Positions 1 through 64,000 of a stretch of 64,000 nucleotides of DNA are shown one piece after another. Below the pieces are notes generated by a model, which was not told where the DNA came from, did not search any database, and saw nothing but the letters and a program-made list of their open reading frames with translations. Where the stretch lies: the NCBI RefSeq assembly GCF_024170465.1, contig NZ_JALJYF010000001.1, positions 558,001 to 622,000 of the forward strand, in the 5' to 3' direction. Origin of the DNA: Natronospira proteinivora (GTDB taxonomy: Bacteria > Pseudomonadota > Gammaproteobacteria > Natronospirales > Natronospiraceae). The position numbers and the translations under genes are program-made. The stretch's first letter is position 1, and each line of letters begins with the position of its first letter.

Positions 1-896
1 AGAAACAGTCCCCCGCCCAGGAAAGCCGCCTGGGCGAACAGCGCCAGAACACAAGCCGCCACAAAGGTCCGGTTTCGAAACAGGGCCGGCGGCGCAAAGG
101 GCCGGGGGGAATAGCGAACATGCCGGGCAAAGGCCAGACCGCTTAACACGGCAATCAATAACGGCCCCCAGGTTTTCGGCGAGGCCAGGCCCGATTGCTC
201 AATACCGGTCACCCCCAGCAAAAACGAACCGGCACTCAGTGAGATGAACAGCCCACCGGCCAAGCCGAAATCCCGCAGCGTGCCCTTGGCCCGTTCACTG
301 GGGTCGGTATCCGGCATATGCCGATAGGCCGCCCCCGCCAGTATCACCAACAGGCCCAGCGTGCCCAGAAACAGCCATTGCCAGCCCCCCAGGCTCACCA
401 CCACGCCACCAATAATGGGCCCGGCCGCCGCCCCGATCCCTACACTGGAGACCACCGTGCCAAAGGCCTGCCCGCGCTGTCCTGCTGGAAACAGCCGAGT
501 CACCGAGCCCAGGGCCAGAGCCGGAATCGCCGCCGCCCCCGATGCCTGCAATACCCGTCCGCTCACCAGCACTCCGAAATTGGGGGCCAGGGCGCACAGC
601 AGGGAACCGCAGGCAAACACCGCCAGGGCCACCAGAAACGTCAGCCGCAGGCTCACAAAATCCGTAATCCGCCCGTACAGGGCTGTACCCACCGCAAAGA
701 CCAGGGCATAGGCGGTAATAATCCAGCCAATGGCACTGGCCGAGACCCCCAGATCTACCCGGATCTCGGGAATGGCCACATTGATCATGCTGTTATTGAG
801 CACACTGACAAACACCGCCAGCGCCATAATGACCAGCAACGCCTTTCCCCTGGCCCGGCTCGCACCGGCCCCCTGTGTCTGATCATCGCCCGTCAT
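1..896 (-). CDS. MFS drug-efflux transporter, DHA2/14-TM type (C-terminus beyond window)
   Basis: Reading leftward from the ATG at 894-896, the frame stays open to the edge of the window, giving the first 298 residues. After a short polar N-terminus there are regular hydrophobic helices: TM1 carries LNNSMINVAIPEI, and the loop between TM2 and TM3 has YGRITDFVSLR, the MFS motif A position. TM5 has GAAAGPIIGGVV, resembling motif C of drug:H+ antiporters. The protein probably exports small hydrophobic compounds across the inner membrane; the substrate cannot be read. It lies downstream of the integrase gene in the same direction with about 210 bp between them, so it is probably transcribed separately. 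It is not a cassette. Confidence 0.85.
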   Translation of the reverse strand, partial: MTGDDQTQGAGASRARGKALLVIMALAVFVSVLNNSMINVAIPEIRVDLGVSASAIGWIITAYALVFAVGTALYGRITDFVSLRLTFLVALAVFACGSLLCALAPNFGVLVSGRVLQASGAAAIPALALGSVTRLFPAGQRGQAFGTVVSSVGIGAAAGPIIGGVVVSLGGWQWLFLGTLGLLVILAGAAYRHMPDTDPSERAKGTLRDFGLAGGLFISLSAGSFLLGVTGIEQSGLASPKTWGPLLIAVLSGLAFARHVRYSPRPFAPPALFRNRTFVAACVLALFAQAAFLGGGLF

Positions 897-1108
897 GAAG
901 GCCTCGGCTTGATGGGGCAGAAGACCAAAAGCAGGAAACCATGGCCCGGGCCCCGAAGGATGGAATGCGGTAAAACAAACCCATTTTAGCAGCCAGCTCC
1001 CGTAACTCGAAATTCCACCCCAAAACGACTAGGCTTGAACAAGCGCCAAAGAATCACCGCACAAGGAGCCGTGCCATCCAGCCCCAGCCCCCCATACCCG
1101 GCCAGCAC

Positions 1109-2080
1109 TCAGCCACCTCCCAAGGGGCTGCGCACCCCGGCAAAACCGCTGCCCAGCACATGGGTGTAAATCTGGGTGGTCTTCACATCCGAGTGCCCCA
1201 GCAGCTCCTGAACGGTGCGCAGGTCCGATCCCCGGCGCAGCAACTCCGTGGCAAAGCTATGCCGAAAGGTATGACAACTTGCCGGTTTGCTAATACCGAC
1301 GGATCGGATCGCTTGCTTCACCACCCGCTGAATCGCACTGGGATGGATGTGGTACCTCACCGCGCAACCATCGTCATCACTGCAGATGGAGCTGGAGGGG
1401 AAAAGCCACTGCCACGCAAAGCTGGTGCCCGCATTCGGATATTTTCTCGCCAAGGCAAAAGGAAGGCTGACCGGGATCCGCTTCTCTTGGGGTACCGCTT
1501 GGAAGTGCTGGCGCAGATCGGTGATTCGGCACTCGAGCGATATAATCAAGGGTTCCGGCATCAGGGTCGTGCGATCCTTACCCCCCTTACCGTCCCGGAC
1601 AGTGATAACCCGTCGGGAAAAGTCGAGATCCTTAACGCGGAGCCGGGCACATTCGGTAACCCGCAACCCGGCGCCATACAGCAAGGAAACCATCAAGCGG
1701 TAAGGATCCGGTACCTCCCGAATGATGGCCATCGCCTCCTCATGACTCAGCACCACTGGCAGCCGGGCCTGGCGCTTGGCCCGTGTCACGGCGCCAATAT
1801 CGCCCAATGGCCGATCCAGGACCTTGGCATAAAGAAAGACCAAAGCATTCAGTGCCTGGTTTTGGGTGGCTCCCGCAACATTTCGCTCCGTTGCAAGCCA
1901 GGAAAGAAAGGCCCGAACCTCCGGCTCCGCCATCTCATTGGGGTGCCGCATATTGTGAAAACGAATGAAAAAGCGGATCCAGTACCAGTAAGTTTTCTCG
2001 GTCCGGCGGCTGTACCGCCGCAAGCGAATCACACGCCGAACCTGCTCCCTCAACCGCGGTTTCCCGTCCCTGTGACTCAT
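1109..2080 (-). CDS. intI: Integron integrase (site-specific tyrosine recombinase)
   Basis: Recombines attI with attC sites of gene cassettes. The 323-residue protein has the tyrosine recombinase catalytic set in order: R140 (GAGLR), the lysine of the beta-hairpin near 165, H270-x2-R273 (HTFRHSF), H296 (LLGHSD) and the nucleophile Y305 (TQIYTH). The segment 211-228 (ARKYPNAG...WQWLFP) is the extra patch that separates integron integrases from XerC/D. An open frame continues upstream to 2233, but the ATG at 2080 has a GGGAGG ribosome site 6 bp before it and gives the usual IntI length. It is transcribed away from the cassette array, the normal integron layout. No sul1, qacE or Tn402 genes are near, so this is a chromosomal rather than a class 1 integron. 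It appears intact and therefore possibly active. Confidence 0.95.
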   Translation of the reverse strand: MSHRDGKPRLREQVRRVIRLRRYSRRTEKTYWYWIRFFIRFHNMRHPNEMAEPEVRAFLSWLATERNVAGATQNQALNALVFLYAKVLDRPLGDIGAVTRAKRQARLPVVLSHEEAMAIIREVPDPYRLMVSLLYGAGLRVTECARLRVKDLDFSRRVITVRDGKGGKDRTTLMPEPLIISLECRITDLRQHFQAVPQEKRIPVSLPFALARKYPNAGTSFAWQWLFPSSSICSDDDGCAVRYHIHPSAIQRVVKQAIRSVGISKPASCHTFRHSFATELLRRGSDLRTVQELLGHSDVKTTQIYTHVLGSGFAGVRSPLGGG

Positions 2081-2105
2081 GCGAACCTCCCTATCCACTC
2101 GAAAG

Positions 2106-2121
2106 CTGTATGGATATACAG
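2106..2121 (-). promoter_or_regulatory. LexA (SOS) box of intI
   Basis: CTGTATGGATATACAG fits the proteobacterial LexA consensus CTGT-N8-ACAG exactly. It lies immediately downstream of the predicted -10 element and 26 bp before the intI start codon, a position where bound LexA would block transcription. LexA control of integrase genes is established for several integrons; here it is inferred from the site. Confidence 0.9.
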
Positions 2122-2122
2122 T

Positions 2123-2152
2123 ATTATTGGCGGAGACAGGAGCTGCAGTCAA
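2123..2152 (-). promoter_or_regulatory. Predicted intI promoter
   Basis: On the minus strand TTGACT (2147-2152) and AATAAT (2123-2128) are separated by 18 bp, matching a sigma-70 -35/-10 pair. The LexA box follows directly, which supports the assignment. Confidence 0.65.
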
Positions 2153-2229
2153 GCGAATACAGGGGATGAGGGTATGCGCGGTGTTAAGCGATTGAAATCT
2201 GGAGAAATTAAGCCGTGACCTCCCAAGAA

Positions 2230-2297
2230 TCACTGGAAAGTTATACTGCAGGCAAGTTCATTCAATATCCTTGCCTGCAATCTAATCACTGTTAAAC
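2230..2297 (+). other. Candidate attI site
   Basis: GTTAAAC at 2291-2297 fits the integron core GTTRRRY and is the first such core to the right of intI, about 210 bp from its start codon, as expected for attI. Cassettes would insert between G2291 and T2292. Just left of it is a 10-bp inverted repeat (TGCAGGCAAG at 2247-2256 and its complement at 2270-2279). The integrase binding sites cannot be assigned by eye, and the genes directly to the right are eroded, so the site is tentative. Confidence 0.45.
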
Positions 2298-2405
2298 GGG
2301 CCAGCGAGATCGGGCGGTTTCGGTAGCGCCAAGAGGTCGGGATTGGACGTAGGCGCTTTGTGGAAAGCGCCCAGAAAGGCACGGGAATTTGCCCCCGGAT
2401 GTGTT

Positions 2406-2591
2406 ATGCGCGATGCAATCACAACTGGTTTGATATTCGCTTTGATGCTGATATTGGGGCCCGTGGATCCGCAGTGGTATCACTGGCTGGGCGTCGTCGG
2501 GCTATCCATTCTCGTATTCTTCGTAGGGGATACAGGGCCCGGAGGTGGTGGAGGGGCCGGCGGCGGCGATGGTGGCGGAGGTGGGTGTTAG
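2406..2591 (+). CDS. Small membrane protein with glycine-rich tail
   Basis: This 61-residue protein has an N-terminal hydrophobic helix (TTGLIFALMLIL), a second one (WLGVVGLSILVFF), and a C-terminal tail made almost only of Gly with a few Asp/Ala and a final Cys. The ATG at 2406 was chosen over an upstream in-frame start at 2343 because it begins just before the first membrane helix. No family is recognised. It is the first open frame after attI and has no recognisable attC behind it. It may be a small membrane gene or a residue of an eroded cassette. Confidence 0.45.
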   Translation: MRDAITTGLIFALMLILGPVDPQWYHWLGVVGLSILVFFVGDTGPGGGGGAGGGDGGGGGC

Positions 2592-2831
2592 CTCTGTCGA
2601 GCATCGCTCCCGACGCGGCTGCCTGGCGAGGTCATTCTGGCGACATACATGGAGCCTTATGGTCTGAGCTGCCGCTATTTGGCCGAGCGGCTGGATGTGT
2701 CGCCATCTACTTTAAGCCGGGTTCTGAAGCAGCAGAGCGGTGTTAGTCCGGAAATGGCGTTGCGACTGTCGAAGGCACTAGGTCGTACGCCGCAGAGTTG
2801 GCTCGCAATGCAGGATGCTTATGACCTATTG
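2592..2831 (+). pseudogene. Remnant of HigA-type antitoxin (XRE helix-turn-helix)
   Basis: The frame reads LPGEVILATYMEPYGLS, then a helix-turn-helix (LAERLDVSPSTLSRVLK), then SPEMALRLSKALG and SWLAMQDAYDL. This is the HigA/VapI order and closely parallels the intact HigA at 16578. The usual start region (M-x-NPPHPGE) is missing: a TAG stop lies directly before it in frame. The C-terminus runs straight into the start of a DUF3024 frame. No HigB toxin gene is adjacent. It is best read as a leftover of a toxin-antitoxin cassette; translation from an internal ATG at 2649 would lack part of the fold. Confidence 0.6.
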
Positions 2832-2836
2832 AGCGT

Positions 2837-3124
2837 GTGGTTTCCGGCTTTATGGACCGGAAGCGCCCGCCGCCGCACATACGGCCAAAGCTGGACCTGG
2901 GGTACCGAATTGAAGGGCAAAGCCTGGAGCTATTCGAAATACGTCCGTTCTGGGCGGATCCTTCGCAAATTATGGAATCGGCAGTCGCGAAAGCGACCTA
3001 TGTAAAGCGGACCGGGCGATGGAAGGTCTATTGGCAGCGGGCGGATTTTAAGTGGCACCGGTACGATCCCGATCCGGAAGTAGGTTCGATTGAAGATGTT
3101 CTGAAAGTGGTGGAGGCGGATTAA
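2837..3124 (+). CDS. DUF3024-family protein, N-terminally eroded
   Basis: The residues PPPHIRPKLDLGYRIEG, LELFEIRP, then VAKATYVKRTGRWKVYWQRA and WHRYDP are the hallmark blocks of the small DUF3024 family, whose function is unknown. The frame can be followed six codons further upstream to a TGA at 2822, where the HigA remnant ends; the normal N-terminus is therefore missing and a GTG at 2837 is the only start available. Length is 95 residues, slightly short for the family. It could still be translated, but the junction with the HigA remnant suggests a deletion that fused two cassettes. Confidence 0.5.
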   Translation: MVSGFMDRKRPPPHIRPKLDLGYRIEGQSLELFEIRPFWADPSQIMESAVAKATYVKRTGRWKVYWQRADFKWHRYDPDPEVGSIEDVLKVVEAD

Positions 3125-3288
3125 TATGCCTGCTTTTTCGGTTGAAACAGACTGCAATTCGCCTGACGCCGCTCCAGGCCTATTTGGGCCTGCGCCAGCC
3201 GGGCTTTCCGCTCCGCTTCAAGCTCGCCGCTCAGATCAGAGGTATCGCTTATCTTGAAAACCCGAAGTTTGGGTAGTGGTCGAGAGAC
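3121..3288 (-). pseudogene. Possible C-terminal fragment of a coiled-coil protein
   Basis: On the minus strand an open frame of 55 codons without a start codon reads ...SGELEAERKARLAQAQIGLERRQ... before a TAA at 3121-3123. The heptad-like Leu/Ala/Glu/Arg pattern looks like real coding sequence for a coiled coil. With no start and no recognisable family, it is given only as a possible gene tail left by a deletion. Confidence 0.25.
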
Positions 3289-3290
3289 TT

Positions 3291-3584
3291 ATGGACGCCG
3301 ATCAGAAAAAATCGAGAGCCACGCTGCGGCTGTTGCTTGCTGGCGTCGGAGTTGCGCTTGCCGGGCTGGTCGGTTGGAATGAGGGTGTTGGCGCTGCGTT
3401 TACGGTCCTGTTGGTTATGGCCCCCTTGCTATTGTTCGGCTATTTGCTTCTGGGTCGGTTTGCTCGTTGTCCGTCCTGTAGAGAGCCGTTTGCGCTTGAG
3501 CCCGGAGAACAAGGAGCTCTGTTGACGACGCACACTTGCCGATATTGCGGTCACCAAGTCGAACGTATCAATGGCGGTCGCTAA
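3291..3584 (+). CDS. Small membrane protein with C-terminal zinc ribbon
   Basis: This 97-residue protein starts with a charged segment (MDADQKKSR), followed by two adjacent membrane helices (LLLAGVGVALAGLVGW and FTVLLVMAPLLLFGYLLL) and then a soluble C-terminal ribbon with two Cys pairs, CPSC and CRYC, spaced about 26 residues apart and likely to bind one zinc ion. The ATG at 3291 is preferred to a GTG at 3276. It precedes the esterase gene by about 40 bp and may be co-transcribed with it. The family is not recognised. Confidence 0.6.
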   Translation: MDADQKKSRATLRLLLAGVGVALAGLVGWNEGVGAAFTVLLVMAPLLLFGYLLLGRFARCPSCREPFALEPGEQGALLTTHTCRYCGHQVERINGGR

Positions 3585-3626
3585 GTTTGGGGCTGTTTCT
3601 GATGGTTGGGAGAAGGATGTGCTGCT

Positions 3627-4838
3627 GTGAGTTCAAAGCATTGGATCAGATTGGTGGCATCGCTGCTTTATATGTCTGCCGCAGCGGCGCCCATGGCTCA
3701 GCCCGCCCATTCTGTGGGTGCCTTTGATGAATTTCTCGCGCTTTACGAAGATGCTGCCCCAGACGAAAGGCGATCGCTCGCAGAATCCTTTATTGCGGAT
3801 CAGCAGGCCGCTGGCGGTTTCCCCATCACCCCTGGGAATGGCGAAGCCATCTTTTTCTACCTTGCCGATTCCGAGACCGAGTCCGTCCACTTGCGGGGTG
3901 ACTGGCTGCCCCGCAATACGTCCACCCCTTATTGGTCGGAAACCGGCCAGGCCATGGTTCGAACGGGCAATCTCTTTCATGCCCGGGTGCAGTTTGAACC
4001 GGATGCGCGCCTGGACTATGCATTCCTCATTGACGGCGAAACCCGGCCAGACCCGAACAATCCCAGGCGCTTGTTCAGCGGGGTAGGGGGTGGGGTCGTC
4101 TCCGAACTGCGCCTGCCGGCCCATGAGCGCCCTGATTATCTGGATACGCTGTCTGAACCGGGTGACATCCCCGAATCACGCCTGATTTCCCTTGAGCAAG
4201 ACTGGGTGGGGCCTGCCATTTCGGTATACTTGCCACCCGGATACGACAGGGCCAATCGTTACCCTGTGCTCTATACCGCCGACGGCAGTGCTTGGCTCGA
4301 TCTGATCAATCTCCCCGGTATCCTGGATGCCCTTATCAAGCGGGAAGCGATCCAGCCCGTCATCGCGGTGATGATCGATGCCCGTACCGATCGCCGCCAC
4401 TGGTACCAGTACAATCCCGACTATTTGGATTACCTGGAAACGGTCGTCCATTTCATCGATCGGGAATACGCCACCAAGGCCGACCCGGAGCATCGGATCC
4501 ACGCCGGCACCTCTGCCGGCGGCCGCGCCGCGCTTTATGCCGGTCTGGAGCGCCCGGACCTCTTTGGCCGGCTGGCGCTCCTGTCCCCATCGCTCACCGG
4601 GCCCATTCACTACCTCGCGCCATTTTTCAGCCAGCAACGCCTGCCTGACACCAATCTCAAAATCTGGTTGAGCGCCGGAAGCTATGAGGGCAACATCCAC
4701 AAAGACGCCAAGATCCTGGAAGCCTATTTTGAAAATAGCGACATAGCGATCGAAGCCATCTACCCCCACCAAGGTCACAGCTTCGGCGCCTGGCAGGAGC
4801 AAAGCGACCAGTTTCTACGCTATTTTCTGGCGGAATGA
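3627..4838 (+). CDS. Exported esterase of the enterochelin esterase (Fes/EstD) type
   Basis: The 403-residue alpha/beta hydrolase begins with a signal peptide (basic start, then LVASLLYMSAAAAPMAQ), so it acts in the periplasm or outside. Residues 35-180 form the N-terminal beta-sandwich typical of Fes-like enzymes (VHLRGDW, YAFLIDGETRPDPNNP). The catalytic domain follows, with RYPVLYTADG, the nucleophile elbow GTSAGGRAAL, and the histidine near the end in HQGHSFGAW. It may hydrolyse siderophore or carbohydrate esters; substrate unknown. The GTG at 3627 follows AAGGA by 9 bp and starts the signal peptide neatly; a TTG at 3606 is a less likely alternative. GC-rich codon use resembles the chromosome rather than the cassettes. 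Confidence 0.8.
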   Translation: MSSKHWIRLVASLLYMSAAAAPMAQPAHSVGAFDEFLALYEDAAPDERRSLAESFIADQQAAGGFPITPGNGEAIFFYLADSETESVHLRGDWLPRNTSTPYWSETGQAMVRTGNLFHARVQFEPDARLDYAFLIDGETRPDPNNPRRLFSGVGGGVVSELRLPAHERPDYLDTLSEPGDIPESRLISLEQDWVGPAISVYLPPGYDRANRYPVLYTADGSAWLDLINLPGILDALIKREAIQPVIAVMIDARTDRRHWYQYNPDYLDYLETVVHFIDREYATKADPEHRIHAGTSAGGRAALYAGLERPDLFGRLALLSPSLTGPIHYLAPFFSQQRLPDTNLKIWLSAGSYEGNIHKDAKILEAYFENSDIAIEAIYPHQGHSFGAWQEQSDQFLRYFLAE

Positions 4839-5084
4839 CACGCACCATCAAGGTAAGCTGCTCTCAAAGCGAGCAAAAACCTGCCACCCATGAGGGACTT
4901 GGATTTTCCATAAGTTCGTCTATGCTAAACCTAATGAAGCCAAGGAGCGGCTGAATGCCCGCCAGAAAAACACTCAACAGACCAATCGCCTCTTCCCAGC
5001 GTCGCGCGACCGCAGCCGGCGCCGAAAGCCCGTTGGCAACGAGAAGCAAGCGAATCCCGAACCATGAGCAAAATTCAGACTGCT

Positions 5085-5183
5085 TCATAACACCGGGAGG
5101 GGTAGTCTCAGGTTCCAATTGTAAGTTACTGATTAGGGGAAGGGTATTCGGATTGAACCGCGATCGACGGGCGAGTGTTATGA
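5085..5183 (+). repeat. Degenerate attC-like site left of the first clear cassette
   Basis: TCATAAC (5085-5091) and GTTATGA (5177-5183) are perfect complements and extend to 9 bp (TCATAACAC/GTGTTATGA). The 99-bp spacing is acceptable for attC, but the inner L''/L' pairing is poor. The whole 420-bp stretch 4839-5259 has no credible gene; it holds this site, the hairpin at 5184-5216 and a possible core GTTATAA at 5229. Confidence 0.4.
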
Positions 5184-5216
5184 GGAAGTCACGTTTATTC
5201 AATCATTGTGACTTCC
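5184..5216 (+). repeat. 9-bp inverted repeat (hairpin)
   Basis: GGAAGTCAC (5184-5192) and GTGACTTCC (5208-5216) are perfect complements around a 15-base loop. No T-run follows, so it is not a plain terminator. It lies between an attC-like site and the start of the OLD nuclease gene. Confidence 0.6.
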
Positions 5217-5259
5217 GCCTAATCAGCTGTTATAACCTTTTAGATTCTGGAGATAGATT

Positions 5260-7026
5260 TTGCCAGAGGTGAGAATAAGCTCAATAAAATTTAAAAATTT
5301 CAAAGCACTGAGCAATTATTCTGTCTCCTTGAGCGAGACAAATATATTGGTCGGTCCGAATAATGCGGGAAAGTCAACGGTTATTAGTGCCTTCAGAATG
5401 CTGGATGTCGCCCTCCGGAAAGCAAGAAGGCTTCGGGCTGAACGGGTTCCCCTTCCTAATGACAGCGTCGGGTTTGGTCACCGCGTTCCAGAACAACAAA
5501 TCAGCGTATCGTTAGAGAACGTAGCTACAAACTACAATGATGAAGACAGCAGTATTGAATTTCGTTTAACAAATCGAAATAAACTATTTCTTTATTTCCC
5601 CAATGAAGGGGGGTGCATTCTACACTGGCAAACCGTAGGACAACCAGTTACTACGCCAGGGAGATTCAGGAATTCTTTCCCGGTTGTAATTCAGGTGGTG
5701 CCAGTTCTGGGCCCTCTCGAACATGAAGAGAAATACGTTAACGAAGATACTGTAAAAAATTCCCTTAACACTCATAGAGCTTGCCGACATTTTAGAAATT
5801 ATTGGCATTATTTTGATGAGGGCTGGGATGAATTCTCAGAAATGATTTCATCCACATGGCCTGGTATGTCCATGTCACAACCCGAACTGGATACGGCTAA
5901 CAGAAAGCTTGATATGTTTGTCAGCGAAGATCGACTTGATCGTGAAGTATATTGGTCTGGGCTCGGCTTCCAGATTTGGTGCCAATTGCTGACGCATTTG
6001 TCGAGAGCCAATGAAGCGAGCATCGTTGTAATAGACGAGCCAGAAATTTATCTCCATCCAGATGTTCAAAGACAACTTTTGAGTATTCTTAGAAATCTTG
6101 ATGCCGATGTTCTTTTGGCAACTCATTCTGTTGAAATTATGGGGGAAGCTGATCCATCTGAGCTACTTCTAATCAACAAAGCTTTTCGATCAGCTAGGAG
6201 GCTTAGAGATATTGAGGGAGTTCAACTTGCCCTTGAGTCATTAGGGTCAGCTCAAAATATTACATTGACACATCTTGCACGCACTAAAAAAATCCTCTTC
6301 GTCGAAGGTTTAAACGATTATAAAATCATAAGAAGATTTGCAAAGAGTATCGGCTTTAGTGAGCTATTTTCAGGAAACGATGTTACAGCTTTTGAATCAG
6401 GAGGTTTTTCGTCATGGGAGAAAATAAAATCGTTTGCTTGGGGTGTAAAAAACACGATTGACGCAAAGATGAAGCTGTTTGCGGTTTATGATCGCGATTA
6501 TTACTGCAGTGACGAAATTGATGATATTTTGAGCAGCCTTCAGGCAGAATTAACTCATGCTCATATCCATCGTAGGAAAGAAATTGAAAATTATTTTTTA
6601 GTTATTCCGGTATTAGAGCGAGTTTTAGATAAACAAATAGATGCTAGAAATCGGAGGTCCGGCGAAAATATAGAGGTTAAAAAGGGAATCGTCGACTATT
6701 TGTATGAGATTACAGAAGATCTTAAACTGGAGGCTCAGTCTCAATATATAGGAAAACGTATTGCCTATCATCAAGGTAGTGGTAAGGACGGCGGAACAAT
6801 CAGTCATGAAGCGATTAAAGTATTTGAAGAGCTATGGAGCGATATTAACTCACGAATGGAGATTGCTCCTGGCAAGGTCACGCTGAGGAGTTTACGTGCT
6901 AAGGTACAAGACGATTACAACGTTAATTTATCTGATGTCCAAATTATTGACGAATTCGATTTGGCAGAAATTCCAGAAGACCTCCGCAGCCTGATTGATG
7001 ATCTGGAAGCATTCCGTGCTGGATAG
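5260..7026 (+). CDS. OLD-family ATP-dependent nuclease (ABC ATPase + TOPRIM)
   Basis: The 588-residue protein starts with an SMC/RecF-like ATPase domain: Walker A GPNNAGKST at 32-40, Walker B VVIDEPE near 259 and the H-loop LLATHS near 288. A TOPRIM nuclease domain follows, with FVEGLND near 349 (acidic residue 1) and VYDRDY near 411 (DxD pair). OLD proteins cut DNA under ATP control, and several act in phage defence (P2 Old, GajA of Gabija, retron-linked OLD). The start is TTG at 5260, preceded by GGAG 9 bp upstream. AT-rich codon use differs from the chromosome. It is the first gene of the clear cassette array, ends in attC 7027-7104, and is followed by a reverse transcriptase cassette. There is no UvrD-like helicase beside it, so it is not Gabija. 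Confidence 0.85.
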   Translation: MPEVRISSIKFKNFKALSNYSVSLSETNILVGPNNAGKSTVISAFRMLDVALRKARRLRAERVPLPNDSVGFGHRVPEQQISVSLENVATNYNDEDSSIEFRLTNRNKLFLYFPNEGGCILHWQTVGQPVTTPGRFRNSFPVVIQVVPVLGPLEHEEKYVNEDTVKNSLNTHRACRHFRNYWHYFDEGWDEFSEMISSTWPGMSMSQPELDTANRKLDMFVSEDRLDREVYWSGLGFQIWCQLLTHLSRANEASIVVIDEPEIYLHPDVQRQLLSILRNLDADVLLATHSVEIMGEADPSELLLINKAFRSARRLRDIEGVQLALESLGSAQNITLTHLARTKKILFVEGLNDYKIIRRFAKSIGFSELFSGNDVTAFESGGFSSWEKIKSFAWGVKNTIDAKMKLFAVYDRDYYCSDEIDDILSSLQAELTHAHIHRRKEIENYFLVIPVLERVLDKQIDARNRRSGENIEVKKGIVDYLYEITEDLKLEAQSQYIGKRIAYHQGSGKDGGTISHEAIKVFEELWSDINSRMEIAPGKVTLRSLRAKVQDDYNVNLSDVQIIDEFDLAEIPEDLRSLIDDLEAFRAG

Positions 7027-7104
7027 GTATAACCATTGGCTGCACAGCGACCGATTTTCCGCCGCTTCGCGGCTCCAAACCGGCGCGTGAGCCCGGCGTT
7101 ATAC
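7027..7104 (+). repeat. attC site of the OLD nuclease cassette
   Basis: R'' GTATAAC (7027-7033) pairs perfectly with R' GTTATAC (7098-7104). The 78-bp interior has the GC-rich imperfect palindrome typical of attC, centred on CCGCTTCGCGG. It follows the stop codon directly. Confidence 0.9.
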
Positions 7105-7123
7105 GGAAAGGTGAGGCAAGTTG

Positions 7124-8713
7124 ATGACTCTAGATGATGCGATAGAACTCAGTATAGCCAACCTGTCTTGCCATGGATTGAGTGATATATCGGACGCCAA
7201 TCTCGAAAAGGCATTGATGGAGCGGTTTTCTGACAGACTGCATGAAAGCGTACGAAAAAGCTTGAAGAAAGATAACGTCTACGAGATGGAGTTTAAGCCC
7301 GCGCAGTATATGCTTTCTCCAAAGAATCGATATATTTTCGACTATAGAAAAGCGGCGATTATAGAGCCCGAGTGCCTCGTAAAGTATACAGCGCTTGTCC
7401 TTATGGCGGCGGAGCAAATAGAAAATAACCGAATTCCGGTGTCGGAAAAAGTCGTTTTTTCGGCAAGATATATGCCGCAGTCACCAGATCTATTTAATGC
7501 CGACGTGAATTATTCCTCTTGGCGCGAAAGGACTAAAGAGCTCGCTGAGTCTAGTGACTGTGCATTTATTGTTTCATGTGATATTGCAGCATTCTACGAT
7601 AGGGTTAATATTCATAGGGTCGAGTCTACATTAGATAGCATTGGCGTCGATCAAAAAGTAGTTAAAAAGATCAATGATCTACTGTTGTTCTGGTCGAGAA
7701 AGGATAGCTACGGGTTGCCGGTTGGGAATGCAGCTAGCCGAATTCTTGCGGAAGCAGCTCTTATCGATATAGATCAATATTTGTTAAGTGAAAATATAAG
7801 ATTCACAAGATACGTTGATGATTATAGGCTTTTTGCGCCAGACATCGTAACTGCGCAGAGATGGATGAATAAGTTGAATACGCGGCTATTCCGTGATGGG
7901 TTAATGCTTAACACCGGAAAAACGAGGTTGGCGAAGGCCAAGAAATCTGAAGATGGTGAGGTGACCGAAGGCGATGATAGTGACGAGGAGGCGGCTGAAC
8001 GTGTTTTGAAAGAGGTAACCAAACTAACCGGCGGCTATAACAGGATTGCTCGTCGGTTCATAATGCCTTCTGAGGATAAGCATCATCTGTTTAAGGCAGT
8101 CGAAATTGATGCCGAAATCGAGTCCCTAATGGATGAGGCGATCATTGAGTTCAGAGGGGTTCAGCAGCTTGTTATAGCATGTCTAGTGCAAAAGAGCTTC
8201 AGTAAGTTAATCCAAGTCGCTGAGCTTTGCTCTAGATATATGTATAGCCTGGATTACTTTGTTGATATGCTTCTTAAGAACAAAGCGTTCATTCCGGTGG
8301 AGCAGCGCGATGAAATAGCGGATTTCTTCGCCAGGTTGTCCATGGATCGCGAGTTTTATTCATTTGAATGGCATCAGGCTAGCGTGGCGAAGTTGTTAAG
8401 CGACGACGCTTATTTTCGTAAGAATGCTCTGATAGAGATTTTTCGTTCTTCCAGCAAGGACATGCCCTCGTATCCCTCGGTCGTCGCATTAGATGGTCTC
8501 GAGGGGAGAATCACGAGGTCTGAGTTTAGAACTATGCGGGAGTGGTTCGACCGTTGTGATGATTGGGAAAAGCGGCGGTTGATGCGGTTGTCGAACTCGC
8601 TGCCTACCGACGAACGTAAGGCCTGGGCTCGCGCGGTCAGGCCATCGATACGAAACGATGTGCTTGGCGGGGAATTTTCGAAGGTGCTGGCTAATGGCAA
8701 AGACCCAGTCTAA
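7124..8713 (+). CDS. Reverse transcriptase, DRT/Abi-like, with C-terminal helical domain
   Basis: The 529-residue protein has the RT motifs in order: a conserved N-terminal block (DYRKAAIIEPECLVKY, 73-88), motif A CDIAAFYD with D153, motif B GLPVGNAAS (197-205), motif C YVDD at 230-233, and LNTGKT shortly after. An acidic linker rich in Glu/Asp follows (about residues 275-292). The remaining 230 residues are helix-rich with no second enzyme motif, which resembles the HEAT-like C-terminal half of Abi and 'unknown group' RTs involved in phage defence. Retron-specific signs (VTG motif, msr/msd RNA) and group II intron maturase domains are not seen. The ATG at 7124 follows GAGG by 7 bp. The gene fills one cassette between two attC sites. 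Function in phage resistance is inferred. Confidence 0.85.
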   Translation: MTLDDAIELSIANLSCHGLSDISDANLEKALMERFSDRLHESVRKSLKKDNVYEMEFKPAQYMLSPKNRYIFDYRKAAIIEPECLVKYTALVLMAAEQIENNRIPVSEKVVFSARYMPQSPDLFNADVNYSSWRERTKELAESSDCAFIVSCDIAAFYDRVNIHRVESTLDSIGVDQKVVKKINDLLLFWSRKDSYGLPVGNAASRILAEAALIDIDQYLLSENIRFTRYVDDYRLFAPDIVTAQRWMNKLNTRLFRDGLMLNTGKTRLAKAKKSEDGEVTEGDDSDEEAAERVLKEVTKLTGGYNRIARRFIMPSEDKHHLFKAVEIDAEIESLMDEAIIEFRGVQQLVIACLVQKSFSKLIQVAELCSRYMYSLDYFVDMLLKNKAFIPVEQRDEIADFFARLSMDREFYSFEWHQASVAKLLSDDAYFRKNALIEIFRSSSKDMPSYPSVVALDGLEGRITRSEFRTMREWFDRCDDWEKRRLMRLSNSLPTDERKAWARAVRPSIRNDVLGGEFSKVLANGKDPV

Positions 8714-8786
8714 CAACCGGCTCCACAAGGACGGCGAGCTCTCCGCTATGCTCCGAGCCCGCCGCCTGTGAGCCGTGACGTTATGC
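8708..8786 (+). repeat. attC site of the reverse transcriptase cassette
   Basis: R'' GTCTAAC (8708-8714) overlaps the RT stop codon and R' is GTTATGC (8780-8786). The interior contains complementary GC-rich arms (GGCGAGCTCTCCGC ... GCGAGCC type) over 79 bp. Confidence 0.85.
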
Positions 8787-9265
8787 AGAGTGCTATGGAA
8801 GAAATGCTAAACATTAATCCAATCGGCAATAAAGTTTTTAAAGCTCTTAGTCGTTTTTTGGAGCAAGATTTTGAATTGCTGGAAATAGACGCGAATGAGC
8901 GCACATTGACTCATAGGGTAGCGATCTATCTACAAGATCTGTTTCCTGACATGAATGTAGATTGTGAATACAATCGTGATGATCATGACCCAAAGGATAT
9001 GTTTCTTCCGGGTGGGGACGGAGATGTTTACGACACTGATGCTCAGACGGTTTACCCAGACATTATCGTCCATAGACGTAAAACCGGTGAGAATTTGTTG
9101 GTTATGGAATTCAAGAAGACCTCATCAAGAGTCGATGACAAAAAAGACTTCTTGAAGCTTCGTGAATACAAAAGCCAATTACATTATCACTACGCCATAT
9201 TTGTAGAATTTGACGTCGGGTGTTTATCTAGTGGCGTCACTCGAGTTGAGTGGGTAAATGCATAA
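8783..9265 (+). CDS. PD-(D/E)xK nuclease-like cassette protein
   Basis: This 160-residue protein has TLTHRVAIYLQDLFPDMNVDCEYNR near the N-terminus, then YPDIIVHRR and, 10 residues later, NLLVMEFKK. The order (E in the first helix)...PD...(x)ExK matches the PD-(D/E)xK nuclease core. Similar short proteins occur alone in cassettes and phage-defence loci; whether this one cuts nucleic acid is inferred. The first ATG (8783) lies inside the R' core of the preceding attC, so the start codon would be supplied by the recombination site; ATG 8795 or 8804 are alternatives. It follows the reverse transcriptase cassette. Confidence 0.65.
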   Translation: MQSAMEEMLNINPIGNKVFKALSRFLEQDFELLEIDANERTLTHRVAIYLQDLFPDMNVDCEYNRDDHDPKDMFLPGGDGDVYDTDAQTVYPDIIVHRRKTGENLLVMEFKKTSSRVDDKKDFLKLREYKSQLHYHYAIFVEFDVGCLSSGVTRVEWVNA

Positions 9266-9343
9266 CCAAGCTAGGCACAGCGACGGCTTTTCCGTTACGT
9301 CTGGGCCTTCACTACAAAGCCGCGCGTGCTAGCGGCGTTAAAA
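9260..9343 (+). repeat. attC site
   Basis: R'' GCATAAC (9260-9266) overlaps the stop codon; R' GTTAAAA (9337-9343) fits the core except for the last base. The 84-bp interior carries the paired arms CGACGGCTTT and AAAGCCGCGCG. Confidence 0.85.
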
Positions 9344-9347
9344 CTCT

Positions 9348-9677
9348 ATGCAAGAGATTACGGTAACAACCCGAAAGGGAGAGCTTCTCACTCTGCACAA
9401 GGAGAGCGATGACCTTTGGTATTGTCCGGTATGTGGCTCTCTAGAATTAAGGTGTCCGCCACAGACAAGCGAAGGTGCGTCGTTCGAAATGTGTAGCTGT
9501 GGCTTCGAGTTTGGATTCGATGACGATCCTGGCGCTTCTGCTAACGCGTTGAAGGGCATATCTGAAAACTGGTCTCGGTGGCGGAAAATGCTTTTTCGAA
9601 AACACAGCCACCAGCCTGAGAAGCTAAATCACCTGAAGTCGCAACTGGCCAAAATAGGGTGCGAGGTTCAGTTTTAA
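9348..9677 (+). CDS. Cys-rich zinc-ribbon cassette protein (CPCC-like)
   Basis: The 109-residue protein has an N-terminal strand region, then a CPVCG knuckle, a loop with a further Cys, and CSCGFEFGFDDDPG, together giving four or five Cys for one zinc site. The tail (NALKGISENWSRWRKMLF) is Trp/Arg-rich. This arrangement resembles the widespread small family of Cys-rich proteins sometimes placed with immunity proteins of toxin systems; that link is weak. ATG 9348 lies five bases after the R' core of the previous attC, leaving no room for a normal ribosome site inside the cassette. Confidence 0.65.
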   Translation: MQEITVTTRKGELLTLHKESDDLWYCPVCGSLELRCPPQTSEGASFEMCSCGFEFGFDDDPGASANALKGISENWSRWRKMLFRKHSHQPEKLNHLKSQLAKIGCEVQF

Positions 9678-9742
9678 CCAGTCACTGCACCGGATGCCAA
9701 TTCCGCTCACGCTTCATGCCACCGGTGAGTTCAACGTTGGGA
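9672..9742 (+). repeat. attC site
   Basis: R'' TTTTAAC (9672-9678) overlaps the stop codon; R' GTTGGGA is at 9736-9742. Arms CACCGGATGCC and GCCACCGGTGAG pair within the 71 bp. Confidence 0.8.
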
Positions 9743-9753
9743 GAGGTAAGCTC

Positions 9754-10911
9754 ATGGCAATATGGTCAGCGTTGATACTGGCTGCTGGGACAATAATAGC
9801 AGCGGTATGGCTACGGCCGGTGCTTTGGTATCGCACGCTTCATGAAGCGATTAATGACCAGTTGGAGTCTCGCAGACGCCATAATGCCAAGCTGCAAGCT
9901 TATGTCAAAGACATAATGCGATCGCTTGATCAAACTTCGAATAACACAGTTCTCAATAGGCCGTCTTCGCCCAATGATTATTCGGACTCGTTAAAGCTAG
10001 TAGAGGGAGCACTTGATCGCGCTATTGGGTGCAACGAAGCGGTGGCGACATACTGTGTTCTTTTCGAGCGGACTCTATCTCCATTGCGAAGGGCGCCTGG
10101 CTCCAATAGCCAGCCGAACCTCGTATTTGTGAATTTGCACTATTACTTGTCACGCGGGGCGGCCACAATTGAGAATGCAGCTTCCAATTATATTGAGCTC
10201 CCGGACAAGTTAAAAGTAGGCCAATTTAACCCGATACGAAAGAATCTTCGCGGGTTTGTTGGGAAGTCGAGACTTAAGCATGTCCCGGGCTTAAGTCGTG
10301 GCCTGGATATTTCACCGCTTTCACCTTACGTTCTAGACTTTTACGCGGACGTTATTTCTCGGACATTTCGGGATAATCCAGAGTTTTTTCGTTCCTTCTT
10401 TCAGGTGATTGGGGATAACGCCCTGATGGGAGTGATCTTGTATCAGCAAGGCTTCTATTATCCACTGACAATCAAACTGCCCCCGATCCCTCTCTTTGGG
10501 CAGTATGACGGCCTTTTGATTGGCTTCAAGCTGCAAACGCATTTTAGTGAAGAAGGGGGGCGGCCTGAGGTCGTACTCTATTATTCTCACCTGAGTTCAT
10601 CTGCCAATTTTATGGCTGGATACGCTAAGAATGGGAGTGTGCAGCAATCATTTGTCGATACGAATCTGTGTCCACAGTTTGACTTCAAGTCCCATATTAG
10701 AACTGTTGAGTACGTAACGGACGAAGTCGTGGCCGTATATATTTCTCAGAAGTCTGGTGAGGACGCATTTGAGTTATGCAGGCCTTCCCTGCAGGATTGG
10801 CTTATTAGGAAGGCCGGTCGGTGGTGGCCAAAGGAAAAGGCTCAGATTTGGCTAACCGATCGCATTCGGCGTCGACCTGCGCTTTCGAGAATCCTCGGTA
10901 TCTCTGAATGA
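9754..10911 (+). CDS. Membrane-anchored orphan cassette protein
   Basis: The 385-residue protein has one N-terminal membrane helix (WSALILAAGTIIAAVWL, about 4-20), a charged coiled-coil-like stretch (LHEAINDQLESRRRHNAKLQ) and a large soluble region with no motif I recognise. The aromatic-rich part 225-290 (FFRSFFQVIGDNALMG, VLYYSHLSSSANFMAGYAKNG) suggests a folded beta domain. ATG 9754 follows AGAGG by 8 bp; the open frame begins earlier at 9694, inside the attC site, and was not used. It occupies a full cassette. It may act at the cytoplasmic side of the membrane next to the putative defence cassettes; function unknown. Confidence 0.7.
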   Translation: MAIWSALILAAGTIIAAVWLRPVLWYRTLHEAINDQLESRRRHNAKLQAYVKDIMRSLDQTSNNTVLNRPSSPNDYSDSLKLVEGALDRAIGCNEAVATYCVLFERTLSPLRRAPGSNSQPNLVFVNLHYYLSRGAATIENAASNYIELPDKLKVGQFNPIRKNLRGFVGKSRLKHVPGLSRGLDISPLSPYVLDFYADVISRTFRDNPEFFRSFFQVIGDNALMGVILYQQGFYYPLTIKLPPIPLFGQYDGLLIGFKLQTHFSEEGGRPEVVLYYSHLSSSANFMAGYAKNGSVQQSFVDTNLCPQFDFKSHIRTVEYVTDEVVAVYISQKSGEDAFELCRPSLQDWLIRKAGRWWPKEKAQIWLTDRIRRRPALSRILGISE

Positions 10912-10923
10912 TCGAGATAAAAA

Positions 10924-11004
10924 TCCCAACAATAGCGTGAACACGGACGGCTCTACCCTCCGCTTCGCTACGGGTAAAGCCGCCGGTTACGCTAGACGTT
11001 AGGG
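10924..11004 (+). repeat. attC site
   Basis: R' GTTAGGG (10998-11004) is clear; R'' is probably TCCCAAC (10924-10930) with one mismatch in pairing. Arms ACGGACGGCT and AGCCGCCGGT pair, with CTACCCTCCGCTTCGCTACGG between them, typical attC structure. Confidence 0.75.
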
Positions 11005-11011
11005 CTAAGAA

Positions 11012-11545
11012 ATGGCACATCCATTGAAAGTAGGGAAGTCAGTGAGATCAGGGCCTGGCATATTGCTGGAAAGGCCTGATCTTGCGGCCCAAATTGGAAG
11101 TATCTGTGCTGACTGGGCAAGTCTTGAGGATGGCTTAGCGAGTTTCTACGCTCATTTGATGGGGATATATCTTCCCTCTATTCCGGGTTTTGAACCACCA
11201 ACTCATCCAGTTGCATTCCAGATTTTTGATGAGGTGCAAACTATTCATTCACGAGTGCAACTGGTAAAGAAGCTGGCTGAGTGGGCCATCAAGGACGAGG
11301 ACTTAAAAAAGCGTGCTGTGGACATTCTTGATAAGGTGAAAAAATCAGGAAAGGGTAGAAACAAGATTGCTCACGCAGTTTGGGGTATCTGTGATGAAGA
11401 ATCCGACGCGTTAATATTGTTGCCGAACTTCGGGTCCCAAATGATATATAAGCTTAATGACTTCAAAGAAATTGCAGAACAAATTTATGTTTCAAAAGCG
11501 GAGCTTGGGAAAGTTCATCATGAATTTTACAAAAGCCGTAAATGA
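11012..11545 (+). CDS. HEPN-like cassette protein (R-N-x3-H motif), first of three
   Basis: The 177-residue protein is mostly helical. The first helix region (IGSICADWASLEDGLASFYAHLM) and the later VKKLAEWAI are followed by GRNKIAHAVWG, where R116 and H121 match the R-x4-6-H signature of HEPN domains; these are often RNases of toxin-antitoxin and abortive infection systems. No second domain is visible. ATG 11012 lies 8 bp after the R' core. Its neighbours in the next two cassettes carry the same motif. Assignment as an active RNase is inferred; non-catalytic HEPN-like helical bundles also exist. Confidence 0.6.
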   Translation: MAHPLKVGKSVRSGPGILLERPDLAAQIGSICADWASLEDGLASFYAHLMGIYLPSIPGFEPPTHPVAFQIFDEVQTIHSRVQLVKKLAEWAIKDEDLKKRAVDILDKVKKSGKGRNKIAHAVWGICDEESDALILLPNFGSQMIYKLNDFKEIAEQIYVSKAELGKVHHEFYKSRK

Positions 11546-11548
11546 AAG

Positions 11549-11608
11549 CCCTAACAAGTGCGTCAAAGGCGACGCTCGTGCCTCGCGCGCTTTACGCGGG
11601 CGTTAAGC
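11549..11608 (+). repeat. attC site
   Basis: R'' CCCTAAC (11549-11555) and R' GTTAAGC (11602-11608) bound a compact 60-bp site with arms GGCGACGCTCG and CGCGCGC/GCGGGCG. Confidence 0.8.
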
Positions 11609-11617
11609 AGGAGGCGT

Positions 11618-12412
11618 ATGTCCAAAGCACACAAGCCGAAAGCACCGGACTGGGCGCTTTCGCCACTCGAAGAATTTTTGAACCGGAGCGAGCATTTGGC
11701 GACCGTGGTTAGGCTAAGCGTCCAGGGCATGAGTATGGCTAAGGCGTTACCAAAAGCCATGGAAGCGCTGAGGCGCGCAGATGGAGAAAACTTAGATGCT
11801 GAGTTACACGAAAAGGCAGTTCGCGATGCCGAATTTGTGGAGAAAGAACGATCAGAGGGCTTCCCAGTTGTTCATGGGCAGGCAGTGCTTTCACTCTGGT
11901 CTCTCCTCGAGCTTGCAGTTAAAGACCTGGTTGCCGCCTGGATAAAAAACAATCCAGATCTCCTGCTTGCCCCACCGATTAGCAGCCTGAAAATGAAGAT
12001 TGGTGATTACCTTATGATTGAAGAGGATGAGAGGTGCCTGTTTTTTGTAGATGTTATTGAGCGGGATGTTGGGGCCGGAATTAAGAATGGTATTAATAGA
12101 TTCGAATCGCTCACTAGTACTGTGGGATTATCAGGGGTGACTCCCCGGAAAATGAATGAAATCTTCTTTGAGTTCGGCCAAGTGCGGAACGCGCTAGCAC
12201 ATCAAGGTAATCGGGCAGACAAAAAGCTCATAACCAATTGTCCATGGCTTGACCTCGAAGCGGGAAAGGATTTGCGCATAAGTTCGGAAATGTTCCAAAA
12301 GTATCATAAGGTATCATTAACATACGCGACTCTATTGATTTGCCGCACTGCGGAGCGCTTTGGGGTAGATATGCAATCCGAGAGGGAAGGGTTGTTTGAT
12401 GCCTATGCTTAA
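11618..12412 (+). CDS. HEPN-like cassette protein (R-N-x3-H motif), second of three
   Basis: The 264-residue protein has a Lys/Ala-rich start, a helical first half with the phrase VVHGQAVLSLWSLLELAVKDLVAAWI (about 84-109), and in the second half QVRNALAHQG, where R190 and H195 form an R-x4-H motif inside a predicted helix. The order 'helix with LxSLLE... then RNxLAH' is common in cytosolic HEPN/RiboL-PSP-like families. ATG 11618 follows GGAGG by 5 bp. It fills one cassette. Function unknown; RNA cleavage is a guess based on the motif. Confidence 0.6.
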   Translation: MSKAHKPKAPDWALSPLEEFLNRSEHLATVVRLSVQGMSMAKALPKAMEALRRADGENLDAELHEKAVRDAEFVEKERSEGFPVVHGQAVLSLWSLLELAVKDLVAAWIKNNPDLLLAPPISSLKMKIGDYLMIEEDERCLFFVDVIERDVGAGIKNGINRFESLTSTVGLSGVTPRKMNEIFFEFGQVRNALAHQGNRADKKLITNCPWLDLEAGKDLRISSEMFQKYHKVSLTYATLLICRTAERFGVDMQSEREGLFDAYA

Positions 12413-12484
12413 CAAAGCCATGCACCGGATGCCAAATCCTCCGCTTCGCTGCGGATTTGCCACCGGTGATGGCGGGCGTTATAT
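12407..12484 (+). repeat. attC site
   Basis: R'' GCTTAAC (12407-12413) overlaps the stop codon; R' GTTATAT is at 12478-12484. The interior has nearly perfect arms TGCACCGGATGCCAAATCC / GGATTTGCCACCGGTG around CGCTTCGCTGCG. Confidence 0.9.
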
Positions 12485-12499
12485 TTCAAAGGAAGCATC

Positions 12500-13375
12500 G
12501 TGCAATCAGCTATAGAACTCGCTAGGGTTGAAGGGGATAGCATAAAAGCAATTCGATCTTTGAATGACGAAGAAGTCCAAGAAGTCAGGGATTGCAATAA
12601 AGAAATATTCGATTTCAATAGACACTTCAAACTTGTCGAATATGTGCTCCACAATTTTTCATGCTTAAAAAACGGCGTTGAAGATGCGCTTCAAGAGTTT
12701 GCAGAAAGCTCTCATGCAATAGGCCGCTATGATTTAGACTCATTTGGTCATGAAGTAAACATTAACTTATTGAATCTGATGATGTCAGCGAGAACTTTTC
12801 TTGACCATATGGAGACTTTTATAAAAAGGGAGTATGGGAAAAAGTCAGAGCCTGTAGAGCTGTTCAAAAAATTAACCGAAGAAGAGTTCGATAGTAGGTT
12901 TTCATATAAATTTATGTATAAGCTTCGTAACTATGTTCAGCACTGCGGTATGCCTCCATTAAGTTATTCGAAGAGTAAAAGTTTTGACGAACAAGCCCCT
13001 TATGTTGGCATAACTCTAATGTTTGATAGAGATGCATTAATATCAGGTTTTGATGGTTGGGGGGCTATCGTTAGACCACAGCTAGAATCTCAAGATAATA
13101 AATTCGATGCATTCGGAATTATTGAAGAATTTGTTCTATCCATATTAAGAATATACATCCGCTTTTACGATGAAACAAAATTTCAGAAAACCCTTGAAGC
13201 TAGAGCACGAATAGCTGAGATCATCGAACAAAGTGAGGTATATTTTGAAGATGATTATTGCTTGTTCTGCGCATCAGAAAAAGATGGTGAAAAGGTAACT
13301 TTCAACATGTCTTGGATACCAGCATCGCTTTTTAGAAAAGTGGAGCATTACCTAAGACTGAGAAGGAAAATATAA
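12500..13375 (+). CDS. HEPN-like cassette protein (R-N-x3-H motif), third of three
   Basis: The 291-residue protein is rich in Lys, Glu and Phe. After a helical N-terminus it has LLNLMMSARTFLDHMETFIKRE (about 90-111) and then YKLRNYVQHCG with R143 and H148, again R-x4-H with Asn after the Arg. The C-terminal half (VGITLMFDRDALISG ...) is mixed alpha/beta and not recognised. GTG 12500 is preceded by AAGGAAG 5 bp upstream. It is one of the most AT-rich genes in the window. It differs clearly from the two preceding proteins outside the motif, so the three are not recent duplicates. Confidence 0.55.
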   Translation: MQSAIELARVEGDSIKAIRSLNDEEVQEVRDCNKEIFDFNRHFKLVEYVLHNFSCLKNGVEDALQEFAESSHAIGRYDLDSFGHEVNINLLNLMMSARTFLDHMETFIKREYGKKSEPVELFKKLTEEEFDSRFSYKFMYKLRNYVQHCGMPPLSYSKSKSFDEQAPYVGITLMFDRDALISGFDGWGAIVRPQLESQDNKFDAFGIIEEFVLSILRIYIRFYDETKFQKTLEARARIAEIIEQSEVYFEDDYCLFCASEKDGEKVTFNMSWIPASLFRKVEHYLRLRRKI

Positions 13376-13426
13376 CAAGCGCCTGCAAGGTGACGCGCAA
13401 GCGCGCACTTGAGGCGGGCGTTAGAA
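13370..13426 (+). repeat. attC site
   Basis: R'' ATATAAC (13370-13376) and R' GTTAGAA (13420-13426) enclose a 57-bp site with arms GCCTGCAAG / CTTGAGGC. Confidence 0.85.
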
Positions 13427-13436
13427 GGAGAAAGTT

Positions 13437-14261
13437 TTGGGGCAGTCGATAACTTCGCTGGAAGGTTTCATTCGAAAAATTCGGTATGTTCAACCCAAAG
13501 AAGATGAAGTACTCCTGTACCGGGGCCATGCAAAACGCCAGGGCCGAAAAGTGCACCCGTGGGTTCTTAGAGAAGAGGATCTCGCAGAGAAAGAGCACAA
13601 CATGATCAGGGAGATCATAGCCACTCATCCATCAGAGTTTGACCATGACACTACGGCCTTGGAGCGCCTCGCACGAGCGCAACACTACACTCTACCAACG
13701 AGGCTTTTAGATGTATCGTGGAATCCTTTGGTTGCACTTTATTTTGCTGTAAGTGGGCGGCACTCTGGAAAGCCAGCGCAAGTCATCGTATTTCGGGTCA
13801 AGAAGGACCATCTGAAATACTTTGATAGCGATGCCGTGAGTTGTATTGCCAATCTTTCCCAGTTGAAGAAAGCTGAGAAAGACAGTATCGATTTTAGTCT
13901 CCCAAATAATCAGTTCAACCAACAGGATGCTGTTGATCGCCTTCTACAATTTGTGAGGGCGGAGAAACCGCACTTTAGGCCTGAAATTGAGCCGAGTCAT
14001 TTGCAAAGTGTTTTTTGTGTAAAGCCAAAAATGAACAGCCGACGAATTCTCGCGCAGTCAGGGGCATTTATGATCTTCGGAATGACCGGCGATCTTGACA
14101 CGAATTCGGTTCCGGGCATTTCGATAGAGAGAATCAATATCAATGGTAATAAGAAGGATATAATCCTTAGGGAACTGGACCACATGGCTATCAATGACAG
14201 TACAATGTTTCCCGAAATCGACAAGGCTGCAAACTACATTCGACAGCAGTCATTCTTCTAA
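13437..14261 (+). CDS. FRG-domain cassette protein
   Basis: The 274-residue protein carries the FRG signature near the N-terminus (LLYRGHA, 27-32) and its second block LERLARAQHYTLPTRLLDVSWNP ... VALYFAV (about 80-105). FRG-domain proteins occur widely in accessory regions and many sit in defence or toxin loci; their biochemical activity is not settled. The rest of the protein has no recognised domain. TTG 13437 is the only start near the ribosome site AAGGAGAAAG. It is the last of a run of large cassettes before the small membrane protein. Confidence 0.75.
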   Translation: MGQSITSLEGFIRKIRYVQPKEDEVLLYRGHAKRQGRKVHPWVLREEDLAEKEHNMIREIIATHPSEFDHDTTALERLARAQHYTLPTRLLDVSWNPLVALYFAVSGRHSGKPAQVIVFRVKKDHLKYFDSDAVSCIANLSQLKKAEKDSIDFSLPNNQFNQQDAVDRLLQFVRAEKPHFRPEIEPSHLQSVFCVKPKMNSRRILAQSGAFMIFGMTGDLDTNSVPGISIERININGNKKDIILRELDHMAINDSTMFPEIDKAANYIRQQSFF

Positions 14262-14326
14262 CAAAAGGCTGTTGTCGGACGTACCTACGCTGGCGCTCCG
14301 GTACGCCGCAAAGCCAAGCGTTATGT
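14256..14326 (+). repeat. attC site
   Basis: R'' TTCTAAC (14256-14262) overlaps the stop codon; R' GTTATGT is at 14320-14326. Arms CGTACC / GGTACG pair near the centre of the 71 bp. Confidence 0.85.
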
Positions 14327-14346
14327 GATTGAGGGAGTCAGGGGAA

Positions 14347-14721
14347 TTGTCAGATAACAATAAAATGCCAAATAAAGACGAAGAGGAAAGGAAAGCAGGG
14401 GAAATCTGCTTGGAAGTCATGATTTTGTTGGTGGCTTGCTGTTTTGCCGTTGCATCATATCTTTTCAGTCACGCAACTGGTGAGCCGCATTGGTTTGGTA
14501 GGTCGGGAGCAGTCGTAGTGCTTCTATCTGTCTGGGTAGAGACACGGAATTATGCAGCTCAGCAACGTCTGAATGATTGCAGGCAATCTGCTGCTGGGTT
14601 CGTTGGTGGGTCACCGCAAGATTGGAGTATGCCAAGACGAAGGAAAATCTTGGAATATGTGACCTTGTTCATCGTTCTAGTGGGCACCTTGATTTGGGGA
14701 TATGGGGATCTCGTAGCGTGA
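14347..14721 (+). CDS. Small integral membrane cassette protein
   Basis: This protein of about 124 residues has a charged N-terminus (MPNKDEEERKAGE) and three hydrophobic helices: VMILLVACCFAVASYLF, AVVVLLSVWVETR and, near the C-terminus, YVTLFIVLVGTLIWGYG. The start is uncertain: TTG 14347 lies 9 bp after GAGGGAG, ATG 14365 is a clean alternative, and TTG 14329 is less likely. No family is recognised. One cassette holds only this gene. Confidence 0.6.
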   Translation: MSDNNKMPNKDEEERKAGEICLEVMILLVACCFAVASYLFSHATGEPHWFGRSGAVVVLLSVWVETRNYAAQQRLNDCRQSAAGFVGGSPQDWSMPRRRKILEYVTLFIVLVGTLIWGYGDLVA

Positions 14722-14725
14722 AATC

Positions 14726-14803
14726 ACATAACAAAGCCATTAAATTCGCTCCCTACGGTCGCCGGACGCTCGTTCCTCGCGCCGTTTATGGCGGGCGTTA
14801 TAC
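14726..14803 (+). repeat. attC site
   Basis: R'' ACATAAC (14726-14732) and R' GTTATAC (14797-14803) bound a 78-bp site with central arms CGCCGGACGC / GCGCCG. Confidence 0.85.
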
Positions 14804-14823
14804 AGAATGCTAGAGAACGAGTA

Positions 14824-15612
14824 ATGCTTACTGAAAATCAAATTAACCAGTTTGTGACTAATGGATTTGTTAAGCTTGAGAGCGCTTTTTCTCCAGAGCT
14901 GGCAATAAAGTGCTGAGACATTCTGTGGGCCGATACCGGATGTGACCCAAACGACCCATCCACATGGAACCAGCCAGTGGTCTGGCTGTGGGATTACGAC
15001 CACGAGCCGTTCGTTGAGGCTGCTAACACCCCTGCACTGCACGAGGCTTTCGATCAACTGGTAGGGGAAGGCCGTTGGGAACCACGCTACAGCCTGGGCA
15101 CATTTCCTGTTCGCTTTCCTGCAGAATCTGATACCGGTGATACAGGTTGGCATGTGGATGCCAGCTTCCCCGGACCAGACACAGATCCTGACGATTTCTC
15201 CGGTTGGCGCCTTAACGTCAACTCGCGTGACCGGGCTCTATTGATGTTATTCCTGTTTTCCGATGTAGGGGCTCTGGATGCACCGACGCGCATTCGGGTG
15301 GGCTTACATCAGGAAGTAGCGCGTATCCTCGCGCCCGCTGGGGAAGCGGGTTTGAGTAGCTTCGATCTCAGCGCAACGGAGCAATATGACGAAGTTTTGG
15401 CAACCGGGCGGGCAGGGACCGTATATCTGTGCCACCCGTTTCTCGTCCACGCAGCCCAAGTAAACCGGGGGGCTGCGCCAAGGTTCATGGCTCAACCGCC
15501 TCTTTACCTGGAGGAGCCCTTTCAGCTCGAAGGGAAAGTCGAGGGAGCTTATGTCCCGGTAGAGGAAGCGATTCGCCTGGCATTGGGTAAATCTGATGCT
15601 CATAATGTATAA
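14824..15612 (+). pseudogene. Phytanoyl-CoA dioxygenase-family gene with in-frame TGA
   Basis: The ATG at 14824 opens a frame that reads NQFVTNGFVKLESAFSPELA, the normal start of PhyH-family Fe(II)/2-oxoglutarate dioxygenases. It is interrupted by TGA at 14914-14916 (codon 31) and then continues in the same frame to 15612 with ILWADTGCDPNDPSTW, the iron-binding HVD (WHVDAS) and the distal histidine in LVHAAQ followed by the oxoglutarate-binding Arg region. A single C-to-T change (CGA to TGA) explains the break. Reinitiation at GTG 14977 would lose the first 51 residues. The rest is intact, so the mutation looks recent. The gene fills one cassette. Confidence 0.8.
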
Positions 15613-15665
15613 CACTGCGCTCCAGCCGACGCTCGTTCCTCGCGCGCCACAGCTTTTCGTTATGC
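15607..15665 (+). repeat. attC site
   Basis: R'' GTATAAC (15607-15613) overlaps the stop codon and R' is GTTATGC (15659-15665). The 59-bp interior has GCGCTCC ... CGCGCGC arms. Confidence 0.85.
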
Positions 15666-15689
15666 GTCCCTGCCAGGTCCAGGAGAAAC

Positions 15690-16157
15690 ATGAGTCAGAG
15701 AATTGATACGTCATCCCGCCTGATTTGCGCCCCCGCATCGGAGGTTTACGAGGCCTTTGCTAAGCCTGGTGCCATGGAGAAGTGGTTGCCACCAACAAGC
15801 ATGACCGGAAAGATGCTTAGCTTCGACTTCCGAGCCGGTGGAGGATACCGGATGCGCCTCACATATGAGAATTCGAATGAGGGCCAGGGTAAGACGTCCG
15901 CAGATTCTGACGAGACCGAGGTCCGATTGGTCCGAATCGACCCAGGACAACGCATTGTGCAGGAGGTCGATTTTGATAGTGATGACCCGTCCTTAAAGGG
16001 GACTATGCGGATGACTTGGATATTTGAAGCTTCTGACGGAGGAACACTGGTCCAGGTGCATGCCGAGAACGTACCGGAGGGAATCCGACCGGAAGACCAC
16101 CAGGCGGGGCTCGACTCATCTCTCGCCAACTTGGCGCACGTCATTGAGGCACGGTAG
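15690..16157 (+). CDS. SRPBCC (AHSA1-like) domain cassette protein
   Basis: The 155-residue protein covers one whole SRPBCC/AHSA1 fold: APASEVYEAFAKPGAMEKWLPP at the start, then FDFRAGGGYRMRLTY, RIDPGQRIVQEVDF, MTWIFE and the C-terminal helix LDSSLANLAHVIEA. These proteins form a deep hydrophobic pocket; substrate unknown. The ATG at 15690 follows CAGGAGAA by 4-5 bp. It is the single gene of its cassette. GC content is higher than in the preceding cassettes, suggesting a different source. Confidence 0.8.
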   Translation: MSQRIDTSSRLICAPASEVYEAFAKPGAMEKWLPPTSMTGKMLSFDFRAGGGYRMRLTYENSNEGQGKTSADSDETEVRLVRIDPGQRIVQEVDFDSDDPSLKGTMRMTWIFEASDGGTLVQVHAENVPEGIRPEDHQAGLDSSLANLAHVIEAR

Positions 16158-16165
16158 ATATTTAC

Positions 16166-16274
16166 CTATAACAATCACTTACACTCGGACAGCAAAAATG
16201 CCGCTCGTATCTCGCTCTGCTTTTTGCTGCCGGTGATGTGGGGCTTATGTTCGTTGACACCTGATACGTTATAG
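16166..16274 (+). repeat. attC site (long form)
   Basis: R'' CTATAAC (16166-16172) pairs with R' GTTATAG (16268-16274). At 109 bp it is the longest well-paired attC in the array; inside, CAGCAAAAATGCCGC and GCTTTTTGCTGCCGG form the arms. Confidence 0.8.
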
Positions 16275-16288
16275 GTTACACTCAAGAA

Positions 16289-16567
16289 ATGATTCGAAGC
16301 TTCAAACACAAGGGCTTGGCGAAGTTCTTCAAGTCCGGGAGCACAGCAGGGATTCAGGCGGCTCATGCAAAGAGGCTTCGGCTGATTCTCGGTAGACTGA
16401 ATGCAGCATCAGACGCCAAGGATATGGACTTGCCAGGCCTTCGACTGCATGAGCTCTCAGGAAATCGAGCCGGAATTTGGTCAGTACCGGTGAGCGGTAA
16501 CTGGCGAGTGACCTTCCGGTTCGAGGATGGAGATGCCGAGATCGTGAATTACGAGGATTATCATTGA
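16289..16567 (+). CDS. higB: HigB-type toxin (RelE/ParE superfamily mRNA interferase)
   Basis: The 92-residue protein begins [14 protein letters not shown], followed by [24 protein letters not shown], and [29 protein letters not shown], which is the full HigB ('plasmid maintenance killer') pattern including the C-terminal histidine. HigB cuts mRNA at the ribosome and is held inactive by HigA, encoded 10 bp downstream in the same cassette. As with other integron toxin-antitoxin pairs, it probably helps keep the array from being lost. Confidence 0.9.
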
Positions 16568-16577
16568 GGTGTCGCCA

Positions 16578-16865
16578 ATGTTGATGCACAACCCTCCCCA
16601 TCCTGGTGAAGTATTGCGAGAGCTCTGCCTGGAACCCCTTGGCCTGTCTGTAACTGCGGCTGCGGAGGCATTGGGAGTAAGTCGCAAAACTCTGAGTGCT
16701 GTCCTGAACGGCAAGGCTGGTATTAGCCCTGAGATGGCGATTCGTCTTTCTATCGCGTTCGATACCTCGGCAGAAAGCTGGTTGAACCAGCAATCCCAGT
16801 ATGAGCTCTGGCATGCCGAGCAACATCGTAAAGATCTCAAGGTTAAGAAGCTTGTTGCCGCCTAG
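16578..16865 (+). CDS. higA: HigA-type antitoxin (XRE helix-turn-helix)
   Basis: The 95-residue protein starts [16 protein letters not shown], has the helix-turn-helix [20 protein letters not shown] and the conserved [10 protein letters not shown] ... [12 protein letters not shown]. It neutralises HigB and normally represses the higBA promoter. ATG 16578 is preferred over GTG 16569 because GAGG lies 8 bp before it and the N-terminus fits the family. It follows higB in the order typical of higBA, opposite to most other toxin-antitoxin operons. Confidence 0.9.
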
Positions 16866-16871
16866 GGCAGC

Positions 16872-16950
16872 ACATAACCAGGCCATGCATCGGTTGCCAA
16901 AATCCACCGCTTCGCTCCGGTGTTGTCACCGGTGATGACGGGCGTTAGCC
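16872..16950 (+). repeat. attC site of the higBA cassette
   Basis: R'' ACATAAC (16872-16878) and R' GTTAGCC (16944-16950); arms CATCGGTTGCCAAAA / TGTTGTCACCGGTGATG surround CACCGCTTCGCTCCGGTG. The site resembles the one at 12407-12484 in arm sequence. Confidence 0.9.
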
Positions 16951-16977
16951 GTCAATCGAAATAATCAAGGTACATCT

Positions 16978-17736
16978 ATGACCATAGAAAACCAGAGCGA
17001 TGTGGATGGGATCATGAATGCCGGGCGGGTCGTTGCCAAGGTGCGCGATGCAATGCTAAGTGCGGTTGAACCGGGAATGACAACAGCTGAGTTGGATGAG
17101 CTGGGTGGTGCACTTCTGGAAAGCATGGGAGCCCGATCAGCACCCAGGGTTACCTATAACTTCCCCGGTGCGACCTGCATCAGCATCAATGAAGAGGCCG
17201 CGCATGGTATCCCTGGTAAGAGACTTGTTCAGGCAGGGAATGTCGTGAATATTGATGTTTCCGCTGAGCTGGAAGGCTATTTCGCTGATACCGGTGGTAC
17301 GATCGTTGTTCCGCCTGTCACGAAAACTAAAGCGCGACTGTGCCATGCCACGCAATTAGCCTTAAAGCATGCGCTAGCGGAAGCCCGATCAGGTACCCCC
17401 ATAAATCGAGTCGGAAAAGCGATCCAGCGTACTGCGAAGTCACATGGGTTTAAGACGATCAAGAATCTTGCCGGTCATGGAATAGGCCGAAGTTTACATG
17501 AAGAGCCTGAAGGCATCGTCAGCTACTTTGACCGTCAAGACACACGGCGACTGCGACTCGGTCAAGTAATAGCAATAGAGCCGTTTTTGTCTACGAAAAG
17601 TACATCTGTAACCGAGGCCGATGATGGATGGACCCTCGTTGGCCATCCCGCGAATCTATCCGCGCAATATGAACACACTGTCATTGTGACGAGAGGTGCA
17701 CCAATTATTGCGACACTTTCCGAAGCCCACGGCTAA
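16978..17736 (+). CDS. Type I methionine aminopeptidase carried on a cassette
   Basis: Removes the N-terminal methionine of new proteins. The 252-residue protein has all five metal ligands in context: NIDVSAELEGYFADTGG (two Asp), GHGIGRSLHEEP (His), AIEPFLS (Glu) and YEHTVIV (Glu), plus the substrate His in EEAAHGIPG. It lacks the N-terminal zinc-finger extension of eukaryotic enzymes. The chromosome carries its own map at 56987-57787; the two differ throughout, so this is an acquired paralogue, not a duplicate. A second aminopeptidase could alter processing or give tolerance to an inhibitor of the host enzyme; both are guesses. Confidence 0.85.
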   Translation: MTIENQSDVDGIMNAGRVVAKVRDAMLSAVEPGMTTAELDELGGALLESMGARSAPRVTYNFPGATCISINEEAAHGIPGKRLVQAGNVVNIDVSAELEGYFADTGGTIVVPPVTKTKARLCHATQLALKHALAEARSGTPINRVGKAIQRTAKSHGFKTIKNLAGHGIGRSLHEEPEGIVSYFDRQDTRRLRLGQVIAIEPFLSTKSTSVTEADDGWTLVGHPANLSAQYEHTVIVTRGAPIIATLSEAHG

Positions 17737-17793
17737 CAACAGCATCAACTCGGACATTTTCTTCGTTCGCGCCGGTTAATCTGGACGTAAGAG
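17731..17793 (+). repeat. Damaged attC site
   Basis: R'' GGCTAAC (17731-17737) overlaps the stop codon, but the expected GTTRRRY partner reads ACGTAAGAG (from 17785), as if one T had been lost from GTTAAGA. Inside are ACTCGGACATTTTC and GCGCC arms. The site may no longer recombine, so the aminopeptidase and the next genes may now move as one cassette. Confidence 0.5.
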
Positions 17794-17806
17794 TAGAGAA
17801 TAGCAA

Positions 17807-17920
17807 ATGGCACGGATGGTTCATTCTGAGTGTGAGTGGGCAACGCTAGTTGGCCAGCTGCTCATTGACTTACTAAGTGGAGATGGTCACAAAATCAATG
17901 ACTCTGATTTTATTGATTAA
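17807..17920 (+). CDS. Short ORF at the start of the SDR/LysR cassette
   Basis: A 37-codon frame (MARMVHSECEW...GDGHKINDSDFID) begins 18 bp after the damaged attC core, the usual place for a cassette gene, and its stop overlaps the stop of the convergent SDR gene. The family is not recognised; it may be a truncated cassette gene. Confidence 0.3.
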   Translation: MARMVHSECEWATLVGQLLIDLLSGDGHKINDSDFID

Positions 17921-18738
17921 ATTCCCTTCGCGATATTAACCGACTGTTCGAGCTCCATTTGGAGGCGATTTACCTTGTTGGTGGCCCACTCCTGTGCATC
18001 GTCACCAAAGACGAAGCGGGCGGGTGGCTCGCTCGACATGCCGAGGGAGACTATGCGTTCTGCGAGCATGACCGGGTCACCAGGCTGGTTGTGATTTGCG
18101 GCCGCGATGAACGAGCGAAACTGCCGGGTCGCCTCGGCATAATCGGGAACGTCGATATCACCGTGCGCGGCTGATTTGTCGTCGAGGAAATCCGTACGCA
18201 GCATGCCCGGCTCAACCACCATCGATTTGATGTTGAGGGGAGCCAGTTCCTGTGCAAATCCCTCTATCCAGCCCTCAATTGCAAATTTTGACGATGAGTA
18301 GATGGATCCTCCCGGGTTTGCGAGCAAACCGTTAACGGAAGAGATGGTTACGATGAGGCCTGACTGGCGCGCACGCATGTGTGGCACCACAGCACGGGTT
18401 ACGTTCATCGTGCCGAAGACATTCACCTCGAACTGGCGCTGCACTTGTTCGCTGCTGATCGTTTCGAACCAGCCGAGCAGTGCCTGGCCGGCGTTATTGA
18501 CCAACACGTCGATTGTGCCAACCAGATCCATTGCCTCTTGTGCCACGGCGACGGCCGCACTTTCGTCCGTAATATCGAGTGCCAGCGCGTGAAGTCTGCT
18601 GTTTGTTCCGAGTGCTTCCGTAACGTCGTTGGCAGACCGAGCCGTAGCGACGACGGTTTCACCAGCAGCAAGCGCGGCACGGGCGATCTCCATACCTAAT
18701 CCACGGCTGGCGCCCGTGATGAGCCAGTTTCTAGACAT
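17917..18738 (-). CDS. Short-chain dehydrogenase/reductase (SDR)
   Basis: The 273-residue classical SDR has the cofactor motif TGASRGLGMEIA, DITDE, NNAGQALLG, the catalytic serine (TISSVNG) and YSSSKFA (Tyr-x3-Lys). The substrate is unknown. It runs opposite to the cassette direction and is divergent from a LysR regulator, 98 bp apart, so the pair probably forms one regulated unit. A gene in reverse orientation within the array is unusual and implies its own promoter. Confidence 0.85.
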   Translation of the reverse strand: MSRNWLITGASRGLGMEIARAALAAGETVVATARSANDVTEALGTNSRLHALALDITDESAAVAVAQEAMDLVGTIDVLVNNAGQALLGWFETISSEQVQRQFEVNVFGTMNVTRAVVPHMRARQSGLIVTISSVNGLLANPGGSIYSSSKFAIEGWIEGFAQELAPLNIKSMVVEPGMLRTDFLDDKSAAHGDIDVPDYAEATRQFRSFIAAANHNQPGDPVMLAERIVSLGMSSEPPARFVFGDDAQEWATNKVNRLQMELEQSVNIAKGI

Positions 18739-18764
18739 AAGTTGCTCCTTATCTGAAATGTAGT

Positions 18765-18779
18765 TACATAGTATATGTA
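18765..18779. promoter_or_regulatory. Palindrome between SDR and LysR genes (putative LysR operator)
   Basis: TACATAGTATATGTA is a perfect 6-bp inverted repeat with a 3-base centre in the 98-bp divergent intergenic region. LysR proteins bind such AT-rich palindromes next to divergent promoters; assignment is from position and symmetry only. Confidence 0.5.
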
Positions 18780-18836
18780 CTAATAAATCATGATAACCTG
18801 CTTATTAATTATAGGGTCTATAAGGAGAGCTAACGA

Positions 18837-19736
18837 ATGCGCCCAAGCCTGCTCGGCGATCTGGAAATTTTCCGCGTCATTGCTGCTGAAGGCAGTTTTA
18901 CGCGCGCCGCTAAGCGGCTGGGCGTTACTCAATCGGCGCTCAGCCAAACGCTCAAGCGGTTGGAGGAAGACATTGGAATCAGGCTGCTGGCGCGCACGAC
19001 GCGCAGTGTTTCGCCGACCCATGCCGGCGCCCGTCTGCTGACAAAACTGTCCCCCGCGCTCGACGAGGTGACCAATGAAATCAAGTTGCTCACCAGCCTG
19101 CGCGATGAACCGATTGGTACGGTCAGGGTGAGTGCCGGAAAACACGCGGCCGACACGATTCTCTGGCCGGCACTGAGTTCCTTGATTCGACAGCATCCGG
19201 GTATTGACGTTGAGGTCTCCGTCGAAAACGACTTCGTGGATCTCATCGCGGGCAGGTTTGACGCCGGCATCCGACTGGGCGAAAGGCTTGAGAACGATAT
19301 GGTGGCACTGCCAATTGGCCCTCAAATGCGGGTCGCTGTTGTCGCCGCGCCCTCTTATCTCTCGCGACACGGCACACCGAAACAACCTTCCGAACTGTCC
19401 CAGCATTCCTGCATCAGCTTCAGAAATCGCAGCGGGGAGCTATCACCTTGGGATTTCGAAAAGGATGGGCGCAACCTCACAGTCAAGCCTGGTCGAGGTC
19501 CGATTTTCAACGATAGCGATTTGATGGTTGCCGCTGCAACCGAGGGGCACGGCTTTGCGTACATCCTTGAGGACATCGTTAGCAGGCAAATCGCTTCTGG
19601 TACGCTGGTGCGCGTGCTGGAAGAATGGTGTGAGCTGTTCGCTGGTTACTACCTTTACTACCCGAGTCGCCGACAGCAGACATCCGCCTTCACACACTTC
19701 AAGAATGCACTGCGCGATGTGGTTTCGTTGAATTAG
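18837..19736 (+). CDS. LysR-family transcriptional regulator
   Basis: The 299-residue protein has the N-terminal LysR helix-turn-helix (VIAAEGSFTRAAKRLGVTQSALSQTLKRLE, 15-44) and a periplasmic-binding-type effector domain (GTVRVSAGKHAADTILWPAL; GHGFAYILEDIVSRQI; YYLYYPSRRQQTSAF). The C-terminal phrase is typical of regulators that control a divergent SDR or oxidoreductase. ATG 18837 follows AAGGAGAG by 9 bp. Its target is probably the SDR gene across the palindrome at 18765. About 100 bp after the stop (19737-19838) hold no gene except a possible 13-codon gene tail at 19803-19844. Confidence 0.9.
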   Translation: MRPSLLGDLEIFRVIAAEGSFTRAAKRLGVTQSALSQTLKRLEEDIGIRLLARTTRSVSPTHAGARLLTKLSPALDEVTNEIKLLTSLRDEPIGTVRVSAGKHAADTILWPALSSLIRQHPGIDVEVSVENDFVDLIAGRFDAGIRLGERLENDMVALPIGPQMRVAVVAAPSYLSRHGTPKQPSELSQHSCISFRNRSGELSPWDFEKDGRNLTVKPGRGPIFNDSDLMVAAATEGHGFAYILEDIVSRQIASGTLVRVLEEWCELFAGYYLYYPSRRQQTSAFTHFKNALRDVVSLN

Positions 19737-19838
19737 TGGGGGTGTTAAAGTCTGTTGGTTATCAAGCCTCACATCCGCGCTCAGAAGGCCAGAAAATAAA
19801 AGATGTATACACCTTCTACTGCTACGATTGACGAGCCA

Positions 19839-19887
19839 GCTTAACAAAAAATTGCACCGGACAAGCCGGTGATGGCGGGCGTTAGCC
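19839..19887 (+). repeat. Short attC site
   Basis: R'' GCTTAAC (19839-19845) and R' GTTAGCC (19881-19887) lie only 49 bp end to end; arms TTGCACCGGAC / GCCGGTGATGGC pair with a very short loop. It looks like the 12407/16872-type site with the central part deleted. Confidence 0.7.
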
Positions 19888-19904
19888 GCCAAGGAGTCTA
19901 GCCT

Positions 19905-20609
19905 ATGCCACTACACGTCGGAATTGTTGGTTGCTCGGCCGAGGGTGCGGCGCTCTGTTATCGAACCATCTGCACGGAAGGCGAAGCTCTGCTTGGGCCC
20001 CATGCACATCCAGAAGTTTCTATGCACACGCCCTCGCTCTCAGACTACGTAACGTGCCTCAATCATGCAGACATGGTGGGGGTCGGAGAAATCATGCTGA
20101 CTTCGGCACGAAAGCTGATAAATGCCGGTGCCGATTTCCTGATCTGCCCCGATAACACCATTCATCAAGCATTCTCTTACGTTGAGACTCGCTCCCCGCT
20201 GCCTTGGCTCCACATAGCCGAGGTCGTCGCTGCGGTGGCCTCTGAGCGTGGATTCAAGCGGCTAGGTCTCACGGGCACTCGCTGGCTTGTTGATAGCGAA
20301 GTTTATCCACAGAAGCTAGAGCAGAAGGGTCTACAATGCATTAGGCCATCCGCGTCCGAACGAGATGAAATGAATCGAATCATCATGGATGAACTCGTCT
20401 ATGGAATAGCCAAACCCGATGGAATCGCTTTCTTCAAGTCGGTTATTCAGCACTTCAAGAAGCAGGGCTGCGACGCCGTGGTGCTCGGGTGCACTGAAAT
20501 CCCGTTGATCATAAATGATGCGAACTCTGGCTTGCCGACCTTGGATTCGACGCGACTGCTGGCCCGGGCTGCACTTCAACGAGCAGTTGACACAGGTGGC
20601 ACACAATGA
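19905..20609 (+). CDS. Aspartate/glutamate racemase-family protein
   Basis: The 234-residue protein starts GIVGCSAEGAALCYRTI and has the two catalytic-cysteine contexts of cofactor-independent amino-acid racemases: LICPDNTIHQAF in the first half and VVLGCTEIPLI in the second. It probably interconverts D- and L-aspartate or glutamate, or a related acid. ATG 19905 follows AAGGAG by 8 bp. It fills one cassette; GC-richer than the defence-like cassettes. Confidence 0.85.
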   Translation: MPLHVGIVGCSAEGAALCYRTICTEGEALLGPHAHPEVSMHTPSLSDYVTCLNHADMVGVGEIMLTSARKLINAGADFLICPDNTIHQAFSYVETRSPLPWLHIAEVVAAVASERGFKRLGLTGTRWLVDSEVYPQKLEQKGLQCIRPSASERDEMNRIIMDELVYGIAKPDGIAFFKSVIQHFKKQGCDAVVLGCTEIPLIINDANSGLPTLDSTRLLARAALQRAVDTGGTQ

Positions 20610-20610
20610 G

Positions 20611-20679
20611 GGCTAACAAACAGGTTAACGAGGACACTTCGCGCCAACGCGCTCGAGCCTGTTACCTAAAACGTTAGGA
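20611..20679 (+). repeat. attC site (last recognisable in the array)
   Basis: R'' GGCTAAC (20611-20617) and R' GTTAGGA (20673-20679). Arms AACAGGTTAACGAGG / CGAGCCTGTTACC pair in the 69-bp site. Confidence 0.85.
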
Positions 20680-20731
20680 GACACGTGCCCAACCTACCGC
20701 TTAAGTCGAACTGGGCTATAGGAGGCTCAAA

Positions 20732-20767
20732 ATGATCTCTGTCTCTATTCGGATCAAGAGAAAATGA
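20732..20767 (+). CDS. Leader peptide translationally coupled to the GFA gene
   Basis: An 11-residue frame (MISVSIRIKRK) begins at an ATG preceded by a strong AGGAGG 8 bp upstream; its TGA overlaps the ATG of the next gene as ATGA. The downstream gene has only a weak site of its own, so ribosomes ending here could reinitiate. Short leader ORFs improving cassette translation are known from class 1 integrons. Confidence 0.5.
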   Translation: MISVSIRIKRK

Positions 20768-21153
20768 CTAAAGAATATCAAGGAGCCTGTATGTGCAGGT
20801 CCATTCGATTCTCTTTCTCTGGCCCGCCAAGGTTCGTCTCCGACTGTGTGTGCGATTCGTGCAGGCTAGCCCACGGTGCACCGGCGGTCACCTGGGTAGG
20901 TGTAAGGGACGGTCAGTTCCGAGTTGATCAAGGTGATGATTCCCTCTCCTGGTATTGCTCGAGTGCCGAATCAGAGAGGGGGTTCTGCTTGAAATGTGGA
21001 ACCAGGATTCTATTCCGATCTAGCAAATGGCCCGGTGAAATTCATATGGCCCTCGCTTGTCTGGCGACGCCCCATGATCTGGTATCGACGGGCGTGGACT
21101 TCAAGGAAGAATTCCCCGCATGGACCTCGCTAACCTGGGCCGAGGAAGACTAA
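20764..21153 (+). CDS. GFA/CENP-V-like zinc-binding protein
   Basis: The 129-residue protein follows the glutathione-dependent formaldehyde-activating (GFA) fold pattern: GACMCRSIRFSF, CVCDSCRLAHGAP, and FCLKCGTRI, giving the Cys clusters for zinc. Real members are often not involved in formaldehyde; role unknown. It follows the last attC by 85 bp but has no attC of its own after the stop; it is therefore either the array's terminal cassette with its attC lost, or the first chromosomal gene. Confidence 0.8.
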   Translation: MTKEYQGACMCRSIRFSFSGPPRFVSDCVCDSCRLAHGAPAVTWVGVRDGQFRVDQGDDSLSWYCSSAESERGFCLKCGTRILFRSSKWPGEIHMALACLATPHDLVSTGVDFKEEFPAWTSLTWAEED

Positions 21154-21157
21154 TGAT

Positions 21158-21498
21158 TTTTATGAAGCAGCCGGAAGTGCTGCCAGTTCCTTGTCTTTTG
21201 ATGCCGCCCGGCCGTAGATCTCCAGGCCTATCGCGATAGGCTCCGAAGCCGCCGGGCTTGTCGCCTATCACGACCAGTAACGGCTGGGTTAGCAGCACCT
21301 CGGCGAGGTGGAAGGCATCCCAGTCGACTGCCGCTGCACGACGGGAAAATAGGAAGCTGGTCTTGCCTTGTGGGGCCTGGCCGCGAGGTGTCTTGTAGTA
21401 GTCGGTGGCCTCGAGGACATCAATGTCGGTAATCCCGGCCTTTTTGGCGTCCTCCACGCGCTGGCCCCCTGGTAGCTGGCATCAAAGGCGATCACAAA
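21158..21498 (-). pseudogene. Remnant of a YcjY-like alpha/beta hydrolase
   Basis: On the minus strand LFVIAFDASYQGAS (from about 21493) is followed, after a frame change near 21460, by VEDAKKAGITDIDVLEATDYY and AFHLAEVLLTQPLLVVIGDKPGGFGAYRD, and after a second frame change near 21230 by GLEIYGRAASKDKELAAL and a stop. These are hydrolase-family blocks, but the central part with the nucleophile (G-x-C/S-x-G) is missing and both ends are cut. It is a dead gene. Confidence 0.7.
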
Positions 21499-21501
21499 GA
21501 G

Positions 21502-21642
21502 CTGGAGTCCGGAGAGCTGGTTGAAGTGCTTGGCGAGTGGCGCAAAACATTCGAGCCCTACCATCTTTACTACCCAAGCCGTCATCACGCTTCGCCCGCA
21601 TTTTCGCTGCTGTCGCCGGTGCCGCGACGCCTGCGGGAATGA
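21502..21642 (+). pseudogene. C-terminal fragment of a LysR regulator
   Basis: The frame reads LESGELVEVLGEW, then YHLYYPSRHHASPAFSLL before a TGA, which is the end of a LysR effector domain; nothing upstream encodes the DNA-binding part. It abuts the hydrolase remnant head to tail, as if a divergent regulator/hydrolase pair had been largely deleted. Confidence 0.65.
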
Positions 21643-21688
21643 CTGTCCTATTAGTGGATACCTACGAGGATTGGCCTGGAGGATTCAA

Positions 21689-22003
21689 ATGATGCGAACC
21701 GGGAATTTGTTTTCCGATGCGGATCCGCCTCCCTCTGGAGAGCGGTTCGAAACGCTGTTGCGGCATCGAAATTTGGTTGTCGAGCGGATTTTAAGTTCGG
21801 CTGATATTGATTCCGAGGAATATGTTCAAAGGCAGGATGAATGGGTGGTGCTCGTGCAGGGGGAGGCGACGCTTCAGGTGGACGATGAAGCGGTTGAACT
21901 CAGTGCTGGTGACCATGTGTTCATTCCCGCCGGGGTTCCACACACGGTCGAGCGCGTTTCCGAGGGGGCGCTTTGGCTCGGGGTCCATCTACACCCGGAG
22001 TAG
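21689..22003 (+). CDS. Cupin-domain protein
   Basis: The 104-residue protein is a single cupin barrel: EEYVQRQDEWVVLVQGEATLQVDD (motif 1, with Gln/Glu but without the usual His pair) and LSAGDHVFIPAGVPHTVE (motif 2, His present). Members include small metal-dependent sensors and isomerases; function unknown. ATG 21689 follows GGAGG by 6 bp; a longer open frame upstream runs through the LysR fragment and was not used. Confidence 0.8.
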   Translation: MMRTGNLFSDADPPPSGERFETLLRHRNLVVERILSSADIDSEEYVQRQDEWVVLVQGEATLQVDDEAVELSAGDHVFIPAGVPHTVERVSEGALWLGVHLHPE

Positions 22004-22126
22004 GGGGAATGACCTAGTGGCTTTACACGGCTTGACATTTCCGCCATTGCAGGCAATGCATGAGCTTGCTTGACTTGTAGGCGGATGTTCATGCTATTGC
22101 GCAACCAGAATTTGGAGACAAGAAAC

Positions 22127-23452
22127 ATGCGACGCGATCTTGGATATGCCCTGGGGATATTGCTGATCTTGGCGACGCCCGTGGCGAATGCCGCAGAGTG
22201 GCTAGTGCTGGAGAATCTGAAGCTGATTGATGGGACGGGTTCGGAGCCTCGTACAGTGTCATCGTTGCTGGTACGGGATGGCGTCATCGCTTCCATTGAT
22301 GGGGAACCCTCGGTTTCAGACCCGAAGCCCATGGATAAGGTGACGCGAATCGATCTGGATGGGGCGTGGGTCATGCCGGGGCTGGTGGATGCCCATGTGC
22401 ATCTTGCTCATTATCCCCGTGGCCACAATCAGCTTGCGGATCGTCTGGACTGGGCGGTTCGCGGCGGGGTGACAACCGTTCGCGACATGGGTGGCGATGC
22501 CAGGGTGTTGGCGGAAGCCCGGCGGGCATTAGAGGCGGGCGAGCTTGTCGGGCCGACCGTTCGTTTTTCGGCCATTCTGGGTGGTGAGAGCATGTTTGAC
22601 CATCCAGTATTGGCTCAGGCTGCACGAGGCTATGGCCCCGGAAATGCGCCCTGGCTCCGGGCGATCTCGGACGATACCGATCTTACGAGAATGATGGCGA
22701 AGGCTCGGGGTGCGGGTGTTTCTGGAGTCAAGATCTATGGTGACCTGGACGCGGCGCAGCTGCGTCGTGTCGCCGAGGCGGCTGAGGCGCAAGGCCTTAT
22801 GCGTTGGGCGCATGGCACTGTATTTCCTGCGCGACCCAGCGAGCTGGTTGCGGCGGGTGTCCAGTCCCTGTCCCATGCGCCCTATCTGGTCTGGGAGGCG
22901 GTGGACAGTGTGCCGGCGGACTATCGCAAGCGAACGCAGGGGCCATATTCGGACATTCCTCCTGACCATCCCCGTATTCTTGCCTTGCTGGAGCGCATGG
23001 CCGAAGAGGGCGTGGTGCTGGACACCACGCTGTCCCTGTACCGTGACATGCATCGCTATCGGCCACCCGAGGGTATCGAGTGGGCCAGCGAGGCTTTTGA
23101 TTGGGGTGTCGAACTGGTGCGCCTCGCTCATGAGCATGGGGTGATGGTGGCGGCAGGTACCGACGCCTTCGAGCCGGTGAATTCGATGGCCCCGCCGAAT
23201 ACTCATGTTGAGCTGTTTACCTTAGTCGAAGATGTGGGCATGGCGCCCATGGAGGCGCTGGTGGCGGCGACGCGGAACGGCGCGATTGCCACCGGCGTGG
23301 ATCAGGAGCGGGGAACACTGACCGTCGGCAAAGCTGCAGATCTGCTAGTGCTTGATGCGAATCCACTGGAAAACATCAGAAATACACTGGAACTGCGCTT
23401 GGTTGTGACCAACGGTCAGATCGTGCAGCCCGGCATGCCTGGCCTGGAATGA
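22127..23452 (+). CDS. Exported amidohydrolase (imidazolonepropionase/prolidase type)
   Basis: The 441-residue enzyme begins with a signal peptide (MRRDLGYALGILLILATPVANAA). The TIM-barrel metal sites are in place: PGLVDAHVHLAHY (HxH), the Lys region VKIYGDL, RWAHGTVFPA, SLSHAPY and VAAGTDAFEP (metal Asp). Related periplasmic enzymes cut X-Pro or similar small peptides or cyclic amides. ATG 22127 follows GGAG by about 10 bp. The gene stands alone with a 117-bp gap after it. Confidence 0.85.
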   Translation: MRRDLGYALGILLILATPVANAAEWLVLENLKLIDGTGSEPRTVSSLLVRDGVIASIDGEPSVSDPKPMDKVTRIDLDGAWVMPGLVDAHVHLAHYPRGHNQLADRLDWAVRGGVTTVRDMGGDARVLAEARRALEAGELVGPTVRFSAILGGESMFDHPVLAQAARGYGPGNAPWLRAISDDTDLTRMMAKARGAGVSGVKIYGDLDAAQLRRVAEAAEAQGLMRWAHGTVFPARPSELVAAGVQSLSHAPYLVWEAVDSVPADYRKRTQGPYSDIPPDHPRILALLERMAEEGVVLDTTLSLYRDMHRYRPPEGIEWASEAFDWGVELVRLAHEHGVMVAAGTDAFEPVNSMAPPNTHVELFTLVEDVGMAPMEALVAATRNGAIATGVDQERGTLTVGKAADLLVLDANPLENIRNTLELRLVVTNGQIVQPGMPGLE

Positions 23453-23617
23453 CCGAGATGTGACTATTCCCAATCCGTTCTATCGAGTGATAAGCAGGTT
23501 GTTTTTTGATATCGAAGAATTTGCAAATATTTATCAGGCCGAATTAAAGTCAGAGGTTGAACGCGGCTCTTGATACAGCTGAACTTGACGTTGAGCGGAT
23601 ACCGGGATGATGTATTG

Positions 23618-24326
23618 ATGAGAATGGCACTGTTGGTGGGTTTTTTGCTTACATCGGTCCCCGCGTTAGCCTCGCAGGATCGAGTGGTTGGCTTACTGAC
23701 CTTGCCGGAAGTTTTTGGGGATGGCCCCTGCCATGAGTTCCAGCCGAGGGACGTGTCTCTCTATGCAGGGCTTGGCGCTGAGCAAGTGATGGGCGTCCTG
23801 CGCGTGGATCGCTACTGGACGTTCCCGGAGGCCGGTGGGTGCGAAGGGCTAGTGGTGAACGCCCATACTGATCAGGGCGAAAGCGTCAAAGAATTGCCAT
23901 CGGAAGAATACGACTATCAATCTCCGGCGGTTATTGTTCTGCAAGCCCAGGATCCCTGGTTTCAAGGTGCGACTTACTGATGGAGCGGCATGGATTGAGG
24001 CTCAGGGAAAGAGTGAGTACTTTCCGCTTGAAGCTTTGCTTAAGAACCGCCTGACCTATATTGCGAACGCATCGGATGCGCAATTGTTGGACCATCCTCG
24101 TACCGTAGCCGGTGCTGGTGAGGGCGGCCAGTTGGTATCAAGAGGTGACGAAGTGCGCGTGGTGGAGTTTGATGAGATTGAAGGCGAGCTGTGGATTCAT
24201 ATCGAGGTGATGAGCCATTCGATCTGTGAGCCGGGAGAGGAGCCGACAGTCACAGATCAGGGATGGCTTCCAGCATATGGGCCGTCGGGTGAACTGACGC
24301 TATGGTTTCATTCGCGTGGTTGCTGA
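23618..24326 (+). pseudogene. Exported protein with a single frameshift
   Basis: The frame from ATG 23618 gives a signal peptide (MALLVGFLLTSVPALASQ), then DRVVGLLTLPEVFG and VRVDRYW...GGCEGLVVNA, but ends at a TGA just after DPWFQ. Removing one G of the GG at 23966-23967 continues the protein as VRLTDGAAWIEAQGKSEYFPL ... EGELWIHIEVMSHSICEP to 24326. Both halves look coding throughout, so a 1-bp insertion (or a sequencing error) broke a gene of about 235 residues. The family is not recognised; three or four Cys and SH3-like features (GDEVRVVEFDEIEGELWIHIEV) fit a periplasmic adaptor. Confidence 0.65.
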
Positions 24327-24419
24327 TTTACCGGAGATATAGCAGAAACTGGCTGTACCACCTCATGATCATATCATTTCGGTTTGACATAGGCGTGAAA
24401 CTGAAAGGGGGTTCGATCC

Positions 24420-24630
24420 ATGAAATTGATGGTCGTTGGTGCAAGCAGAGGCCTCGGTCGGGCGTTTGTAGAAGGGTTATGTACCGCTAGATGAGGCGGC
24501 TCGGAGAGGTGATGGTCAGCTAGTGCCGGTTCATGATGTAGTCAGTATCGTGAGAACAATCCTTAGTATGTCTAGCGCACCTTACGTTCGTGAACTAGTG
24601 CTTCCTGCGGTACGTGATGATCGGTTTTGA
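24420..24630 (+). pseudogene. SDR-type oxidoreductase remnant with internal deletion
   Basis: A start with AAGGGGG before ATG 24420 encodes MKLMVVGASRGLGRAFVEGL, the nucleotide-binding end of an NAD(P) oxidoreductase, and stops at 24494. Fifteen bases on, another frame reads DGQLVPVHDVVSIVRTILSM ... VRELVLPAV and a stop, the C-terminal end of the same kind of protein. About 150 codons between them are missing. Confidence 0.65.
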
Positions 24631-24664
24631 ATTTATCTTGTATGAAAGCCTAGCCAAGATGGTA

Positions 24665-25570
24665 TCAGGATATATCAATCATAAACTTCACAAAAGCCTG
24701 AACCTTAGCTGGTAGATCCCGGCGAGAAGGGTAGAGTACGGTGAGCATGGCACCGGGTGCACTGTCGTCCGTCCATAAGGGAATTAGATCCCCACGGAGA
24801 ATAGCCTCTTCGAGGAAGAGTCGGGGCATGCGGAGGATGCCCAGCCCATCAAGGGCAGCTTGACGCAGGAGGTGGTCATCGTTGCTCTGGATGCTGCCGT
24901 TCACTCGCACTGCATAGCGGTTTCCATCATTGTCGATATAGGTCCAATCATGTGCACGCGGGGATCCAGTGTAAACAAGGCATTCGTGCTCATTTAGTGC
25001 CTCTTGTGACGAAGGTCTACCATGGCGACTTATATATGTGGGGGAGGCGCATGTGACAATGGGAATGTCCTTGAGCTTGCGCATTACTAGCGAGGAGTCC
25101 CTAGGAGCCGATAATCGGATGACGGCATCGAACCTCTCTTCCACAAGATCAACCAGGCGATTATCAAGGATGAGATCCAGGCTGATATCTGGATAACGGC
25201 GCCTGAACTCCTCGAGATGTCTGGACAAAATTTCGGCACCGTAGAAGGTTGGGGCACTGATCCGGAGATGACCCCGTGGTCGGTCTGCGTGCTCAGTTAC
25301 TTCCTGCTCTGCCTCCAAAAGTTCGGCAAGTGCTCGTGAAGCCCGTTTATAGTAGGCATCGCCAGCCTCCGTTAATGCTAGCCGTCGGGTCGTTCGGTGC
25401 AGGAGCCGTACACCCAGGCGGCTCTCGAGACGGCCGATGTATTTGCTCACAGCCCCTTTCGATAGATCGAGTGCATCCGCAGCGGCAGTGAAGCTGCCCC
25501 TCTCCACCACCTGACAGAAAACAGCGCCGTCTGACGCTAAAGGTCTTATCTGTTTTGATTGTTTCTTCAT
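24665..25570 (-). CDS. LysR-family transcriptional regulator
   Basis: The 301-residue protein has a LysR helix-turn-helix (VVERGSFTAAADALDLSKGAVSKYIGRLE) and effector domain (GHLRISAPTFYGAEILSRHL, GLGILRMPRLFLEEAI, LYPSRRDLPAKVQAF), typical of the CrgA/AaeR-like branch. The ATG at 25570 (MKKQSKQ) gives the standard length; an open frame continues upstream without a better site. It is divergent from the rhodanese gene, 129 bp away, and so probably regulates the rhodanese-SDR-SMR genes. Confidence 0.9.
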   Translation of the reverse strand: MKKQSKQIRPLASDGAVFCQVVERGSFTAAADALDLSKGAVSKYIGRLESRLGVRLLHRTTRRLALTEAGDAYYKRASRALAELLEAEQEVTEHADRPRGHLRISAPTFYGAEILSRHLEEFRRRYPDISLDLILDNRLVDLVEERFDAVIRLSAPRDSSLVMRKLKDIPIVTCASPTYISRHGRPSSQEALNEHECLVYTGSPRAHDWTYIDNDGNRYAVRVNGSIQSNDDHLLRQAALDGLGILRMPRLFLEEAILRGDLIPLWTDDSAPGAMLTVLYPSRRDLPAKVQAFVKFMIDIS

Positions 25571-25632
25571 AGAAACGATGATATTCCAAATAGGTGGATT
25601 ATAGCAATAAAAGAAACGAATAGACTGCTCAC

Positions 25633-25669
25633 TCCATCGCGATTCTGGGCTGAAGGCAGACGCGATGGA
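25633..25669. promoter_or_regulatory. 9-bp inverted repeat upstream of the rhodanese gene
   Basis: TCCATCGCG (25633-25641) and CGCGATGGA (25661-25669) are perfect complements 19 bp apart, 30 bp before the rhodanese start. It may be an operator for the divergent LysR protein or an mRNA hairpin. Confidence 0.4.
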
Positions 25670-25699
25670 CATTCAGCGCAACCAAGGAGGAATAACCCT

Positions 25700-26104
25700 A
25701 TGAGTCTGAATACCTACGATTTCGATCTCGCTAGACGATTTTTCGAGGATCGCATAGCTTTCACAACGGGTACCCATGAGCTCAGCCTGCTACTCGATGG
25801 TGAGGCGGATTCTGATAGCTACCAGGTTCTTGATGTGCGTTTTCCGGAAGACTACGCGAAAGGTCATGTGCCAAGTGCAATCAACCTTCCCATGCCGAAA
25901 TGGGAAAATAAACGTCATATCGAGAAGCACCTTAAAAAAGATGCAACGCTATACCTCTACTGTTACACAGCTACCTGCCACTTGGCCGCTCAAGCAGCGC
26001 TAAAGCTCATCAGCTTGGGTTACCGTGTGGTTGAAGTGGAAGGTGGCTGGGAGGACTGGGTGGAACACGGCTTTTCTGTTGAGACGAAAGTCGTCGAATC
26101 TTAA
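25700..26104 (+). CDS. Rhodanese-domain sulfurtransferase
   Basis: The 134-residue single-domain rhodanese has VLDVRFPEDYAKGHVPSAINLP and the active-site loop CYTATCHLA with the catalytic Cys (YCYTATCH), ending GYRVVEVEGGWEDWVE. It moves sulfur from thiosulfate-like donors or acts in stress responses. ATG 25700 follows AAGGAGG by 10 bp. It is the first gene after the divergent LysR; a 150-bp gap separates it from the SDR. Confidence 0.85.
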   Translation: MSLNTYDFDLARRFFEDRIAFTTGTHELSLLLDGEADSDSYQVLDVRFPEDYAKGHVPSAINLPMPKWENKRHIEKHLKKDATLYLYCYTATCHLAAQAALKLISLGYRVVEVEGGWEDWVEHGFSVETKVVES

Positions 26105-26254
26105 TCGAGGCAGAAAGGGTTCCGCATCTGAGGCCCCATAAACTATTTCTGCTTTCGGATCGGAGCCCTTTTACTCATGAATTACTGGGTATCGAGATAT
26201 CGAGTACATCGTTCCCCAGCGAATCGTTGAATTAGTTCTTCTGGAGTCAATAAT

Positions 26255-26995
26255 ATGGGTTCACTTGAAGGAAAATCCGTTTTAGTCACCGGCGGAAGTA
26301 GGGGGATCGGCGCGGCGATCGCTACACGCGCGGCAGCCGAGGGTGCCGCAGTTGCCTTGACTTACAACAACTCTCCCGACCGGGCCAAGGAGGTTGTTCG
26401 CGCTATTGAGGCGTCGGGCGGTAAAGCATTTGCCCTTCACGCCGATGTTGCTGACCCATCGTCGGTGTCCACAGTCGTTGACCAAGCCGCCGACTGCCTG
26501 GGCGGACTGGATATCCTGGTAAACAACGCGGGGATTTTTCCATACGGTACGATTGATGAATTTACTCTCGAGGACTACGAGAACACCATGGCGATCCACG
26601 CCCGGTCCGTATTCGTCGCCGTGCAGGCGGCCCTCCATCATATCGGCGAAGGAGGACGCATCATCAGTATCGGCAGCAGCCTGGTGGAACGGGTGCCCGT
26701 GCAGGGGATTAGCCTATACGCAATGAGCAAATCAGCCTTGACCGGTTTTACCAAAGGTTTGGCGCGAGACCTGGGTCCGCGAGGCATCACCGCTACTGTG
26801 GTCCACCCCGGCTCTACCGATACCGAAATGAATCCGGCCGATAGTGAAGGGGCCGATGAGGAACGCGCCTTAACTGCGCTGGGCCGCTACGCGGCCGCCA
26901 CCGATATTGCTGCTACGGTTGTCCACCTCTCGGGTCCTGGTGGCGCCTACATAACGGGAACCTCCATCACCGTTGATGGCGGTGTGACAGCATGA
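26255..26995 (+). CDS. SDR oxidoreductase (FabG-like)
   Basis: The 246-residue classical SDR has VTGGSRGIGAAIA, HADVADP, NNAGIFPYG, the catalytic Ser in IGSS and YAMSKSAL (Tyr-x3-Lys), and the C-terminal YITGTSITVDGG shared with FabG-like reductases. The substrate cannot be told. It ends in ATGA overlap with the first SMR gene, so the two are translated together. Confidence 0.85.
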   Translation: MGSLEGKSVLVTGGSRGIGAAIATRAAAEGAAVALTYNNSPDRAKEVVRAIEASGGKAFALHADVADPSSVSTVVDQAADCLGGLDILVNNAGIFPYGTIDEFTLEDYENTMAIHARSVFVAVQAALHHIGEGGRIISIGSSLVERVPVQGISLYAMSKSALTGFTKGLARDLGPRGITATVVHPGSTDTEMNPADSEGADEERALTALGRYAAATDIAATVVHLSGPGGAYITGTSITVDGGVTA

Positions 26996-27429
26996 CGATC
27001 AATCAGAAAACGGCTTACCCGCGTGAGCGAAAGGTCGATCGCCGTCCACTTCCACGCCGAACGGCCGCCTGGGCTATCCTTCTTGCGGCCGGTCTGCTTG
27101 AGATCGCGTGGTCGCTCGCGCTAAAGGAAGCCGGTGGCTTGGAACGGCCCGAATGGGCGGCAGTCGGCATTGGATTGGCGATGATTAGTCTTGGAATGCT
27201 CGCTTACGCACTGGGGAAACTGCCCGTGGGTACGGCTTACGCAGTCTGGGTGGGTATCGGCACAGTCGGAGTCACCTTAGCCGGTATGCTCTTTTTGCAA
27301 GAGCCCGTGGAGTGGCCCCGGCTAATCTTCCTTGCCTTGATCATCGCGGGGGTGATCGGGCTCGGCCTGGACGAACAGCCCGGCGAGGCGGAGGGCTCAG
27401 AAGATGCCTCTCGCGCATCGCACTCTTGA
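26992..27429 (+). CDS. Small multidrug resistance (SMR) transporter, first of a pair
   Basis: The 145-residue protein has four membrane helices with the SMR signature GLLEIAWSLALKEAGGLERPEW; the Glu in TM1 is the proton/substrate site. The GTAYAVWVGIG motif of TM3 and LFLQEPVEWPR match the Gdx/SugE branch, which exports guanidinium or quaternary ammonium. About 25 extra basic residues precede TM1 and an acidic tail follows TM4. It overlaps the SDR stop and is followed 12 bp later by a second SMR gene. Confidence 0.85.
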   Translation: MTINQKTAYPRERKVDRRPLPRRTAAWAILLAAGLLEIAWSLALKEAGGLERPEWAAVGIGLAMISLGMLAYALGKLPVGTAYAVWVGIGTVGVTLAGMLFLQEPVEWPRLIFLALIIAGVIGLGLDEQPGEAEGSEDASRASHS

Positions 27430-27441
27430 GAAGGAGCGCTT

Positions 27442-27759
27442 ATGGTGTGGAGTGTTCTCGTCGCGGCGGGCCTGCTGGAAATCGTATGGTCACTGGCCTT
27501 GAAGAAAGCAAACGGCCTGACTCGGCCCGGGTGGGCGGTGACTGGCATCGTAGTGGCGATGATCAGCCTGGGAATGCTCACCTATGCGCTGCGGTATCTG
27601 GCCGTCGGTACAGCCTACGCGGTATGGGTCGGTATTGGCGCCGTCGGAGTCGCCACCGTTGGTATGCTGATCTTTCAGGAGCCAGTGTCTTGCCGGCGTC
27701 TACTCAGCCTAGGGCTGATTATCACAGGCGTTATTGGTCTCAACTTGATAGGCGGGTGA
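27442..27759 (+). CDS. Small multidrug resistance (SMR) transporter, second of a pair
   Basis: The 105-residue protein starts directly at TM1 (VWSVLVAAGLLEIVWSLALKKANGLTRPGW), has GTAYAVWVGIG in TM3, and lacks the N- and C-terminal extensions of its neighbour. Paired SMR genes often make heterodimers whose two subunits lie in opposite directions in the membrane. ATG 27442 follows GAAGGAGCG. The 247 bp after it hold no gene I can support. Confidence 0.85.
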   Translation: MVWSVLVAAGLLEIVWSLALKKANGLTRPGWAVTGIVVAMISLGMLTYALRYLAVGTAYAVWVGIGAVGVATVGMLIFQEPVSCRRLLSLGLIITGVIGLNLIGG

Positions 27760-28006
27760 ACAATTGTGGGAAGATGGTGTGCTCTCGCTTATTGGGGGCC
27801 ACGCGGCAGACCGCTTACTGAATCGGGTTAGGGTGGATCCTCAAGCGGTACGTGGACACCCACGACTTATGGCAATGGTAAGTTGGAAGAGGGAGGTGCA
27901 TTTCCACGTTCTTGACGTTCTTTTTGTACCAGTTAGGATACGATGTTCTGGAAAGAAAACATTTTGTGGGACATGCAGTTTTCATTGCAAGCCGGAGAGG
28001 AATTAC

Positions 28007-28552
28007 ATGAAGCGTACAGTATGGGTAGCGTCTGTTCTGGTACTAATCCTTCCTGGTATGGGGGTGTGGGCCTTCGAGGAAGAGGGGCACACTGGACAAC
28101 AGGCGCGAGAGATCAAAGCTCTTTCCGAATCCGATATAGACGGTCTCCTGGCGGGTGAAGGTCTGGGCTACGCTATCACGGCTGAGCTCCACGGTTACCC
28201 TGGACCTGCACATGTGCTGGAGCTTGCCGATGAGCTGGATCTAAGCGACGATCAGCGGGCAGATACCCAGGCCATCTTTGACCAGATGCTGGCTTCCGCG
28301 AAAACGCTTGGGGCTCAACTGGTCGAGGCGGAACAGACCCTGGATAAACACTTTAGCGAAAAGACCATCGACGAGGCTTTATTGAAAGAGCTCACCGCGA
28401 AGATCGCGGATATAGAATCACGCTTGCGTGCCGTTCACCTTAATGCCCATTTACAACAGACGGAACTAATGAGCAGGCGCCAGATTCACCAGTACATGAT
28501 CTTGAGGGGGCATTCCGGCGATGGACATGAGAGTGGTCACCACCATGATTAA
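28007..28552 (+). CDS. Periplasmic CpxP/Spy-like protein with His-rich tail
   Basis: The 181-residue protein has a signal peptide (MKRTVWVASVLVLILPGMGVWA). The repeated LTxxQ-like segment reads PAHVLELADELDLSDDQRADTQAIF, followed by long helices (LVEAEQTLDKHFSEKTIDEALLKELTAKIADIE), as in CpxP/Spy/ZraP chaperones. It ends GHSGDGHESGHHHD, a possible metal-binding tail. It probably works in envelope or metal stress. ATG 28007 follows GAGAGG by 8 bp. The 281 bp following (28553-28833) hold no gene. Confidence 0.8.
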   Translation: MKRTVWVASVLVLILPGMGVWAFEEEGHTGQQAREIKALSESDIDGLLAGEGLGYAITAELHGYPGPAHVLELADELDLSDDQRADTQAIFDQMLASAKTLGAQLVEAEQTLDKHFSEKTIDEALLKELTAKIADIESRLRAVHLNAHLQQTELMSRRQIHQYMILRGHSGDGHESGHHHD

Positions 28553-28833
28553 GGAGGATGAGTTGCGGTGGACAGTCCAGCCAGCCTCGCTGCTGTCTGG
28601 TGTTCAAGGTTTAAGGAAGGGTTGATGCCAGAAGGGGCGCGGTACACTGTCATCTCCGTGTACGCTCAGTCGATGGAAGGGACGTTTTAGCACTTACCTG
28701 TGGCATAGGTGGCATGTCTTATTCATCCACTTTCATCGTGCTAGTCCATACGAGGTATCAGGTGATACCGGTCTCTAGTTGGGATCAGAGGATATGAGGA
28801 AACTCTTGTCCCTATCAGCTACGGAGTAGATAG

Positions 28834-29244
28834 ATGGATATAAAGTTCATTGCTGGTTTTGCTTCAATAACGAAAGATCCCGCGGCAAGTGCCTCTTTAT
28901 TTCAGGATGCGCTTGGGCTGCCGCTGGAGAAGATGGACGATTATCGTTTTATGGACAACTTTCCTGGCGCGCATCATTTTGGGGTATGGCCACTTTCCAT
29001 GGCGGCTCAGTCTTGTTTTGGGCAGGATGAGTGGCCTGGGGATGTGCCGGAGCCCACAGCAACCATTGAATTCGAGTTGGCGGATACTGCTGCTGTGGAG
29101 GCAGCGGTTGAAGAAATGAAGGGAAATGGACACACGTTTGTCCACGAAGCCCGGACTGAGCCGTGGGGGCAGACGGTCGCACGATTCATGAGTCCCGAGG
29201 GCGTGTTGATTGGGCTCAGCTATGCGCCGTGGCTTCATGAATGA
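28834..29244 (+). CDS. VOC (glyoxalase/bleomycin-resistance) superfamily protein
   Basis: The 136-residue single VOC module reads FIAGFASITKDPAASASLFQDALGLPL at the start, IEFELADTAAVEAAVEEMKGNGH in the middle and TVARFMSPEGVLIGLSY near the end. The metal-binding positions of glyoxalase I are not all present, so it may be a binding protein or a divergent lyase. The start ATG at 28834 is preceded by only a weak site. Confidence 0.8.
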   Translation: MDIKFIAGFASITKDPAASASLFQDALGLPLEKMDDYRFMDNFPGAHHFGVWPLSMAAQSCFGQDEWPGDVPEPTATIEFELADTAAVEAAVEEMKGNGHTFVHEARTEPWGQTVARFMSPEGVLIGLSYAPWLHE

Positions 29245-29324
29245 TTCTTGCACGAAATTGAGCTAGTTGGGTGCAGTTTCGTATTATGTCAGGTGGGAGT
29301 CCTGAAAGGGGCGGCGGGGTTTCC

Positions 29325-29975
29325 ATGAGTAATGGATTGATTATTTTCGGCCGTCGGAGCTCACATTACACGCGGATGACGCGTATCTTCGCTGAAGAGC
29401 TCGGGCTTGCATATGGCTTTACGCCAATCTTCGATCTGATGAGCCACAATTCGGAAACCTTTGGCGGGAATCCGGCGCTGAAATTGCCGATCTTGAAGAT
29501 GGGCGATGAATTCATCTACGGCAGCGTGAACATCTGCAGAGCCCTGTCACGTGTGGTCGAAGGCCGGCTGCGTATCATTTGGCCGGAGGACGTGGACACA
29601 CCCCTGCTTATGAATGCCCATGAGGTCCTGGCCCATGCTATGGCGGCGCAGGTGGAGGTGGTCGTTCACGAGATCGTAGAGAAACGCCCCGAGGACACGG
29701 CTTCGAAGAAGCGGCGGCAAAGTCTGATGAATTGCCTGGCTTGGCTGGATGCGAATCTGGACGGGATTTTCGCGGGGTTGCTGGAGCGGGATTTGAGTCT
29801 GTTCGAGGTTGGCTTGTTTTGCCTTGTTACCCACTTGCCCTTTCGCAATCCATTGGTTCTGCCGGTGATGCCCCGGTTGCAGGCCTTCGAGGCAGATTTC
29901 GGCCAACGGCCTTCGGCACAGGCCACGACCTATCGTTTTGACAAGCCTGAGACGACAGAGGGATTGGGTGGTTAA
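29325..29975 (+). CDS. Glutathione S-transferase-like protein
   Basis: The 216-residue protein begins MSNGLIIFGRRSSHYTRMTRIFAEELGL, a thioredoxin-fold N-terminus with Ser/Tyr near the active site, then GNPALKLPILKMGDEFIYGSVNICR, the GST cis-Pro (LPIL) and E/S site, and a helical C-terminal domain. It lies 38 bp before a flavin monooxygenase. ATG 29325 follows GGCGGGG; an upstream in-frame start at 29271 adds only unstructured residues. Confidence 0.75.
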   Translation: MSNGLIIFGRRSSHYTRMTRIFAEELGLAYGFTPIFDLMSHNSETFGGNPALKLPILKMGDEFIYGSVNICRALSRVVEGRLRIIWPEDVDTPLLMNAHEVLAHAMAAQVEVVVHEIVEKRPEDTASKKRRQSLMNCLAWLDANLDGIFAGLLERDLSLFEVGLFCLVTHLPFRNPLVLPVMPRLQAFEADFGQRPSAQATTYRFDKPETTEGLGG

Positions 29976-30013
29976 GCCAGTCTGATAAGCTCTGTCGCGC
30001 CAAGGAGAATGCC

Positions 30014-31486
30014 ATGACTGAGAGATGTGATGTATGCATTGTGGGCGCGGGGATCTCCGGCTTGAACGCGCTATTCGTCGCCAGGCAGTATCTCTCCCGC
30101 GACCAGCGAGTTGTCCTGGTGGATCGCCGGACCCGCGTGGGCGGCATGTGGCTCGACACCTACGATTACATACGCCTCCATCAGCCGCATCCATTCTTCA
30201 CTGCGGGGAACATCGAGTGGACCCTTAGCAAGAAACGTGAGCATCTGGCAGCCAAGGATGAAGTCCTTGACCATCTAAGCCACTGCCTGGCCGTGATCAA
30301 GCGTCACATCCGTGTCACCGAGTTGTTCGGCTACGAGTTCGAGAAAGCGGAGGAGCTCGATGGGAAAGTACGAATAAGCTGCAAGGCGGGTGAAGGGTAC
30401 CCAATTGAGATTGAGGCCGACCGTCTGATCAAGGCATATGGGCAAGGAGTTGAAACGAACGCCCCGCTTAAACTTTCGAGCGCATGTGCTCGCTCGGTCT
30501 CTCCGGATTACTTTGACGTGGGCGGGCCGGAGATGCGAGTGAGCAATGCGCCAGTGTGGATTGTCGGCGGGGGAAAAACCGGCATGGACACAGCCCACGT
30601 ATTGATCACCGAGCAGCCTGGCCGGGAGGTCAATTTGGTCGCGGGGCCGGGCACGCTCTTCATGAGTCGTGATCGTTTGTTCCCCAGAGGGGCTCGCCGG
30701 TGGCGCGAGGGCGATCTTATGAGCTCGATTTTCATCGAGATGGCACGCCGTTTCGACGGCTTCAATGAGGCTGATGTGCTGGGATGGTTCTACGACAACT
30801 ACGGCATTTCCTTGACACCGAAAACCGGCAACTTCTTGCTCGCGATCCTTTCAGAGGCTGAGAAAGAAACCATTGCGGCGGGTCTGAATGAGGTCGTCAT
30901 GGACTATCTCACTGATGTGGTCGATTGCGATGGCGGTACCGAGGTGGTACTTCGGTCCGGGGAGACGCGGTCCTTCGAGCCGGGCAGTTGGGTCGTTAAT
31001 TGCACCGGATCCCTGATTCGCGGTGAGCACCCATACGAGCCTTACGCGTCGGCAAGTGGCAGGGTCCTGTCAATTCAGAATCGCTCCGTGACGATTCCCT
31101 TTCCTCCGGCCGGCGCCGCCGCGTACTTTCTCACGCACCTGCTGTTCCTGGACAAGCTGGCCGAAGTGCCGCTATACGCAATGGACCTCGAGGCTCTCCG
31201 TCGAAAAGCCCCTCAATACGTGATGGGCGCCGGGCTCGGACCACTTCAGTTGCACAACCTGAGCCTGATTGCGGAGGCGGTCCCGGCAAGACAGTTCGCG
31301 AAAATCTTCTACCAGAGCGGCTTCGATCTTGATCGCTGGTTCCCCATACCGCGGCGCCTGAGGGCATCGGCCGGTTTCATGCTCACCCACAAGCGCGATC
31401 GCAAGCACCACCGGCGGACACTGGACACACTCGCGGAGCGTTTCGGCATTCGATGTGAGCCTGTGGTTGGTACCGGCCAGGCATAA
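30014..31486 (+). CDS. FAD-dependent monooxygenase/oxidoreductase (FMO-like)
   Basis: The 490-residue protein has an FAD-binding Rossmann motif (CIVGAGISGLNAL, 9-21), VVLVDRRTRVGGMWLDTYDYIRLHQP, typical of flavin-containing monooxygenases, and a second dinucleotide motif (WIVGGGKTGMDTAHVL). It may oxidise a small organic or sulfur compound. ATG 30014 follows AAGGAG by 8 bp. Together with the GST just upstream it looks like a two-gene detoxification unit. Confidence 0.8.
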   Translation: MTERCDVCIVGAGISGLNALFVARQYLSRDQRVVLVDRRTRVGGMWLDTYDYIRLHQPHPFFTAGNIEWTLSKKREHLAAKDEVLDHLSHCLAVIKRHIRVTELFGYEFEKAEELDGKVRISCKAGEGYPIEIEADRLIKAYGQGVETNAPLKLSSACARSVSPDYFDVGGPEMRVSNAPVWIVGGGKTGMDTAHVLITEQPGREVNLVAGPGTLFMSRDRLFPRGARRWREGDLMSSIFIEMARRFDGFNEADVLGWFYDNYGISLTPKTGNFLLAILSEAEKETIAAGLNEVVMDYLTDVVDCDGGTEVVLRSGETRSFEPGSWVVNCTGSLIRGEHPYEPYASASGRVLSIQNRSVTIPFPPAGAAAYFLTHLLFLDKLAEVPLYAMDLEALRRKAPQYVMGAGLGPLQLHNLSLIAEAVPARQFAKIFYQSGFDLDRWFPIPRRLRASAGFMLTHKRDRKHHRRTLDTLAERFGIRCEPVVGTGQA

Positions 31487-31506
31487 CTGTCTGATGCGTC
31501 GCCGTG

Positions 31507-32001
31507 TTAGTGCTCGTCTTCTTCGAAAGCGGCCAGCCATTTGGCGATGAGCCTGTCGAATGCCTGTTGCTCTTCCTCGGTGAGTGCGGCGGTGAGGTGG
31601 TGTTGATTGGCGACGTGGGCGGTGATGGCCTCTTCGATCAGTGCCAGCCCCTTGTCGGTGAGCCCAATCAGAAATCCACGCTTGTCATCGGGATTGCGAC
31701 GCCGTTCGACGAGTCCGGCCGAAACGAGCCGGTCGATTCTGTTGGTCATGGTGCCCGAAGTGACCATCGTCCATTCGATCAGCGTCGACGGATTGAGCGC
31801 GAAGGGCGCCCCTGAGCGTCGTAGCGTTGCAAGGACATCGAACGACGCACGGCTAAGCCCGTATTCTACAAAGACCTTGTCCATTCCCTCCCGCAGATAC
31901 CGGAAAAGTCGGCTCATTCGCCCGAGCGTCCCCATCGGGCCGACATCAAGGTCCGGACGTTCGCTGCGCCACTGCGCGAGGATACGATCTACTCTATCCA
32001 T
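31507..32001 (-). CDS. MarR-family transcriptional regulator
   Basis: The 164-residue protein has the winged helix of MarR: LSRASFDVLATLRRSG, LNPSTLIEWTMVTSGTMTNRIDRLVSAGLVERR and the wing RRNPDDKRGFLIGLTDKG. MarR dimers bind palindromes and release DNA when they bind a small aromatic ligand. It is divergent from an EamA exporter with two palindromes between them, so it probably represses both genes. Confidence 0.9.
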   Translation of the reverse strand: MDRVDRILAQWRSERPDLDVGPMGTLGRMSRLFRYLREGMDKVFVEYGLSRASFDVLATLRRSGAPFALNPSTLIEWTMVTSGTMTNRIDRLVSAGLVERRRNPDDKRGFLIGLTDKGLALIEEAITAHVANQHHLTAALTEEEQQAFDRLIAKWLAAFEEDEH

Positions 32002-32024
32002 GCCTACCCATCCTGCCTGAATTG

Positions 32025-32068
32025 TATCTTGACATCAAGAGATATTGGTGTATCTTGACGTCAAGATA
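32025..32068. promoter_or_regulatory. Two MarR operators between the MarR and EamA genes
   Basis: TATCTTGACATCAAGA (from 32025, one half slightly degenerate) and the perfect 18-bp palindrome TATCTTGACGTCAAGATA (32051-32068) share the same half-site and have centres 26 bp apart. The second ends just before the ribosome site of the exporter gene and the first lies close to the MarR start, so one set of sites can control both directions. Confidence 0.75.
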
Positions 32069-32080
32069 CAGGAGGTTTGT

Positions 32081-32965
32081 ATGACTCGCTCTCTTGATTT
32101 GTTGACCACGGCAATGGTCCCGGTCGTCTGGGGTACGACCTACATCGTCACCACCGAGATGCTGCCTGACGGGTTTCCGATCACCGTTGCCATGCTGCGC
32201 GCGCTGCCTGCGGGGTTGCTGTTGCTTTTGATTGCGCGGCAGTTGCCGCCGCTCCGCTGGGTGCCAAAAGTGTTGGTGCTGGGTGCCCTCAATATTTCAA
32301 TTTTTCTGACATTGCTGTTCGTTGCGGCCTACCGTCTGCCGGGTGGGCTTGCCGCAACGCTTACGGCCATCCAACCGCTGATGGTGCTTGTGTTCTCCCG
32401 CATTCTCCTGGGTGCACTCATCCAGCCGGCCGGAGTGGCTGCCGCACTGGCAGGAATTGTCGGTGTCGGGCTTCTGGTGCTCGGGCCAGAAGCATTCCCA
32501 GATCCCATTGGTATTGCCGCAGCACTTGGTGCAGCCCTCTCCATGGCAGCCGGCAATGTGCTTGCCAGCAGATGGCAACCGTCGGTTTCTCCACTCACTT
32601 TCACAGGCTGGCAATTGACTGCCGGGGGGATGCTGTTATTACCGCTTGCGCTCCTTATCGAGCCTGACTTTCCGGTACCCGACCCAGCGAATCTTGCAGG
32701 CCTCATATGGCTCGGGCTGATTGGAGGCGCGCTGGCCTATGTCTTCTGGTTCCGCGGCATCGCGCGGCTGGGGCCGCCAACCGTGACGGCTTTCAGCTTT
32801 CTCAGCCCGTTAAGTGCCGTCGTCCTTGGCTGGGCAGTGCTGGGTCAGGCGCTAACGCCCCTTCAGGGGCTCGGTGCCTTCATCATTCTCACCAGTGTGT
32901 GGTTCGGCCAGCGGGCCGGACGGCGCGCGACCGCTACTGCAAACGCAAAAGGAGCAACAGCATGA
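32081..32965 (+). CDS. EamA/DMT-family exporter
   Basis: The 294-residue protein has ten predicted membrane helices in two EamA repeats; the first begins TTAMVPVVWGTTYIVTTEML and the second GAALSMAAGNVLASRW, with ARLGPPTVTAFSFLSPLSAVVLGW at the end of the second. Members export amino acids or metabolites. ATG 32081 follows AGGAGG by 6 bp. It is probably repressed by the divergent MarR and overlaps the next gene by ATGA. Confidence 0.85.
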   Translation: MTRSLDLLTTAMVPVVWGTTYIVTTEMLPDGFPITVAMLRALPAGLLLLLIARQLPPLRWVPKVLVLGALNISIFLTLLFVAAYRLPGGLAATLTAIQPLMVLVFSRILLGALIQPAGVAAALAGIVGVGLLVLGPEAFPDPIGIAAALGAALSMAAGNVLASRWQPSVSPLTFTGWQLTAGGMLLLPLALLIEPDFPVPDPANLAGLIWLGLIGGALAYVFWFRGIARLGPPTVTAFSFLSPLSAVVLGWAVLGQALTPLQGLGAFIILTSVWFGQRAGRRATATANAKGATA

Positions 32966-33609
32966 AACTCATCGTATTTGGCGCGACCGGTGATGTCGGG
33001 CGCATGATCACGAGCGAGGCCCTGTCTCGCGGTCACTGCGTGACGGCCGTGGCCCGCAAGACGAAGCCCCTCGCAGATATTCCAGGGTTATTTGAGAGGG
33101 CGGATGCCGATCTCCTTGCTAATCCCGGACGGGCTACTGAACTGATCACCGGGCACGACGCGGCAATCTCGGCGCTGCGGCCACCCCAGGGGCGGGAGCC
33201 GCAACTCGTTGATCTTACGAGGGCGGTACTTGGTGGCGCCACCGCCAACGACGTGCCAGTATTCGTGACCGGCGGGGCCGCGACGCTCAAGCTCCCCGAT
33301 GGCAGCGGCCATACCGTGCTTTCGGCACCGGCATTCCTACCCGACTCCGTCCGGCCCATTGCAGAGGCGTGCGCGGCGCAGCAAGCACTATTGGACCCCA
33401 CTGAAGGGGTTGCTTGGTTCCATCTCTTGCCACCCCCGATATTGATCGACGGGCCGCGAACCGGTACTTATGGTTGGGGAAGGAATACCCTCGTGACTGA
33501 TGCCGAAGGCACCTCGCAGATATCTTATGCGGATTTCGCCGCCGCGATGATCGACCTCGTCGAGAGTCCTCCCCCGGCTCCCATGCGGGGCACTGTGGCA
33601 TGGCAGTAA
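32962..33609 (+). CDS. NAD(P)-binding Rossmann protein (atypical SDR, NmrA-like)
   Basis: The 215-residue protein starts MKLIVFGATGDVGRMITSEALSRGH, a GxxGxxG-type nucleotide site, has DADLLANPGRATELITGHDAAISAL and ends ISYADFAAAMIDLVES, as in the BlvRB/YwnB-type atypical SDRs. No Tyr-x3-Lys pair is seen. The ATG lies inside the stop of the EamA gene, so both are under MarR control. Confidence 0.8.
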   Translation: MKLIVFGATGDVGRMITSEALSRGHCVTAVARKTKPLADIPGLFERADADLLANPGRATELITGHDAAISALRPPQGREPQLVDLTRAVLGGATANDVPVFVTGGAATLKLPDGSGHTVLSAPAFLPDSVRPIAEACAAQQALLDPTEGVAWFHLLPPPILIDGPRTGTYGWGRNTLVTDAEGTSQISYADFAAAMIDLVESPPPAPMRGTVAWQ

Positions 33610-33692
33610 CTTGAGCGGACCGGCAGTGTTTCCGCAAGGCTATCTAAGGAGTGTTGACCAGTTACCGTAGACATGTTGCTTTGAAGGTAGAG

Positions 33693-34265
33693 ATGGATAT
33701 GCCAGTTGATATATACCGACACACGCTTTCGATTGGTGGAACTGGAATGTTGCGTTTTGCTTCGTTGAAACTGGCCTCGTGCTCTGCACGGTTTACCTCC
33801 GTGGCACGTACCAGAAGCTCCCTCTCTCGTCTTGATGATGCGCTCGGAAATTGCTCCACACGCCATCACCAACTACAGCTGAATTGGTCACATTCAGATG
33901 ATTTTTTGGCCCAGATCGAGAAACATGCATCCAATACAGAGCTGCCTGACCTAGTCGTTGCCTGGATTCATGATGATCAGCTCACTCTGAGATTGGCACA
34001 AAATCTCGCCGAGATGGGTATGGTATCTTACTTCTTCCATATTATTGGAAGTGCTACAGTTAACCCAGAAAAAATTGCAGGTACATTGCTGGATGCATTC
34101 GATCCCCCACCAAACCTGGCTTACCATCAAGTTATTCTTGGCGCTCAGGATACAGGATATAGATCACGCTGGCTGACTGATCAAGAAATATCGGAGGGGG
34201 TGCTTGAAGCGATCCGCCGTATGGATGCGCAGTTTGTTGTCGGAACACTGGATCGATACAAGTGA
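33693..34265 (+). CDS. SDR-like Rossmann protein
   Basis: About 190 residues; the N-terminal part LSIGGTGMLRFASLKLAS plus VARTRSSLSRLDDAL fits an SDR-like nucleotide site (GGTGMLR), followed by PDLVVAWIHDDQL and VSYFFHIIGSA. The active-site motif is not obvious. Related short proteins are annotated as short-chain dehydrogenases of unknown function. ATG 33693 (MDMPVDIY) is preferred; GTAGAG precedes it. A longer frame from 33651 is possible. Confidence 0.55.
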   Translation: MDMPVDIYRHTLSIGGTGMLRFASLKLASCSARFTSVARTRSSLSRLDDALGNCSTRHHQLQLNWSHSDDFLAQIEKHASNTELPDLVVAWIHDDQLTLRLAQNLAEMGMVSYFFHIIGSATVNPEKIAGTLLDAFDPPPNLAYHQVILGAQDTGYRSRWLTDQEISEGVLEAIRRMDAQFVVGTLDRYK

Positions 34266-34369
34266 TGCCGATATCGGGTCCGAGTTTTTCGTGTTTACGG
34301 TAAGGAAATGTGAATGCTTCCTCGTATTGAGCGGATCACTCAGTTTTCGTTAAGGTTCGAGATCATCGC

Positions 34370-35476
34370 ATGCCTAACAAGCTAACCCTGAACCACCTAT
34401 GCCGCTACGCCATTACGCGCACCCTGTTCAAGCCGACGAGCTTGTCGCGCGCCGTCAAGAAGCTGGGTTTTGTCCAGTTCGACCCGATACGTGCACCCGC
34501 AAGGGCGCAGGACCTGACGCTTCGCCATCGTGTTGATGATTACCGGGCGGGCGATCTGGAGGCGCGCTATTCGCGCCTGGCCCTCGAGGAAGATTTCTTC
34601 GTCAACTACGGTGTTCTGCCGCGTGTCACACAGCGCCTGATGCATCCACGTACAGCCCGCAAAGCATGGCCGCGCTCACGTTGGAAACAGGCGGAAGCCG
34701 TTTTGGCGTTCGTGCAGAGCCGTGGCGTGGTTCACCCGCGGGAGGTGGATGCTGCCTTTGAGCATGGCGCCACCCGGAACTGGTTTGGCGGAAAAAGCCG
34801 GGCCAGCACCCAGCTCCTGGACGGTATGCACTACCGTGGCCTGCTGCGGGTGGCGCGGCGCGAGGGTGGGGTGCGCCTGTATGCACAGCAGCTTGCCCAT
34901 GAAGGTGACGGCCCGACGGACCCAGACGCGACCTTGGATGCATTGATCGACGTGGCTGTGGCCAAGTACGCGCCACTACCTGCGGCCACGCTCAGCCGTC
35001 TTGTCACGTGGGTGTGTTCTTCGGCGGTTCCCCAGTGGCACGAGCATCGCCGTGTCGCCCTGGCGCGTACCAAGGCACGGCTGCCCCAGGCCACGGTGGA
35101 CGGTTGCCGCTGGTACTGGCCGGCCGGTGAGAACCCCACCAGTCGGCGTTTTGCCCACGGTAATGTGCTGGAGGACCGTGTCCGTCTGCTGGCACCCTTC
35201 GATCCACTCGTCTGGGACCGGGAACGCTTTGAGCGCTTCTGGAACTGGTCCTACCGATTCGAGGCCTACACGCCCGCCGCGCAGCGTGTGCGGGGCTATT
35301 ACGCCTTGCCCATGTTGTGGCGCGGGTCGGTCATCGGCTGGGCCAATGCCGCGGTCCATGACGGGCAGTTACAGTTGCAGCCGGGCTATGTGAGTGGGCG
35401 TGCGCCGCGTGATGCCGCCTTCAGGTCCGCGTTGCAGGAAGAACAGGCAGCGTTGGAACGGTTTTTGAAGCTGTAA
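34370..35476 (+). CDS. YcaQ/AlkX-type DNA glycosylase (HTH_42 family)
   Basis: The 368-residue protein has three predicted winged-helix units. LGFVQFDPIRAPARAQDL near residue 33 contains the catalytic QFD, which marks the YcaQ (AlkX) branch; AlkZ proteins carry QxQ. VNYGVLPRVTQRLMHP, HPREVDAAFEHG and LLAPFDPLVWDRERFERFWNWSYRFEAYTP are other family blocks. The group removes bulky and crosslinked alkylated bases. ATG 34370 is preceded by a weak site. It stands alone with about 100 bp before it and 190 bp after it. Confidence 0.85.
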   Translation: MPNKLTLNHLCRYAITRTLFKPTSLSRAVKKLGFVQFDPIRAPARAQDLTLRHRVDDYRAGDLEARYSRLALEEDFFVNYGVLPRVTQRLMHPRTARKAWPRSRWKQAEAVLAFVQSRGVVHPREVDAAFEHGATRNWFGGKSRASTQLLDGMHYRGLLRVARREGGVRLYAQQLAHEGDGPTDPDATLDALIDVAVAKYAPLPAATLSRLVTWVCSSAVPQWHEHRRVALARTKARLPQATVDGCRWYWPAGENPTSRRFAHGNVLEDRVRLLAPFDPLVWDRERFERFWNWSYRFEAYTPAAQRVRGYYALPMLWRGSVIGWANAAVHDGQLQLQPGYVSGRAPRDAAFRSALQEEQAALERFLKL

Positions 35477-35665
35477 GTGGCACGGTTGGTAAGGTAGCTA
35501 TGGCGCCTTATGGGAGTGCATGGTTATGACTGAAAAATGCTGGAATTTTCCCTCTTGGCCCGCTATTTTTTAGGAACCATGGACTAAGGTTACCCCAGCG
35601 GTCCTCTGGTGCCCGCAAAACGATAGTAGGGCCAGCAGTGTCTAAATTGTTTAGGAGAATCCACG

Positions 35666-35837
35666 ATGAATAGTGTTTTGAAACCCTAACATCCTGGTAG
35701 ACGATATCGAGTCTGCTGTGAATGCAGCAGAGGAGGCCGGTGGTGAGTTCGCGATGCATTCTACCGAGATCCCGGGGCATGGCAAGTTTGCCATCTATTT
35801 CCAGGGAGGAATTCAATACGGCCTCTGGGAGCTGTAA
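35666..35837 (+). pseudogene. VOC-family gene with internal deletion
   Basis: An AGGAGA ribosome site and ATG 35666 start MNSVLKP, then a stop. Out of frame, from 35688 on, NILVDDIESAVNAAEEAGGEFAM, HSTEIPGHGKFAIYFQGG and QYGLWEL follow to TAA 35835-35837, the C-terminal half of a glyoxalase-like protein. The first half has been deleted. Confidence 0.6.
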
Positions 35838-35914
35838 AAGAGGCAGGCCTGATTTTAGTGAAGCCCAAGCTAGCGGTGAACTGCCGGGCCTTATCAGAGC
35901 AAGGAACCCATGAT

Positions 35915-36316
35915 ATGCCAAAGACGCCAAAGCCCAATGCGAACCGCAGGCCGCCAGTGCCGGCCGATGGCCATGGAGATGTGGAAGATTGGATGCGCCG
36001 CCGTGTCATGCCGGACCTGAACCCGTTGGTCAAACGGCTGGACGAACTGATCCGTGAAACTCTGCCCGGATTGCAATACGCCATTAAGTGGGGAAAGGTC
36101 TATTACGGCTTACCGAACCTCGGGTGGATTATCGAGTTAGCCGCCTATGATGTTTCCGTCAATGTGGTCTTTCTGAGCGGCACTGATTTTGAAAACCCAC
36201 CACCACTTGGAGAGGGTCGCTCTCGCTACGTCAAGCTGAAGAGCCCGGGGGAGGCTGAGGCCCTGGAAATTCGCCAGTGGATTGAGCAAGCAGGACGTAT
36301 GCCTGGCTGGAAATGA
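35915..36316 (+). CDS. DUF1801-family protein
   Basis: The 133-residue protein ends in the DUF1801 core: PLVKRLDELIRETLPGLQYAIKWGKVYYGLPNLGWIIELAAYDVSVNVVFLSG and a tail SRYVKLKSPGEAEALEIRQWIEQA. The fold is known from YdhG-like proteins; function unknown. A second, distant DUF1801 protein is encoded at 40510. The following 326 bp (36317-36642) hold a MerR-type promoter and a possible gene remnant, but no intact gene. Confidence 0.75.
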   Translation: MPKTPKPNANRRPPVPADGHGDVEDWMRRRVMPDLNPLVKRLDELIRETLPGLQYAIKWGKVYYGLPNLGWIIELAAYDVSVNVVFLSGTDFENPPPLGEGRSRYVKLKSPGEAEALEIRQWIEQAGRMPGWK

Positions 36317-36495
36317 GCATTGAGGGAATGCAATCCACTCCGGAAATACGTCCGTGATTTCTCAGAGCGGAATGCCGGTCCGCTGCACCACTTTCATTGT
36401 GGTGGATATTGATCAAGCCCCGCGATTGGAAACCATTGCCGATGGTGAGGTCTACCTGCCCTGAATCAGAATTTTGCCCACTCCTGTGATCTCTC

Positions 36496-36526
36496 TTGAC
36501 CTCAAGTGAACTTCACGTTCTAGACT
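36496..36526 (+). promoter_or_regulatory. MerR-type promoter with 19-bp spacer
   Basis: TTGACC (36496-36501) and TAGACT (36521-36526) are 19 bp apart, longer than the 17 bp that sigma-70 prefers. The spacer carries an imperfect inverted repeat (CCTCAAGTGAACTTCACGT) like SoxR/MerR operators. Such promoters are silent until a MerR-family activator twists the DNA. No MerR gene is seen nearby. The first intact gene downstream is the N-acetyltransferase at 36643. Confidence 0.6.
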
Positions 36527-36561
36527 CGCTGTCATCATATTTCAAGCCATGGTAGAGCAGC

Positions 36562-36630
36562 ATGCTTGTCGCAGCAGGTCCTACCACCAGGTTTCTGGAG
36601 CCCCTTGTTCGTGAAGTATCCATACACTAG
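36562..36630 (+). pseudogene. Possible start of a deleted Rossmann-type gene
   Basis: A 22-codon frame (MLVAAGPTTRFLEPLVREV...) resembles the first strand and helix of an NmrA-type reductase but ends at once. It lies directly downstream of the MerR-type promoter and may be what is left of the gene that promoter originally served. Confidence 0.25.
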
Positions 36631-36642
36631 AGAGTAGATAGC

Positions 36643-37542
36643 ATGAGTACTCAGACAAAGACTGATTCTTCAACCCAGGAGGCGCAATGGGGGTCTCCAT
36701 TGTTGGACCTCAAGGCCTACCTGGCGCGGATCGATTATCACGGCTCGATCAAGCCGGACGTCGAAACCTTGCGTGCCTTGCAGCGGGCGCATCTTGACGC
36801 AATTCCATTCGAGAACCTGGATATCATAAGCGGAGGTGATATTCGGCTTGATCTAGCCAGCCTGCAGGAGAAGCTGGTCTATCGCCGGCGAGGTGGTTAC
36901 TGCCATGAGCAGAATATTTTGTTCGCCACGGTATTGGACAAGTTTGGGTTTCACGTCACCGGCCGCAGTGCGCGCATGCTGATGGGAAATGATGAAAGCA
37001 AGTTGGAGGCCCTCGGCCACACATGTCTCAATGTCAGGATCGATGGCGTGGACTGGCATGTGGATGTGGGAGTAGGGAACACCGGGCCTCGGGTTCCCAT
37101 CCCTCTTGAGGAAGGGGTTGAATCCCGGCAAGACGGCTGGGCCTATCGCATGGATCGGACCCGGGAGGGCCGCTGGCTATTGCGCTATCACCGTCACGAC
37201 GGCTGGTTCAACCTTTACCAGTTCAGTGAGGAGCCCTATTACCGGGTCGATTACCAGGAACACAATTATATTGCCTCTAAGCATCCGGAATCGCCCTTCG
37301 TCCGACGGATTGTGGCCCAACGCAACGGCAGTGATATCCGTTACGCACTGACCGACTGCGAGTTAAAGATCTTTCGGCCCGGGCAGCCGCCGGAGTATCG
37401 CCAGATCCCTCCTGCCGATATTCCCGAACTGCTCCAGAAGATTTTTAGCCTGGATCTAACGCAGGAAAACATGCGCACGATTGTGCGCCGGGCCCAGACT
37501 GCCTTTGATTCCACCTCGGAAGGGGAATCTCTCGGGACTTGA
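36643..37542 (+). CDS. nat: Arylamine N-acetyltransferase
   Basis: Transfers acetyl from acetyl-CoA to arylamines and hydrazines. The 299-residue protein has the catalytic triad in context: C87 in RRGGYCHEQN, H126 in GHTCLNV and D141 in WHVDVGVG. IPFENLDI at 54-61 is the usual N-terminal motif. The N-terminus is slightly long (about 15 polar residues). It may be driven by the MerR-type promoter 117 bp upstream. Confidence 0.9.
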   Translation: MSTQTKTDSSTQEAQWGSPLLDLKAYLARIDYHGSIKPDVETLRALQRAHLDAIPFENLDIISGGDIRLDLASLQEKLVYRRRGGYCHEQNILFATVLDKFGFHVTGRSARMLMGNDESKLEALGHTCLNVRIDGVDWHVDVGVGNTGPRVPIPLEEGVESRQDGWAYRMDRTREGRWLLRYHRHDGWFNLYQFSEEPYYRVDYQEHNYIASKHPESPFVRRIVAQRNGSDIRYALTDCELKIFRPGQPPEYRQIPPADIPELLQKIFSLDLTQENMRTIVRRAQTAFDSTSEGESLGT

Positions 37543-37659
37543 TTGTGGCATGTCAGACGTAGCCAAAATCGGCGGCCTGACACGGTGATGGCGTAAGCGG
37601 CCCCATTATGTGGACAAGCGAAGATTAAATCCGGTCCTGATCTGTCGGAGGAGCCTCCA

Positions 37660-38145
37660 TTGATAAGAGAAATTACGAAAAGAGATTTCGACGCGTTTTG
37701 GCCGTCATTCAAATCTATTATCCAGTCTATGGAAACATATGCTTTTGACCCCAATATGGATTTAGAGAAGGCCTATTATGTATGGTGTGAAGAACCTTTG
37801 AATACCTTCGTGTTTGAGGTCGATGAGAAGATTTTTGGCTCATACTACATAAAGCCGAATGGGAATGGGCCGGGTAGCCATGTGTGTAATTGCGGGTACA
37901 TGGTTCCTGAATTCGCTCGGGGCAGAGGCATTGCAAGGGAATTGTGTATTCATTCTCAGGAAGTGGCGGTCCAGCTAGGGTTCAAGTCTATGCAGTTCAA
38001 CTCAGTAGCTTCAAGTAATGTGGTGGCGTTGAGGCTATGGAGGAAGTTAGGCTTTGAAGTTATTGGAACAGCGCCAAATGCATTCCGTCACCCGAGACTA
38101 GGCTATATCGATAGCCATATTATGTATAAGCAGTTGGTGAAGTAG
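37660..38145 (+). CDS. GNAT-family N-acetyltransferase
   Basis: The 161-residue protein has the acetyl-CoA loop in CNCGYMVPEFARGRGIARELCIHSQEVA (R/Q-x-x-G-x-G/A) and a C-terminal SNVVALRLWRKLGFEVIGTAP, typical of GNATs acting on small molecules. The N-terminus (REITKRDFDAFWPSF) is also canonical. The start is TTG 37660 behind GGAGGA. The substrate is unknown. More AT-rich than its neighbours. Confidence 0.85.
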   Translation: MIREITKRDFDAFWPSFKSIIQSMETYAFDPNMDLEKAYYVWCEEPLNTFVFEVDEKIFGSYYIKPNGNGPGSHVCNCGYMVPEFARGRGIARELCIHSQEVAVQLGFKSMQFNSVASSNVVALRLWRKLGFEVIGTAPNAFRHPRLGYIDSHIMYKQLVK

Positions 38146-38279
38146 TAATGCCTTACGGATTTGGGGAAGAGTGTCGCTGGCTGAGGTCCAGTGGCTTGAC
38201 AGGGGGTACGGTAATCGCAAATGTTGAATGGGGGCAAACGTGAACCCGCGTCGATAAATGGCTGGTGCCGGGGGGCGCT

Positions 38280-38528
38280 ATGAACCGCTATTTGCGGTGG
38301 CAGCAGTTGAGGCGGATGGGCAGGGCGCGCTATATATTGCGCTATGGCATCCTTGGCTGGGCCTTGCCGGTGGCGGTGCTCGGCTTGCTGTTGCTTGGGC
38401 TGAGTGCCCGGGCGCTACCCTCGCTGGGTTTCATGCTGGTGATGCTGCTGGTGGTGACGCCGATTTTTGGTGCATTGGTCGGCCTGTGGGCGTGGGAGGA
38501 GAATGAGCGACGCTTTGGGGGTGAGTGA
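38280..38528 (+). CDS. Small membrane protein
   Basis: The 82-residue protein begins with a basic stretch (MNRYLRWQQLRRMGRARYILRYG) and two hydrophobic helices (WALPVAVLGLLLLGLSA and LGFMLVMLLVVTPIFGALVGLWAW), ending EENERRFGG. GGGGGGCGCT precedes the ATG at 38280. The other frames here are less credible. It may be an inner-membrane accessory protein; function unknown. Confidence 0.6.
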   Translation: MNRYLRWQQLRRMGRARYILRYGILGWALPVAVLGLLLLGLSARALPSLGFMLVMLLVVTPIFGALVGLWAWEENERRFGGE

Positions 38529-38606
38529 ATACCTCTCAGTGTAGAGTAGCCGCAAGCACTGTCGCGGAAGGAACCCGAAGATTCCAATAAGAAACGAGGT
38601 TCAATC

Positions 38607-39503
38607 ATGAATGCGAGCGCCGTGCTGGTGGCCATGGCAGCCCTTTTTTGGGGGCTGTCCGGGGGGATTGGCGGGATTCTGATGGCCGATGGTTGGGATG
38701 CCTTTGTGGTGTCGTTTTACCGGGGCTCTATCGGCCTGCTCTGCGTTCTAGTCTGGCTGGCTTTTCGGCCCGAGGGCAGTGGGTTAGGGAACACTCGCCT
38801 GTGGTTCTGGTCGGTGGTGGCTGGCTTGGGCGTGGCGGGGAACTTCTCCTTTTATTTTCTCAGCATCTCCCATGGCAGCGTGGCGGTGGCGGCGACGCTG
38901 ATGTATTGCGCGCCGGTCTTCGTGTATCTGGTGTCTTTTGCATTCAAGCTTGAGCAACCCACCGCGGCGAAGTGGGCGGCCATTGTCATGGTGATGGTGG
39001 GAATTGTACTGCTCACCCAGATTTACGATGTGGGTGCCAGTGGTGTGACGGGCATTGGCCTGGGGGCCGGGCTGCTGGCCGGGCTCTCCTATGCGGTATT
39101 CATTTTCGGCTTCAAGTATGCGGCCCCCCACGGCAGCCCCCAGGCGATTCTCGCCATCGCCTTTGCGGTGCTGGCCATGATTCTGATCTGGCCGGGCGAT
39201 ACCGATCAGACCATTGCTGTTCTGAGTACTTCGGACTGGCCCCTGTTTGCCGCTCTGGGTATCTTTGGTGCCGGGTTATCCTTCTTCTTTTACATCAAGG
39301 GGCTGAACTTCACCGCACCGGCGGTGGCCTCCATCGTGGCCATGGTGGAGCCGGTCACCGCTTCGCTATTCGGGGTGGCGATTCTCGGCGAGAGCCTGGC
39401 TGCTACCCAGATCCTGGGCATGGGTCTGATTCTGCTTACCGTGACAGCCCTGAGTGTTCATTCCAGCACCAAGCGGTCGCCGCCCACCTTGCCAACCCAA
39501 TGA
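38607..39503 (+). CDS. EamA/DMT-family transporter
   Basis: The 298-residue protein has ten helices in two EamA repeats: VAMAALFWGLSGGIGGIL at TM1, FLSISHGSVAVAATLMYCAPVFVYL at TM3-4, and VASIVAMVEPVTASLFGVAILGE in the second repeat. The role is export of a metabolite; substrate unknown. ATG 38607 has a weak Shine-Dalgarno. It is convergent with a periplasmic binding protein gene, 30 bp away. Confidence 0.85.
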   Translation: MNASAVLVAMAALFWGLSGGIGGILMADGWDAFVVSFYRGSIGLLCVLVWLAFRPEGSGLGNTRLWFWSVVAGLGVAGNFSFYFLSISHGSVAVAATLMYCAPVFVYLVSFAFKLEQPTAAKWAAIVMVMVGIVLLTQIYDVGASGVTGIGLGAGLLAGLSYAVFIFGFKYAAPHGSPQAILAIAFAVLAMILIWPGDTDQTIAVLSTSDWPLFAALGIFGAGLSFFFYIKGLNFTAPAVASIVAMVEPVTASLFGVAILGESLAATQILGMGLILLTVTALSVHSSTKRSPPTLPTQ

Positions 39504-39533
39504 TGAGCGGCCGAGTCTGAGGTGTGGACTACT

Positions 39534-40391
39534 CTAGTGTGCCTCCAGCAGTTGCTCGGCGACGGTCTCTCCGAGGTGTTCGGTGAGGATGTCTTGCCAG
39601 GTTTCACTGCGGGTCCAACCGCCGTCGTGTTCGAAAAAGGCCTCCATAAGGGCTGCCCAGTTGCTGTCATGGGGCATGATGACGCCGAAGGCCTCGCCGG
39701 GATCGTCAAAGGCGGAGTGGTGACGCAGGGGTTCGCCGGCCTCCCGGGCACGGTGGTAGTTGTAGGCGTCGATATAGGCGAAGTAGTCACCTGACACCAC
39801 CCGTTCAATGATCTCGTCATTGGACTCGGCCCGGGCCAGGGGGATGTCCGGGGCATGATCCTGTCGCAGTGCCTGCAAGCGTTGTTCGTGGAGGGTGTCG
39901 CGAAAGGCCAGTGCCGAGAGTGTGTCGGCCTGTTCGGCGAGCGTCTCCGGGGTCTCAAGCTCGGGATGATCGGCATGGGTGATGAGTACGGCCACGTTGG
40001 TGACATAGGGCGGTGAAAAGGCTAGTTCTTCACGCCGCGCTTCGGTAATGGTGACATTGCCAATCCCGAAGACACCGCCTTCGGCCTGGCGTACACGGTC
40101 ATAGAATCGTGACCAGTCCGTATCCCTGACGAAATCCACCGCCAGCTCGATGCCATGCTCGCGTTCCACCCAGGCGGCAAATTCGCGCATCAGCTCAACC
40201 GTCGCCCCGGTGAGATCCTCGTCGCTGTCCCGGTAGGCCCAGCCGCCGGCCGGCACGTAGAGAATCTGAATCTCACCCTGGCCGGTTTCCCGGACATCTT
40301 CCCAGTTGTCACCACGGTCAGGCTCGGCTGAGAGGCTGGACGTAAACAGAATGGCTGCGGCCAGGGTGGCGATGGTGCGTGCTATTGGCAT
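39534..40391 (-). CDS. Periplasmic substrate-binding protein (amino-acid type)
   Basis: The 285-residue protein has a signal peptide (MPIARTIATLAAAILFTSSLSA), then GAGGWAYRDSDEDLTGATVELMREFAAWVE and GIGNVTITEARREELAFSPPYVTNVAVLI, the type-II binding-protein blocks seen in amino-acid ABC uptake and in MltF-like lysis proteins. No permease or ATPase gene is adjacent, so it may act as a sensor or a stand-alone binding protein. Confidence 0.8.
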   Translation of the reverse strand: MPIARTIATLAAAILFTSSLSAEPDRGDNWEDVRETGQGEIQILYVPAGGWAYRDSDEDLTGATVELMREFAAWVEREHGIELAVDFVRDTDWSRFYDRVRQAEGGVFGIGNVTITEARREELAFSPPYVTNVAVLITHADHPELETPETLAEQADTLSALAFRDTLHEQRLQALRQDHAPDIPLARAESNDEIIERVVSGDYFAYIDAYNYHRAREAGEPLRHHSAFDDPGEAFGVIMPHDSNWAALMEAFFEHDGGWTRSETWQDILTEHLGETVAEQLLEAH

Positions 40392-40509
40392 GAGTGCTTA
40401 CCTGTTGTCTTGGAATCTCCAACCATGGAGTCTAGCCGCTTGTGCATGTGGATTGCTAGCGACACCGGAGCTCGATATTCTCTGGGGCTCAGCAAAAAAG
40501 GAGGTTGCA

Positions 40510-40875
40510 ATGACAAAGGGAAAAGCGGATCGATTGCTGGACGATATTCGCCAACTGAGCGAGGCGCGTCATGCCATGACTCAGGCGGTTCGGGAGGTGG
40601 CCCTGTCAGTGGGGCCGGATGTCTCGGAGGAGGTCAAATACGGCGGCCTGCTTTTCTCCGCCCGGGATTTTGCCTTCTGCGGCGTGTTTGCCTATACCCA
40701 CCATGTTTCTGTGGAATTTAGCGAAGGGGCGAGTCTGCCTGACCCGCATCAGGTTCTGGAAGGGCAGGGCAAGTATCGCCGCCATATCAAGCTGCGATCC
40801 AAAGCAGACATCACGGAAAAGTATTTACAGGCCTACATCAAGGCAGCTTATGAGGCCATTGAATCGCCCGAGTGA
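40510..40875 (+). CDS. DUF1801-family protein
   Basis: The 121-residue protein has SEEVKYGGLLFSARDFAFCGVFAYTHHVSVEFSEG and YRRHIKLRSKADI ... YLQAYIKAAYEAI, a DUF1801/YdhG-like fold. It differs from the one at 35915. ATG 40510 follows AAGGAGG by 7 bp. Only 13 bp separate it from the monooxygenase gene, so they form an operon. Confidence 0.75.
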   Translation: MTKGKADRLLDDIRQLSEARHAMTQAVREVALSVGPDVSEEVKYGGLLFSARDFAFCGVFAYTHHVSVEFSEGASLPDPHQVLEGQGKYRRHIKLRSKADITEKYLQAYIKAAYEAIESPE

Positions 40876-40888
40876 TAGGGAGGGATAT

Positions 40889-41209
40889 ATGTCTGGAATG
40901 GCGAAAACACCGAAGCCGCCGTATTACGCGGTTATCTTCAGCAGCTATCGAAACCCGGGCGATGATGAAGGCTATGGGGCCATGGCCGATCGCATGGTGG
41001 AGCTGGCCGCCCAACAGCCGGGGTTTATGGGGGTTGAATCAGTCCGTGATGGTCTCGGCATCACCGTTTCCTATTGGGAAAGCCTGGATTCAATCAAGGC
41101 CTGGAAGCGTCACGCAGAACATCGTGAGGCCCAGAGGCTGGGGCATGAGAAATGGTATTCAAGCTTCAAGGTTCGGATCGCCAAGGTAGAACGCGATTAT
41201 GGGATTTGA
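40889..41209 (+). CDS. ABM-domain (antibiotic biosynthesis monooxygenase) protein
   Basis: The 106-residue protein is one ABM unit: YYAVIFSSYRNPGDDEGYGAMADRMVELAAQQPGFMGVESVRD, then ITVSYWESLDSIKAWKRHAEHREAQRLG and the C-terminal strand. Such small proteins oxidise quinone-like compounds or only bind them. ATG 40889 follows GGGAGG by 5 bp. It is in an operon with the DUF1801 gene. Confidence 0.8.
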   Translation: MSGMAKTPKPPYYAVIFSSYRNPGDDEGYGAMADRMVELAAQQPGFMGVESVRDGLGITVSYWESLDSIKAWKRHAEHREAQRLGHEKWYSSFKVRIAKVERDYGI

Positions 41210-41320
41210 GCAGTGCGACCATCTTAATCATATTTCATTCCTTAACGATATTAGAGAGATTCGGGTTTACTGCCTACACTGATCTTATTCTCATCGGGAT
41301 AAGTTCGTGAGGTGTGCGTG

Positions 41321-42655
41321 ATGCGTCTTTCCTTGCCGTTGGTAACTCTTCTTTTTGTGGTGTTCAGCATCTTGTCTTGCGCTGATGAGACGGGAGGTCT
41401 TGAGGAGCCAGATGATCCCGGCGTGGACGTTCCGGATGATTTTCGCCTTGCCTTGTCGATTAGTCCGTTCTCTACTGCTTTGTTGAATGAGGGAGTGAGT
41501 TTCGACGGGGAGTCCGACTTGGTTGGATTGCAGTCGTTCTATGAAGGGCAGGGGGCGACCGAGATTTTTGCCCGGGTCTCCACCCAGGAGCAGTCGCCGG
41601 AGTCTGCTTTTGTTGATCGCAGTCTGGAGGGTGCTCTGGAGCGGGCAGGTGTTGCCAATACGCTCTCCATGCCGCTCAATGTAGAGATAAGCCTGTTTCG
41701 CAGCTATGGCGATGTCACCTGCCAGACACCACCGGATTTTTCCGATTATCCCGAGATTGACGTACCCGGGCCCTGGCATGAACTGAAACTCGATCAGATG
41801 ACACAGGCGCTGCGTGCCTATGGTCGGCTGGTGGCTGAACGGGTGCTGGCGCAAGGTGTGGAGGTTAATGTCTGGAATATTGGGAACGAGGTGGATTTCG
41901 GCACGGCCGGTGTCGCACCCCAACCGCTGCCGGGTGCCTGTGATGCGGACGAAGGCGGGGCCGATTGGTATCGTTCGCCGGACTTGGTGAATCCGCGCAT
42001 CGGTGAGCAGAGTATTGCTCACCTGATGGCCGGCCTGACTGTTTCCGAACGGGTCGACTGGCTTGAGTCGGAATTGTGGCCATATGCGGCCAAGCTAATG
42101 GCAGCGGTGGCGGACGGCGTTCGCCAAGTCGATGTTGATGCCCGGTTTTCGACCCATATTTCCAATTCCTACCAGCCGGATTTTTCCGTTGCATTTTATG
42201 ATGCCATGTTCGAGCATGGCTTCGAGCCGGATCAGCTCGGCCTATCTTTCTACCCTTCGGCAGCGAGCGAGGAAATTAGCGCCATACAACGTGTTGTCGC
42301 CTTGCGGGACGCCGTTCGAAGGCTGAGTGAGCGATTCGATCGCCCGGTATTTATTGCAGAGTTCGCCTACCCTGCAGATGAGCCGTCGGATGGACCGTTT
42401 TCCGATTGGGGTCATGCCGTGTCCGGTTATCCATTGACGGATACCGGCCAGGAGGATCTGGCTCGTGATCTGGCAAGTTGGGCGGCCGCCAAGGGCGTGG
42501 TTGGCATTCGTCCATGGGCGCCGGATCTGATTACTGCCGGCTGGGAGGCTTTTGCCCTGTTCAATCGGCTTGAATCCGGGGAGGCGCAGGCTCGGCCAGC
42601 CCTTGAGGCTTTGCTTGAAGGGCTGGAGAATCCCGACCGGGAGGCTTTGCCATAA
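41321..42655 (+). CDS. Glycosyl hydrolase, GH53-like lipoprotein
   Basis: The 444-residue protein begins with a lipoprotein signal (LVTLLFVVFSILSCADE; lipobox LSC), so it is anchored in a membrane. WNIGNEVDFG near residue 190 and FIAEFAYP near residue 345 are the acid/base and nucleophile glutamates of the GH53 (arabinogalactan endo-beta-1,4-galactanase) family. The sequence between them has long insertions. It probably cleaves a galactan- or other plant/algal-type glycan. ATG 41321 follows GAGG by 8 bp. Confidence 0.75.
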   Translation: MRLSLPLVTLLFVVFSILSCADETGGLEEPDDPGVDVPDDFRLALSISPFSTALLNEGVSFDGESDLVGLQSFYEGQGATEIFARVSTQEQSPESAFVDRSLEGALERAGVANTLSMPLNVEISLFRSYGDVTCQTPPDFSDYPEIDVPGPWHELKLDQMTQALRAYGRLVAERVLAQGVEVNVWNIGNEVDFGTAGVAPQPLPGACDADEGGADWYRSPDLVNPRIGEQSIAHLMAGLTVSERVDWLESELWPYAAKLMAAVADGVRQVDVDARFSTHISNSYQPDFSVAFYDAMFEHGFEPDQLGLSFYPSAASEEISAIQRVVALRDAVRRLSERFDRPVFIAEFAYPADEPSDGPFSDWGHAVSGYPLTDTGQEDLARDLASWAAAKGVVGIRPWAPDLITAGWEAFALFNRLESGEAQARPALEALLEGLENPDREALP

Positions 42656-42694
42656 GGGAATTTGGCCCTCGGGGATCCACCAGGGGACTGCTGT

Positions 42695-43084
42695 ATGAAA
42701 ATCTGGCTGTTCGCCATTCTGTTTCTGTGCCTCGTTCTGGCCCTCGGTTTCGGACTCATGGGGGCGGGGTTTTTCGACGTTGTTTTTTTTAATGCCCCAG
42801 TGGTGAATCTGCTGATGTGGGCGGGCTTGGTTTGTCTTGCAGGCCTGGCCTTTACCGGTACGGGAGATCCGGGGATGCATCGCGCAGTAACGGGGCTGCT
42901 GCTGTTTCTGGCTGTGGCCTGGTTTCCTGTTAGTTTGCTGATTTTTGGCAATGCCCGCTTTTCCGGTACCAGTGAATTTCTATGGTCGATCTGGCTTGTT
43001 TACACTGCTGGCTTGCCTTTGCTGGCTCTGTTTTCCTTGTGTTTTAGTGGTGTCAGGTCTTACTTGAAGCATCACCCGAGCTGA
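42695..43084 (+). CDS. Small integral membrane protein
   Basis: The 129-residue protein has four hydrophobic helices: MKIWLFAILFLCLVLALGFGLMG, VVNLLMWAGLVCLAGLAF, VTGLLLFLAVAWFPVSLLIF and LVYTAGLPLLALFSLCFSG. No family is recognised. ATG 42695 comes 39 bp after the GH53 gene. Its stop overlaps the stop of the convergent serine hydrolase gene by 13 bp. Confidence 0.65.
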   Translation: MKIWLFAILFLCLVLALGFGLMGAGFFDVVFFNAPVVNLLMWAGLVCLAGLAFTGTGDPGMHRAVTGLLLFLAVAWFPVSLLIFGNARFSGTSEFLWSIWLVYTAGLPLLALFSLCFSGVRSYLKHHPS

Positions 43085-44151
43085 TTTTGTGCTTCTTCTC
43101 GAAGGGCGGGTATGAGCTGCTGCTCGAGAATGTGATGCAGTCGATCCACATCCCCGCCCCGGTCGGAGGGCGGGGTGGGGTCGGCAGTGATGACCACCGT
43201 CAGCGCCAGTTCGGGAATGACATAGAGCATCTGTCCGCCGTAGCCCCGGCCGTAATAGATATCCAGCCCCTGCGCCTGGCGAATGAACCAGCCGAATCCG
43301 TAGTCATCACCGCTCCAGGGAGAGCGGACCCGGGGCGTCCAGGAGGTCTCTACCCAGCCCTCGGCCAATACCCGCTCACCATTGGATACCCCGTCATTGC
43401 GGTACAGCTCGCCTAACTGAAGCAGGGCCCGTGGGCTGAGCCGCATGTTGTTGCCTCCGAAATAAATGCCCTGGGGGTCCCGGTCCCAGGCCGGAATGCG
43501 GATATTCAGGGGCCCGCCAATCCATTCTCGAGAAAGGGCCAGCAGGGTTTGGCCGCTGGCTTGTGTCAGTGCGGCACCCAGAATGTGGAAGTCGCCAGTG
43601 GAGTACTGCATGGCTTCTCCGGGCGCTTCCACGAAGGGCCGGGTCAAGGCATGTTCCACCCAGTTGGCACTGTTCACCCAGGCTCCGTAGCCGCCGCCGG
43701 AGGTTCTTTGCAGCCCGGAGGACATGGTGAGCAGGTGGGCCAGCGTGACTTCCTGTAGCTGTGGCTCACTCTCGTCGGGTAGTCGTTCACCCAGCAATGA
43801 CACTACGGGGGTATCCATCGAATCGATCAGCCCTTGATGCAGGGCAGCGCCGGTCAGCGCACCCATGAAGGTCTTGGCCAGGGATTTGATGTTCACCGGC
43901 GTAGTGGTATCCGGGCCCCGGAAGACCTCTTCCAGAATGATCTCCCCGTCCCGGGCCACGATCAATGAATGCACACGAGGATGATCATTATAGGCGGAGA
44001 GAACATCCGTGACACGGGCATTATTCGAGTCTGCGGCAAGCGGCGGGGTGATCAATAGGCCGAGGATTAGTCCATGCATCAGCCACCGTTTCAGTACGAA
44101 GCGCAGATGAAGGGGGTCTATACGACCTTGTGATGTTTGGATTGAGGACAT
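43072..44151 (-). CDS. Serine hydrolase of the beta-lactamase/PBP family
   Basis: The 359-residue protein has a membrane-spanning or signal helix near the start (RWLMHGLILGLLITPPLAADS), then SLAKTF (Ser-x-x-Lys nucleophile), YSTGDF (Tyr-x-Asn-like site) and GYGGQ (third motif), as in 6-aminohexanoate-dimer hydrolase and esterases of the class C fold. It probably is not a true resistance beta-lactamase. The start is uncertain: ATG 44151 or the Met a few codons earlier at 44163; a longer frame begins at 44319 but is unlikely. Confidence 0.8.
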   Translation of the reverse strand: MSSIQTSQGRIDPLHLRFVLKRWLMHGLILGLLITPPLAADSNNARVTDVLSAYNDHPRVHSLIVARDGEIILEEVFRGPDTTTPVNIKSLAKTFMGALTGAALHQGLIDSMDTPVVSLLGERLPDESEPQLQEVTLAHLLTMSSGLQRTSGGGYGAWVNSANWVEHALTRPFVEAPGEAMQYSTGDFHILGAALTQASGQTLLALSREWIGGPLNIRIPAWDRDPQGIYFGGNNMRLSPRALLQLGELYRNDGVSNGERVLAEGWVETSWTPRVRSPWSGDDYGFGWFIRQAQGLDIYYGRGYGGQMLYVIPELALTVVITADPTPPSDRGGDVDRLHHILEQQLIPALREEAQNQLG

Positions 44152-44317
44152 GTGTATCGACATCATTGTTATCGGGTAAGACGGGTCGGTCTCATAAAAA
44201 TAATGACCACGAAGCGACTGGCTTCGTTCCGCTTCGGTTTTCCCGGCGGGGCACTTGACCTCAATATTACTTGAGGGACTAGGCTTCATGATGTCTATCA
44301 TTATTTGGGAGAGCATC

Positions 44318-44977
44318 ATGAAGCGTATTCAAGCTGATTTATGGGAAACCGAAATGGAAAATCCCGCGGAAGGCCTCTACACCCATGCCTATCTGTGGAT
44401 ACGGGAGGGCGGAAACGTTCTGTTCTACAACAGCGGCAATCGCGAGGAGATTGATGCGATGGCCGAATTGGGTGGTGTGTCGTATCAATTTCTCAGTCAT
44501 CAGGATGAACTGGGGCCAACGCTACAGTACATCGCGTCCCGCTACCAGGCACAGCTGGGCGGGCATGTCCGGGAACAGAAGGAGTTCTCCCGTTTCCGCA
44601 ATCCGGATATTCTTTTTGATCAGCGACAGACCTATCTGGAGAGAATTGAAATGATTCCGACACCAGGCCATAGCCCGGGCAGCATCTGTTTTCTGGTCGA
44701 TTCCCCGCTAGGCAAACGGTATTTGTTTACCGGCGACACTCTGTACTTCAACGCCCGACGGGAACTTGGCGTCGGCTTTTTCCCAGGATATAGCGATTTC
44801 GATGAGTATGAGGCCAGCCTACAGGCTTTGCGCTCACTGGCACCTGATGTGGTGATCTCAAGCGCAACAGGAGGACAGGGCGGCTATCAGGAAATTGACC
44901 CCGCAAGCTGGCCTCACCGGGTCGATCAGGCACTGGAATCGCTGAGATCGAGATATGGCAAAGCGGTGGGGGGATAA
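44318..44977 (+). CDS. Metallo-beta-lactamase-fold hydrolase
   Basis: The 219-residue protein has FLSHQDELG (modified HxHxD), TPGHSPGSICFLVDSPLGKRYLFTGDTLYFNARRELGVG, the second and third metal sites, and a C-terminal helix. The incomplete first His motif means metal content may be reduced. Related proteins are small hydrolases of unknown substrate. ATG 44318 follows GGAGAG by 5 bp. Confidence 0.75.
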   Translation: MKRIQADLWETEMENPAEGLYTHAYLWIREGGNVLFYNSGNREEIDAMAELGGVSYQFLSHQDELGPTLQYIASRYQAQLGGHVREQKEFSRFRNPDILFDQRQTYLERIEMIPTPGHSPGSICFLVDSPLGKRYLFTGDTLYFNARRELGVGFFPGYSDFDEYEASLQALRSLAPDVVISSATGGQGGYQEIDPASWPHRVDQALESLRSRYGKAVGG

Positions 44978-45003
44978 GGGCCGTTCACCCCATGAGTACA
45001 CAG

Positions 45004-45037
45004 AAAAGGCGGCACCCGGAATCGGGTGCCGCCTTGT
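45004..45037. terminator. Bidirectional Rho-independent terminator
   Basis: GGCGGCACCC (45008-45017) and GGGTGCCGCC (45024-45033) form a 10-bp GC-rich stem with a 6-base loop, with AAAA on the left and TTGTT on the right. It lies between the convergent MBL hydrolase and catalase-peroxidase genes and can serve both. Confidence 0.85.
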
Positions 45038-45064
45038 TACTGGCATCGATGAATCATCTATTGA

Positions 45065-47293
<2,229 letters not shown>

Positions 47294-47500
47294 TCATTAT
47301 GCTCCCTGATTGTGTGAACAACGATGAGGTAACGAGCGATAGCTTATGTGCAACAAGATAATCATTCCAATTGTTTTTTGCTATTATCCTTATTGGCCGG
47401 ACCGAAAAGCTTTGTCTATCTGCCCTTACCGGATTCGATCAATCAAGACGCGTTCATACGAGACGCATGGATTGAGTGACATTGGAGATGGGAGTATCAG

Positions 47501-47875
47501 ATGAAACTGGAAATACCCACCGCTTGCGGGAATGCCCCTCGGAAGGCTTTTTTGGTGGAGTTCAACGTGGCCTTAGCCGAGGGACGATTCGATGAAGTGA
47601 TCGCGGCCGTGACCGAGGATGTGGTTTGGCAGGATGTTGGGAGGCAGCGGCTAGAGGGTAAGTCAGCGCTTGAGTCTTATCTGAACGATCACTCGTTACC
47701 CAAAATTCAGGTGTTGCGCTTGTTCCGGGTAATCACCCATGGCCGGGATGCGACGGTGGATGGAGAGATGGAAACAGCCTCCGGCGATATCCTGTCCTTC
47801 TGCCATGTTTACACCTTCAAGGACACCCGCAATAACTGGATCCGTTCCTGTCATTCCTATCAAATCGGTGGTTGA
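47501..47875 (+). CDS. SnoaL/NTF2-like protein
   Basis: The 124-residue protein is one NTF2/SnoaL fold: FLVEFNVALAEGRFDEVIAAVTEDVVWQDVG, LEGKSALESYLNDH, and ILSFCHVYTFKD. Such proteins are small isomerases, hydratases or binding proteins. ATG 47501 follows GGGAG by 8 bp. It is only 2 bp before the acetyltransferase and so forms an operon with it. Confidence 0.8.
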   Translation: MKLEIPTACGNAPRKAFLVEFNVALAEGRFDEVIAAVTEDVVWQDVGRQRLEGKSALESYLNDHSLPKIQVLRLFRVITHGRDATVDGEMETASGDILSFCHVYTFKDTRNNWIRSCHSYQIGG

Positions 47876-47877
47876 TT

Positions 47878-48447
47878 ATGGCGGAGCATTCCCGAGCGTT
47901 TCGCATTGTCGATTTGGCTGAGGCGACCCCAGCTCAAATGAGCCAGACCGCCCACTTGCTCCACGAGACATTTCTGGGCCGTTGTGAGGATTGGCAGGAT
48001 ATGGATTCGGCCCGGCGGGAAGTGACTGACGCCTTGCAAGAGGATCGCATCAGTCGGTTCGCCGTGGATGCCAACAATCAGGTGATTGGCTGGGTGGGTG
48101 GCATTCCCGAGTACGGGGGACGCGTTTGGGAGCTGCATCCGCTTCTCGTGGCACGGGTCTGGCGTGGACGCGGGGTTGGCCGGGCCTTGGTTCATGAGCT
48201 GGAAGCGCTGGCGCGTCGCCGGGGCGGGCAGACCCTCTGGCTGGGGAGTGACGACGAGAATAATGAGACGAGCTTGAGTGGCGTTGATCTCTATTCGGAT
48301 ATTCCCGCCGCCATCCGTAACTTCCGCAAGTTGTGGGGCGAGCATCCCTGTGATTTCTATTTTCTCCTGGGTTTTTGTATCACCGGTGTGATGCCTGACG
48401 CCAATGGCCCCGGCAAGCCGGATATTTTCTTTGCCAAGCGGCTTTAG
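47878..48447 (+). CDS. AAC(6')-I-like aminoglycoside N-acetyltransferase
   Basis: The 189-residue protein follows the AAC(6')-I family almost block by block: WVGGIPEYGGRVWELHPLLV, GRGVGRALVHELEALARRRGGQTLWLGSDDE, TSLSGVDLYSD, HPCDFYFLLGFCITGVMPDANGPGKPDIF and a final AKRL. These enzymes acetylate kanamycin, tobramycin and relatives. Several environmental bacteria have chromosomal copies. ATG 47878 lies directly after the SnoaL stop. Resistance is inferred; expression level is unknown. It overlaps the end of dapE by 4 bp. Confidence 0.85.
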   Translation: MAEHSRAFRIVDLAEATPAQMSQTAHLLHETFLGRCEDWQDMDSARREVTDALQEDRISRFAVDANNQVIGWVGGIPEYGGRVWELHPLLVARVWRGRGVGRALVHELEALARRRGGQTLWLGSDDENNETSLSGVDLYSDIPAAIRNFRKLWGEHPCDFYFLLGFCITGVMPDANGPGKPDIFFAKRL

Positions 48448-49586
48448 TGCCGTAGGTGCTCAAGAATGGCTTGGTAGCTTTGCCGGAGGGTCTCCAGTTC
48501 ATGCACGCCGATGCGTTCATCCACGGCGTGGATGGTGGCATTGGTGGGGCCCAGTTCCACCAGCTCGGTGCCGGTGGGGGCGATGAAGCGCCCATCGGAA
48601 GTGCCGCCGGAGGTGGAGAACTCAGGGTTGATGCCAGCCTTTTCCGTCACGGCCCGGCGAACGGCTTCCAGCAGCTTGCCGCCTCGGGTGATGAAGGGGC
48701 GGCCGGAATCCCGCCAGAAGAACGCGTGTTCAGGGGCGTGGCGTTGAAAGACTTCGCTGACCACGGCCTGTAGGCCTTCCGGAGTCTGGTGGGGGGAATA
48801 ACGAAAATTGAACCAGGCTTCGGCGGTGCCGGGGATCACGTTGTTGGCACCGGTGCCGGCATTGAAGTTGGAGGTCTGGAAGCTGGTGGGCGGGAAGTCA
48901 TCATCGCCTTCATCCCACTGGCGGGCGCTCAGCTCGGTCAGCGCGGCGGTCAGCCGTGGAATGGGGTTGTCGGCATTCTGGGGGTAGGCCACATGGCCCT
49001 GTATGCCCCTGACGGTCACTTGTCCGCTGAGCGAACCCCGCCGCCCATGGCGGACCACATCACCCACTTGCTCTCGGCTGGAGGGTTCGCCCACCACGCA
49101 GTAATCGATCTTGACGCCCCGTTCATTGAGGGTTTGCATGACCCGCTTGGTGCCGTCCTGGGCCGGTCCTTCCTCGTCACTGGTGATGAGAAAGGCCAGG
49201 CGCATGCCCGGGTCCGGGTAAAGTGCTAGAAAATCCCGCACGGCCACCAGCATGGCGGCCAGGCCGCCCTTCATGTCCGCAGACCCTCGGCCCCACAGCC
49301 AGCCATCGGCCTCCACCGGATCGAAGGGCGGGTGGGTCCAGTTTTCCGCCGGGCCGGTGGGCACCACATCGGTATGGCCGGCAAAGCAGAACAGGGGCCC
49401 GCTATCACCCCGCACGGCCCAGAGATTGTCCACCTCGCCATAGCGCAGGTGCTCGCAGTCAAAGCCCAAGGTCTCAAGATACTCGGCGATAATCTGCTGG
49501 CAGCCGGCATCTGCCGGTGTAATAGAGACTTGCCGGATCAAGTGCATGGCGAGTTGATTGGGGCTCATGCCCAGGGTGTCAGTCAC
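48444..49586 (-). CDS. dapE: Succinyl-diaminopimelate desuccinylase
   Basis: Removes the succinyl group to give LL-diaminopimelate in lysine and peptidoglycan synthesis. The 380-residue protein has the di-zinc ligands in context: FAGHTDVVP, DMKGGLAAM and TSDEEGPA, and the lid region GTGANNVIPG. It ends a run of genes from map downward on the minus strand, following the pirin gene by 12 bp. dapC and dapD are nearby. Confidence 0.95.
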   Translation of the reverse strand: MTDTLGMSPNQLAMHLIRQVSITPADAGCQQIIAEYLETLGFDCEHLRYGEVDNLWAVRGDSGPLFCFAGHTDVVPTGPAENWTHPPFDPVEADGWLWGRGSADMKGGLAAMLVAVRDFLALYPDPGMRLAFLITSDEEGPAQDGTKRVMQTLNERGVKIDYCVVGEPSSREQVGDVVRHGRRGSLSGQVTVRGIQGHVAYPQNADNPIPRLTAALTELSARQWDEGDDDFPPTSFQTSNFNAGTGANNVIPGTAEAWFNFRYSPHQTPEGLQAVVSEVFQRHAPEHAFFWRDSGRPFITRGGKLLEAVRRAVTEKAGINPEFSTSGGTSDGRFIAPTGTELVELGPTNATIHAVDERIGVHELETLRQSYQAILEHLRH

Positions 49587-49598
49587 GCTTGAATCCTT

Positions 49599-50549
49599 TT
49601 ACTCATGGCCGGATCGTTTCCAGGGAATCGGTGGGGCGGTCATCCGGGGCCGATTGGGCTTGGGGATCTCACCGAATCGCGCATCACCGGCTTCCCAGTC
49701 ATCCTGGGCCTGGGCGACTTCCTCGCGGCTGTGACCGACGAAATTCCACCACATGGTGATATTGGCGTCCATGGGTTCACCGCCAATCAGCAGTGCCCGG
49801 CCCGGCGCCCCGGTGCTCAGGGAGAGACGGTCCCGGCCCTGGCCCAGATAGGCCAGCTCATTGGCCTGGAAGGTTTCCTCGTCAATATTGAGACTGCCTT
49901 CCAGTGGCAGGATGCCGTATTCGAAATCGGTTCGTAGGGCCAGTTCGGTGGTGGCGGCCTCCGACCAGGCCATGTCCAGACCCATGAGGGGAGAGTAGTG
50001 CAAGGTGGGGGCCTGCTCGCCCTCGAATTCACCCAGCAGCAGGGTCAGATCCAGGTGGTCCCGGCTCAGGCGGGGCAGATCTGGATAATGGTCAAAGCGG
50101 GGTGCCATGTGGCGCTTGTCATGGGGCAAGGCAATCCAGAGCTGAGCGGCGTGCAGCTGCTCTTCCCCGTCGGGAGAGGCCTCGGTATGGCTAATGCCCC
50201 AGCCGGCGGTCATCAGATTGACCTGACCGGGACGGATGCGCTGTTCATAACCCAGGCTGTCCCGGTGAATCAGCTCCCCGGCAATCATCCAGGTAAAGGT
50301 TTGCAAGCTGGTATGCGGGTGGGGGCCTACCTGCATGCCATCCGAGCCCGGCTCAAAGTGGGCCGGGCCGGCATGGTCCAAAAAGCACCAGGCTCCGATA
50401 CGCCGCTGCTTGCGGCTGGGCAGGGCGCGGGCCACCGGGATGCCGCCCACATCCGATTCCCGGGCCGCCAGCCGCCGCACGCAGGGGGCAGTATCGCCAT
50501 TCGGTCCCTTGGGGTCGGCGGCTTCCCGGTTCTCGTCCTGGGTGCTCAT
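49599..50549 (-). CDS. Pirin-family protein
   Basis: The 316-residue bicupin has the metal site VGPHPHTSLQTFTWMIAGELIHRDSLG and RPGQVNLMTAGWGISHTE, as in YhhW/pirin quercetinase. The second barrel begins near YGILPLEGSLNIDEE. Function may be quercetin oxidation or redox regulation. It stands between the FMN reductase gene and dapE, all on the same strand. Confidence 0.9.
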   Translation of the reverse strand: MSTQDENREAADPKGPNGDTAPCVRRLAARESDVGGIPVARALPSRKQRRIGAWCFLDHAGPAHFEPGSDGMQVGPHPHTSLQTFTWMIAGELIHRDSLGYEQRIRPGQVNLMTAGWGISHTEASPDGEEQLHAAQLWIALPHDKRHMAPRFDHYPDLPRLSRDHLDLTLLLGEFEGEQAPTLHYSPLMGLDMAWSEAATTELALRTDFEYGILPLEGSLNIDEETFQANELAYLGQGRDRLSLSTGAPGRALLIGGEPMDANITMWWNFVGHSREEVAQAQDDWEAGDARFGEIPKPNRPRMTAPPIPWKRSGHE

Positions 50550-50576
50550 GGGCGCTTCTCTCCGCTCAGGCTCGGC

Positions 50577-51164
50577 TCAGGATGGGCGCAGGGCACCAGA
50601 CGCATCCAGCACTTCCCGAACCAGGCCTTCAATCTGCTTTTGTTGCTTGTCATTGGACAGGCGGGGGGCATCGGCCTCGAAAGCATCTCCCGCACCGCCC
50701 ACGGCCACCTGGGTGGGGGCTACCCAGCTGCCCAGTTTGGCCAGGGCATCGCGTAGAATCAGCAGGCAGCGCAGTCCGCCAAGTCTACCTGGTGAGGCGG
50801 CGCTGATGCCGATTACCTTGCCCTTGAACAGAGCGGTGCCCGGGGTGCCGTCCTCCTGGGGGCGGGACAGCCAGTCGATCACATTCTTGAGCATGCCGGG
50901 AATGGACCCATTGTATTCCGGGCTGCTGATCAATACCGCATCATGCTCGGCCAGGAGAGACTGTAGCTTGCGGACGTTTTCAGGAAATTCCGCCTGTTCC
51001 AGATCACCGTCATAGACCGGCAGGGGGTAGTCGGCCAGATCCAGCTCGGTGACCTGAGCACCCTGGTCACGGGCGGCCTGGCTGACAACTCGCTGAAGGC
51101 GGCGGTTGACCGAAGCCCGGCGCAGGCTGCCGGCCAGGGTAAGAAGTTTGATGGCTTCGCTCAT
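50577..51164 (-). CDS. NADPH-dependent FMN reductase
   Basis: The 195-residue flavodoxin-like protein has LTLAGSLRRASVNRRLQRV, SSPEYNGSIPGMLKNVIDWLSRP and SAASPGRLGGLRCLLILRDAL, matching the ChrR/SsuE/YieF class. It reduces FMN, quinones or chromate. ATG 51164 (MSEAIKLL) follows AGGAG; the longer frame upstream runs into the ArsC-like gene. Confidence 0.9.
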   Translation of the reverse strand: MSEAIKLLTLAGSLRRASVNRRLQRVVSQAARDQGAQVTELDLADYPLPVYDGDLEQAEFPENVRKLQSLLAEHDAVLISSPEYNGSIPGMLKNVIDWLSRPQEDGTPGTALFKGKVIGISAASPGRLGGLRCLLILRDALAKLGSWVAPTQVAVGGAGDAFEADAPRLSNDKQQKQIEGLVREVLDASGALRPS

Positions 51165-51195
51165 GAAGACTCCTGTTGTTGTGGCAGGCTGGGTG

Positions 51196-51543
51196 CTAGG
51201 CCTGGAAGCGTTCTTGCCATTCGCTGTCCCTGAAACCGACCGAAATAGTACGATTTCGTTCCAGTATTGGGCGCTTGATGACGGTTGGGTTGGCCAGAAA
51301 CAGGGCAATCTCTCCATCGTTGAGACCTTTCTGCTCGTCGGGATCTAGCTTTCGCCAACTCGGTCCCCGCCGATTAATCAGGCTATGACTGCCGACGCCG
51401 TCGAGCCAGCGCTGTAACTGTTCTGCGGTGAGCCCGTCCTTGCGGATATCATGCCACTGGTATTCGATACCCTTGTCATCCAGCCAGCGGCGGGCCTTGC
51501 GGCAGGTATCACAGTTATTGATGCCAAAAAGGGAGATAGTCAT
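51196..51543 (-). CDS. ArsC/Spx-family (YffB-like) protein
   Basis: The 115-residue thioredoxin-fold protein has [31 protein letters not shown] and the cis-Pro/Arg region VIKRPILE, typical of YffB. In many proteobacteria it lies next to dapD or dapE, as here. It probably uses glutathione; it is not a proven arsenate reductase. Its start overlaps the end of dapD by 4 bp. Confidence 0.85.
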
Positions 51544-52364
51544 TCCGCACTCCGCAGCAGTTCGTTGATGCCCACTTTGGCCCGGGTGGCGGCATCCACC
51601 CGCTTGACGATGATGGCAGCATACAGGCTGTGGCTGCCGTCCTTGGCAGGCAGGGTGCCGGGTACCACCACGGAACCGGCCGGGACCCGGCCCCGGATGA
51701 CTTCTCCGGATGCCCGGTCAAAGATTCGGGTGCTCTGGCCGAGGTACACGCCCATGCTGATCACTGCGCCTTCCTCGACGATCATGCCTTCCACGATTTC
51801 CGAGCGGGCGCCGATGAAGCAGTTGTCTTCCACGATGGTGGGGGTGGCCTGCAGGGGTTCCAGCACGCCGCCGATGCCCACGCCACCGGAGAGATGCACA
51901 TTGTTGCCGATCTGGGCACAGGAGCCCACCGTGGACCAGGTGTCCACCATGGTGCCCGAGCCTACCCAGGCACCGATGTTGATGTAGCTGGGCATGAGCA
52001 CGGCGTCTTTGGCCACATGGGCACCAGCACGAACGGTGGCCGGGGGTACCACACGCACCCCATCGCGACGGAAATCGTCTTCGCTGTAGTCGGCATGCTT
52101 GAGCGGGACCTTGTCGAAGAAGCGGGTATAGCCGCCATCAATGACCCGGTTATCCCGCAGGCGGAAGGAAAGCAGAACGGCCTTTTTCAGCCATTCATTG
52201 ACGATCCATTCCCCATCTTTCTTTTCCGCCACCCGGGCCTCACCTGAGTCCAACATCCTCAAGGCCTTATCCACCGCCTCAATAACGGCAGGGTCTGCTT
52301 TCCCGGGACTGATATCTCCACGGTTCTCGAATGCTTTTTCAATTATCGGCTTTAGTTCACTCAT
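51540..52364 (-). CDS. dapD: Tetrahydrodipicolinate N-succinyltransferase
   Basis: Transfers succinyl from succinyl-CoA to tetrahydrodipicolinate in the lysine/diaminopimelate pathway. The 274-residue protein has the left-handed beta-helix hexapeptide repeats ([45 protein letters not shown]) and the C-terminal [29 protein letters not shown]. It starts an operon of five genes ending in dapE. The 655 bp upstream (52365-53019) hold only a broken GxxExxY element. Confidence 0.95.
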
Positions 52365-52424
52365 GACTCTTTATCCTGTATTTATTTCGGTCAATCGTTG
52401 GCGGGCGAGGATTGAAAAATCCTG

Positions 52425-52461
52425 CACGAAGAACACGAAGAAAGGCAGAAGGGCACGAAGG
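52425..52461 (+). repeat. 37-bp inverted repeat, left copy
   Basis: The complement of this repeat, CCTTCGTGCCCTTCTGCCTT followed by TCTTCGTGTTCTTCGTG, matches the right copy at 52886-52922 in 35 of 37 positions. The two copies face each other and enclose a degraded GxxExxY gene. Confidence 0.85.
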
Positions 52462-52480
52462 TTTTATTGTTTAATAATCG

Positions 52481-52861
52481 TCATCTTACCAGTCTCTTTA
52501 TTCCATTTCTTAGAGATAGGTTGTTGAAATTGATTAGAAGGCCGACGCGGAAATGTGAGAGCCTAAGGTAGCTTAGGAGTTGTGCGCTATGAATCGGTAG
52601 CAATCTGTCTACCGTTTTCAGTTCCAAGACCAAGCGGCTCTCTACCAGTAAGTCAATACGGTAGCCTGTCTCTAGATCAACACCCTTTTACTCTACATTT
52701 ACGGCCTGCTGGCGCCGAGCGCTCAGGCCTGCCAGTGTCAGCTCATGAAGCAGGGCGCGTTCATAGGCAGACTCAAGTAACCCCGGTCCTAGCTCGCTGT
52801 GCACTTCGATTGCGCAGCCAATAACACGACGCGACAGCTCATCAAACTGATTTGATGGCAT
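52481..52861 (-). pseudogene. GxxExxY protein gene with in-frame stop
   Basis: From ATG 52861 the minus strand reads SRRVIGCAIEVHSELGPGLLESAYERALLHEL, which contains the G-x-x-E-x-x-Y motif (GLLESAY). A TAA at 52688-52690 (codon 58, where Tyr is expected: NVE*KGVDLETGYRIDLLVES) breaks it, then LVLELKTVDRL...LINFNNLSLRNGIKRL follows to TGA 52481-52483. One base change can explain the break. The protein resembles the PD-(D/E)xK nuclease fold. It lies inside a pair of 37-bp inverted repeats, between dapC and dapD. Confidence 0.8.
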
Positions 52862-52885
52862 CCTTGCCTAACCTCCAATGTTTTT

Positions 52886-52922
52886 CCTTCGTGACCTTCT
52901 GCCTTTCTTCGTGTCCTTCGTG
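52886..52922 (+). repeat. 37-bp inverted repeat, right copy
   Basis: CCTTCGTGACCTTCTGCCTT then TCTTCGTGTCCTTCGTG, in inverted orientation to 52425-52461 with two mismatches. Together they span about 500 bp, the likely limits of a small element. Confidence 0.85.
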
Positions 52923-53019
52923 TATGCCTTTCCAATTTTGATCCCGTTCGCATAGCCAATCAATGGATTGATGGCTTTCTGAGATGTAGGTAATTTTTGA
53001 TCAGTAATCTACATCTCGA

Positions 53020-54222
53020 TTACTGGCTCTGCCCCTCGATAAACTGGCGGATGCGGTGGGCGGCTTGGGTGCATTCTTCCACGGTGGCGACCAGGGAGAT
53101 GCGGAGGTGGCCTTGGCCGGGGTTGCCCTGGGCGGTGTCGCGGGAGAGGTAGCTGCCCGGCAGGGCGGTGATGTTCTGCTCCCGGAAAAGCCCCTGGGCA
53201 AAGGCCTCGTCATCGCCGCCGGGGACACGGACCCAGAGATAGAAACCGCCTTCCGGGCAAGCGCAGGGCAGCACTGGCTCCAGGATGGGTAGCACCGCAT
53301 CGAATTTGGCCCGGTAGGCGGCCCGGTTGTCCTTCACATGGGCATCATCGTCCCAGGCTGGAATGCTGGCCTTCTGGGCCGGCAGGGGCATGGCGCATCC
53401 ATGATAGGTGCGGTACAGGCGGAAGGGTTTGATGATCTCGGCATCACCGGCCACGAAGCCGGAACGCAGGCCGGGGACATTGGAGCGCTTGGAAAGGCTG
53501 TGCATGACCAGGCAGCGCTTGAAGTCATGACGGCCCATGGACTCGCAGACCTCCAGCAACCCCGGTGGCGGGGTTTCGGTCAGATAGATTTCCGAATAAC
53601 ACTCGTCACTGACAATCACAAAGTCATGTTTGTCGGCCAGGGCAATGGCCTTTTTCAAATAGGCCGGGTTCATGACCTTGCCGGTGGGATTCCCGGGGGT
53701 GCAGAGAAAGAGCAGCTGGCAGCGGTCCCAGTCGGCCTCGCTGATTGCATCCAGGTCCGGCAGGTAGTCATTGTCTGCGGTGGTGTTGAGATAGACGGGC
53801 TCGGCGCCGGCCAGCAGGGCCGCCCCTTCATAGATCTGGTAGAAGGGGTTGGGCATCATCACCGCCGCGCCGGCCTTGTCTTCCACCACCGCCTGGGTGA
53901 GGGCGAACAGACCCTCCCGGGTGCCGGTGAGCGGCAGGATGTGGCGCTCGATGTCCAGGCGATCCTCGGCCAGCTTAAAGCGGCGGGTGAGCCAGCGGGC
54001 AATGGCGGCACGCAGCTCGGGAATCCCCGGCGCCATGGGGTAGCTGGCCAGGCCGTCCAGATTGTTTTTCAGGGTTTCGACCACGAAGGCCGGCGGTTCG
54101 TGCTTGGGTTCGCCGATGGACAGGGCGATATGGGTCAAGTCTTCGGGCGGGGTGATGCCGCTTTTGAGCTGGGTCAGGCGTTCGAAGGGGTAGGGGTGCA
54201 GTTTCTGCAGATCCGGGTTCAT
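53020..54222 (-). CDS. dapC: Succinyldiaminopimelate transaminase
   Basis: Aminotransferase of lysine synthesis, acting on N-succinyl-2-amino-6-oxopimelate. The 400-residue class I PLP enzyme has SIGEPKHEPPAFV, LPLTGTREGLFALTQ, FLCTPGNPTGKV, VSDECYSEIY and the PLP lysine in MHSLSKRSNVPGLRSGF. The match of SIGEPKH and the map-glnD-dapC-dapD order identify it as DapC rather than a general aminotransferase. It follows glnD by 60 bp. Confidence 0.9.
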   Translation of the reverse strand: MNPDLQKLHPYPFERLTQLKSGITPPEDLTHIALSIGEPKHEPPAFVVETLKNNLDGLASYPMAPGIPELRAAIARWLTRRFKLAEDRLDIERHILPLTGTREGLFALTQAVVEDKAGAAVMMPNPFYQIYEGAALLAGAEPVYLNTTADNDYLPDLDAISEADWDRCQLLFLCTPGNPTGKVMNPAYLKKAIALADKHDFVIVSDECYSEIYLTETPPPGLLEVCESMGRHDFKRCLVMHSLSKRSNVPGLRSGFVAGDAEIIKPFRLYRTYHGCAMPLPAQKASIPAWDDDAHVKDNRAAYRAKFDAVLPILEPVLPCACPEGGFYLWVRVPGGDDEAFAQGLFREQNITALPGSYLSRDTAQGNPGQGHLRISLVATVEECTQAAHRIRQFIEGQSQ

Positions 54223-54282
54223 GGTTTCCCTTTGTGTGTACTTGGTGTTGCTGGGTTTACTGTGTATTCATGGCTGAGGCAT

Positions 54283-56997
54283 TCAACGTCGGGCTTCGAC
54301 ACCCTGGTCTTCTTCCAGTTGATCCAGTAGCGCCTGAGCCAGTTCGTCCCGGCGGGCATCGCTGTCCAGAGGGCGGTCATCGGTTTCCGTAATGAAGAAG
54401 ATGTCTTCCGCCTTTTCGCCCACCGTGGCCACCTTGGCGTTCTGTAATCGGATCCGGGCATCCAGCAGGGCACCGGCAATGCGGGTCAGCAGTCCGGGAC
54501 GGTCACCGGTGGTGATTTCCAGGATGGTGCGCCCATTGCGCTCATCATCAGCGAAGTTGATCCGCGTGGGCGTGGAGAACATGCGGTGCTGGCGGGGCAT
54601 GCGTCGATGAATATCCCGGGGATCGCCACCCAGGCGACCGGCTTCCTGTTCCATGATCCGGAGAATTTCCTGCTCCCGCTCGGCGGATTCGATTTCCTCT
54701 CCATCCGCTTCCATCACCACCCAGGTGTAAAGCGTTCGCTCATCCCGGGTGGAGACGATGCGGGCATCCAGCACGGTGAGCCCCAGCTGTTCCAGGGCGG
54801 CGGTACTGCGGGCAAAGGCCATATCGTCCCGAGGTGAACAGACAAACACAGCTGTGCCGCCTCGTTCGGTTTCTCGCCGGACCTGGACCAAGGGCTCGGT
54901 TTGTTCTCCGTGTGCCAGCATGGCCCGGGTGTGCCAGTCGATCTCCGAGGGGGAATGGCGCAGGAAGTAATCGCCGGGCAGGGCGGACCAGGTCCGGGTC
55001 ACCGCCTCGGTATTCACACCAGCTGCATCCAGGCGCTCCATGCTGCTGCGCTTGGTTTCATTGATCAGTTCTTCCCGGGCCACCGGGTTCACCAGCCCCC
55101 GGCGCAGGGCCCGGCTGGTGTTCTTGTAGAGTTCGGCAAATAGCGTGGCCTTCCAGGAGTTCCAGAGTTCCGGATTGGTAGCCCGTACATCCGCGGTGGT
55201 GAGAATGTAGAGATAATCCAGATGCAGCTGGTCGCCGACCTTCTCGGCAAAATCATGGATCACCCGGGGGTCACTGATGTCTTTTTTCTGGGCAGTCAGG
55301 GATAGCAGTAGATGCTGGCGCACCAGCCAGGACACCAGGCGGGTGTCGTAATCACTGAGGCCGTGACGCTTGCAGAAACCCAGGGCATCGCTGGCGCCCA
55401 GCTCGGAATGGTCGCCGCCCCGACCCTTGGCAATATCATGGAAGAGCGCGGCGAGATAGGCCAGTTCCGGTTTCGGTAGACCGCGCATGATGCGGCTGCA
55501 GTCCGGGAACTCGTGGTCAAAGCGGGCCAGGGCAAAGCGGCGCAGATTGCTCAGCACGAACAGGGTGTGCTCGTCCACGGTATAGGTGTGGAAGAGATCG
55601 TACTGCATACGCCCGACGATATGCCCGAATTCGGGGATGTAGCGACCCAGGACACCGTAGCTGTTCATGCGCCGGAACTCGTGGGTAACGCCCTGGGGTT
55701 CGCGCAGAATGGCCATGAACAGGGCCTGGTTGCCCGGGTCCCGCCGGAAGCGTTCATTGATCAGGCGGCGATATTGGCGCACCAGGCGGATGGTGCCGGC
55801 GCTGACCCCTTCGGCTTCCGGGTGCTGCTGGAGCAGATGAAACAACTCCAGCAGGGCCGAGGGTTCGCGGCGAAAGACCTCCCGGTCCACCACATCCAAA
55901 TAGCCGTTTTTGAGTTGGAAGCGTTCATTGATGGACTCAATCCGGGGTTCACCCTCCAGCAGGATGGCTTCCTTGAACAGCTGTAGCAGCATTTCATTGA
56001 GCCGGTTGAGCTCCATCACTGTGCGGTAATAGCGCTGCATGAACTGCTCCACGCCAAGGCTGTGGTCCTGGTCCTCATAGCCCATGGCCTTGGCCAGGTG
56101 CAGTTGGTGGTCAAACAGCAGGCGATCCTCGTGGCGGTCGGCGGTCAGATGCAACATCCAGCGCACCCGCCAGAGGAAACTCTGGCCTGCTACCAGACGG
56201 CGATGCTCTTCCCGGCTGAGGAAGCCGTAGTTGGCCAGATCCGCCAGGGTACGGGCCCCGAAATGGCGCTTGGCCACCCAGCCGATCATCTGGATATCCC
56301 GCAGCCCACCGGGGCTTTCCTTGATATTGGGTTCCAGCTTGTAGGCGGTGTCGTGGTATTTGGCGTGTCGCTCCCGCTGTTCTTCCAGCTTGCGCTCAAA
56401 GAAACTGCGCGAGGTCCATAATTCATCGGAAAAGGCCAGCTTCCGCAGGGCTTCATAGGGTTTGCGGGCACCGGCCAGGCGGCGGGCCTCAATGAGATTG
56501 GTGGCGATGGTGATGTCATCGCGGGCCGAGGTGCGGCATTCGTCCAAGGTGCGGACGCTGTGGCCCACATCCGGCCCGATATCCCATATTTCGGTGAAGA
56601 AGTGTTCCAGGGCCGTGGCGCGCTTTTCCCGCAGGGGGCCATCCACGAGAACCAGCAGGTCAATATCGGAATAGGGGTGGAGCTCGGAACGACCGTAACC
56701 GCCCACCGCCACCAGCACCAGTCCCCGGCTGCGCCCCAGGTGGCGGCGCCAGAGGGCCCGGATCAGGGTGTCCATCATGCGGCTGCGCCCGGCCACCAGG
56801 GCCGGCGCCGAGGCGCCCGCCGTGGCCAGTTCCGCCAGTCGGCTGCTACCGTGCTTGTGGGCGGCGCGCAAGTGCTGGGGTGTGGCTTCCCGGCCGGCCA
56901 GCAGTTCATTCAGCCAGGTCCCGTCAAAACGGGGGACCGAGGGGCGGCGTCGGGCCGGGGCCTTCGTGGGCGTGCTTGTGACGGGTTTAGCTGGCAT
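54283..56997 (-). CDS. glnD: PII uridylyltransferase/uridylyl-removing enzyme
   Basis: Adds UMP to, and removes it from, the PII nitrogen-sensing proteins. About 904 residues. The nucleotidyltransferase motif (VAVGGYGRSELHPYSDIDLLVL), the HD phosphohydrolase (LAALFHDIAKGRGGDHSELGA) and two ACT domains at the C-terminus (ALEQLGLTVLDARIV; TGDRPGLLTRIAGALLDARI) are all present. ATG 56997 overlaps the end of map by 11 bp; a longer start at 57018 is possible. Confidence 0.95.
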   Translation of the reverse strand: MPAKPVTSTPTKAPARRRPSVPRFDGTWLNELLAGREATPQHLRAAHKHGSSRLAELATAGASAPALVAGRSRMMDTLIRALWRRHLGRSRGLVLVAVGGYGRSELHPYSDIDLLVLVDGPLREKRATALEHFFTEIWDIGPDVGHSVRTLDECRTSARDDITIATNLIEARRLAGARKPYEALRKLAFSDELWTSRSFFERKLEEQRERHAKYHDTAYKLEPNIKESPGGLRDIQMIGWVAKRHFGARTLADLANYGFLSREEHRRLVAGQSFLWRVRWMLHLTADRHEDRLLFDHQLHLAKAMGYEDQDHSLGVEQFMQRYYRTVMELNRLNEMLLQLFKEAILLEGEPRIESINERFQLKNGYLDVVDREVFRREPSALLELFHLLQQHPEAEGVSAGTIRLVRQYRRLINERFRRDPGNQALFMAILREPQGVTHEFRRMNSYGVLGRYIPEFGHIVGRMQYDLFHTYTVDEHTLFVLSNLRRFALARFDHEFPDCSRIMRGLPKPELAYLAALFHDIAKGRGGDHSELGASDALGFCKRHGLSDYDTRLVSWLVRQHLLLSLTAQKKDISDPRVIHDFAEKVGDQLHLDYLYILTTADVRATNPELWNSWKATLFAELYKNTSRALRRGLVNPVAREELINETKRSSMERLDAAGVNTEAVTRTWSALPGDYFLRHSPSEIDWHTRAMLAHGEQTEPLVQVRRETERGGTAVFVCSPRDDMAFARSTAALEQLGLTVLDARIVSTRDERTLYTWVVMEADGEEIESAEREQEILRIMEQEAGRLGGDPRDIHRRMPRQHRMFSTPTRINFADDERNGRTILEITTGDRPGLLTRIAGALLDARIRLQNAKVATVGEKAEDIFFITETDDRPLDSDARRDELAQALLDQLEEDQGVEARR

Positions 56998-57787
56998 CCC
57001 TGGCCAGCTTGTCGTCAATCAGATCGGTTTCTTCCTTGCGGGCGGTGAGTACTTCCACGCCATCGGCGGTGACCAGCACGGTGTGTTCCCATTGAGCGGA
57101 GAGGGAGTGGTCCTTGGTGACCACCGTCCACTCATCGGGTAGCACACGGGTGTGGCGTTTGCCGGCGTTGATCATGGGTTCGATGGTGAAGGTCATGCCT
57201 TCCTGCAGTTCCAGGCCCGTGCCCGGCTTGCCGTAATGAAGCACTTGGGGGTCTTCGTGAAACCCCCGGCCGATGCCGTGGCCGCAGTATTCCCGCACCA
57301 CGGAGAAGCCGTTGCTCTCGGCGTGGCGCTGGATGGCATGGCCGATATCCCCCAGGCGGGTACCGGGCTTGACCATGCGAATTCCCACCATCATGGCCTC
57401 CCGGGCCACCCGGCTCAGCCGATCCGCCTGGATGGAGGGCTTGCCCACGTAGTACATCTTGGAGGTGTCGCCATGGAAGCCGTCCTTGATGACGGTGACA
57501 TCGATGTTCACCACATCGCCTTTTTTGAGCTTTTTGGGGCCCGGAATGCCGTGGCAGACCACGTGATTCAGCGAGGTGCAGATGGATTTGGGGAAGCCGT
57601 GGTAATTCAGCGGCGCCGGCACCGCTTCTTGCACGTTCACAATGTAATCGTGACAGATGGCGTCCAGTTCCTCGGTGGTCACACCGGGGCGGACGTGTTC
57701 CTCGATCATCTCATGGACCTCGGCGGCCAGGCGGCCGGCGATGCGCATTTTTTCCTGTTCTTCCGGGGACTTGATGGTGACGGTCAT
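56987..57787 (-). CDS. map: Methionine aminopeptidase, housekeeping copy
   Basis: The 266-residue type I enzyme has YHGFPKSICTSLNHVVCHGIPG, NIDVTVIKDGFHGDTSKMY (two metal Asp), CGHGIGRGFHEDP (His), FTIEPMIN (Glu) and QWEHTVLVT (Glu). ATG 57787 gives the normal length; longer frames upstream cross the divergent promoter. It is divergent from rpsB, as in many gammaproteobacteria, and is the essential copy; a second copy sits in the cassette array at 16978. Confidence 0.95.
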   Translation of the reverse strand: MTVTIKSPEEQEKMRIAGRLAAEVHEMIEEHVRPGVTTEELDAICHDYIVNVQEAVPAPLNYHGFPKSICTSLNHVVCHGIPGPKKLKKGDVVNIDVTVIKDGFHGDTSKMYYVGKPSIQADRLSRVAREAMMVGIRMVKPGTRLGDIGHAIQRHAESNGFSVVREYCGHGIGRGFHEDPQVLHYGKPGTGLELQEGMTFTIEPMINAGKRHTRVLPDEWTVVTKDHSLSAQWEHTVLVTADGVEVLTARKEETDLIDDKLARDAS

Positions 57788-57907
57788 GCTGTTACCTGTT
57801 GATTGGGGCTGAAGCCGGGCTTCGCCGAGCCTGCGGCCACGGCGGAAAAAAGCACCTGAACCGGACCGGAAATACGCCGGAGACGGCCGTCTGGCGCCAT
57901 TTCCGCG

Positions 57908-57936
57908 TTGTGATTGCATCCCGCCTATGGTATAAA
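57908..57936 (+). promoter_or_regulatory. Strong sigma-70 promoter of rpsB
   Basis: TTGTGA (57908-57913) and TATAAA (57931-57936) are separated by exactly 17 bp. Transcription would start near 57943, giving a leader of about 140 bases before rpsB. Confidence 0.75.
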
Positions 57937-57942
57937 GCGCGC

Positions 57943-58083
57943 CCTGATTAAGCAAACCACACACACGCCGACACATACGGCTGGGTGCCTCGGTTGCCGC
58001 TGACCCTTTCCGAGGGGCCTGCGGGGCCGAGGTTGTCGTATGGGGCGTGTGGAGGCCCAACCCTCAAAAACTGGAGAAAAGGT
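57943..58083 (+). promoter_or_regulatory. rpsB mRNA leader with hairpin
   Basis: The long leader contains CCTCGG (57990-57995) and CCGAGG (58027-58032) that can pair, enclosing further GC-rich pairs, followed by an unpaired stretch up to the GGAG ribosome site. In E. coli, ribosomal protein S2 represses its own operon through such a leader. The exact S2 motif is not confirmed here. Confidence 0.4.
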
Positions 58084-59148
58084 ATGTCCTCTAACGTTTC
58101 CATGCGCGAAATGCTGGAAGCCGGTGTCCATTTCGGCCACCAAACCCGCTTCTGGAACCCGAAGATGAAGCCCTTTATTTTCGGGGAGCGCAGCAAGATC
58201 CACATCATTAACCTGGAAAAGAGCCTTCCCCTTTACCAGGACGCCCTGAACTACGTGAGCAAAGTGGCCGCCGATGGCGGGCGCGTGCTGTTTGTGGGCA
58301 CCAAGCGCCCTGCCCGCGAAACCATTGCAAACGAAGCCACCCGGGCCGGCATGCCCTATGTCAGCCACCGCTGGCTGGGCGGCATGCTTACCAACTTCAA
58401 TACCGTGCGCAATTCCATCAAGCGTCTCAAGGACCTGAAGGAACAGGAGCAGGACGGCACCTTCAACGTGCTGGGCAAGAAGGAAGTGACCATGCTCCAC
58501 CGGGAGATGGACAAGCTGGAGCGTGGCTTCGGCGGTATCAAGGACATGCCCGGCCTGCCCGATGTGTTGTTTATCATTGATGTGGGTTTTGAAAAGATTG
58601 CCGTAAAGGAAGCCCGGAAGCTGGGTATTCCCATCGTCGCCGTGGTGGATACCAATAACTCCCCGGATGACGTGGACTATGTGATCCCGGGTAATGATGA
58701 CGCCATACGCGCCATTCAGCTTTATACCCGTGGTATCGCCGATGCTGTGATCGACGGCAAGGCTGCCGTGCCGCAGGTGCCGGAAGCCGCCGGCGATGAC
58801 GAGTTTGTGGAGCTGGACGAAGCCGGCAAGCCCCAGGCGGCTGCAGAAGCGGCGCCGGCCCCGGCCAAGAAGGCCAGCAAGAAGAAGGCGGCCAAAAAGG
58901 CGGTCACCAAGGCCGAAGCCCCGGAAAGTAAGTCGGCTGAAAGCAAGCCGGCAGAGGGCAAGGCCGAGGAAGCCAAAGCCGAGGAAGTGAAGTCCGAAGG
59001 TGAGGAAACCGGCAGCACCGCCGCCAGCAAGAAGGCCACCAAGAAGGCAGCCAAGAAGGCCACTAAGAAAAAGGCGGCCAAGAAGACCGCCAAGAAAAAG
59101 GCCAGCAAGAAAAAGACTGCCAAAAAGACCAGCAGCGCTGCCGAGTAA
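58084..59148 (+). CDS. rpsB: 30S ribosomal protein S2 with Lys/Ala-rich tail
   Basis: Component of the small subunit. The first 240 residues are a standard S2: [99 protein letters not shown]. Residues from about 260 to 354 are a low-complexity extension with repeated KKA, AKK, AEE units (histone H1-like). E. coli S2 is 241 residues long. The ATG at 58084 follows GGAGAAAAGG. It begins the operon with tsf. Confidence 0.95.
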
Positions 59149-59163
59149 TCCCCAAGGGGATTA
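59146..59163. terminator. rpsB-tsf intergenic hairpin (possible attenuator)
   Basis: TAATCCCC-AA-GGGGATTA (perfect 8-bp stem) begins at the rpsB stop codon and lacks a following T-run. It may lower expression of tsf relative to rpsB or protect the rpsB mRNA end. Confidence 0.5.
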
Positions 59164-59208
59164 CTGAGGCAAGTGCGGAAAAGTGAATGAATTGATGGAG
59201 AGAAGATA

Positions 59209-60090
59209 ATGGCAATTTCTGCATCTCAGGTTAAGGAGCTGCGGGAGCGGACCGGCGCCGGCATGATGGAATGCAAAAAGGCGCTGACCGAGACCGACGG
59301 TGACATGGAAGCGGCCATCGAGCACATGCGCAAGACCGGCATGGCCAAGGCCGACAAGAAGGCGGATCGCGTGGCCGCGGAAGGCCGTATTGTGATCAAG
59401 GCCAAGGATGACAACAGTCGCGCCGTGATCCTGGAAGTGAACTGTGAAACCGACTTTGTCGCCGGTGGTGATGACTTCACCCAGTTTGCAGAGCAGGTGG
59501 CCGAGAAAATTTTGTCCGAGAACCCGGCCGATGTGTCGGCCCTGGACAGCATCAAGCTGGATAGTGGCGAGACCATTGACGAGGCTCGCCGTGCCATGAT
59601 CGCCAAGCTCGGCGAGAACATGAGTGTCCGCCGTTTTGAGGTGGTGGATGCCGAAGGTGGCAAGATTGCCCATTATCTGCATGGCATGAAGATTGGCACC
59701 GTGGTGGCCATCAAGGGTGGTGACGAGGAATTGGGCCGTGACCTGGCCATGCATGTGGCGGCCAGCACGCCCATGTGCGTGTCCAAGGACGAGGTTCCAT
59801 CGGAAACCATCGAGCAGGAAAAGTCCATTCTCAAGGCCCAGGCTGAGGATTCCGGCAAGCCGCCGGAGATCATTGAGAAGATGCTCACCGGTCGCCTGAA
59901 CAAGTGGCTCGGTGAAATCACCTTGCTGGGTCAGCCTTTTGTGAAGGATCCGGACACCAAGGTGGAAAAACTGCTCGAGTCCCGTGGCGCCAGTGTCAGC
60001 CGTTTCGTCCGTTTTGAAGTGGGCGAGGGCATTGAAAAGCAGGAAGACAATTTTGTTGAGGAAGTGATGGCCCAGGCCAAGGGGTCCTGA
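59209..60090 (+). CDS. tsf: Elongation factor Ts
   Basis: Regenerates EF-Tu-GTP. The 293-residue protein has the N-terminal UBA-like unit [47 protein letters not shown], and C-terminal [18 protein letters not shown]. Start ATG 59209 follows GGAGAGAAG. It follows rpsB by 60 bp and is part of the same transcript. Confidence 0.97.
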
Positions 60091-60131
60091 TCTTTCCCAA
60101 TTTCGCTGTCGGCAGGGATGCTGATAGCGAT

Positions 60132-60151
60132 GCTCCCCCAGGGGAGCGTTT
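60132..60151 (+). terminator. Hairpin after tsf (weak terminator)
   Basis: GCTCCCC-CA-GGGGAGC followed by GTTT (60132-60151) forms a tight stem; the T-run is short. It could partly end the rpsB-tsf transcript before the pyrH promoter. Confidence 0.4.
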
Positions 60152-60259
60152 GAACCTCTGGTTGGGTCGGAACTGCGCAGATGTGCGGTTGCGGCCTGAT
60201 CAGAGGTTTGTTGCAAGGGATGTGTAGAATCGGGACCGGGCAGGCCAAGTGGCCGCCGG

Positions 60260-60265
60260 TATAAT
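60260..60265 (+). promoter_or_regulatory. Candidate -10 element of pyrH
   Basis: A perfect TATAAT lies 25 bp before the pyrH start in an otherwise GC-rich stretch; no good -35 sequence is found at 17 bp, so the promoter is probably weak or depends on other contacts. Confidence 0.4.
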
Positions 60266-60290
60266 CTGACTCCGGCCAGGGGAGACGGGT

Positions 60291-61028
60291 ATGACACAAC
60301 CCGAATTTCGCTATCGACGCATACTTTTGAAGCTCAGTGGCGAGGCCCTCATGGGCAAGACCGACTACGGGATCGACCCGGAGGTGATCGGTCGTCTGGC
60401 GGGTGAAATTCGGGATGTCACCCGGGCCGGGGTGGAAATTGGACTGGTGATCGGGGGCGGCAATATCTTCCGGGGTGCCGGCTTGGCGGATGCCGGTATG
60501 GACCGGGTCACCGGTGACCACATGGGCATGTTGGCCACGGTGATGAATGCCCTGGCCATGCAAGACGCCCTGGAACGGCTGGGTGTATTCGCTCGAGTCA
60601 TGTCCGCCATCCGTATCAATGAGGTCTGCGAAGACTATATCCGCCGTCGGGCGGTCCGTCACCTGGAAAAGGGGCGGGTGGTGATTTTCGCCGCCGGTAC
60701 CGGCAATCCCTTCTTTACCACCGATTCAGCCGCCAGCTTGCGGGCCATTGAAGTGGGCGCGGATGTGCTGCTCAAGGCCACCAAGGTGGACGGTGTCTAT
60801 AATGATGATCCAATGAAGAACCCCGAAGCCATCCGCTATGAGCAATTGAGCTATGATCGGGTTATTGCCGACAAGCTGAATGTCATGGATGCTACGGCCA
60901 TTGTGATGTGCCGGGATAACGGCCTGCCGGTTCGGGTCTTTGATGTGTTTGAGCCGGGTAATTTGATGCGTATTCTGCGTGGCGGTACCGAAATCGGCAC
61001 GCTGGTGAATAATGGAGAATCGGCATGA
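60291..61028 (+). CDS. pyrH: UMP kinase
   Basis: Converts UMP to UDP. The 245-residue protein has [46 protein letters not shown] and [19 protein letters not shown], all UMP kinase blocks. It ends in overlap with frr (4 bp), so the two are translated together. ATG 60291 follows GGGAGACGG. Confidence 0.97.
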
Positions 61029-61582
61029 TTGAAGATCTGAAAAAAGACGCCGCCGAGCGAATGAAAAAGAGTGTGGTATCCCTGCGGGAAGAGTTGTCCC
61101 GCATGCGTACCGGGCGGGCCAACACGAGCCTGCTGGAGCCCATTAAAGTACAGTATTACGGCGCGCCCACGCCGCTGAAACAGGTGGCCAATGTGGGTAT
61201 TGAAGACGCCCGCACCTTGGTGGTTACGCCTTGGGAAAAGGATATGGTACCGGTTATTGAGAAGGCGATCATGAGCGCCAACTTGGGCCTGTCCCCGGTA
61301 ACCGCTGGCACCGTGATTCGGGTGCCCCTACCGCCGCTTACCGAGGAGCGCCGGCGGGAGATGATCAAGCTGGCCAAGGCGGAAGCGGAGAATGCCCGCG
61401 TGGCGGTGCGCAATATCCGTCGGGACATCCTGAGTGACATCAAGGATCTCCTCAAGGAGAAGGACATCACCGAGGATGACGAGCACAAGGCCGCAGACGA
61501 TATCCAAAAGGTGACCGATAAGTACGTTGGCGAGATTGATGAGGTTGTCGCCAATAAGGAAAAGGAACTTCTCGAAGTCTGA
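61025..61582 (+). CDS. frr: Ribosome recycling factor
   Basis: Splits the post-termination ribosome with EF-G. The 185-residue protein has [68 protein letters not shown] and a C-terminal helix [23 protein letters not shown]. It overlaps pyrH by 4 bp. 124 bp separate it from uppS. Confidence 0.97.
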
Positions 61583-61706
61583 ATCGGATCGCGGCGGGAG
61601 GCTATTCCCTGGGCAGTCGGCGGTTTAGCGGCTGCCGAGCGGGGGTGGCGTCCCGCCGCGGTTGCATTCTGGCCCCCTGACAGCGCATTGACTCGGCCGA
61701 TCGATC

Positions 61707-62465
61707 ATGTCGCAGAGTGAAGCGGAAAAACCGTCCAATAGCATCCTGCCCCGTCATGTGGCCATCATCATGGATGGCAATGGGCGCTGGGCCAAGGGAC
61801 GTGGTCGCCCCCGCCACATGGGGCATCAAGCGGGCGCCCAGGCGGCCGAGGTGGTGATCGAATCGGTGGCGCGTCGCGGTATTCCGGTGTTGTCCCTGTT
61901 TGCTTTCAGCAGCGAGAACTGGTCCCGGCCCCAGGGAGAGATCCGACGCCTGATGGACCTGTTTCGTCGGGCCATGAAGCAGGCTGTGCCCAAGCTTCAT
62001 GAAAACGGGGTTCGTGTCTCTTTCCTGGGGGATCGCAGTCGTTTTCCTGAAGATCTTCAAGTGAAGATGGGTGAGGCCGAGCAATTGACGGCGGCCAATA
62101 GCGGCTTGCATCTGAATATTGCGGCCGGTTATGGGGGGCGCTGGGATATTCTCCAGGCGGCTCGCGGAGCGGCACAGGAAGTTGCTGACGGCCGCATTCG
62201 GCCGGAGGATATCGATGAGGCCGCCCTGGGACGGAAACTGTCCCTGTCTGGATTGCCGGCACCGGACCTGTTCATTCGTACCGGCGGTGAACGCCGCATC
62301 AGTAATTATTTTCTTTGGGATCTGGCCTATACGGAGCTCTATTTCACGGATTGTCTGTGGCCGGATTTCGATGCCGACGCCCTGAATGCCGCGCTGGCTG
62401 ACTTTTCCGAGCGCGAACGCCGTTTTGGGGGCGTGGGTCGAGAAGGAGCGGAATCCCTTGCTTAA
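61707..62465 (+). CDS. uppS: Undecaprenyl diphosphate synthase
   Basis: Makes the C55 lipid carrier of peptidoglycan and other surface polymers. The 252-residue cis-prenyltransferase has HVAIIMDGNGRWAKGRGRPRHMGHQAG, FAFSSENWSRP, LHLNIAAGYGGRWDIL and RTGGERRISNYFLWDLAYTELYF. ATG 61707 lacks a strong ribosome site. Its stop overlaps the cdsA start. Confidence 0.95.
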   Translation: MSQSEAEKPSNSILPRHVAIIMDGNGRWAKGRGRPRHMGHQAGAQAAEVVIESVARRGIPVLSLFAFSSENWSRPQGEIRRLMDLFRRAMKQAVPKLHENGVRVSFLGDRSRFPEDLQVKMGEAEQLTAANSGLHLNIAAGYGGRWDILQAARGAAQEVADGRIRPEDIDEAALGRKLSLSGLPAPDLFIRTGGERRISNYFLWDLAYTELYFTDCLWPDFDADALNAALADFSERERRFGGVGREGAESLA

Positions 62466-63261
62466 ACAACGTGTTATCACCGCTTTGATCGTTGGGCCCT
62501 TGGCCTTGGCGGGGGTATTCCTATTGCCTTCTTTCTGGTTCGGCCTGGCGCTGGCCGGGGCCATGGCTATTGCCGCCCAGGAATGGGCCGGTTTGGCCAG
62601 CCCCGGACGCAGGGGTGTAATGGCTGCTTTCGTCCCGCTGGTCTTTCTGAGTTGCCTGCTATTTCTCTGGCTTGACCTGGAGCTGGCCTGGGGCGCCTAT
62701 CCCTTGTGGGCGGTGGTGCCGCTCTGGGTATTGGCGCTGATGTGGCTGGCAAGACCGGAGGCACGCCCGCCGGTGCTGGCCAAACTGGGTTTCGGCCTGT
62801 TTGCCCTGAGTGGCGCCTGGCTGGGTCTGTATCTCCTTCAAGGGCAGTCGGCCGGTCCCTGGTTGCTGATTCTGCTGTTCGGCCTGGTCTGGGGGGCGGA
62901 TGTGGGCGCCTATTTTGCCGGCAAGGCCTTCGGGTGTCACAAACTGGCCCCCCGGGTGAGCCCGGGCAAGACCTGGGAAGGGGTGGCCGGTGGTCTGGCC
63001 CTTTCAGGGCTGGTGGCCGTGGTGGCCGTGCCGCTATTGGGTATTGAACAGATGGTTTCCTTTGTCCTGCTTTGTCTGGTCGCTGCCGCCATATCCGTGG
63101 CCGGGGACTTGGTGGAGTCCCTGCTCAAGCGTCAGGCCGGCATCAAGGACAGTGGCTGGTTACTGCCCGGCCACGGCGGGGTGCTGGATCGCATGGACAG
63201 TTTGCTGGTGGCGGCACCGATTCTGGTGCTGGGATTGTCGCTGATGGGTGAGTTGTCATGA
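62458..63261 (+). CDS. cdsA: Phosphatidate cytidylyltransferase
   Basis: Makes CDP-diacylglycerol for phospholipid synthesis at the inner membrane. The 267-residue protein has about eight hydrophobic helices and the CDP-DAG synthase signature [38 protein letters not shown] near the C-terminus. The start is TTG 62458 ([11 protein letters not shown]), with AAGGAG 10 bp before it, overlapping uppS by 8 bp. Confidence 0.93.
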
Positions 63262-64000
63262 AGTCCGTGGTGGTTCTTGGTGCCACCGGCTCGGTCGGTC
63301 GCAGCACCTTGAATGTTCTGGCCCGTCATCCGGATCGTTTCCGTGTGGCGGCGCTGACGGCGAATACCGATCACGAGGGGCTGCTGGCCCAATGCCTGGA
63401 GACCCATCCGGAACTGGCCGTGCTGGTGGATTCCGACGGGGCAGCGGCCCTGGAGGCCGGTTTGCGCAAGGCGGGTCTCAAGACCGAAGTACTCACCGGA
63501 CCACAGGCGCTGGTTTCGGCTGCAGAGCTGGCCGGCGCCGATGTGGTGATGGCGGCCATTGTGGGGGCGGCAGGCCTGCTGCCTACCCTGGCGGCGGTCA
63601 AGGCCGGCAAGCGGGTGCTGGTGGCCAACAAGGAGCCCCTGGTGATGTGTGGCGGTCTGTTCATGTCCGCCGTGCGGGCCTCAGGGGCTGAATTGCTACC
63701 CATCGACAGCGAGCACAACGCCATCTTTCAATGCCTGCCCGGCGGTTATCGAACCGGCGAGATGCCCCGGGGGATCCGTTCGGTGTTGTTGACAGCCTCC
63801 GGCGGGCCATTTCGGGATTGGCCCCTGGCCGATATGGGCTCGGTGACGCCGGCGCAGGCCTGCAAGCATCCCAACTGGAGCATGGGGCGCAAGATTTCGG
63901 TAGATTCGGCGACCATGATGAACAAGGGACTGGAGCTAATCGAGGCCTGTCACTTGTTTTCTCTGGAACCTGAGGCCATTCGGGTGGTCCTTCATCCGGA
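63258..64000 (+). CDS. dxr: 1-deoxy-D-xylulose 5-phosphate reductoisomerase (C-terminus beyond window)
   Basis: Catalyses the second step of the MEP isoprenoid pathway, making MEP from DXP with NADPH. The available 247 residues begin [21 protein letters not shown], then [38 protein letters not shown], and [31 protein letters not shown]. Its ATG lies inside the cdsA stop (ATGA). It extends past the right edge. Confidence 0.97.

Follow-up and report, generated by a model that had tools for sequence, protein, structure and literature searches.

A Drt8-clade reverse transcriptase without a nuclease partner, carried as a single-gene integron cassette in Natronospira proteinivora

An integron array with a reverse transcriptase cassette

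The window, the whole stretch of 64,000 nucleotides of Natronospira proteinivora DNA that was analysed, contains an integron array in which a reverse transcriptase (RT) gene is flanked on either side by attC sites of the same orientation, with an integron integrase gene in the same array (Table 1). The initial annotation had described the RT as a single-gene cassette, and this arrangement bears that description out. The start of the cassette, inferred from the GTT core of the preceding attC, is the crossover between G7098 and T7099. The cassette is 94% coding and contains only its leader, the ORF and its own attC, with a G+C content of 45.6%; outside the array, the chromosome has 58.3%.

Table 1. 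Coordinates of the integron and RT features in the window
Feature	Position	Strand	Description	Basis
intI, integron integrase gene of the RT-cassette array	1109..2233	-	TIGR02249 404 bits, cut-off 265	
attC of preceding cassette	7028..7104	+	AAC...GTT ends; near-perfect hairpin, -38.5 kcal/mol, 28 co-axial pairs	
RT gene cassette	7099..8780	+	1682 bp: 25-nt leader, ORF and attC	inferred crossover points
RT gene	7124..8713	+	529 aa; class 1 UG/Abi RT, Drt8 clade	PADLOC, tree, AlphaFold/Foldseek
RT-like domain (fingers and palm)	7124..7942	+	residues 1-273	
Flexible acidic linker	7943..8071	+	residues 274-316; holds Tyr305	pLDDT, alignment
Helical (alphaRep/HEAT-like) domain	8072..8692	+	residues 317-523	model
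attC of RT cassette	8709..8786	+	hairpin, -42.7 kcal/mol, 28 co-axial pairs; overlaps stop codon	

Hairpins resembling attC, with AAC and GTT ends, recur at many further gene junctions, up to about 20.7 kb. These sites were scored by their hairpins and against controls, the MAFFT alignment of attC being too poor for a covariance model. Under a strict criterion, seven sites were detected on the plus strand of the 18.5-kb array and two in the other 43 kb, while Markov controls of array size gave 0.15 sites on average; the thresholds were set after the sites had been viewed, so these figures are indicative. No strict attC precedes the gene at 5260-7026, upstream of which an inverted repeat near 5120-5240, recognized by eye, may represent a longer attC. 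Located several genes from intI, the RT cassette may be poorly expressed.

The intact ORF begins at the ATG at 7124 or the TTG at 7121, giving 529 or 530 residues, and an RBS-like GGTGAGG lies upstream of its start. In ATG numbering, the motif A aspartate D153 is encoded at 7580-7582 and YVDD (residues 230-233) at 7811-7822, and the motif B sequence GLPVG is present in the RT-like domain within SYGLPVGNAASR; all three motifs were found where the initial annotation had placed them. D153, D232 and D233 are invariant across the RT alignments. The protein matches PF00078 (RVT_1) with 47.5 bits (cut-off 29.6) and is the only RT detected in the 2.93-Mb genome.

Several neighbouring genes were also characterized. 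The product of the preceding gene (5260-7026) is an AAA ATPase of OLD/AriA-like type that probably includes a TOPRIM part (PADLOC AriAB, 94 bits; AAA_21, 83 bits), and an AriA-like ATPase, 23% identical, follows a Drt8-clade RT at another locus (L079). The protein encoded by the next cassette (8768-9265) is 165 aa long, carries a PD-(D/E)XK-like PDII...VMEFKK motif and matches PADLOC PD-Lambda-3_A (171 bits); a second gene of PD-Lambda-3 was not identified beside it. At 13437-14261, an FRG-domain protein matching the PADLOC candidate PDC-S15 (335 bits) occupies a cassette of its own, between attC sites at 13371-13426 and 14257-14326. Four cassette genes (9694-10911, 11012-11545, 11558-12412 and 12500-13375) have no significant Pfam match; the third weakly resembles RiboL-PSP-HEPN and the fourth a CARF-HEPN model, and all four are possible undescribed defence genes. 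Near the end of the array, two small adjacent genes (16289-16865) resemble by eye a HigB/HigA toxin-antitoxin pair, and elsewhere in the window an Rfam t44 RNA match was found at 57940-58061 (71.9 bits).

Family and predicted fold of the reverse transcriptase

The RT belongs to class 1 of the UG/Abi RTs and, within it, to the Drt8 (UG7) clade. The UG classes were reportedly defined by Mestre et al. in 2022. Among the PADLOC profiles, Drt8 scored 387 bits (E 4e-116) and the next family, UG21, 130 bits; Drt8 was likewise the PADLOC match for all 15 aligned relatives. In a maximum-likelihood tree of 40 rows, which did not include retron RTs, AbiK or AbiA, the RT falls in a branch of five members (support 100/99), which together with two deeper relatives makes a group of seven (100/99) nested inside the Drt8 clade (97/94). 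AbiP2, Drt4 and Drt6 join this clade next (90/94), apart from UG13-UG21 and from group II and DGR RTs, and the RTs of group II introns and DGRs form a separate clade (100/99). Several UG outgroups lie on long branches, and therefore the relations among the UG groups are weak and the Drt8 placement alone is firm. Profile, tree and model together sharpen the earlier reading of a UG/Abi-type enzyme to class 1 and the Drt8 clade. The accompanying claim that the protein has neither group II intron nor retron features held for group II by the tree and the lack of a maturase domain, and for retrons by profile and structure.

Close relatives with 56-60% identity across the alignment were identified in a Nitrospira MAG, a KSB1 MAG and a Caballeronia replicon, and a virus contig carries a 434-residue RT fragment of the same branch. 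A search of a phage collection returned no relative, nor did a scan of viral contigs with four close relatives; the same scan with a wider alignment recovered the virus-contig relative (L067). On that contig (IMGVR 3300011242_000040, positions 1-4302), the RT has a phage integrase gene and a phrog_1159 gene in its vicinity. The solo branch was present in 1 of 274 class-level genomes, namely that of the window, which gives only a rough prevalence. Zero sites meeting the strict attC criterion were detected at the loci of 10 relatives, and carriage by an integron therefore appears special to the window copy within this sample.

An AlphaFold2 model built from a 15-sequence alignment reached a pLDDT of 85.9 and a pTM of 0.85; it replaced a three-sequence model, dropped for its mean pLDDT of 51.7 in the RT domain. 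Both features that the initial annotation had described downstream of the palm are confirmed by the model. The acidic linker (about residues 275-308) is predicted to be disordered, with pLDDT under 50 at residues 275-292 and 300-308, and its length differs among relatives, while the C-terminal domain folds into 13 consecutive helices. Considered alone, and in an earlier model, the helical domain resembles alphaRep/HEAT proteins (3ltm, Z 11.2).

The comparison with experimental structures points to an Abi-type fold of the whole predicted chain, as had been proposed for the C-terminal part. In Foldseek, ranks 1-12 among PDB entries were occupied by DRT4, DRT6, UG15, AbiK and Abi-P2 (E 8.5e-13 to 4.9e-10), with matches spanning the RT-like and helical domains. 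VIA-align gave Z 21.1 against DRT6 (5.2 A over 446 residues), 18.5 against DRT4 (5.0 A, 440 residues), 17.2 against AbiK (5.5 A, 454 residues) and 15.9 against Abi-P2; for AbiK and Abi-P2 both domains are aligned end to end. For DRT2, DRT9 and group II RTs, alignment was confined to about residues 1-303. DGR and group II proteins match the RT domain by itself with Z values at least as high, so class 1 is indicated by the coverage of the full chain and not by Z.

Partner genes, noncoding RNA and modes of action

DRT8 is characterized by a PD-(D/E)XK domain (PMC12596737). In one Drt8 branch, sister to that of the window RT (L017, L018, L020, L069, L070 and L074), the RT gene is followed by an overlapping RTasPDDEXK gene, which bears a GD...ExK motif. 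Pfam finds no domain in RTasPDDEXK, which PADLOC recognizes. It was not found in the window, its genome, the Nitrospira and KSB1 genomes or the Caballeronia replicon, in a search that recovered the gene in the L020 and L070 records used as positive controls. The branch of the window RT, with its five members and two deeper relatives, lacks the partner of its sister branch. The RT was therefore classed as a solo representative of its clade and not as a complete DRT8 system, and the solo branch may behave differently from DRT8.

Other gene arrangements were observed around Drt8-clade RTs. In the KSB1 MAG (L011, 3990-5855), a gene located 84 nt downstream of a solo RT encodes a DUF2779 protein that gives weak Cas4-like matches and is possibly another nuclease partner. 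On a virus contig (L078, 3964-6013), the RT is followed by two genes on the same strand, the first of which PADLOC does not match; this may be yet another partner arrangement. The closely related RTs of an Aminobacter plasmid (L019) and of G239 (L023) have an upstream gene in common, of about 745 aa and 85% identical, which is a DUF87 protein in the Aminobacter record.

The class 1 DRTs that have been studied carry out template-free DNA synthesis, which is sometimes protein-primed (PMC13174585). AbiK and Abi-P2 have a helical domain in place of the thumb and need to form oligomers (PMC9508834), and DRT4 is a single-gene system with a random single-stranded DNA product (PMC13213688). The mechanism of DRT8 is listed as unresolved in two 2026 papers (PMC13213688, PMC13314766). 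We consider it probable that the solo Drt8-clade RT of the integron cassette works like DRT4, DRT6 and AbiK, most likely by template-free DNA synthesis in phage defence. The enzyme would be an oligomeric, thumb-less polymerase with the helical domain in the thumb's place, and it would make single-stranded DNA without a nucleic-acid template, priming synthesis on a protein tyrosine. Phage infection would then lead to synthesis, or to a build-up of product, that blocks either phage replication or, abortively, the infected cell. We infer oligomerization, untemplated synthesis, protein priming, the phage trigger and defence itself from the relatives; membership of the family and the other defence-like cassettes detected by PADLOC in the same array suggest the anti-phage role.

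The closest known systems share some traits with the window RT and differ in others. The DRT8 (UG7) RTs encoded with RTasPDDEXK, as in Sphingobium TomTYG65 (L020) and at a proviral locus (L070), belong to the same clade and share its Drt8 profile, length and linker tyrosine, but the L070 RT is only about 23% identical, and the window RT has no RTasPDDEXK and resides in an integron cassette. DRT4/UG15 and DRT6/UG12 (PDB 9vdo, 9l9s and 9wy8) are likewise single genes with the same whole-chain combination of RT-like and helical folds, whereas their identity to the window RT is 12-15% and they fall in a separate clade; template-free activity and a phage trigger would be attributed to the window RT by analogy with them. 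The RT-like and helical domains are also shared with AbiK and Abi-P2 (PDB 7r06 and 7r08). Integron-borne defence cassettes, reportedly described by Darracq, Kieffer and Getz in 2025 (as cited in PMC12409362), similarly place a defence-type gene in a single-gene attC cassette. Defence cassettes in integrons are already known (PMC12409362, PMC12444791), and the papers searched on them, which do not extend to the Darracq, Kieffer and Getz primary papers, make no mention of an RT cassette.

Alternatively, the RT could form a two-part system in trans with a PD-(D/E)XK nuclease encoded by the next cassette (8768-9265) or by another gene, which we regard as unlikely. In its favour are the overlapping RTasPDDEXK gene of the sister branch, the PD-Lambda-3_A match and motif in the next cassette, and the DUF2779 gene of the KSB1 relative. 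The gene at 8768-9265, however, belongs to a distinct cassette that has an attC to itself, its product is not RTasPDDEXK, and such a neighbour is absent beside the nearest relatives (L010, L012 and the L067 fragment).

Less probable still is an RNA-templated, class 2-like enzyme copying a defined noncoding RNA, for instance the transcribed attC or an RNA encoded within the ORF. The cassette has no space for a separate noncoding RNA, an Rfam search identified no family near it, and its noncoding flanks have nothing in common with those of the relatives, which also lack attC under the strict criterion. The partial alignment of the RT domain with DRT9, DRT2 and group II RTs and the strong structure of attC transcripts would be compatible with such an activity, but the helical domain matches class 1, while class 2 structures cover the RT domain only.

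The cDNA of a cassette transcript corresponds to the bottom strand of attC, which is the strand recombined by IntI. An RT located in a cassette array could thus serve the integron by converting cassette transcripts into recombinable single-stranded DNA, but this is very improbable, given that the close relatives lie outside integrons and that the modelled architecture is that of template-independent polymerases. A retron, group II intron or DGR-type RT, with which the protein has its core motifs in common, can be practically dismissed, given group II and retron St85 profile scores (51 and 37 bits) far under their cut-offs (300 and 235), the separate group II and DGR clade, the absence of a Pfam maturase match and the lack of room for an msr-msd or an intron.

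A conserved linker tyrosine and its implications

The priming residue of AbiK is Tyr44, located in a mobile loop (PMC9508834). Neither this N-terminal loop type of priming tyrosine nor the C-terminal tail type of DRT3b has a counterpart in the window RT, which speaks against a protein-primed mode of action: conservation of Y53 does not extend across the branch, and no tyrosine occurs among the final 79 residues. The conserved tyrosine lies instead in the palm-helical linker. It is Tyr305 (codon 8036-8038), in the motif LTGGYNRI, and its loop is predicted to be disordered, which parallels the mobility of the AbiK priming loop.

A linker tyrosine was present in all 24 Drt8-clade sequences collected first, about 35-43 residues after the motif-D lysine (50 in L068) and often as GY or PY. 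Seven further sequences of the clade, gathered after the hypothesis had been formed, all have it in the same setting (FDPYS, AGYGG, SPYED and others), with larger offsets where the linker is longer. Among sequences with identities under 50%, 16 of 19 carry a tyrosine inside one 9-residue window. When residues were shuffled within the linker, 0 of 2000 trials reached this number (the mean was 10.2 and the maximum 15), and tyrosine was the only residue type to stand out; only three of these 19 were fresh, so the test is not fully independent of the origin of the idea. UG20 sequences also have a tyrosine near the same place.

We propose as a hypothesis that Tyr305 is a candidate protein-priming residue, and the best such candidate in this RT. 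The broader proposal, that Drt8-clade RTs prime DNA synthesis on the palm-helical linker tyrosine and that the solo branch is a complete, self-priming single-gene defence polymerase, is tentative, and we hold it to be rather doubtful; the conservation could equally arise from contacts within the oligomer or with DNA. If true, the linker would be a third priming position besides those of AbiK, in the N-terminal loop, and DRT3b, in the C-terminal tail, and a self-priming defence polymerase would be movable as one integron cassette.

What is new here is a solo Drt8 branch without a partner, one member of which is an integron cassette, together with its linker tyrosine. Because DRT8 has no established mechanism, the solo branch is a simple entry point: a DRT8-type RT without a nuclease partner or a separate RNA, in a 1.7-kb unit, makes the polymerase studiable alone, and the linker tyrosine offers a single-residue test of priming. 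The same RT branch spans a Nitrospira MAG, a KSB1 MAG, a Caballeronia replicon and a virus-derived contig, and the cassette of N. proteinivora would add an RT-based system to the defence genes that can be shuffled by integrons.

Follow-up and report, generated by a model that had tools for sequence, protein, structure and literature searches.

We identified three adjacent genes, P1, P2 and P3, which we consider on balance to be mutually unrelated single-gene integron cassettes encoding candidate endoribonucleases of the HEPN type. The trio spans positions 11012-13375 of the window, that is, of the whole 64,000-nt stretch of contig NZ_JALJYF010000001.1 (558,001-622,000) that was analysed. A first-pass annotation had described three consecutive cassettes here, encoding otherwise different proteins of 177, 264 and 291 aa that bear RNKIAH, RNALAH and RNYVQH. 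The open reading frames and motifs were confirmed, attC-type sites were found to flank each gene, and the proteins gave no mutual match in profile comparison. The integrase, the three genes and their attC sites are as follows.

1109-2233, minus strand: IntI, the integron integrase of the array (TIGR02249, E 5.1e-121; Pfam Phage_integrase and Phage_int_SAM_4)
10924-11004, plus strand: attC before P1, an imperfect palindrome
11012-11545, plus strand: P1, HEPN-like candidate cassette gene, 177 aa, ATG start
11549-11608, plus strand: attC between P1 and P2
11618-12412, plus strand: P2, HEPN-like candidate cassette gene, 264 aa, ATG behind AGGAGG
12407-12484, plus strand: attC between P2 and P3
12500-13375, plus strand: P3, HEPN-like candidate cassette gene, 291 aa, GTG behind AAGGAAG, a relative of PHROG 30874
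about 13372-13428, plus strand: attC after P3

Because attC-type palindromes flank P1, P2 and P3, each of these genes is a cassette, lying between attC sites in an IntI-bearing array as integron gene cassettes do. The TIGR02249 match of IntI, together with integrases from the same genus that are 67-71% identical to it, identifies the region as a chromosomal integron array, whose end lies at roughly 20.7 kb of the window. A longer GTG frame for P2, beginning at 11558, has its start within the attC site. The GC content is 43.3% for P1, 48.3% for P2 and 36.5% for P3, against 59% in the window beyond 30 kb. No second sense ORF of more than 49 aa was found in any of the three cassettes, and a HEPN/MNT toxin-antitoxin pair was ruled out, since a partner ORF of the size of an MNT antitoxin is absent beside P1, P2 and P3. 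Given the separate cassettes, the differing base composition and the lack of an antitoxin-sized partner, stand-alone genes are the simplest reading of all three. The adjacency of the three genes and the motif common to them could also be explained if the trio worked jointly as a single defence module. This is highly improbable, because the genes have separate attC sites and differ in base composition (43, 48 and 36.5% GC), and because relatives of P1 and P3 never occurred together in the examined loci. Most simply, the adjacency reflects chance capture of cassettes in a defence-rich array.

HEPN dimers with R-x4-H motifs act as metal-independent RNases, the toxicity of which arrests growth (Anantharaman et al., PMC3710099; PMC7641770). 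The corresponding motifs occupy residues 116-121 of P1 (RNKIAH, DNA 11357-11374), 190-195 of P2 (RNALAH, 12185-12202) and 143-148 of P3 (RNYVQH, 12926-12943). They had been described as occurring at similar places, which applies only loosely, at 65%, 72% and 49% of the protein length, respectively. All three proteins have the HEPN-type arrangement R-x4-6-H with a polar residue after the Arg; it is family-conserved for P1 and P3, and no relatives of P2 were found. Among the 74 non-overlapping ORFs of at least 80 aa in the window, RN-x3-H is confined to these three mutually adjacent genes, and R[DH]-x3-H is found in five others. After shuffling of the sequences, RN-x3-H appeared in 0.43% (P1), 1.4% (P2) and 1.6% (P3) of cases, corresponding to a chance of about 1e-6 per triplet for three consecutive genes and of less than 1e-4 for the window, figures that serve as a guide and not as a test since the motif was chosen post hoc. 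They support, without proving, a shared cause for the three motifs. A further RN-x3-H cassette (RNAVYH, 152 aa, L054:1029-1487), unrelated in sequence to P1, P2 and P3, was found in an integron of the same genus and suggests that integrons of this lineage repeatedly carry cassettes of this kind. The earlier statement that the trio is not expected by chance is thus borne out for the motif but calls for no special joint explanation, because integron HEPN cassettes have already been published (PMC3710099) and the related integron carries its RNAVYH cassette.

The strongest case for a HEPN fold, which is supported but not proven, is P3. Across the 10 aligned members of its family, which represent three phyla (Proteobacteria, Bacillus and Rhodococcus), full invariance is confined to R143, N144 and H148 (10/10), and an acidic residue (D/E) is kept at position 102 in nine of the 10. 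The motif was lost in one distant relative (L036) beyond these members. Structure prediction, which the first-pass annotation had proposed as a check, gave for P3 an AlphaFold2 model that is a helical bundle (mean pLDDT 82.8, pTM 0.79), and failed for P1, whose model (pLDDT 41.7) was unreliable and too poor for structure search. The P3 model has long helices at 23-70, 79-112, 134-149 and 204-226, the third bearing the motif at its C-terminal end, and beta-hairpins at 5-21 and 154-176. In HEPN domains the motif ends helix 3, helix 2 contributes an acidic residue, and other parts of the bundle accommodate inserts (PMC3710099); the helix order, the place of the motif and D/E102 in the P3 model are compatible with this description. 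VIA-align matches of the model include HepT (8xeh and 6m6u, Z 7.8) and an integron HEPN protein (3jrt, Z 6.7), but the model aligned as well with focal adhesion targeting domains and with designed bundles (Z 8.2 to 7), and Foldseek against PDB and BFVD returned nothing at E 0.001 or below. Since the HEPN matches do not rise above unrelated four-helix bundles and no Foldseek match was significant, the fold is compatible with HEPN, not decisive for it. As modelled, P3 shares with HepT of the HEPN/MNT system (PMC7641770) an R-x4-H that ends a helix in a helical bundle, but differs in having no neighbour of the size of an MNT antitoxin and in its Z score of 7.8, which does not exceed those of unrelated bundles. 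Two further matches of P3 were set aside: a HEPN toxin in PDB (profile search, E about 0.1) that falls outside the motif, and PADLOC CARF_HEPN (E 0.0098), which is too weak for use.

Relatives of P3 look like cargo of mobile elements, namely prophages and plasmids. The closer ones (36-38% identity) occupy the edges of prophages and adjoin tail-type genes (L007, L008), and more distant ones are on a Bacillus phage-like plasmid (L009) and on one plasmid each from Rhizobium and Rhodococcus, in the latter case adjoining AbiE (L011). Others are scattered over further genomes (6 of 359), and one of these (L035:4601-5515) directly adjoins an integrase at the end of an apparent filamentous prophage with a Zot-type gene, these names being taken from sequence reading. 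P3 (1.1e-7) and two of its prophage-borne relatives (5.9e-14 and 7.6e-4) matched PHROG 30874, a phage family with no recorded function, although P3 itself sits in an integron and not in a prophage. No Pfam match was obtained for the P3 family, and no meaningful NCBIfam match for P3 itself.

The P1 family consists of distant relatives (15-27% identity) scattered across the phylum. Apart from the start, the residues invariant in all eight members are G29, E39, F72, T77, L88, R116, N117 and H121, so that the polar residues kept throughout are mainly the RN-x3-H motif and one Glu. As judged from this alignment, the Glu, Arg, Asn and His among them form a set of the HEPN type. The motif was lost in a more distant relative (L051). 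As in the P3 family, the motif persists where almost nothing else does, and this sequence conservation supports the assignment of both P1 and P3 to HEPN. The P1 family gave no Pfam match and P1 itself no meaningful NCBIfam match, so that two of the three protein families (P1 and P3) are without a Pfam name. The HEPN reading of the first-pass annotation is accordingly supported in part: it gains from motif conservation in the P1 and P3 families and from a compatible fold for P3 only, and it is weakened by the poor P1 model, by a sub-threshold Pfam match of P2 and by structural matches that do not single out HEPN.

The proteins might also have HEPN-like folds that lack RNase activity and serve as RNA-binding or regulatory proteins in housekeeping roles, as some HEPN domains are non-catalytic (PMC3710099). 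Consistent with this, P1-family genes in Rhizobium, Shinella and Pseudaminobacter (Rhizobiales) adjoin HlyD-type secretion and polysaccharide-type genes, not defence islands, and also a FemAB/TPR-like gene (neighbour names from sequence reading); a defence role is therefore not assumable for the whole P1 family. Inactive HEPN domains usually have lost the catalytic-type residues, however, and precisely these are the most conserved in the P1 and P3 families, which makes such a role unlikely as an account of the trio. Placed between such genes in Rhizobiales (L012-L014, near 6000), the P1-family genes have a housekeeping-like setting for an RNKYNH protein.

For P2, no relatives were found in genome samples (249 and 369 genomes), among plasmids, phages and viral contigs, or by peptide pattern among 84,980 species genomes. 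Its best link to HEPN is the Pfam family HEPN_RiboL-PSP (PF18735), to which it is alignable over 110 residues including the motif, yet with 14.1 bits (E 0.043) against a curated cut-off of 28.4; P2 was therefore not filed in this family. The match vanishes without the motif segment. One or two of the three proteins (most likely P3 and P1) could be HEPN RNases, with the third (most likely P2) having a coincidental motif or another fold. P2 lacks relatives that would allow a conservation check of its motif, its Pfam score is below threshold, and RN-x3-H arises in 1.4% of P2 shuffles. On the other hand, the match takes in a W-x3-E-x3-K helix as well as RNALAHQG, reversed P2 gives none, and RNALAH aligns on the R-x4-H of nine above-cut-off RiboL-PSP proteins and of some weaker ones. 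We therefore regard a split trio as somewhat unlikely and retain the HEPN candidacy of all three.

Direct links between the families were sought by hhalign profile-profile comparison, both among P1, P2 and P3 and between them and RiboL-PSP HEPN proteins, and the scores were no better than those of decoys, with the best pieces falling on RNxxxH. PDB sequence searches with the three proteins gave no meaningful match, 3jrt included. The absence of a significant profile or Foldseek link among the three or to HEPN is what would be expected if the motif were convergent and the trio consisted of helical proteins that share neither ancestry nor biochemistry. Nevertheless, R, N and H are near-exclusively invariant in two separate families and the P3 model places the motif at the end of a helix, and convergence is thus quite improbable.

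By analogy with established HEPN biology, from which the dimer, the RNase activity, the trigger and phage defence are carried over, each protein would dimerise with itself as a helical bundle, the two R-N-x3-H motifs together making up a single metal-independent RNase site, aided by an acidic residue of another helix. Lying far down the array, the cassettes would be silent or inactive until infection or stress, upon which host or phage RNA would be cut and growth would stop, through abortive infection or dormancy. The trigger may reside in family-specific parts such as the two beta-hairpins (5-21 and 154-176) and C-terminal region of P3 or the first 80 residues of P2. P1, P2 and P3 are thus probably small stand-alone anti-phage or dormancy genes. 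Going further, we tentatively propose that P1 and P3 represent two unrecognised families of stand-alone HEPN RNases, and P2 a third, that sense infection without an antitoxin or partner, that prophages, plasmids and integrons have carried the P3 family into at least three phyla, and that integrons gather diverse one-gene defence effectors of the HEPN type next to one another.

An integron cassette family with a HEPN structure (PDB 3jrt, Vpc_cass2) was proposed to comprise RNases in 2013 (Anantharaman et al., PMC3710099). Like that family, the present genes are single-gene integron cassettes for candidate all-helical RNases, and 3jrt is among the structural matches of P3; P1, P2 and P3 differ in having no sequence match to 3jrt and so look like further sequence families. 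Sedentary chromosomal integrons store anti-phage systems, which was shown by experiment in Vibrio cholerae (Darracq et al. 2025, reviewed in PMC12409362). The array described here likewise is a chromosomal one with defence-like cassettes, their assignment being predicted from sequence. HEPN integron cassettes have thus been known since 2013 and integrons as defence stores since 2025, and the trio adds new members. If the HEPN reading is true, 2.4 kb yields three one-gene RNase effectors that are small enough for individual testing, and the case for anti-phage storage in chromosomal integrons is strengthened. Among the three families, that of P3, which seems to travel as cargo on filamentous prophages, tailed prophages and plasmids, offers the most useful lead.

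At least four cassettes around the trio are defence-like according to their predicted products.

5260-7026, plus strand: cassette for an AAA_21/Old-GajA-AriA-like ATPase
7121-8713, plus strand: cassette for a DRT8-type defence reverse transcriptase (PADLOC Drt8, E 3.8e-116)
8768-9265, plus strand: cassette for a PD-Lambda-3_A-like protein (PADLOC, E 3.4e-51)
13437-14261, plus strand: FRG-domain cassette, candidate system PDC-S15 (Pfam FRG, 3.5e-16; PADLOC PDC-S15, 8.1e-101)

The FRG/PDC-S15 cassette comes directly after the trio, and the DRT8 cassette lies directly 5' of the PD-Lambda-3_A-like cassette (7121-9265). A cassette protein of 405 aa with an N-terminal hydrophobic stretch (9694-10911) had no Pfam or PADLOC match. 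A two-gene cassette at 16289-16865 resembles the HigB/HigA toxin-antitoxin by sequence reading and had no PADLOC match. A minus-strand short-chain dehydrogenase gene with a divergent LysR regulator (17917-19736), an orientation unusual for cassettes, lies within or near the array end, and a t44 RNA (RF00127), an ordinary gammaproteobacterial feature, is present at 57940-58061.
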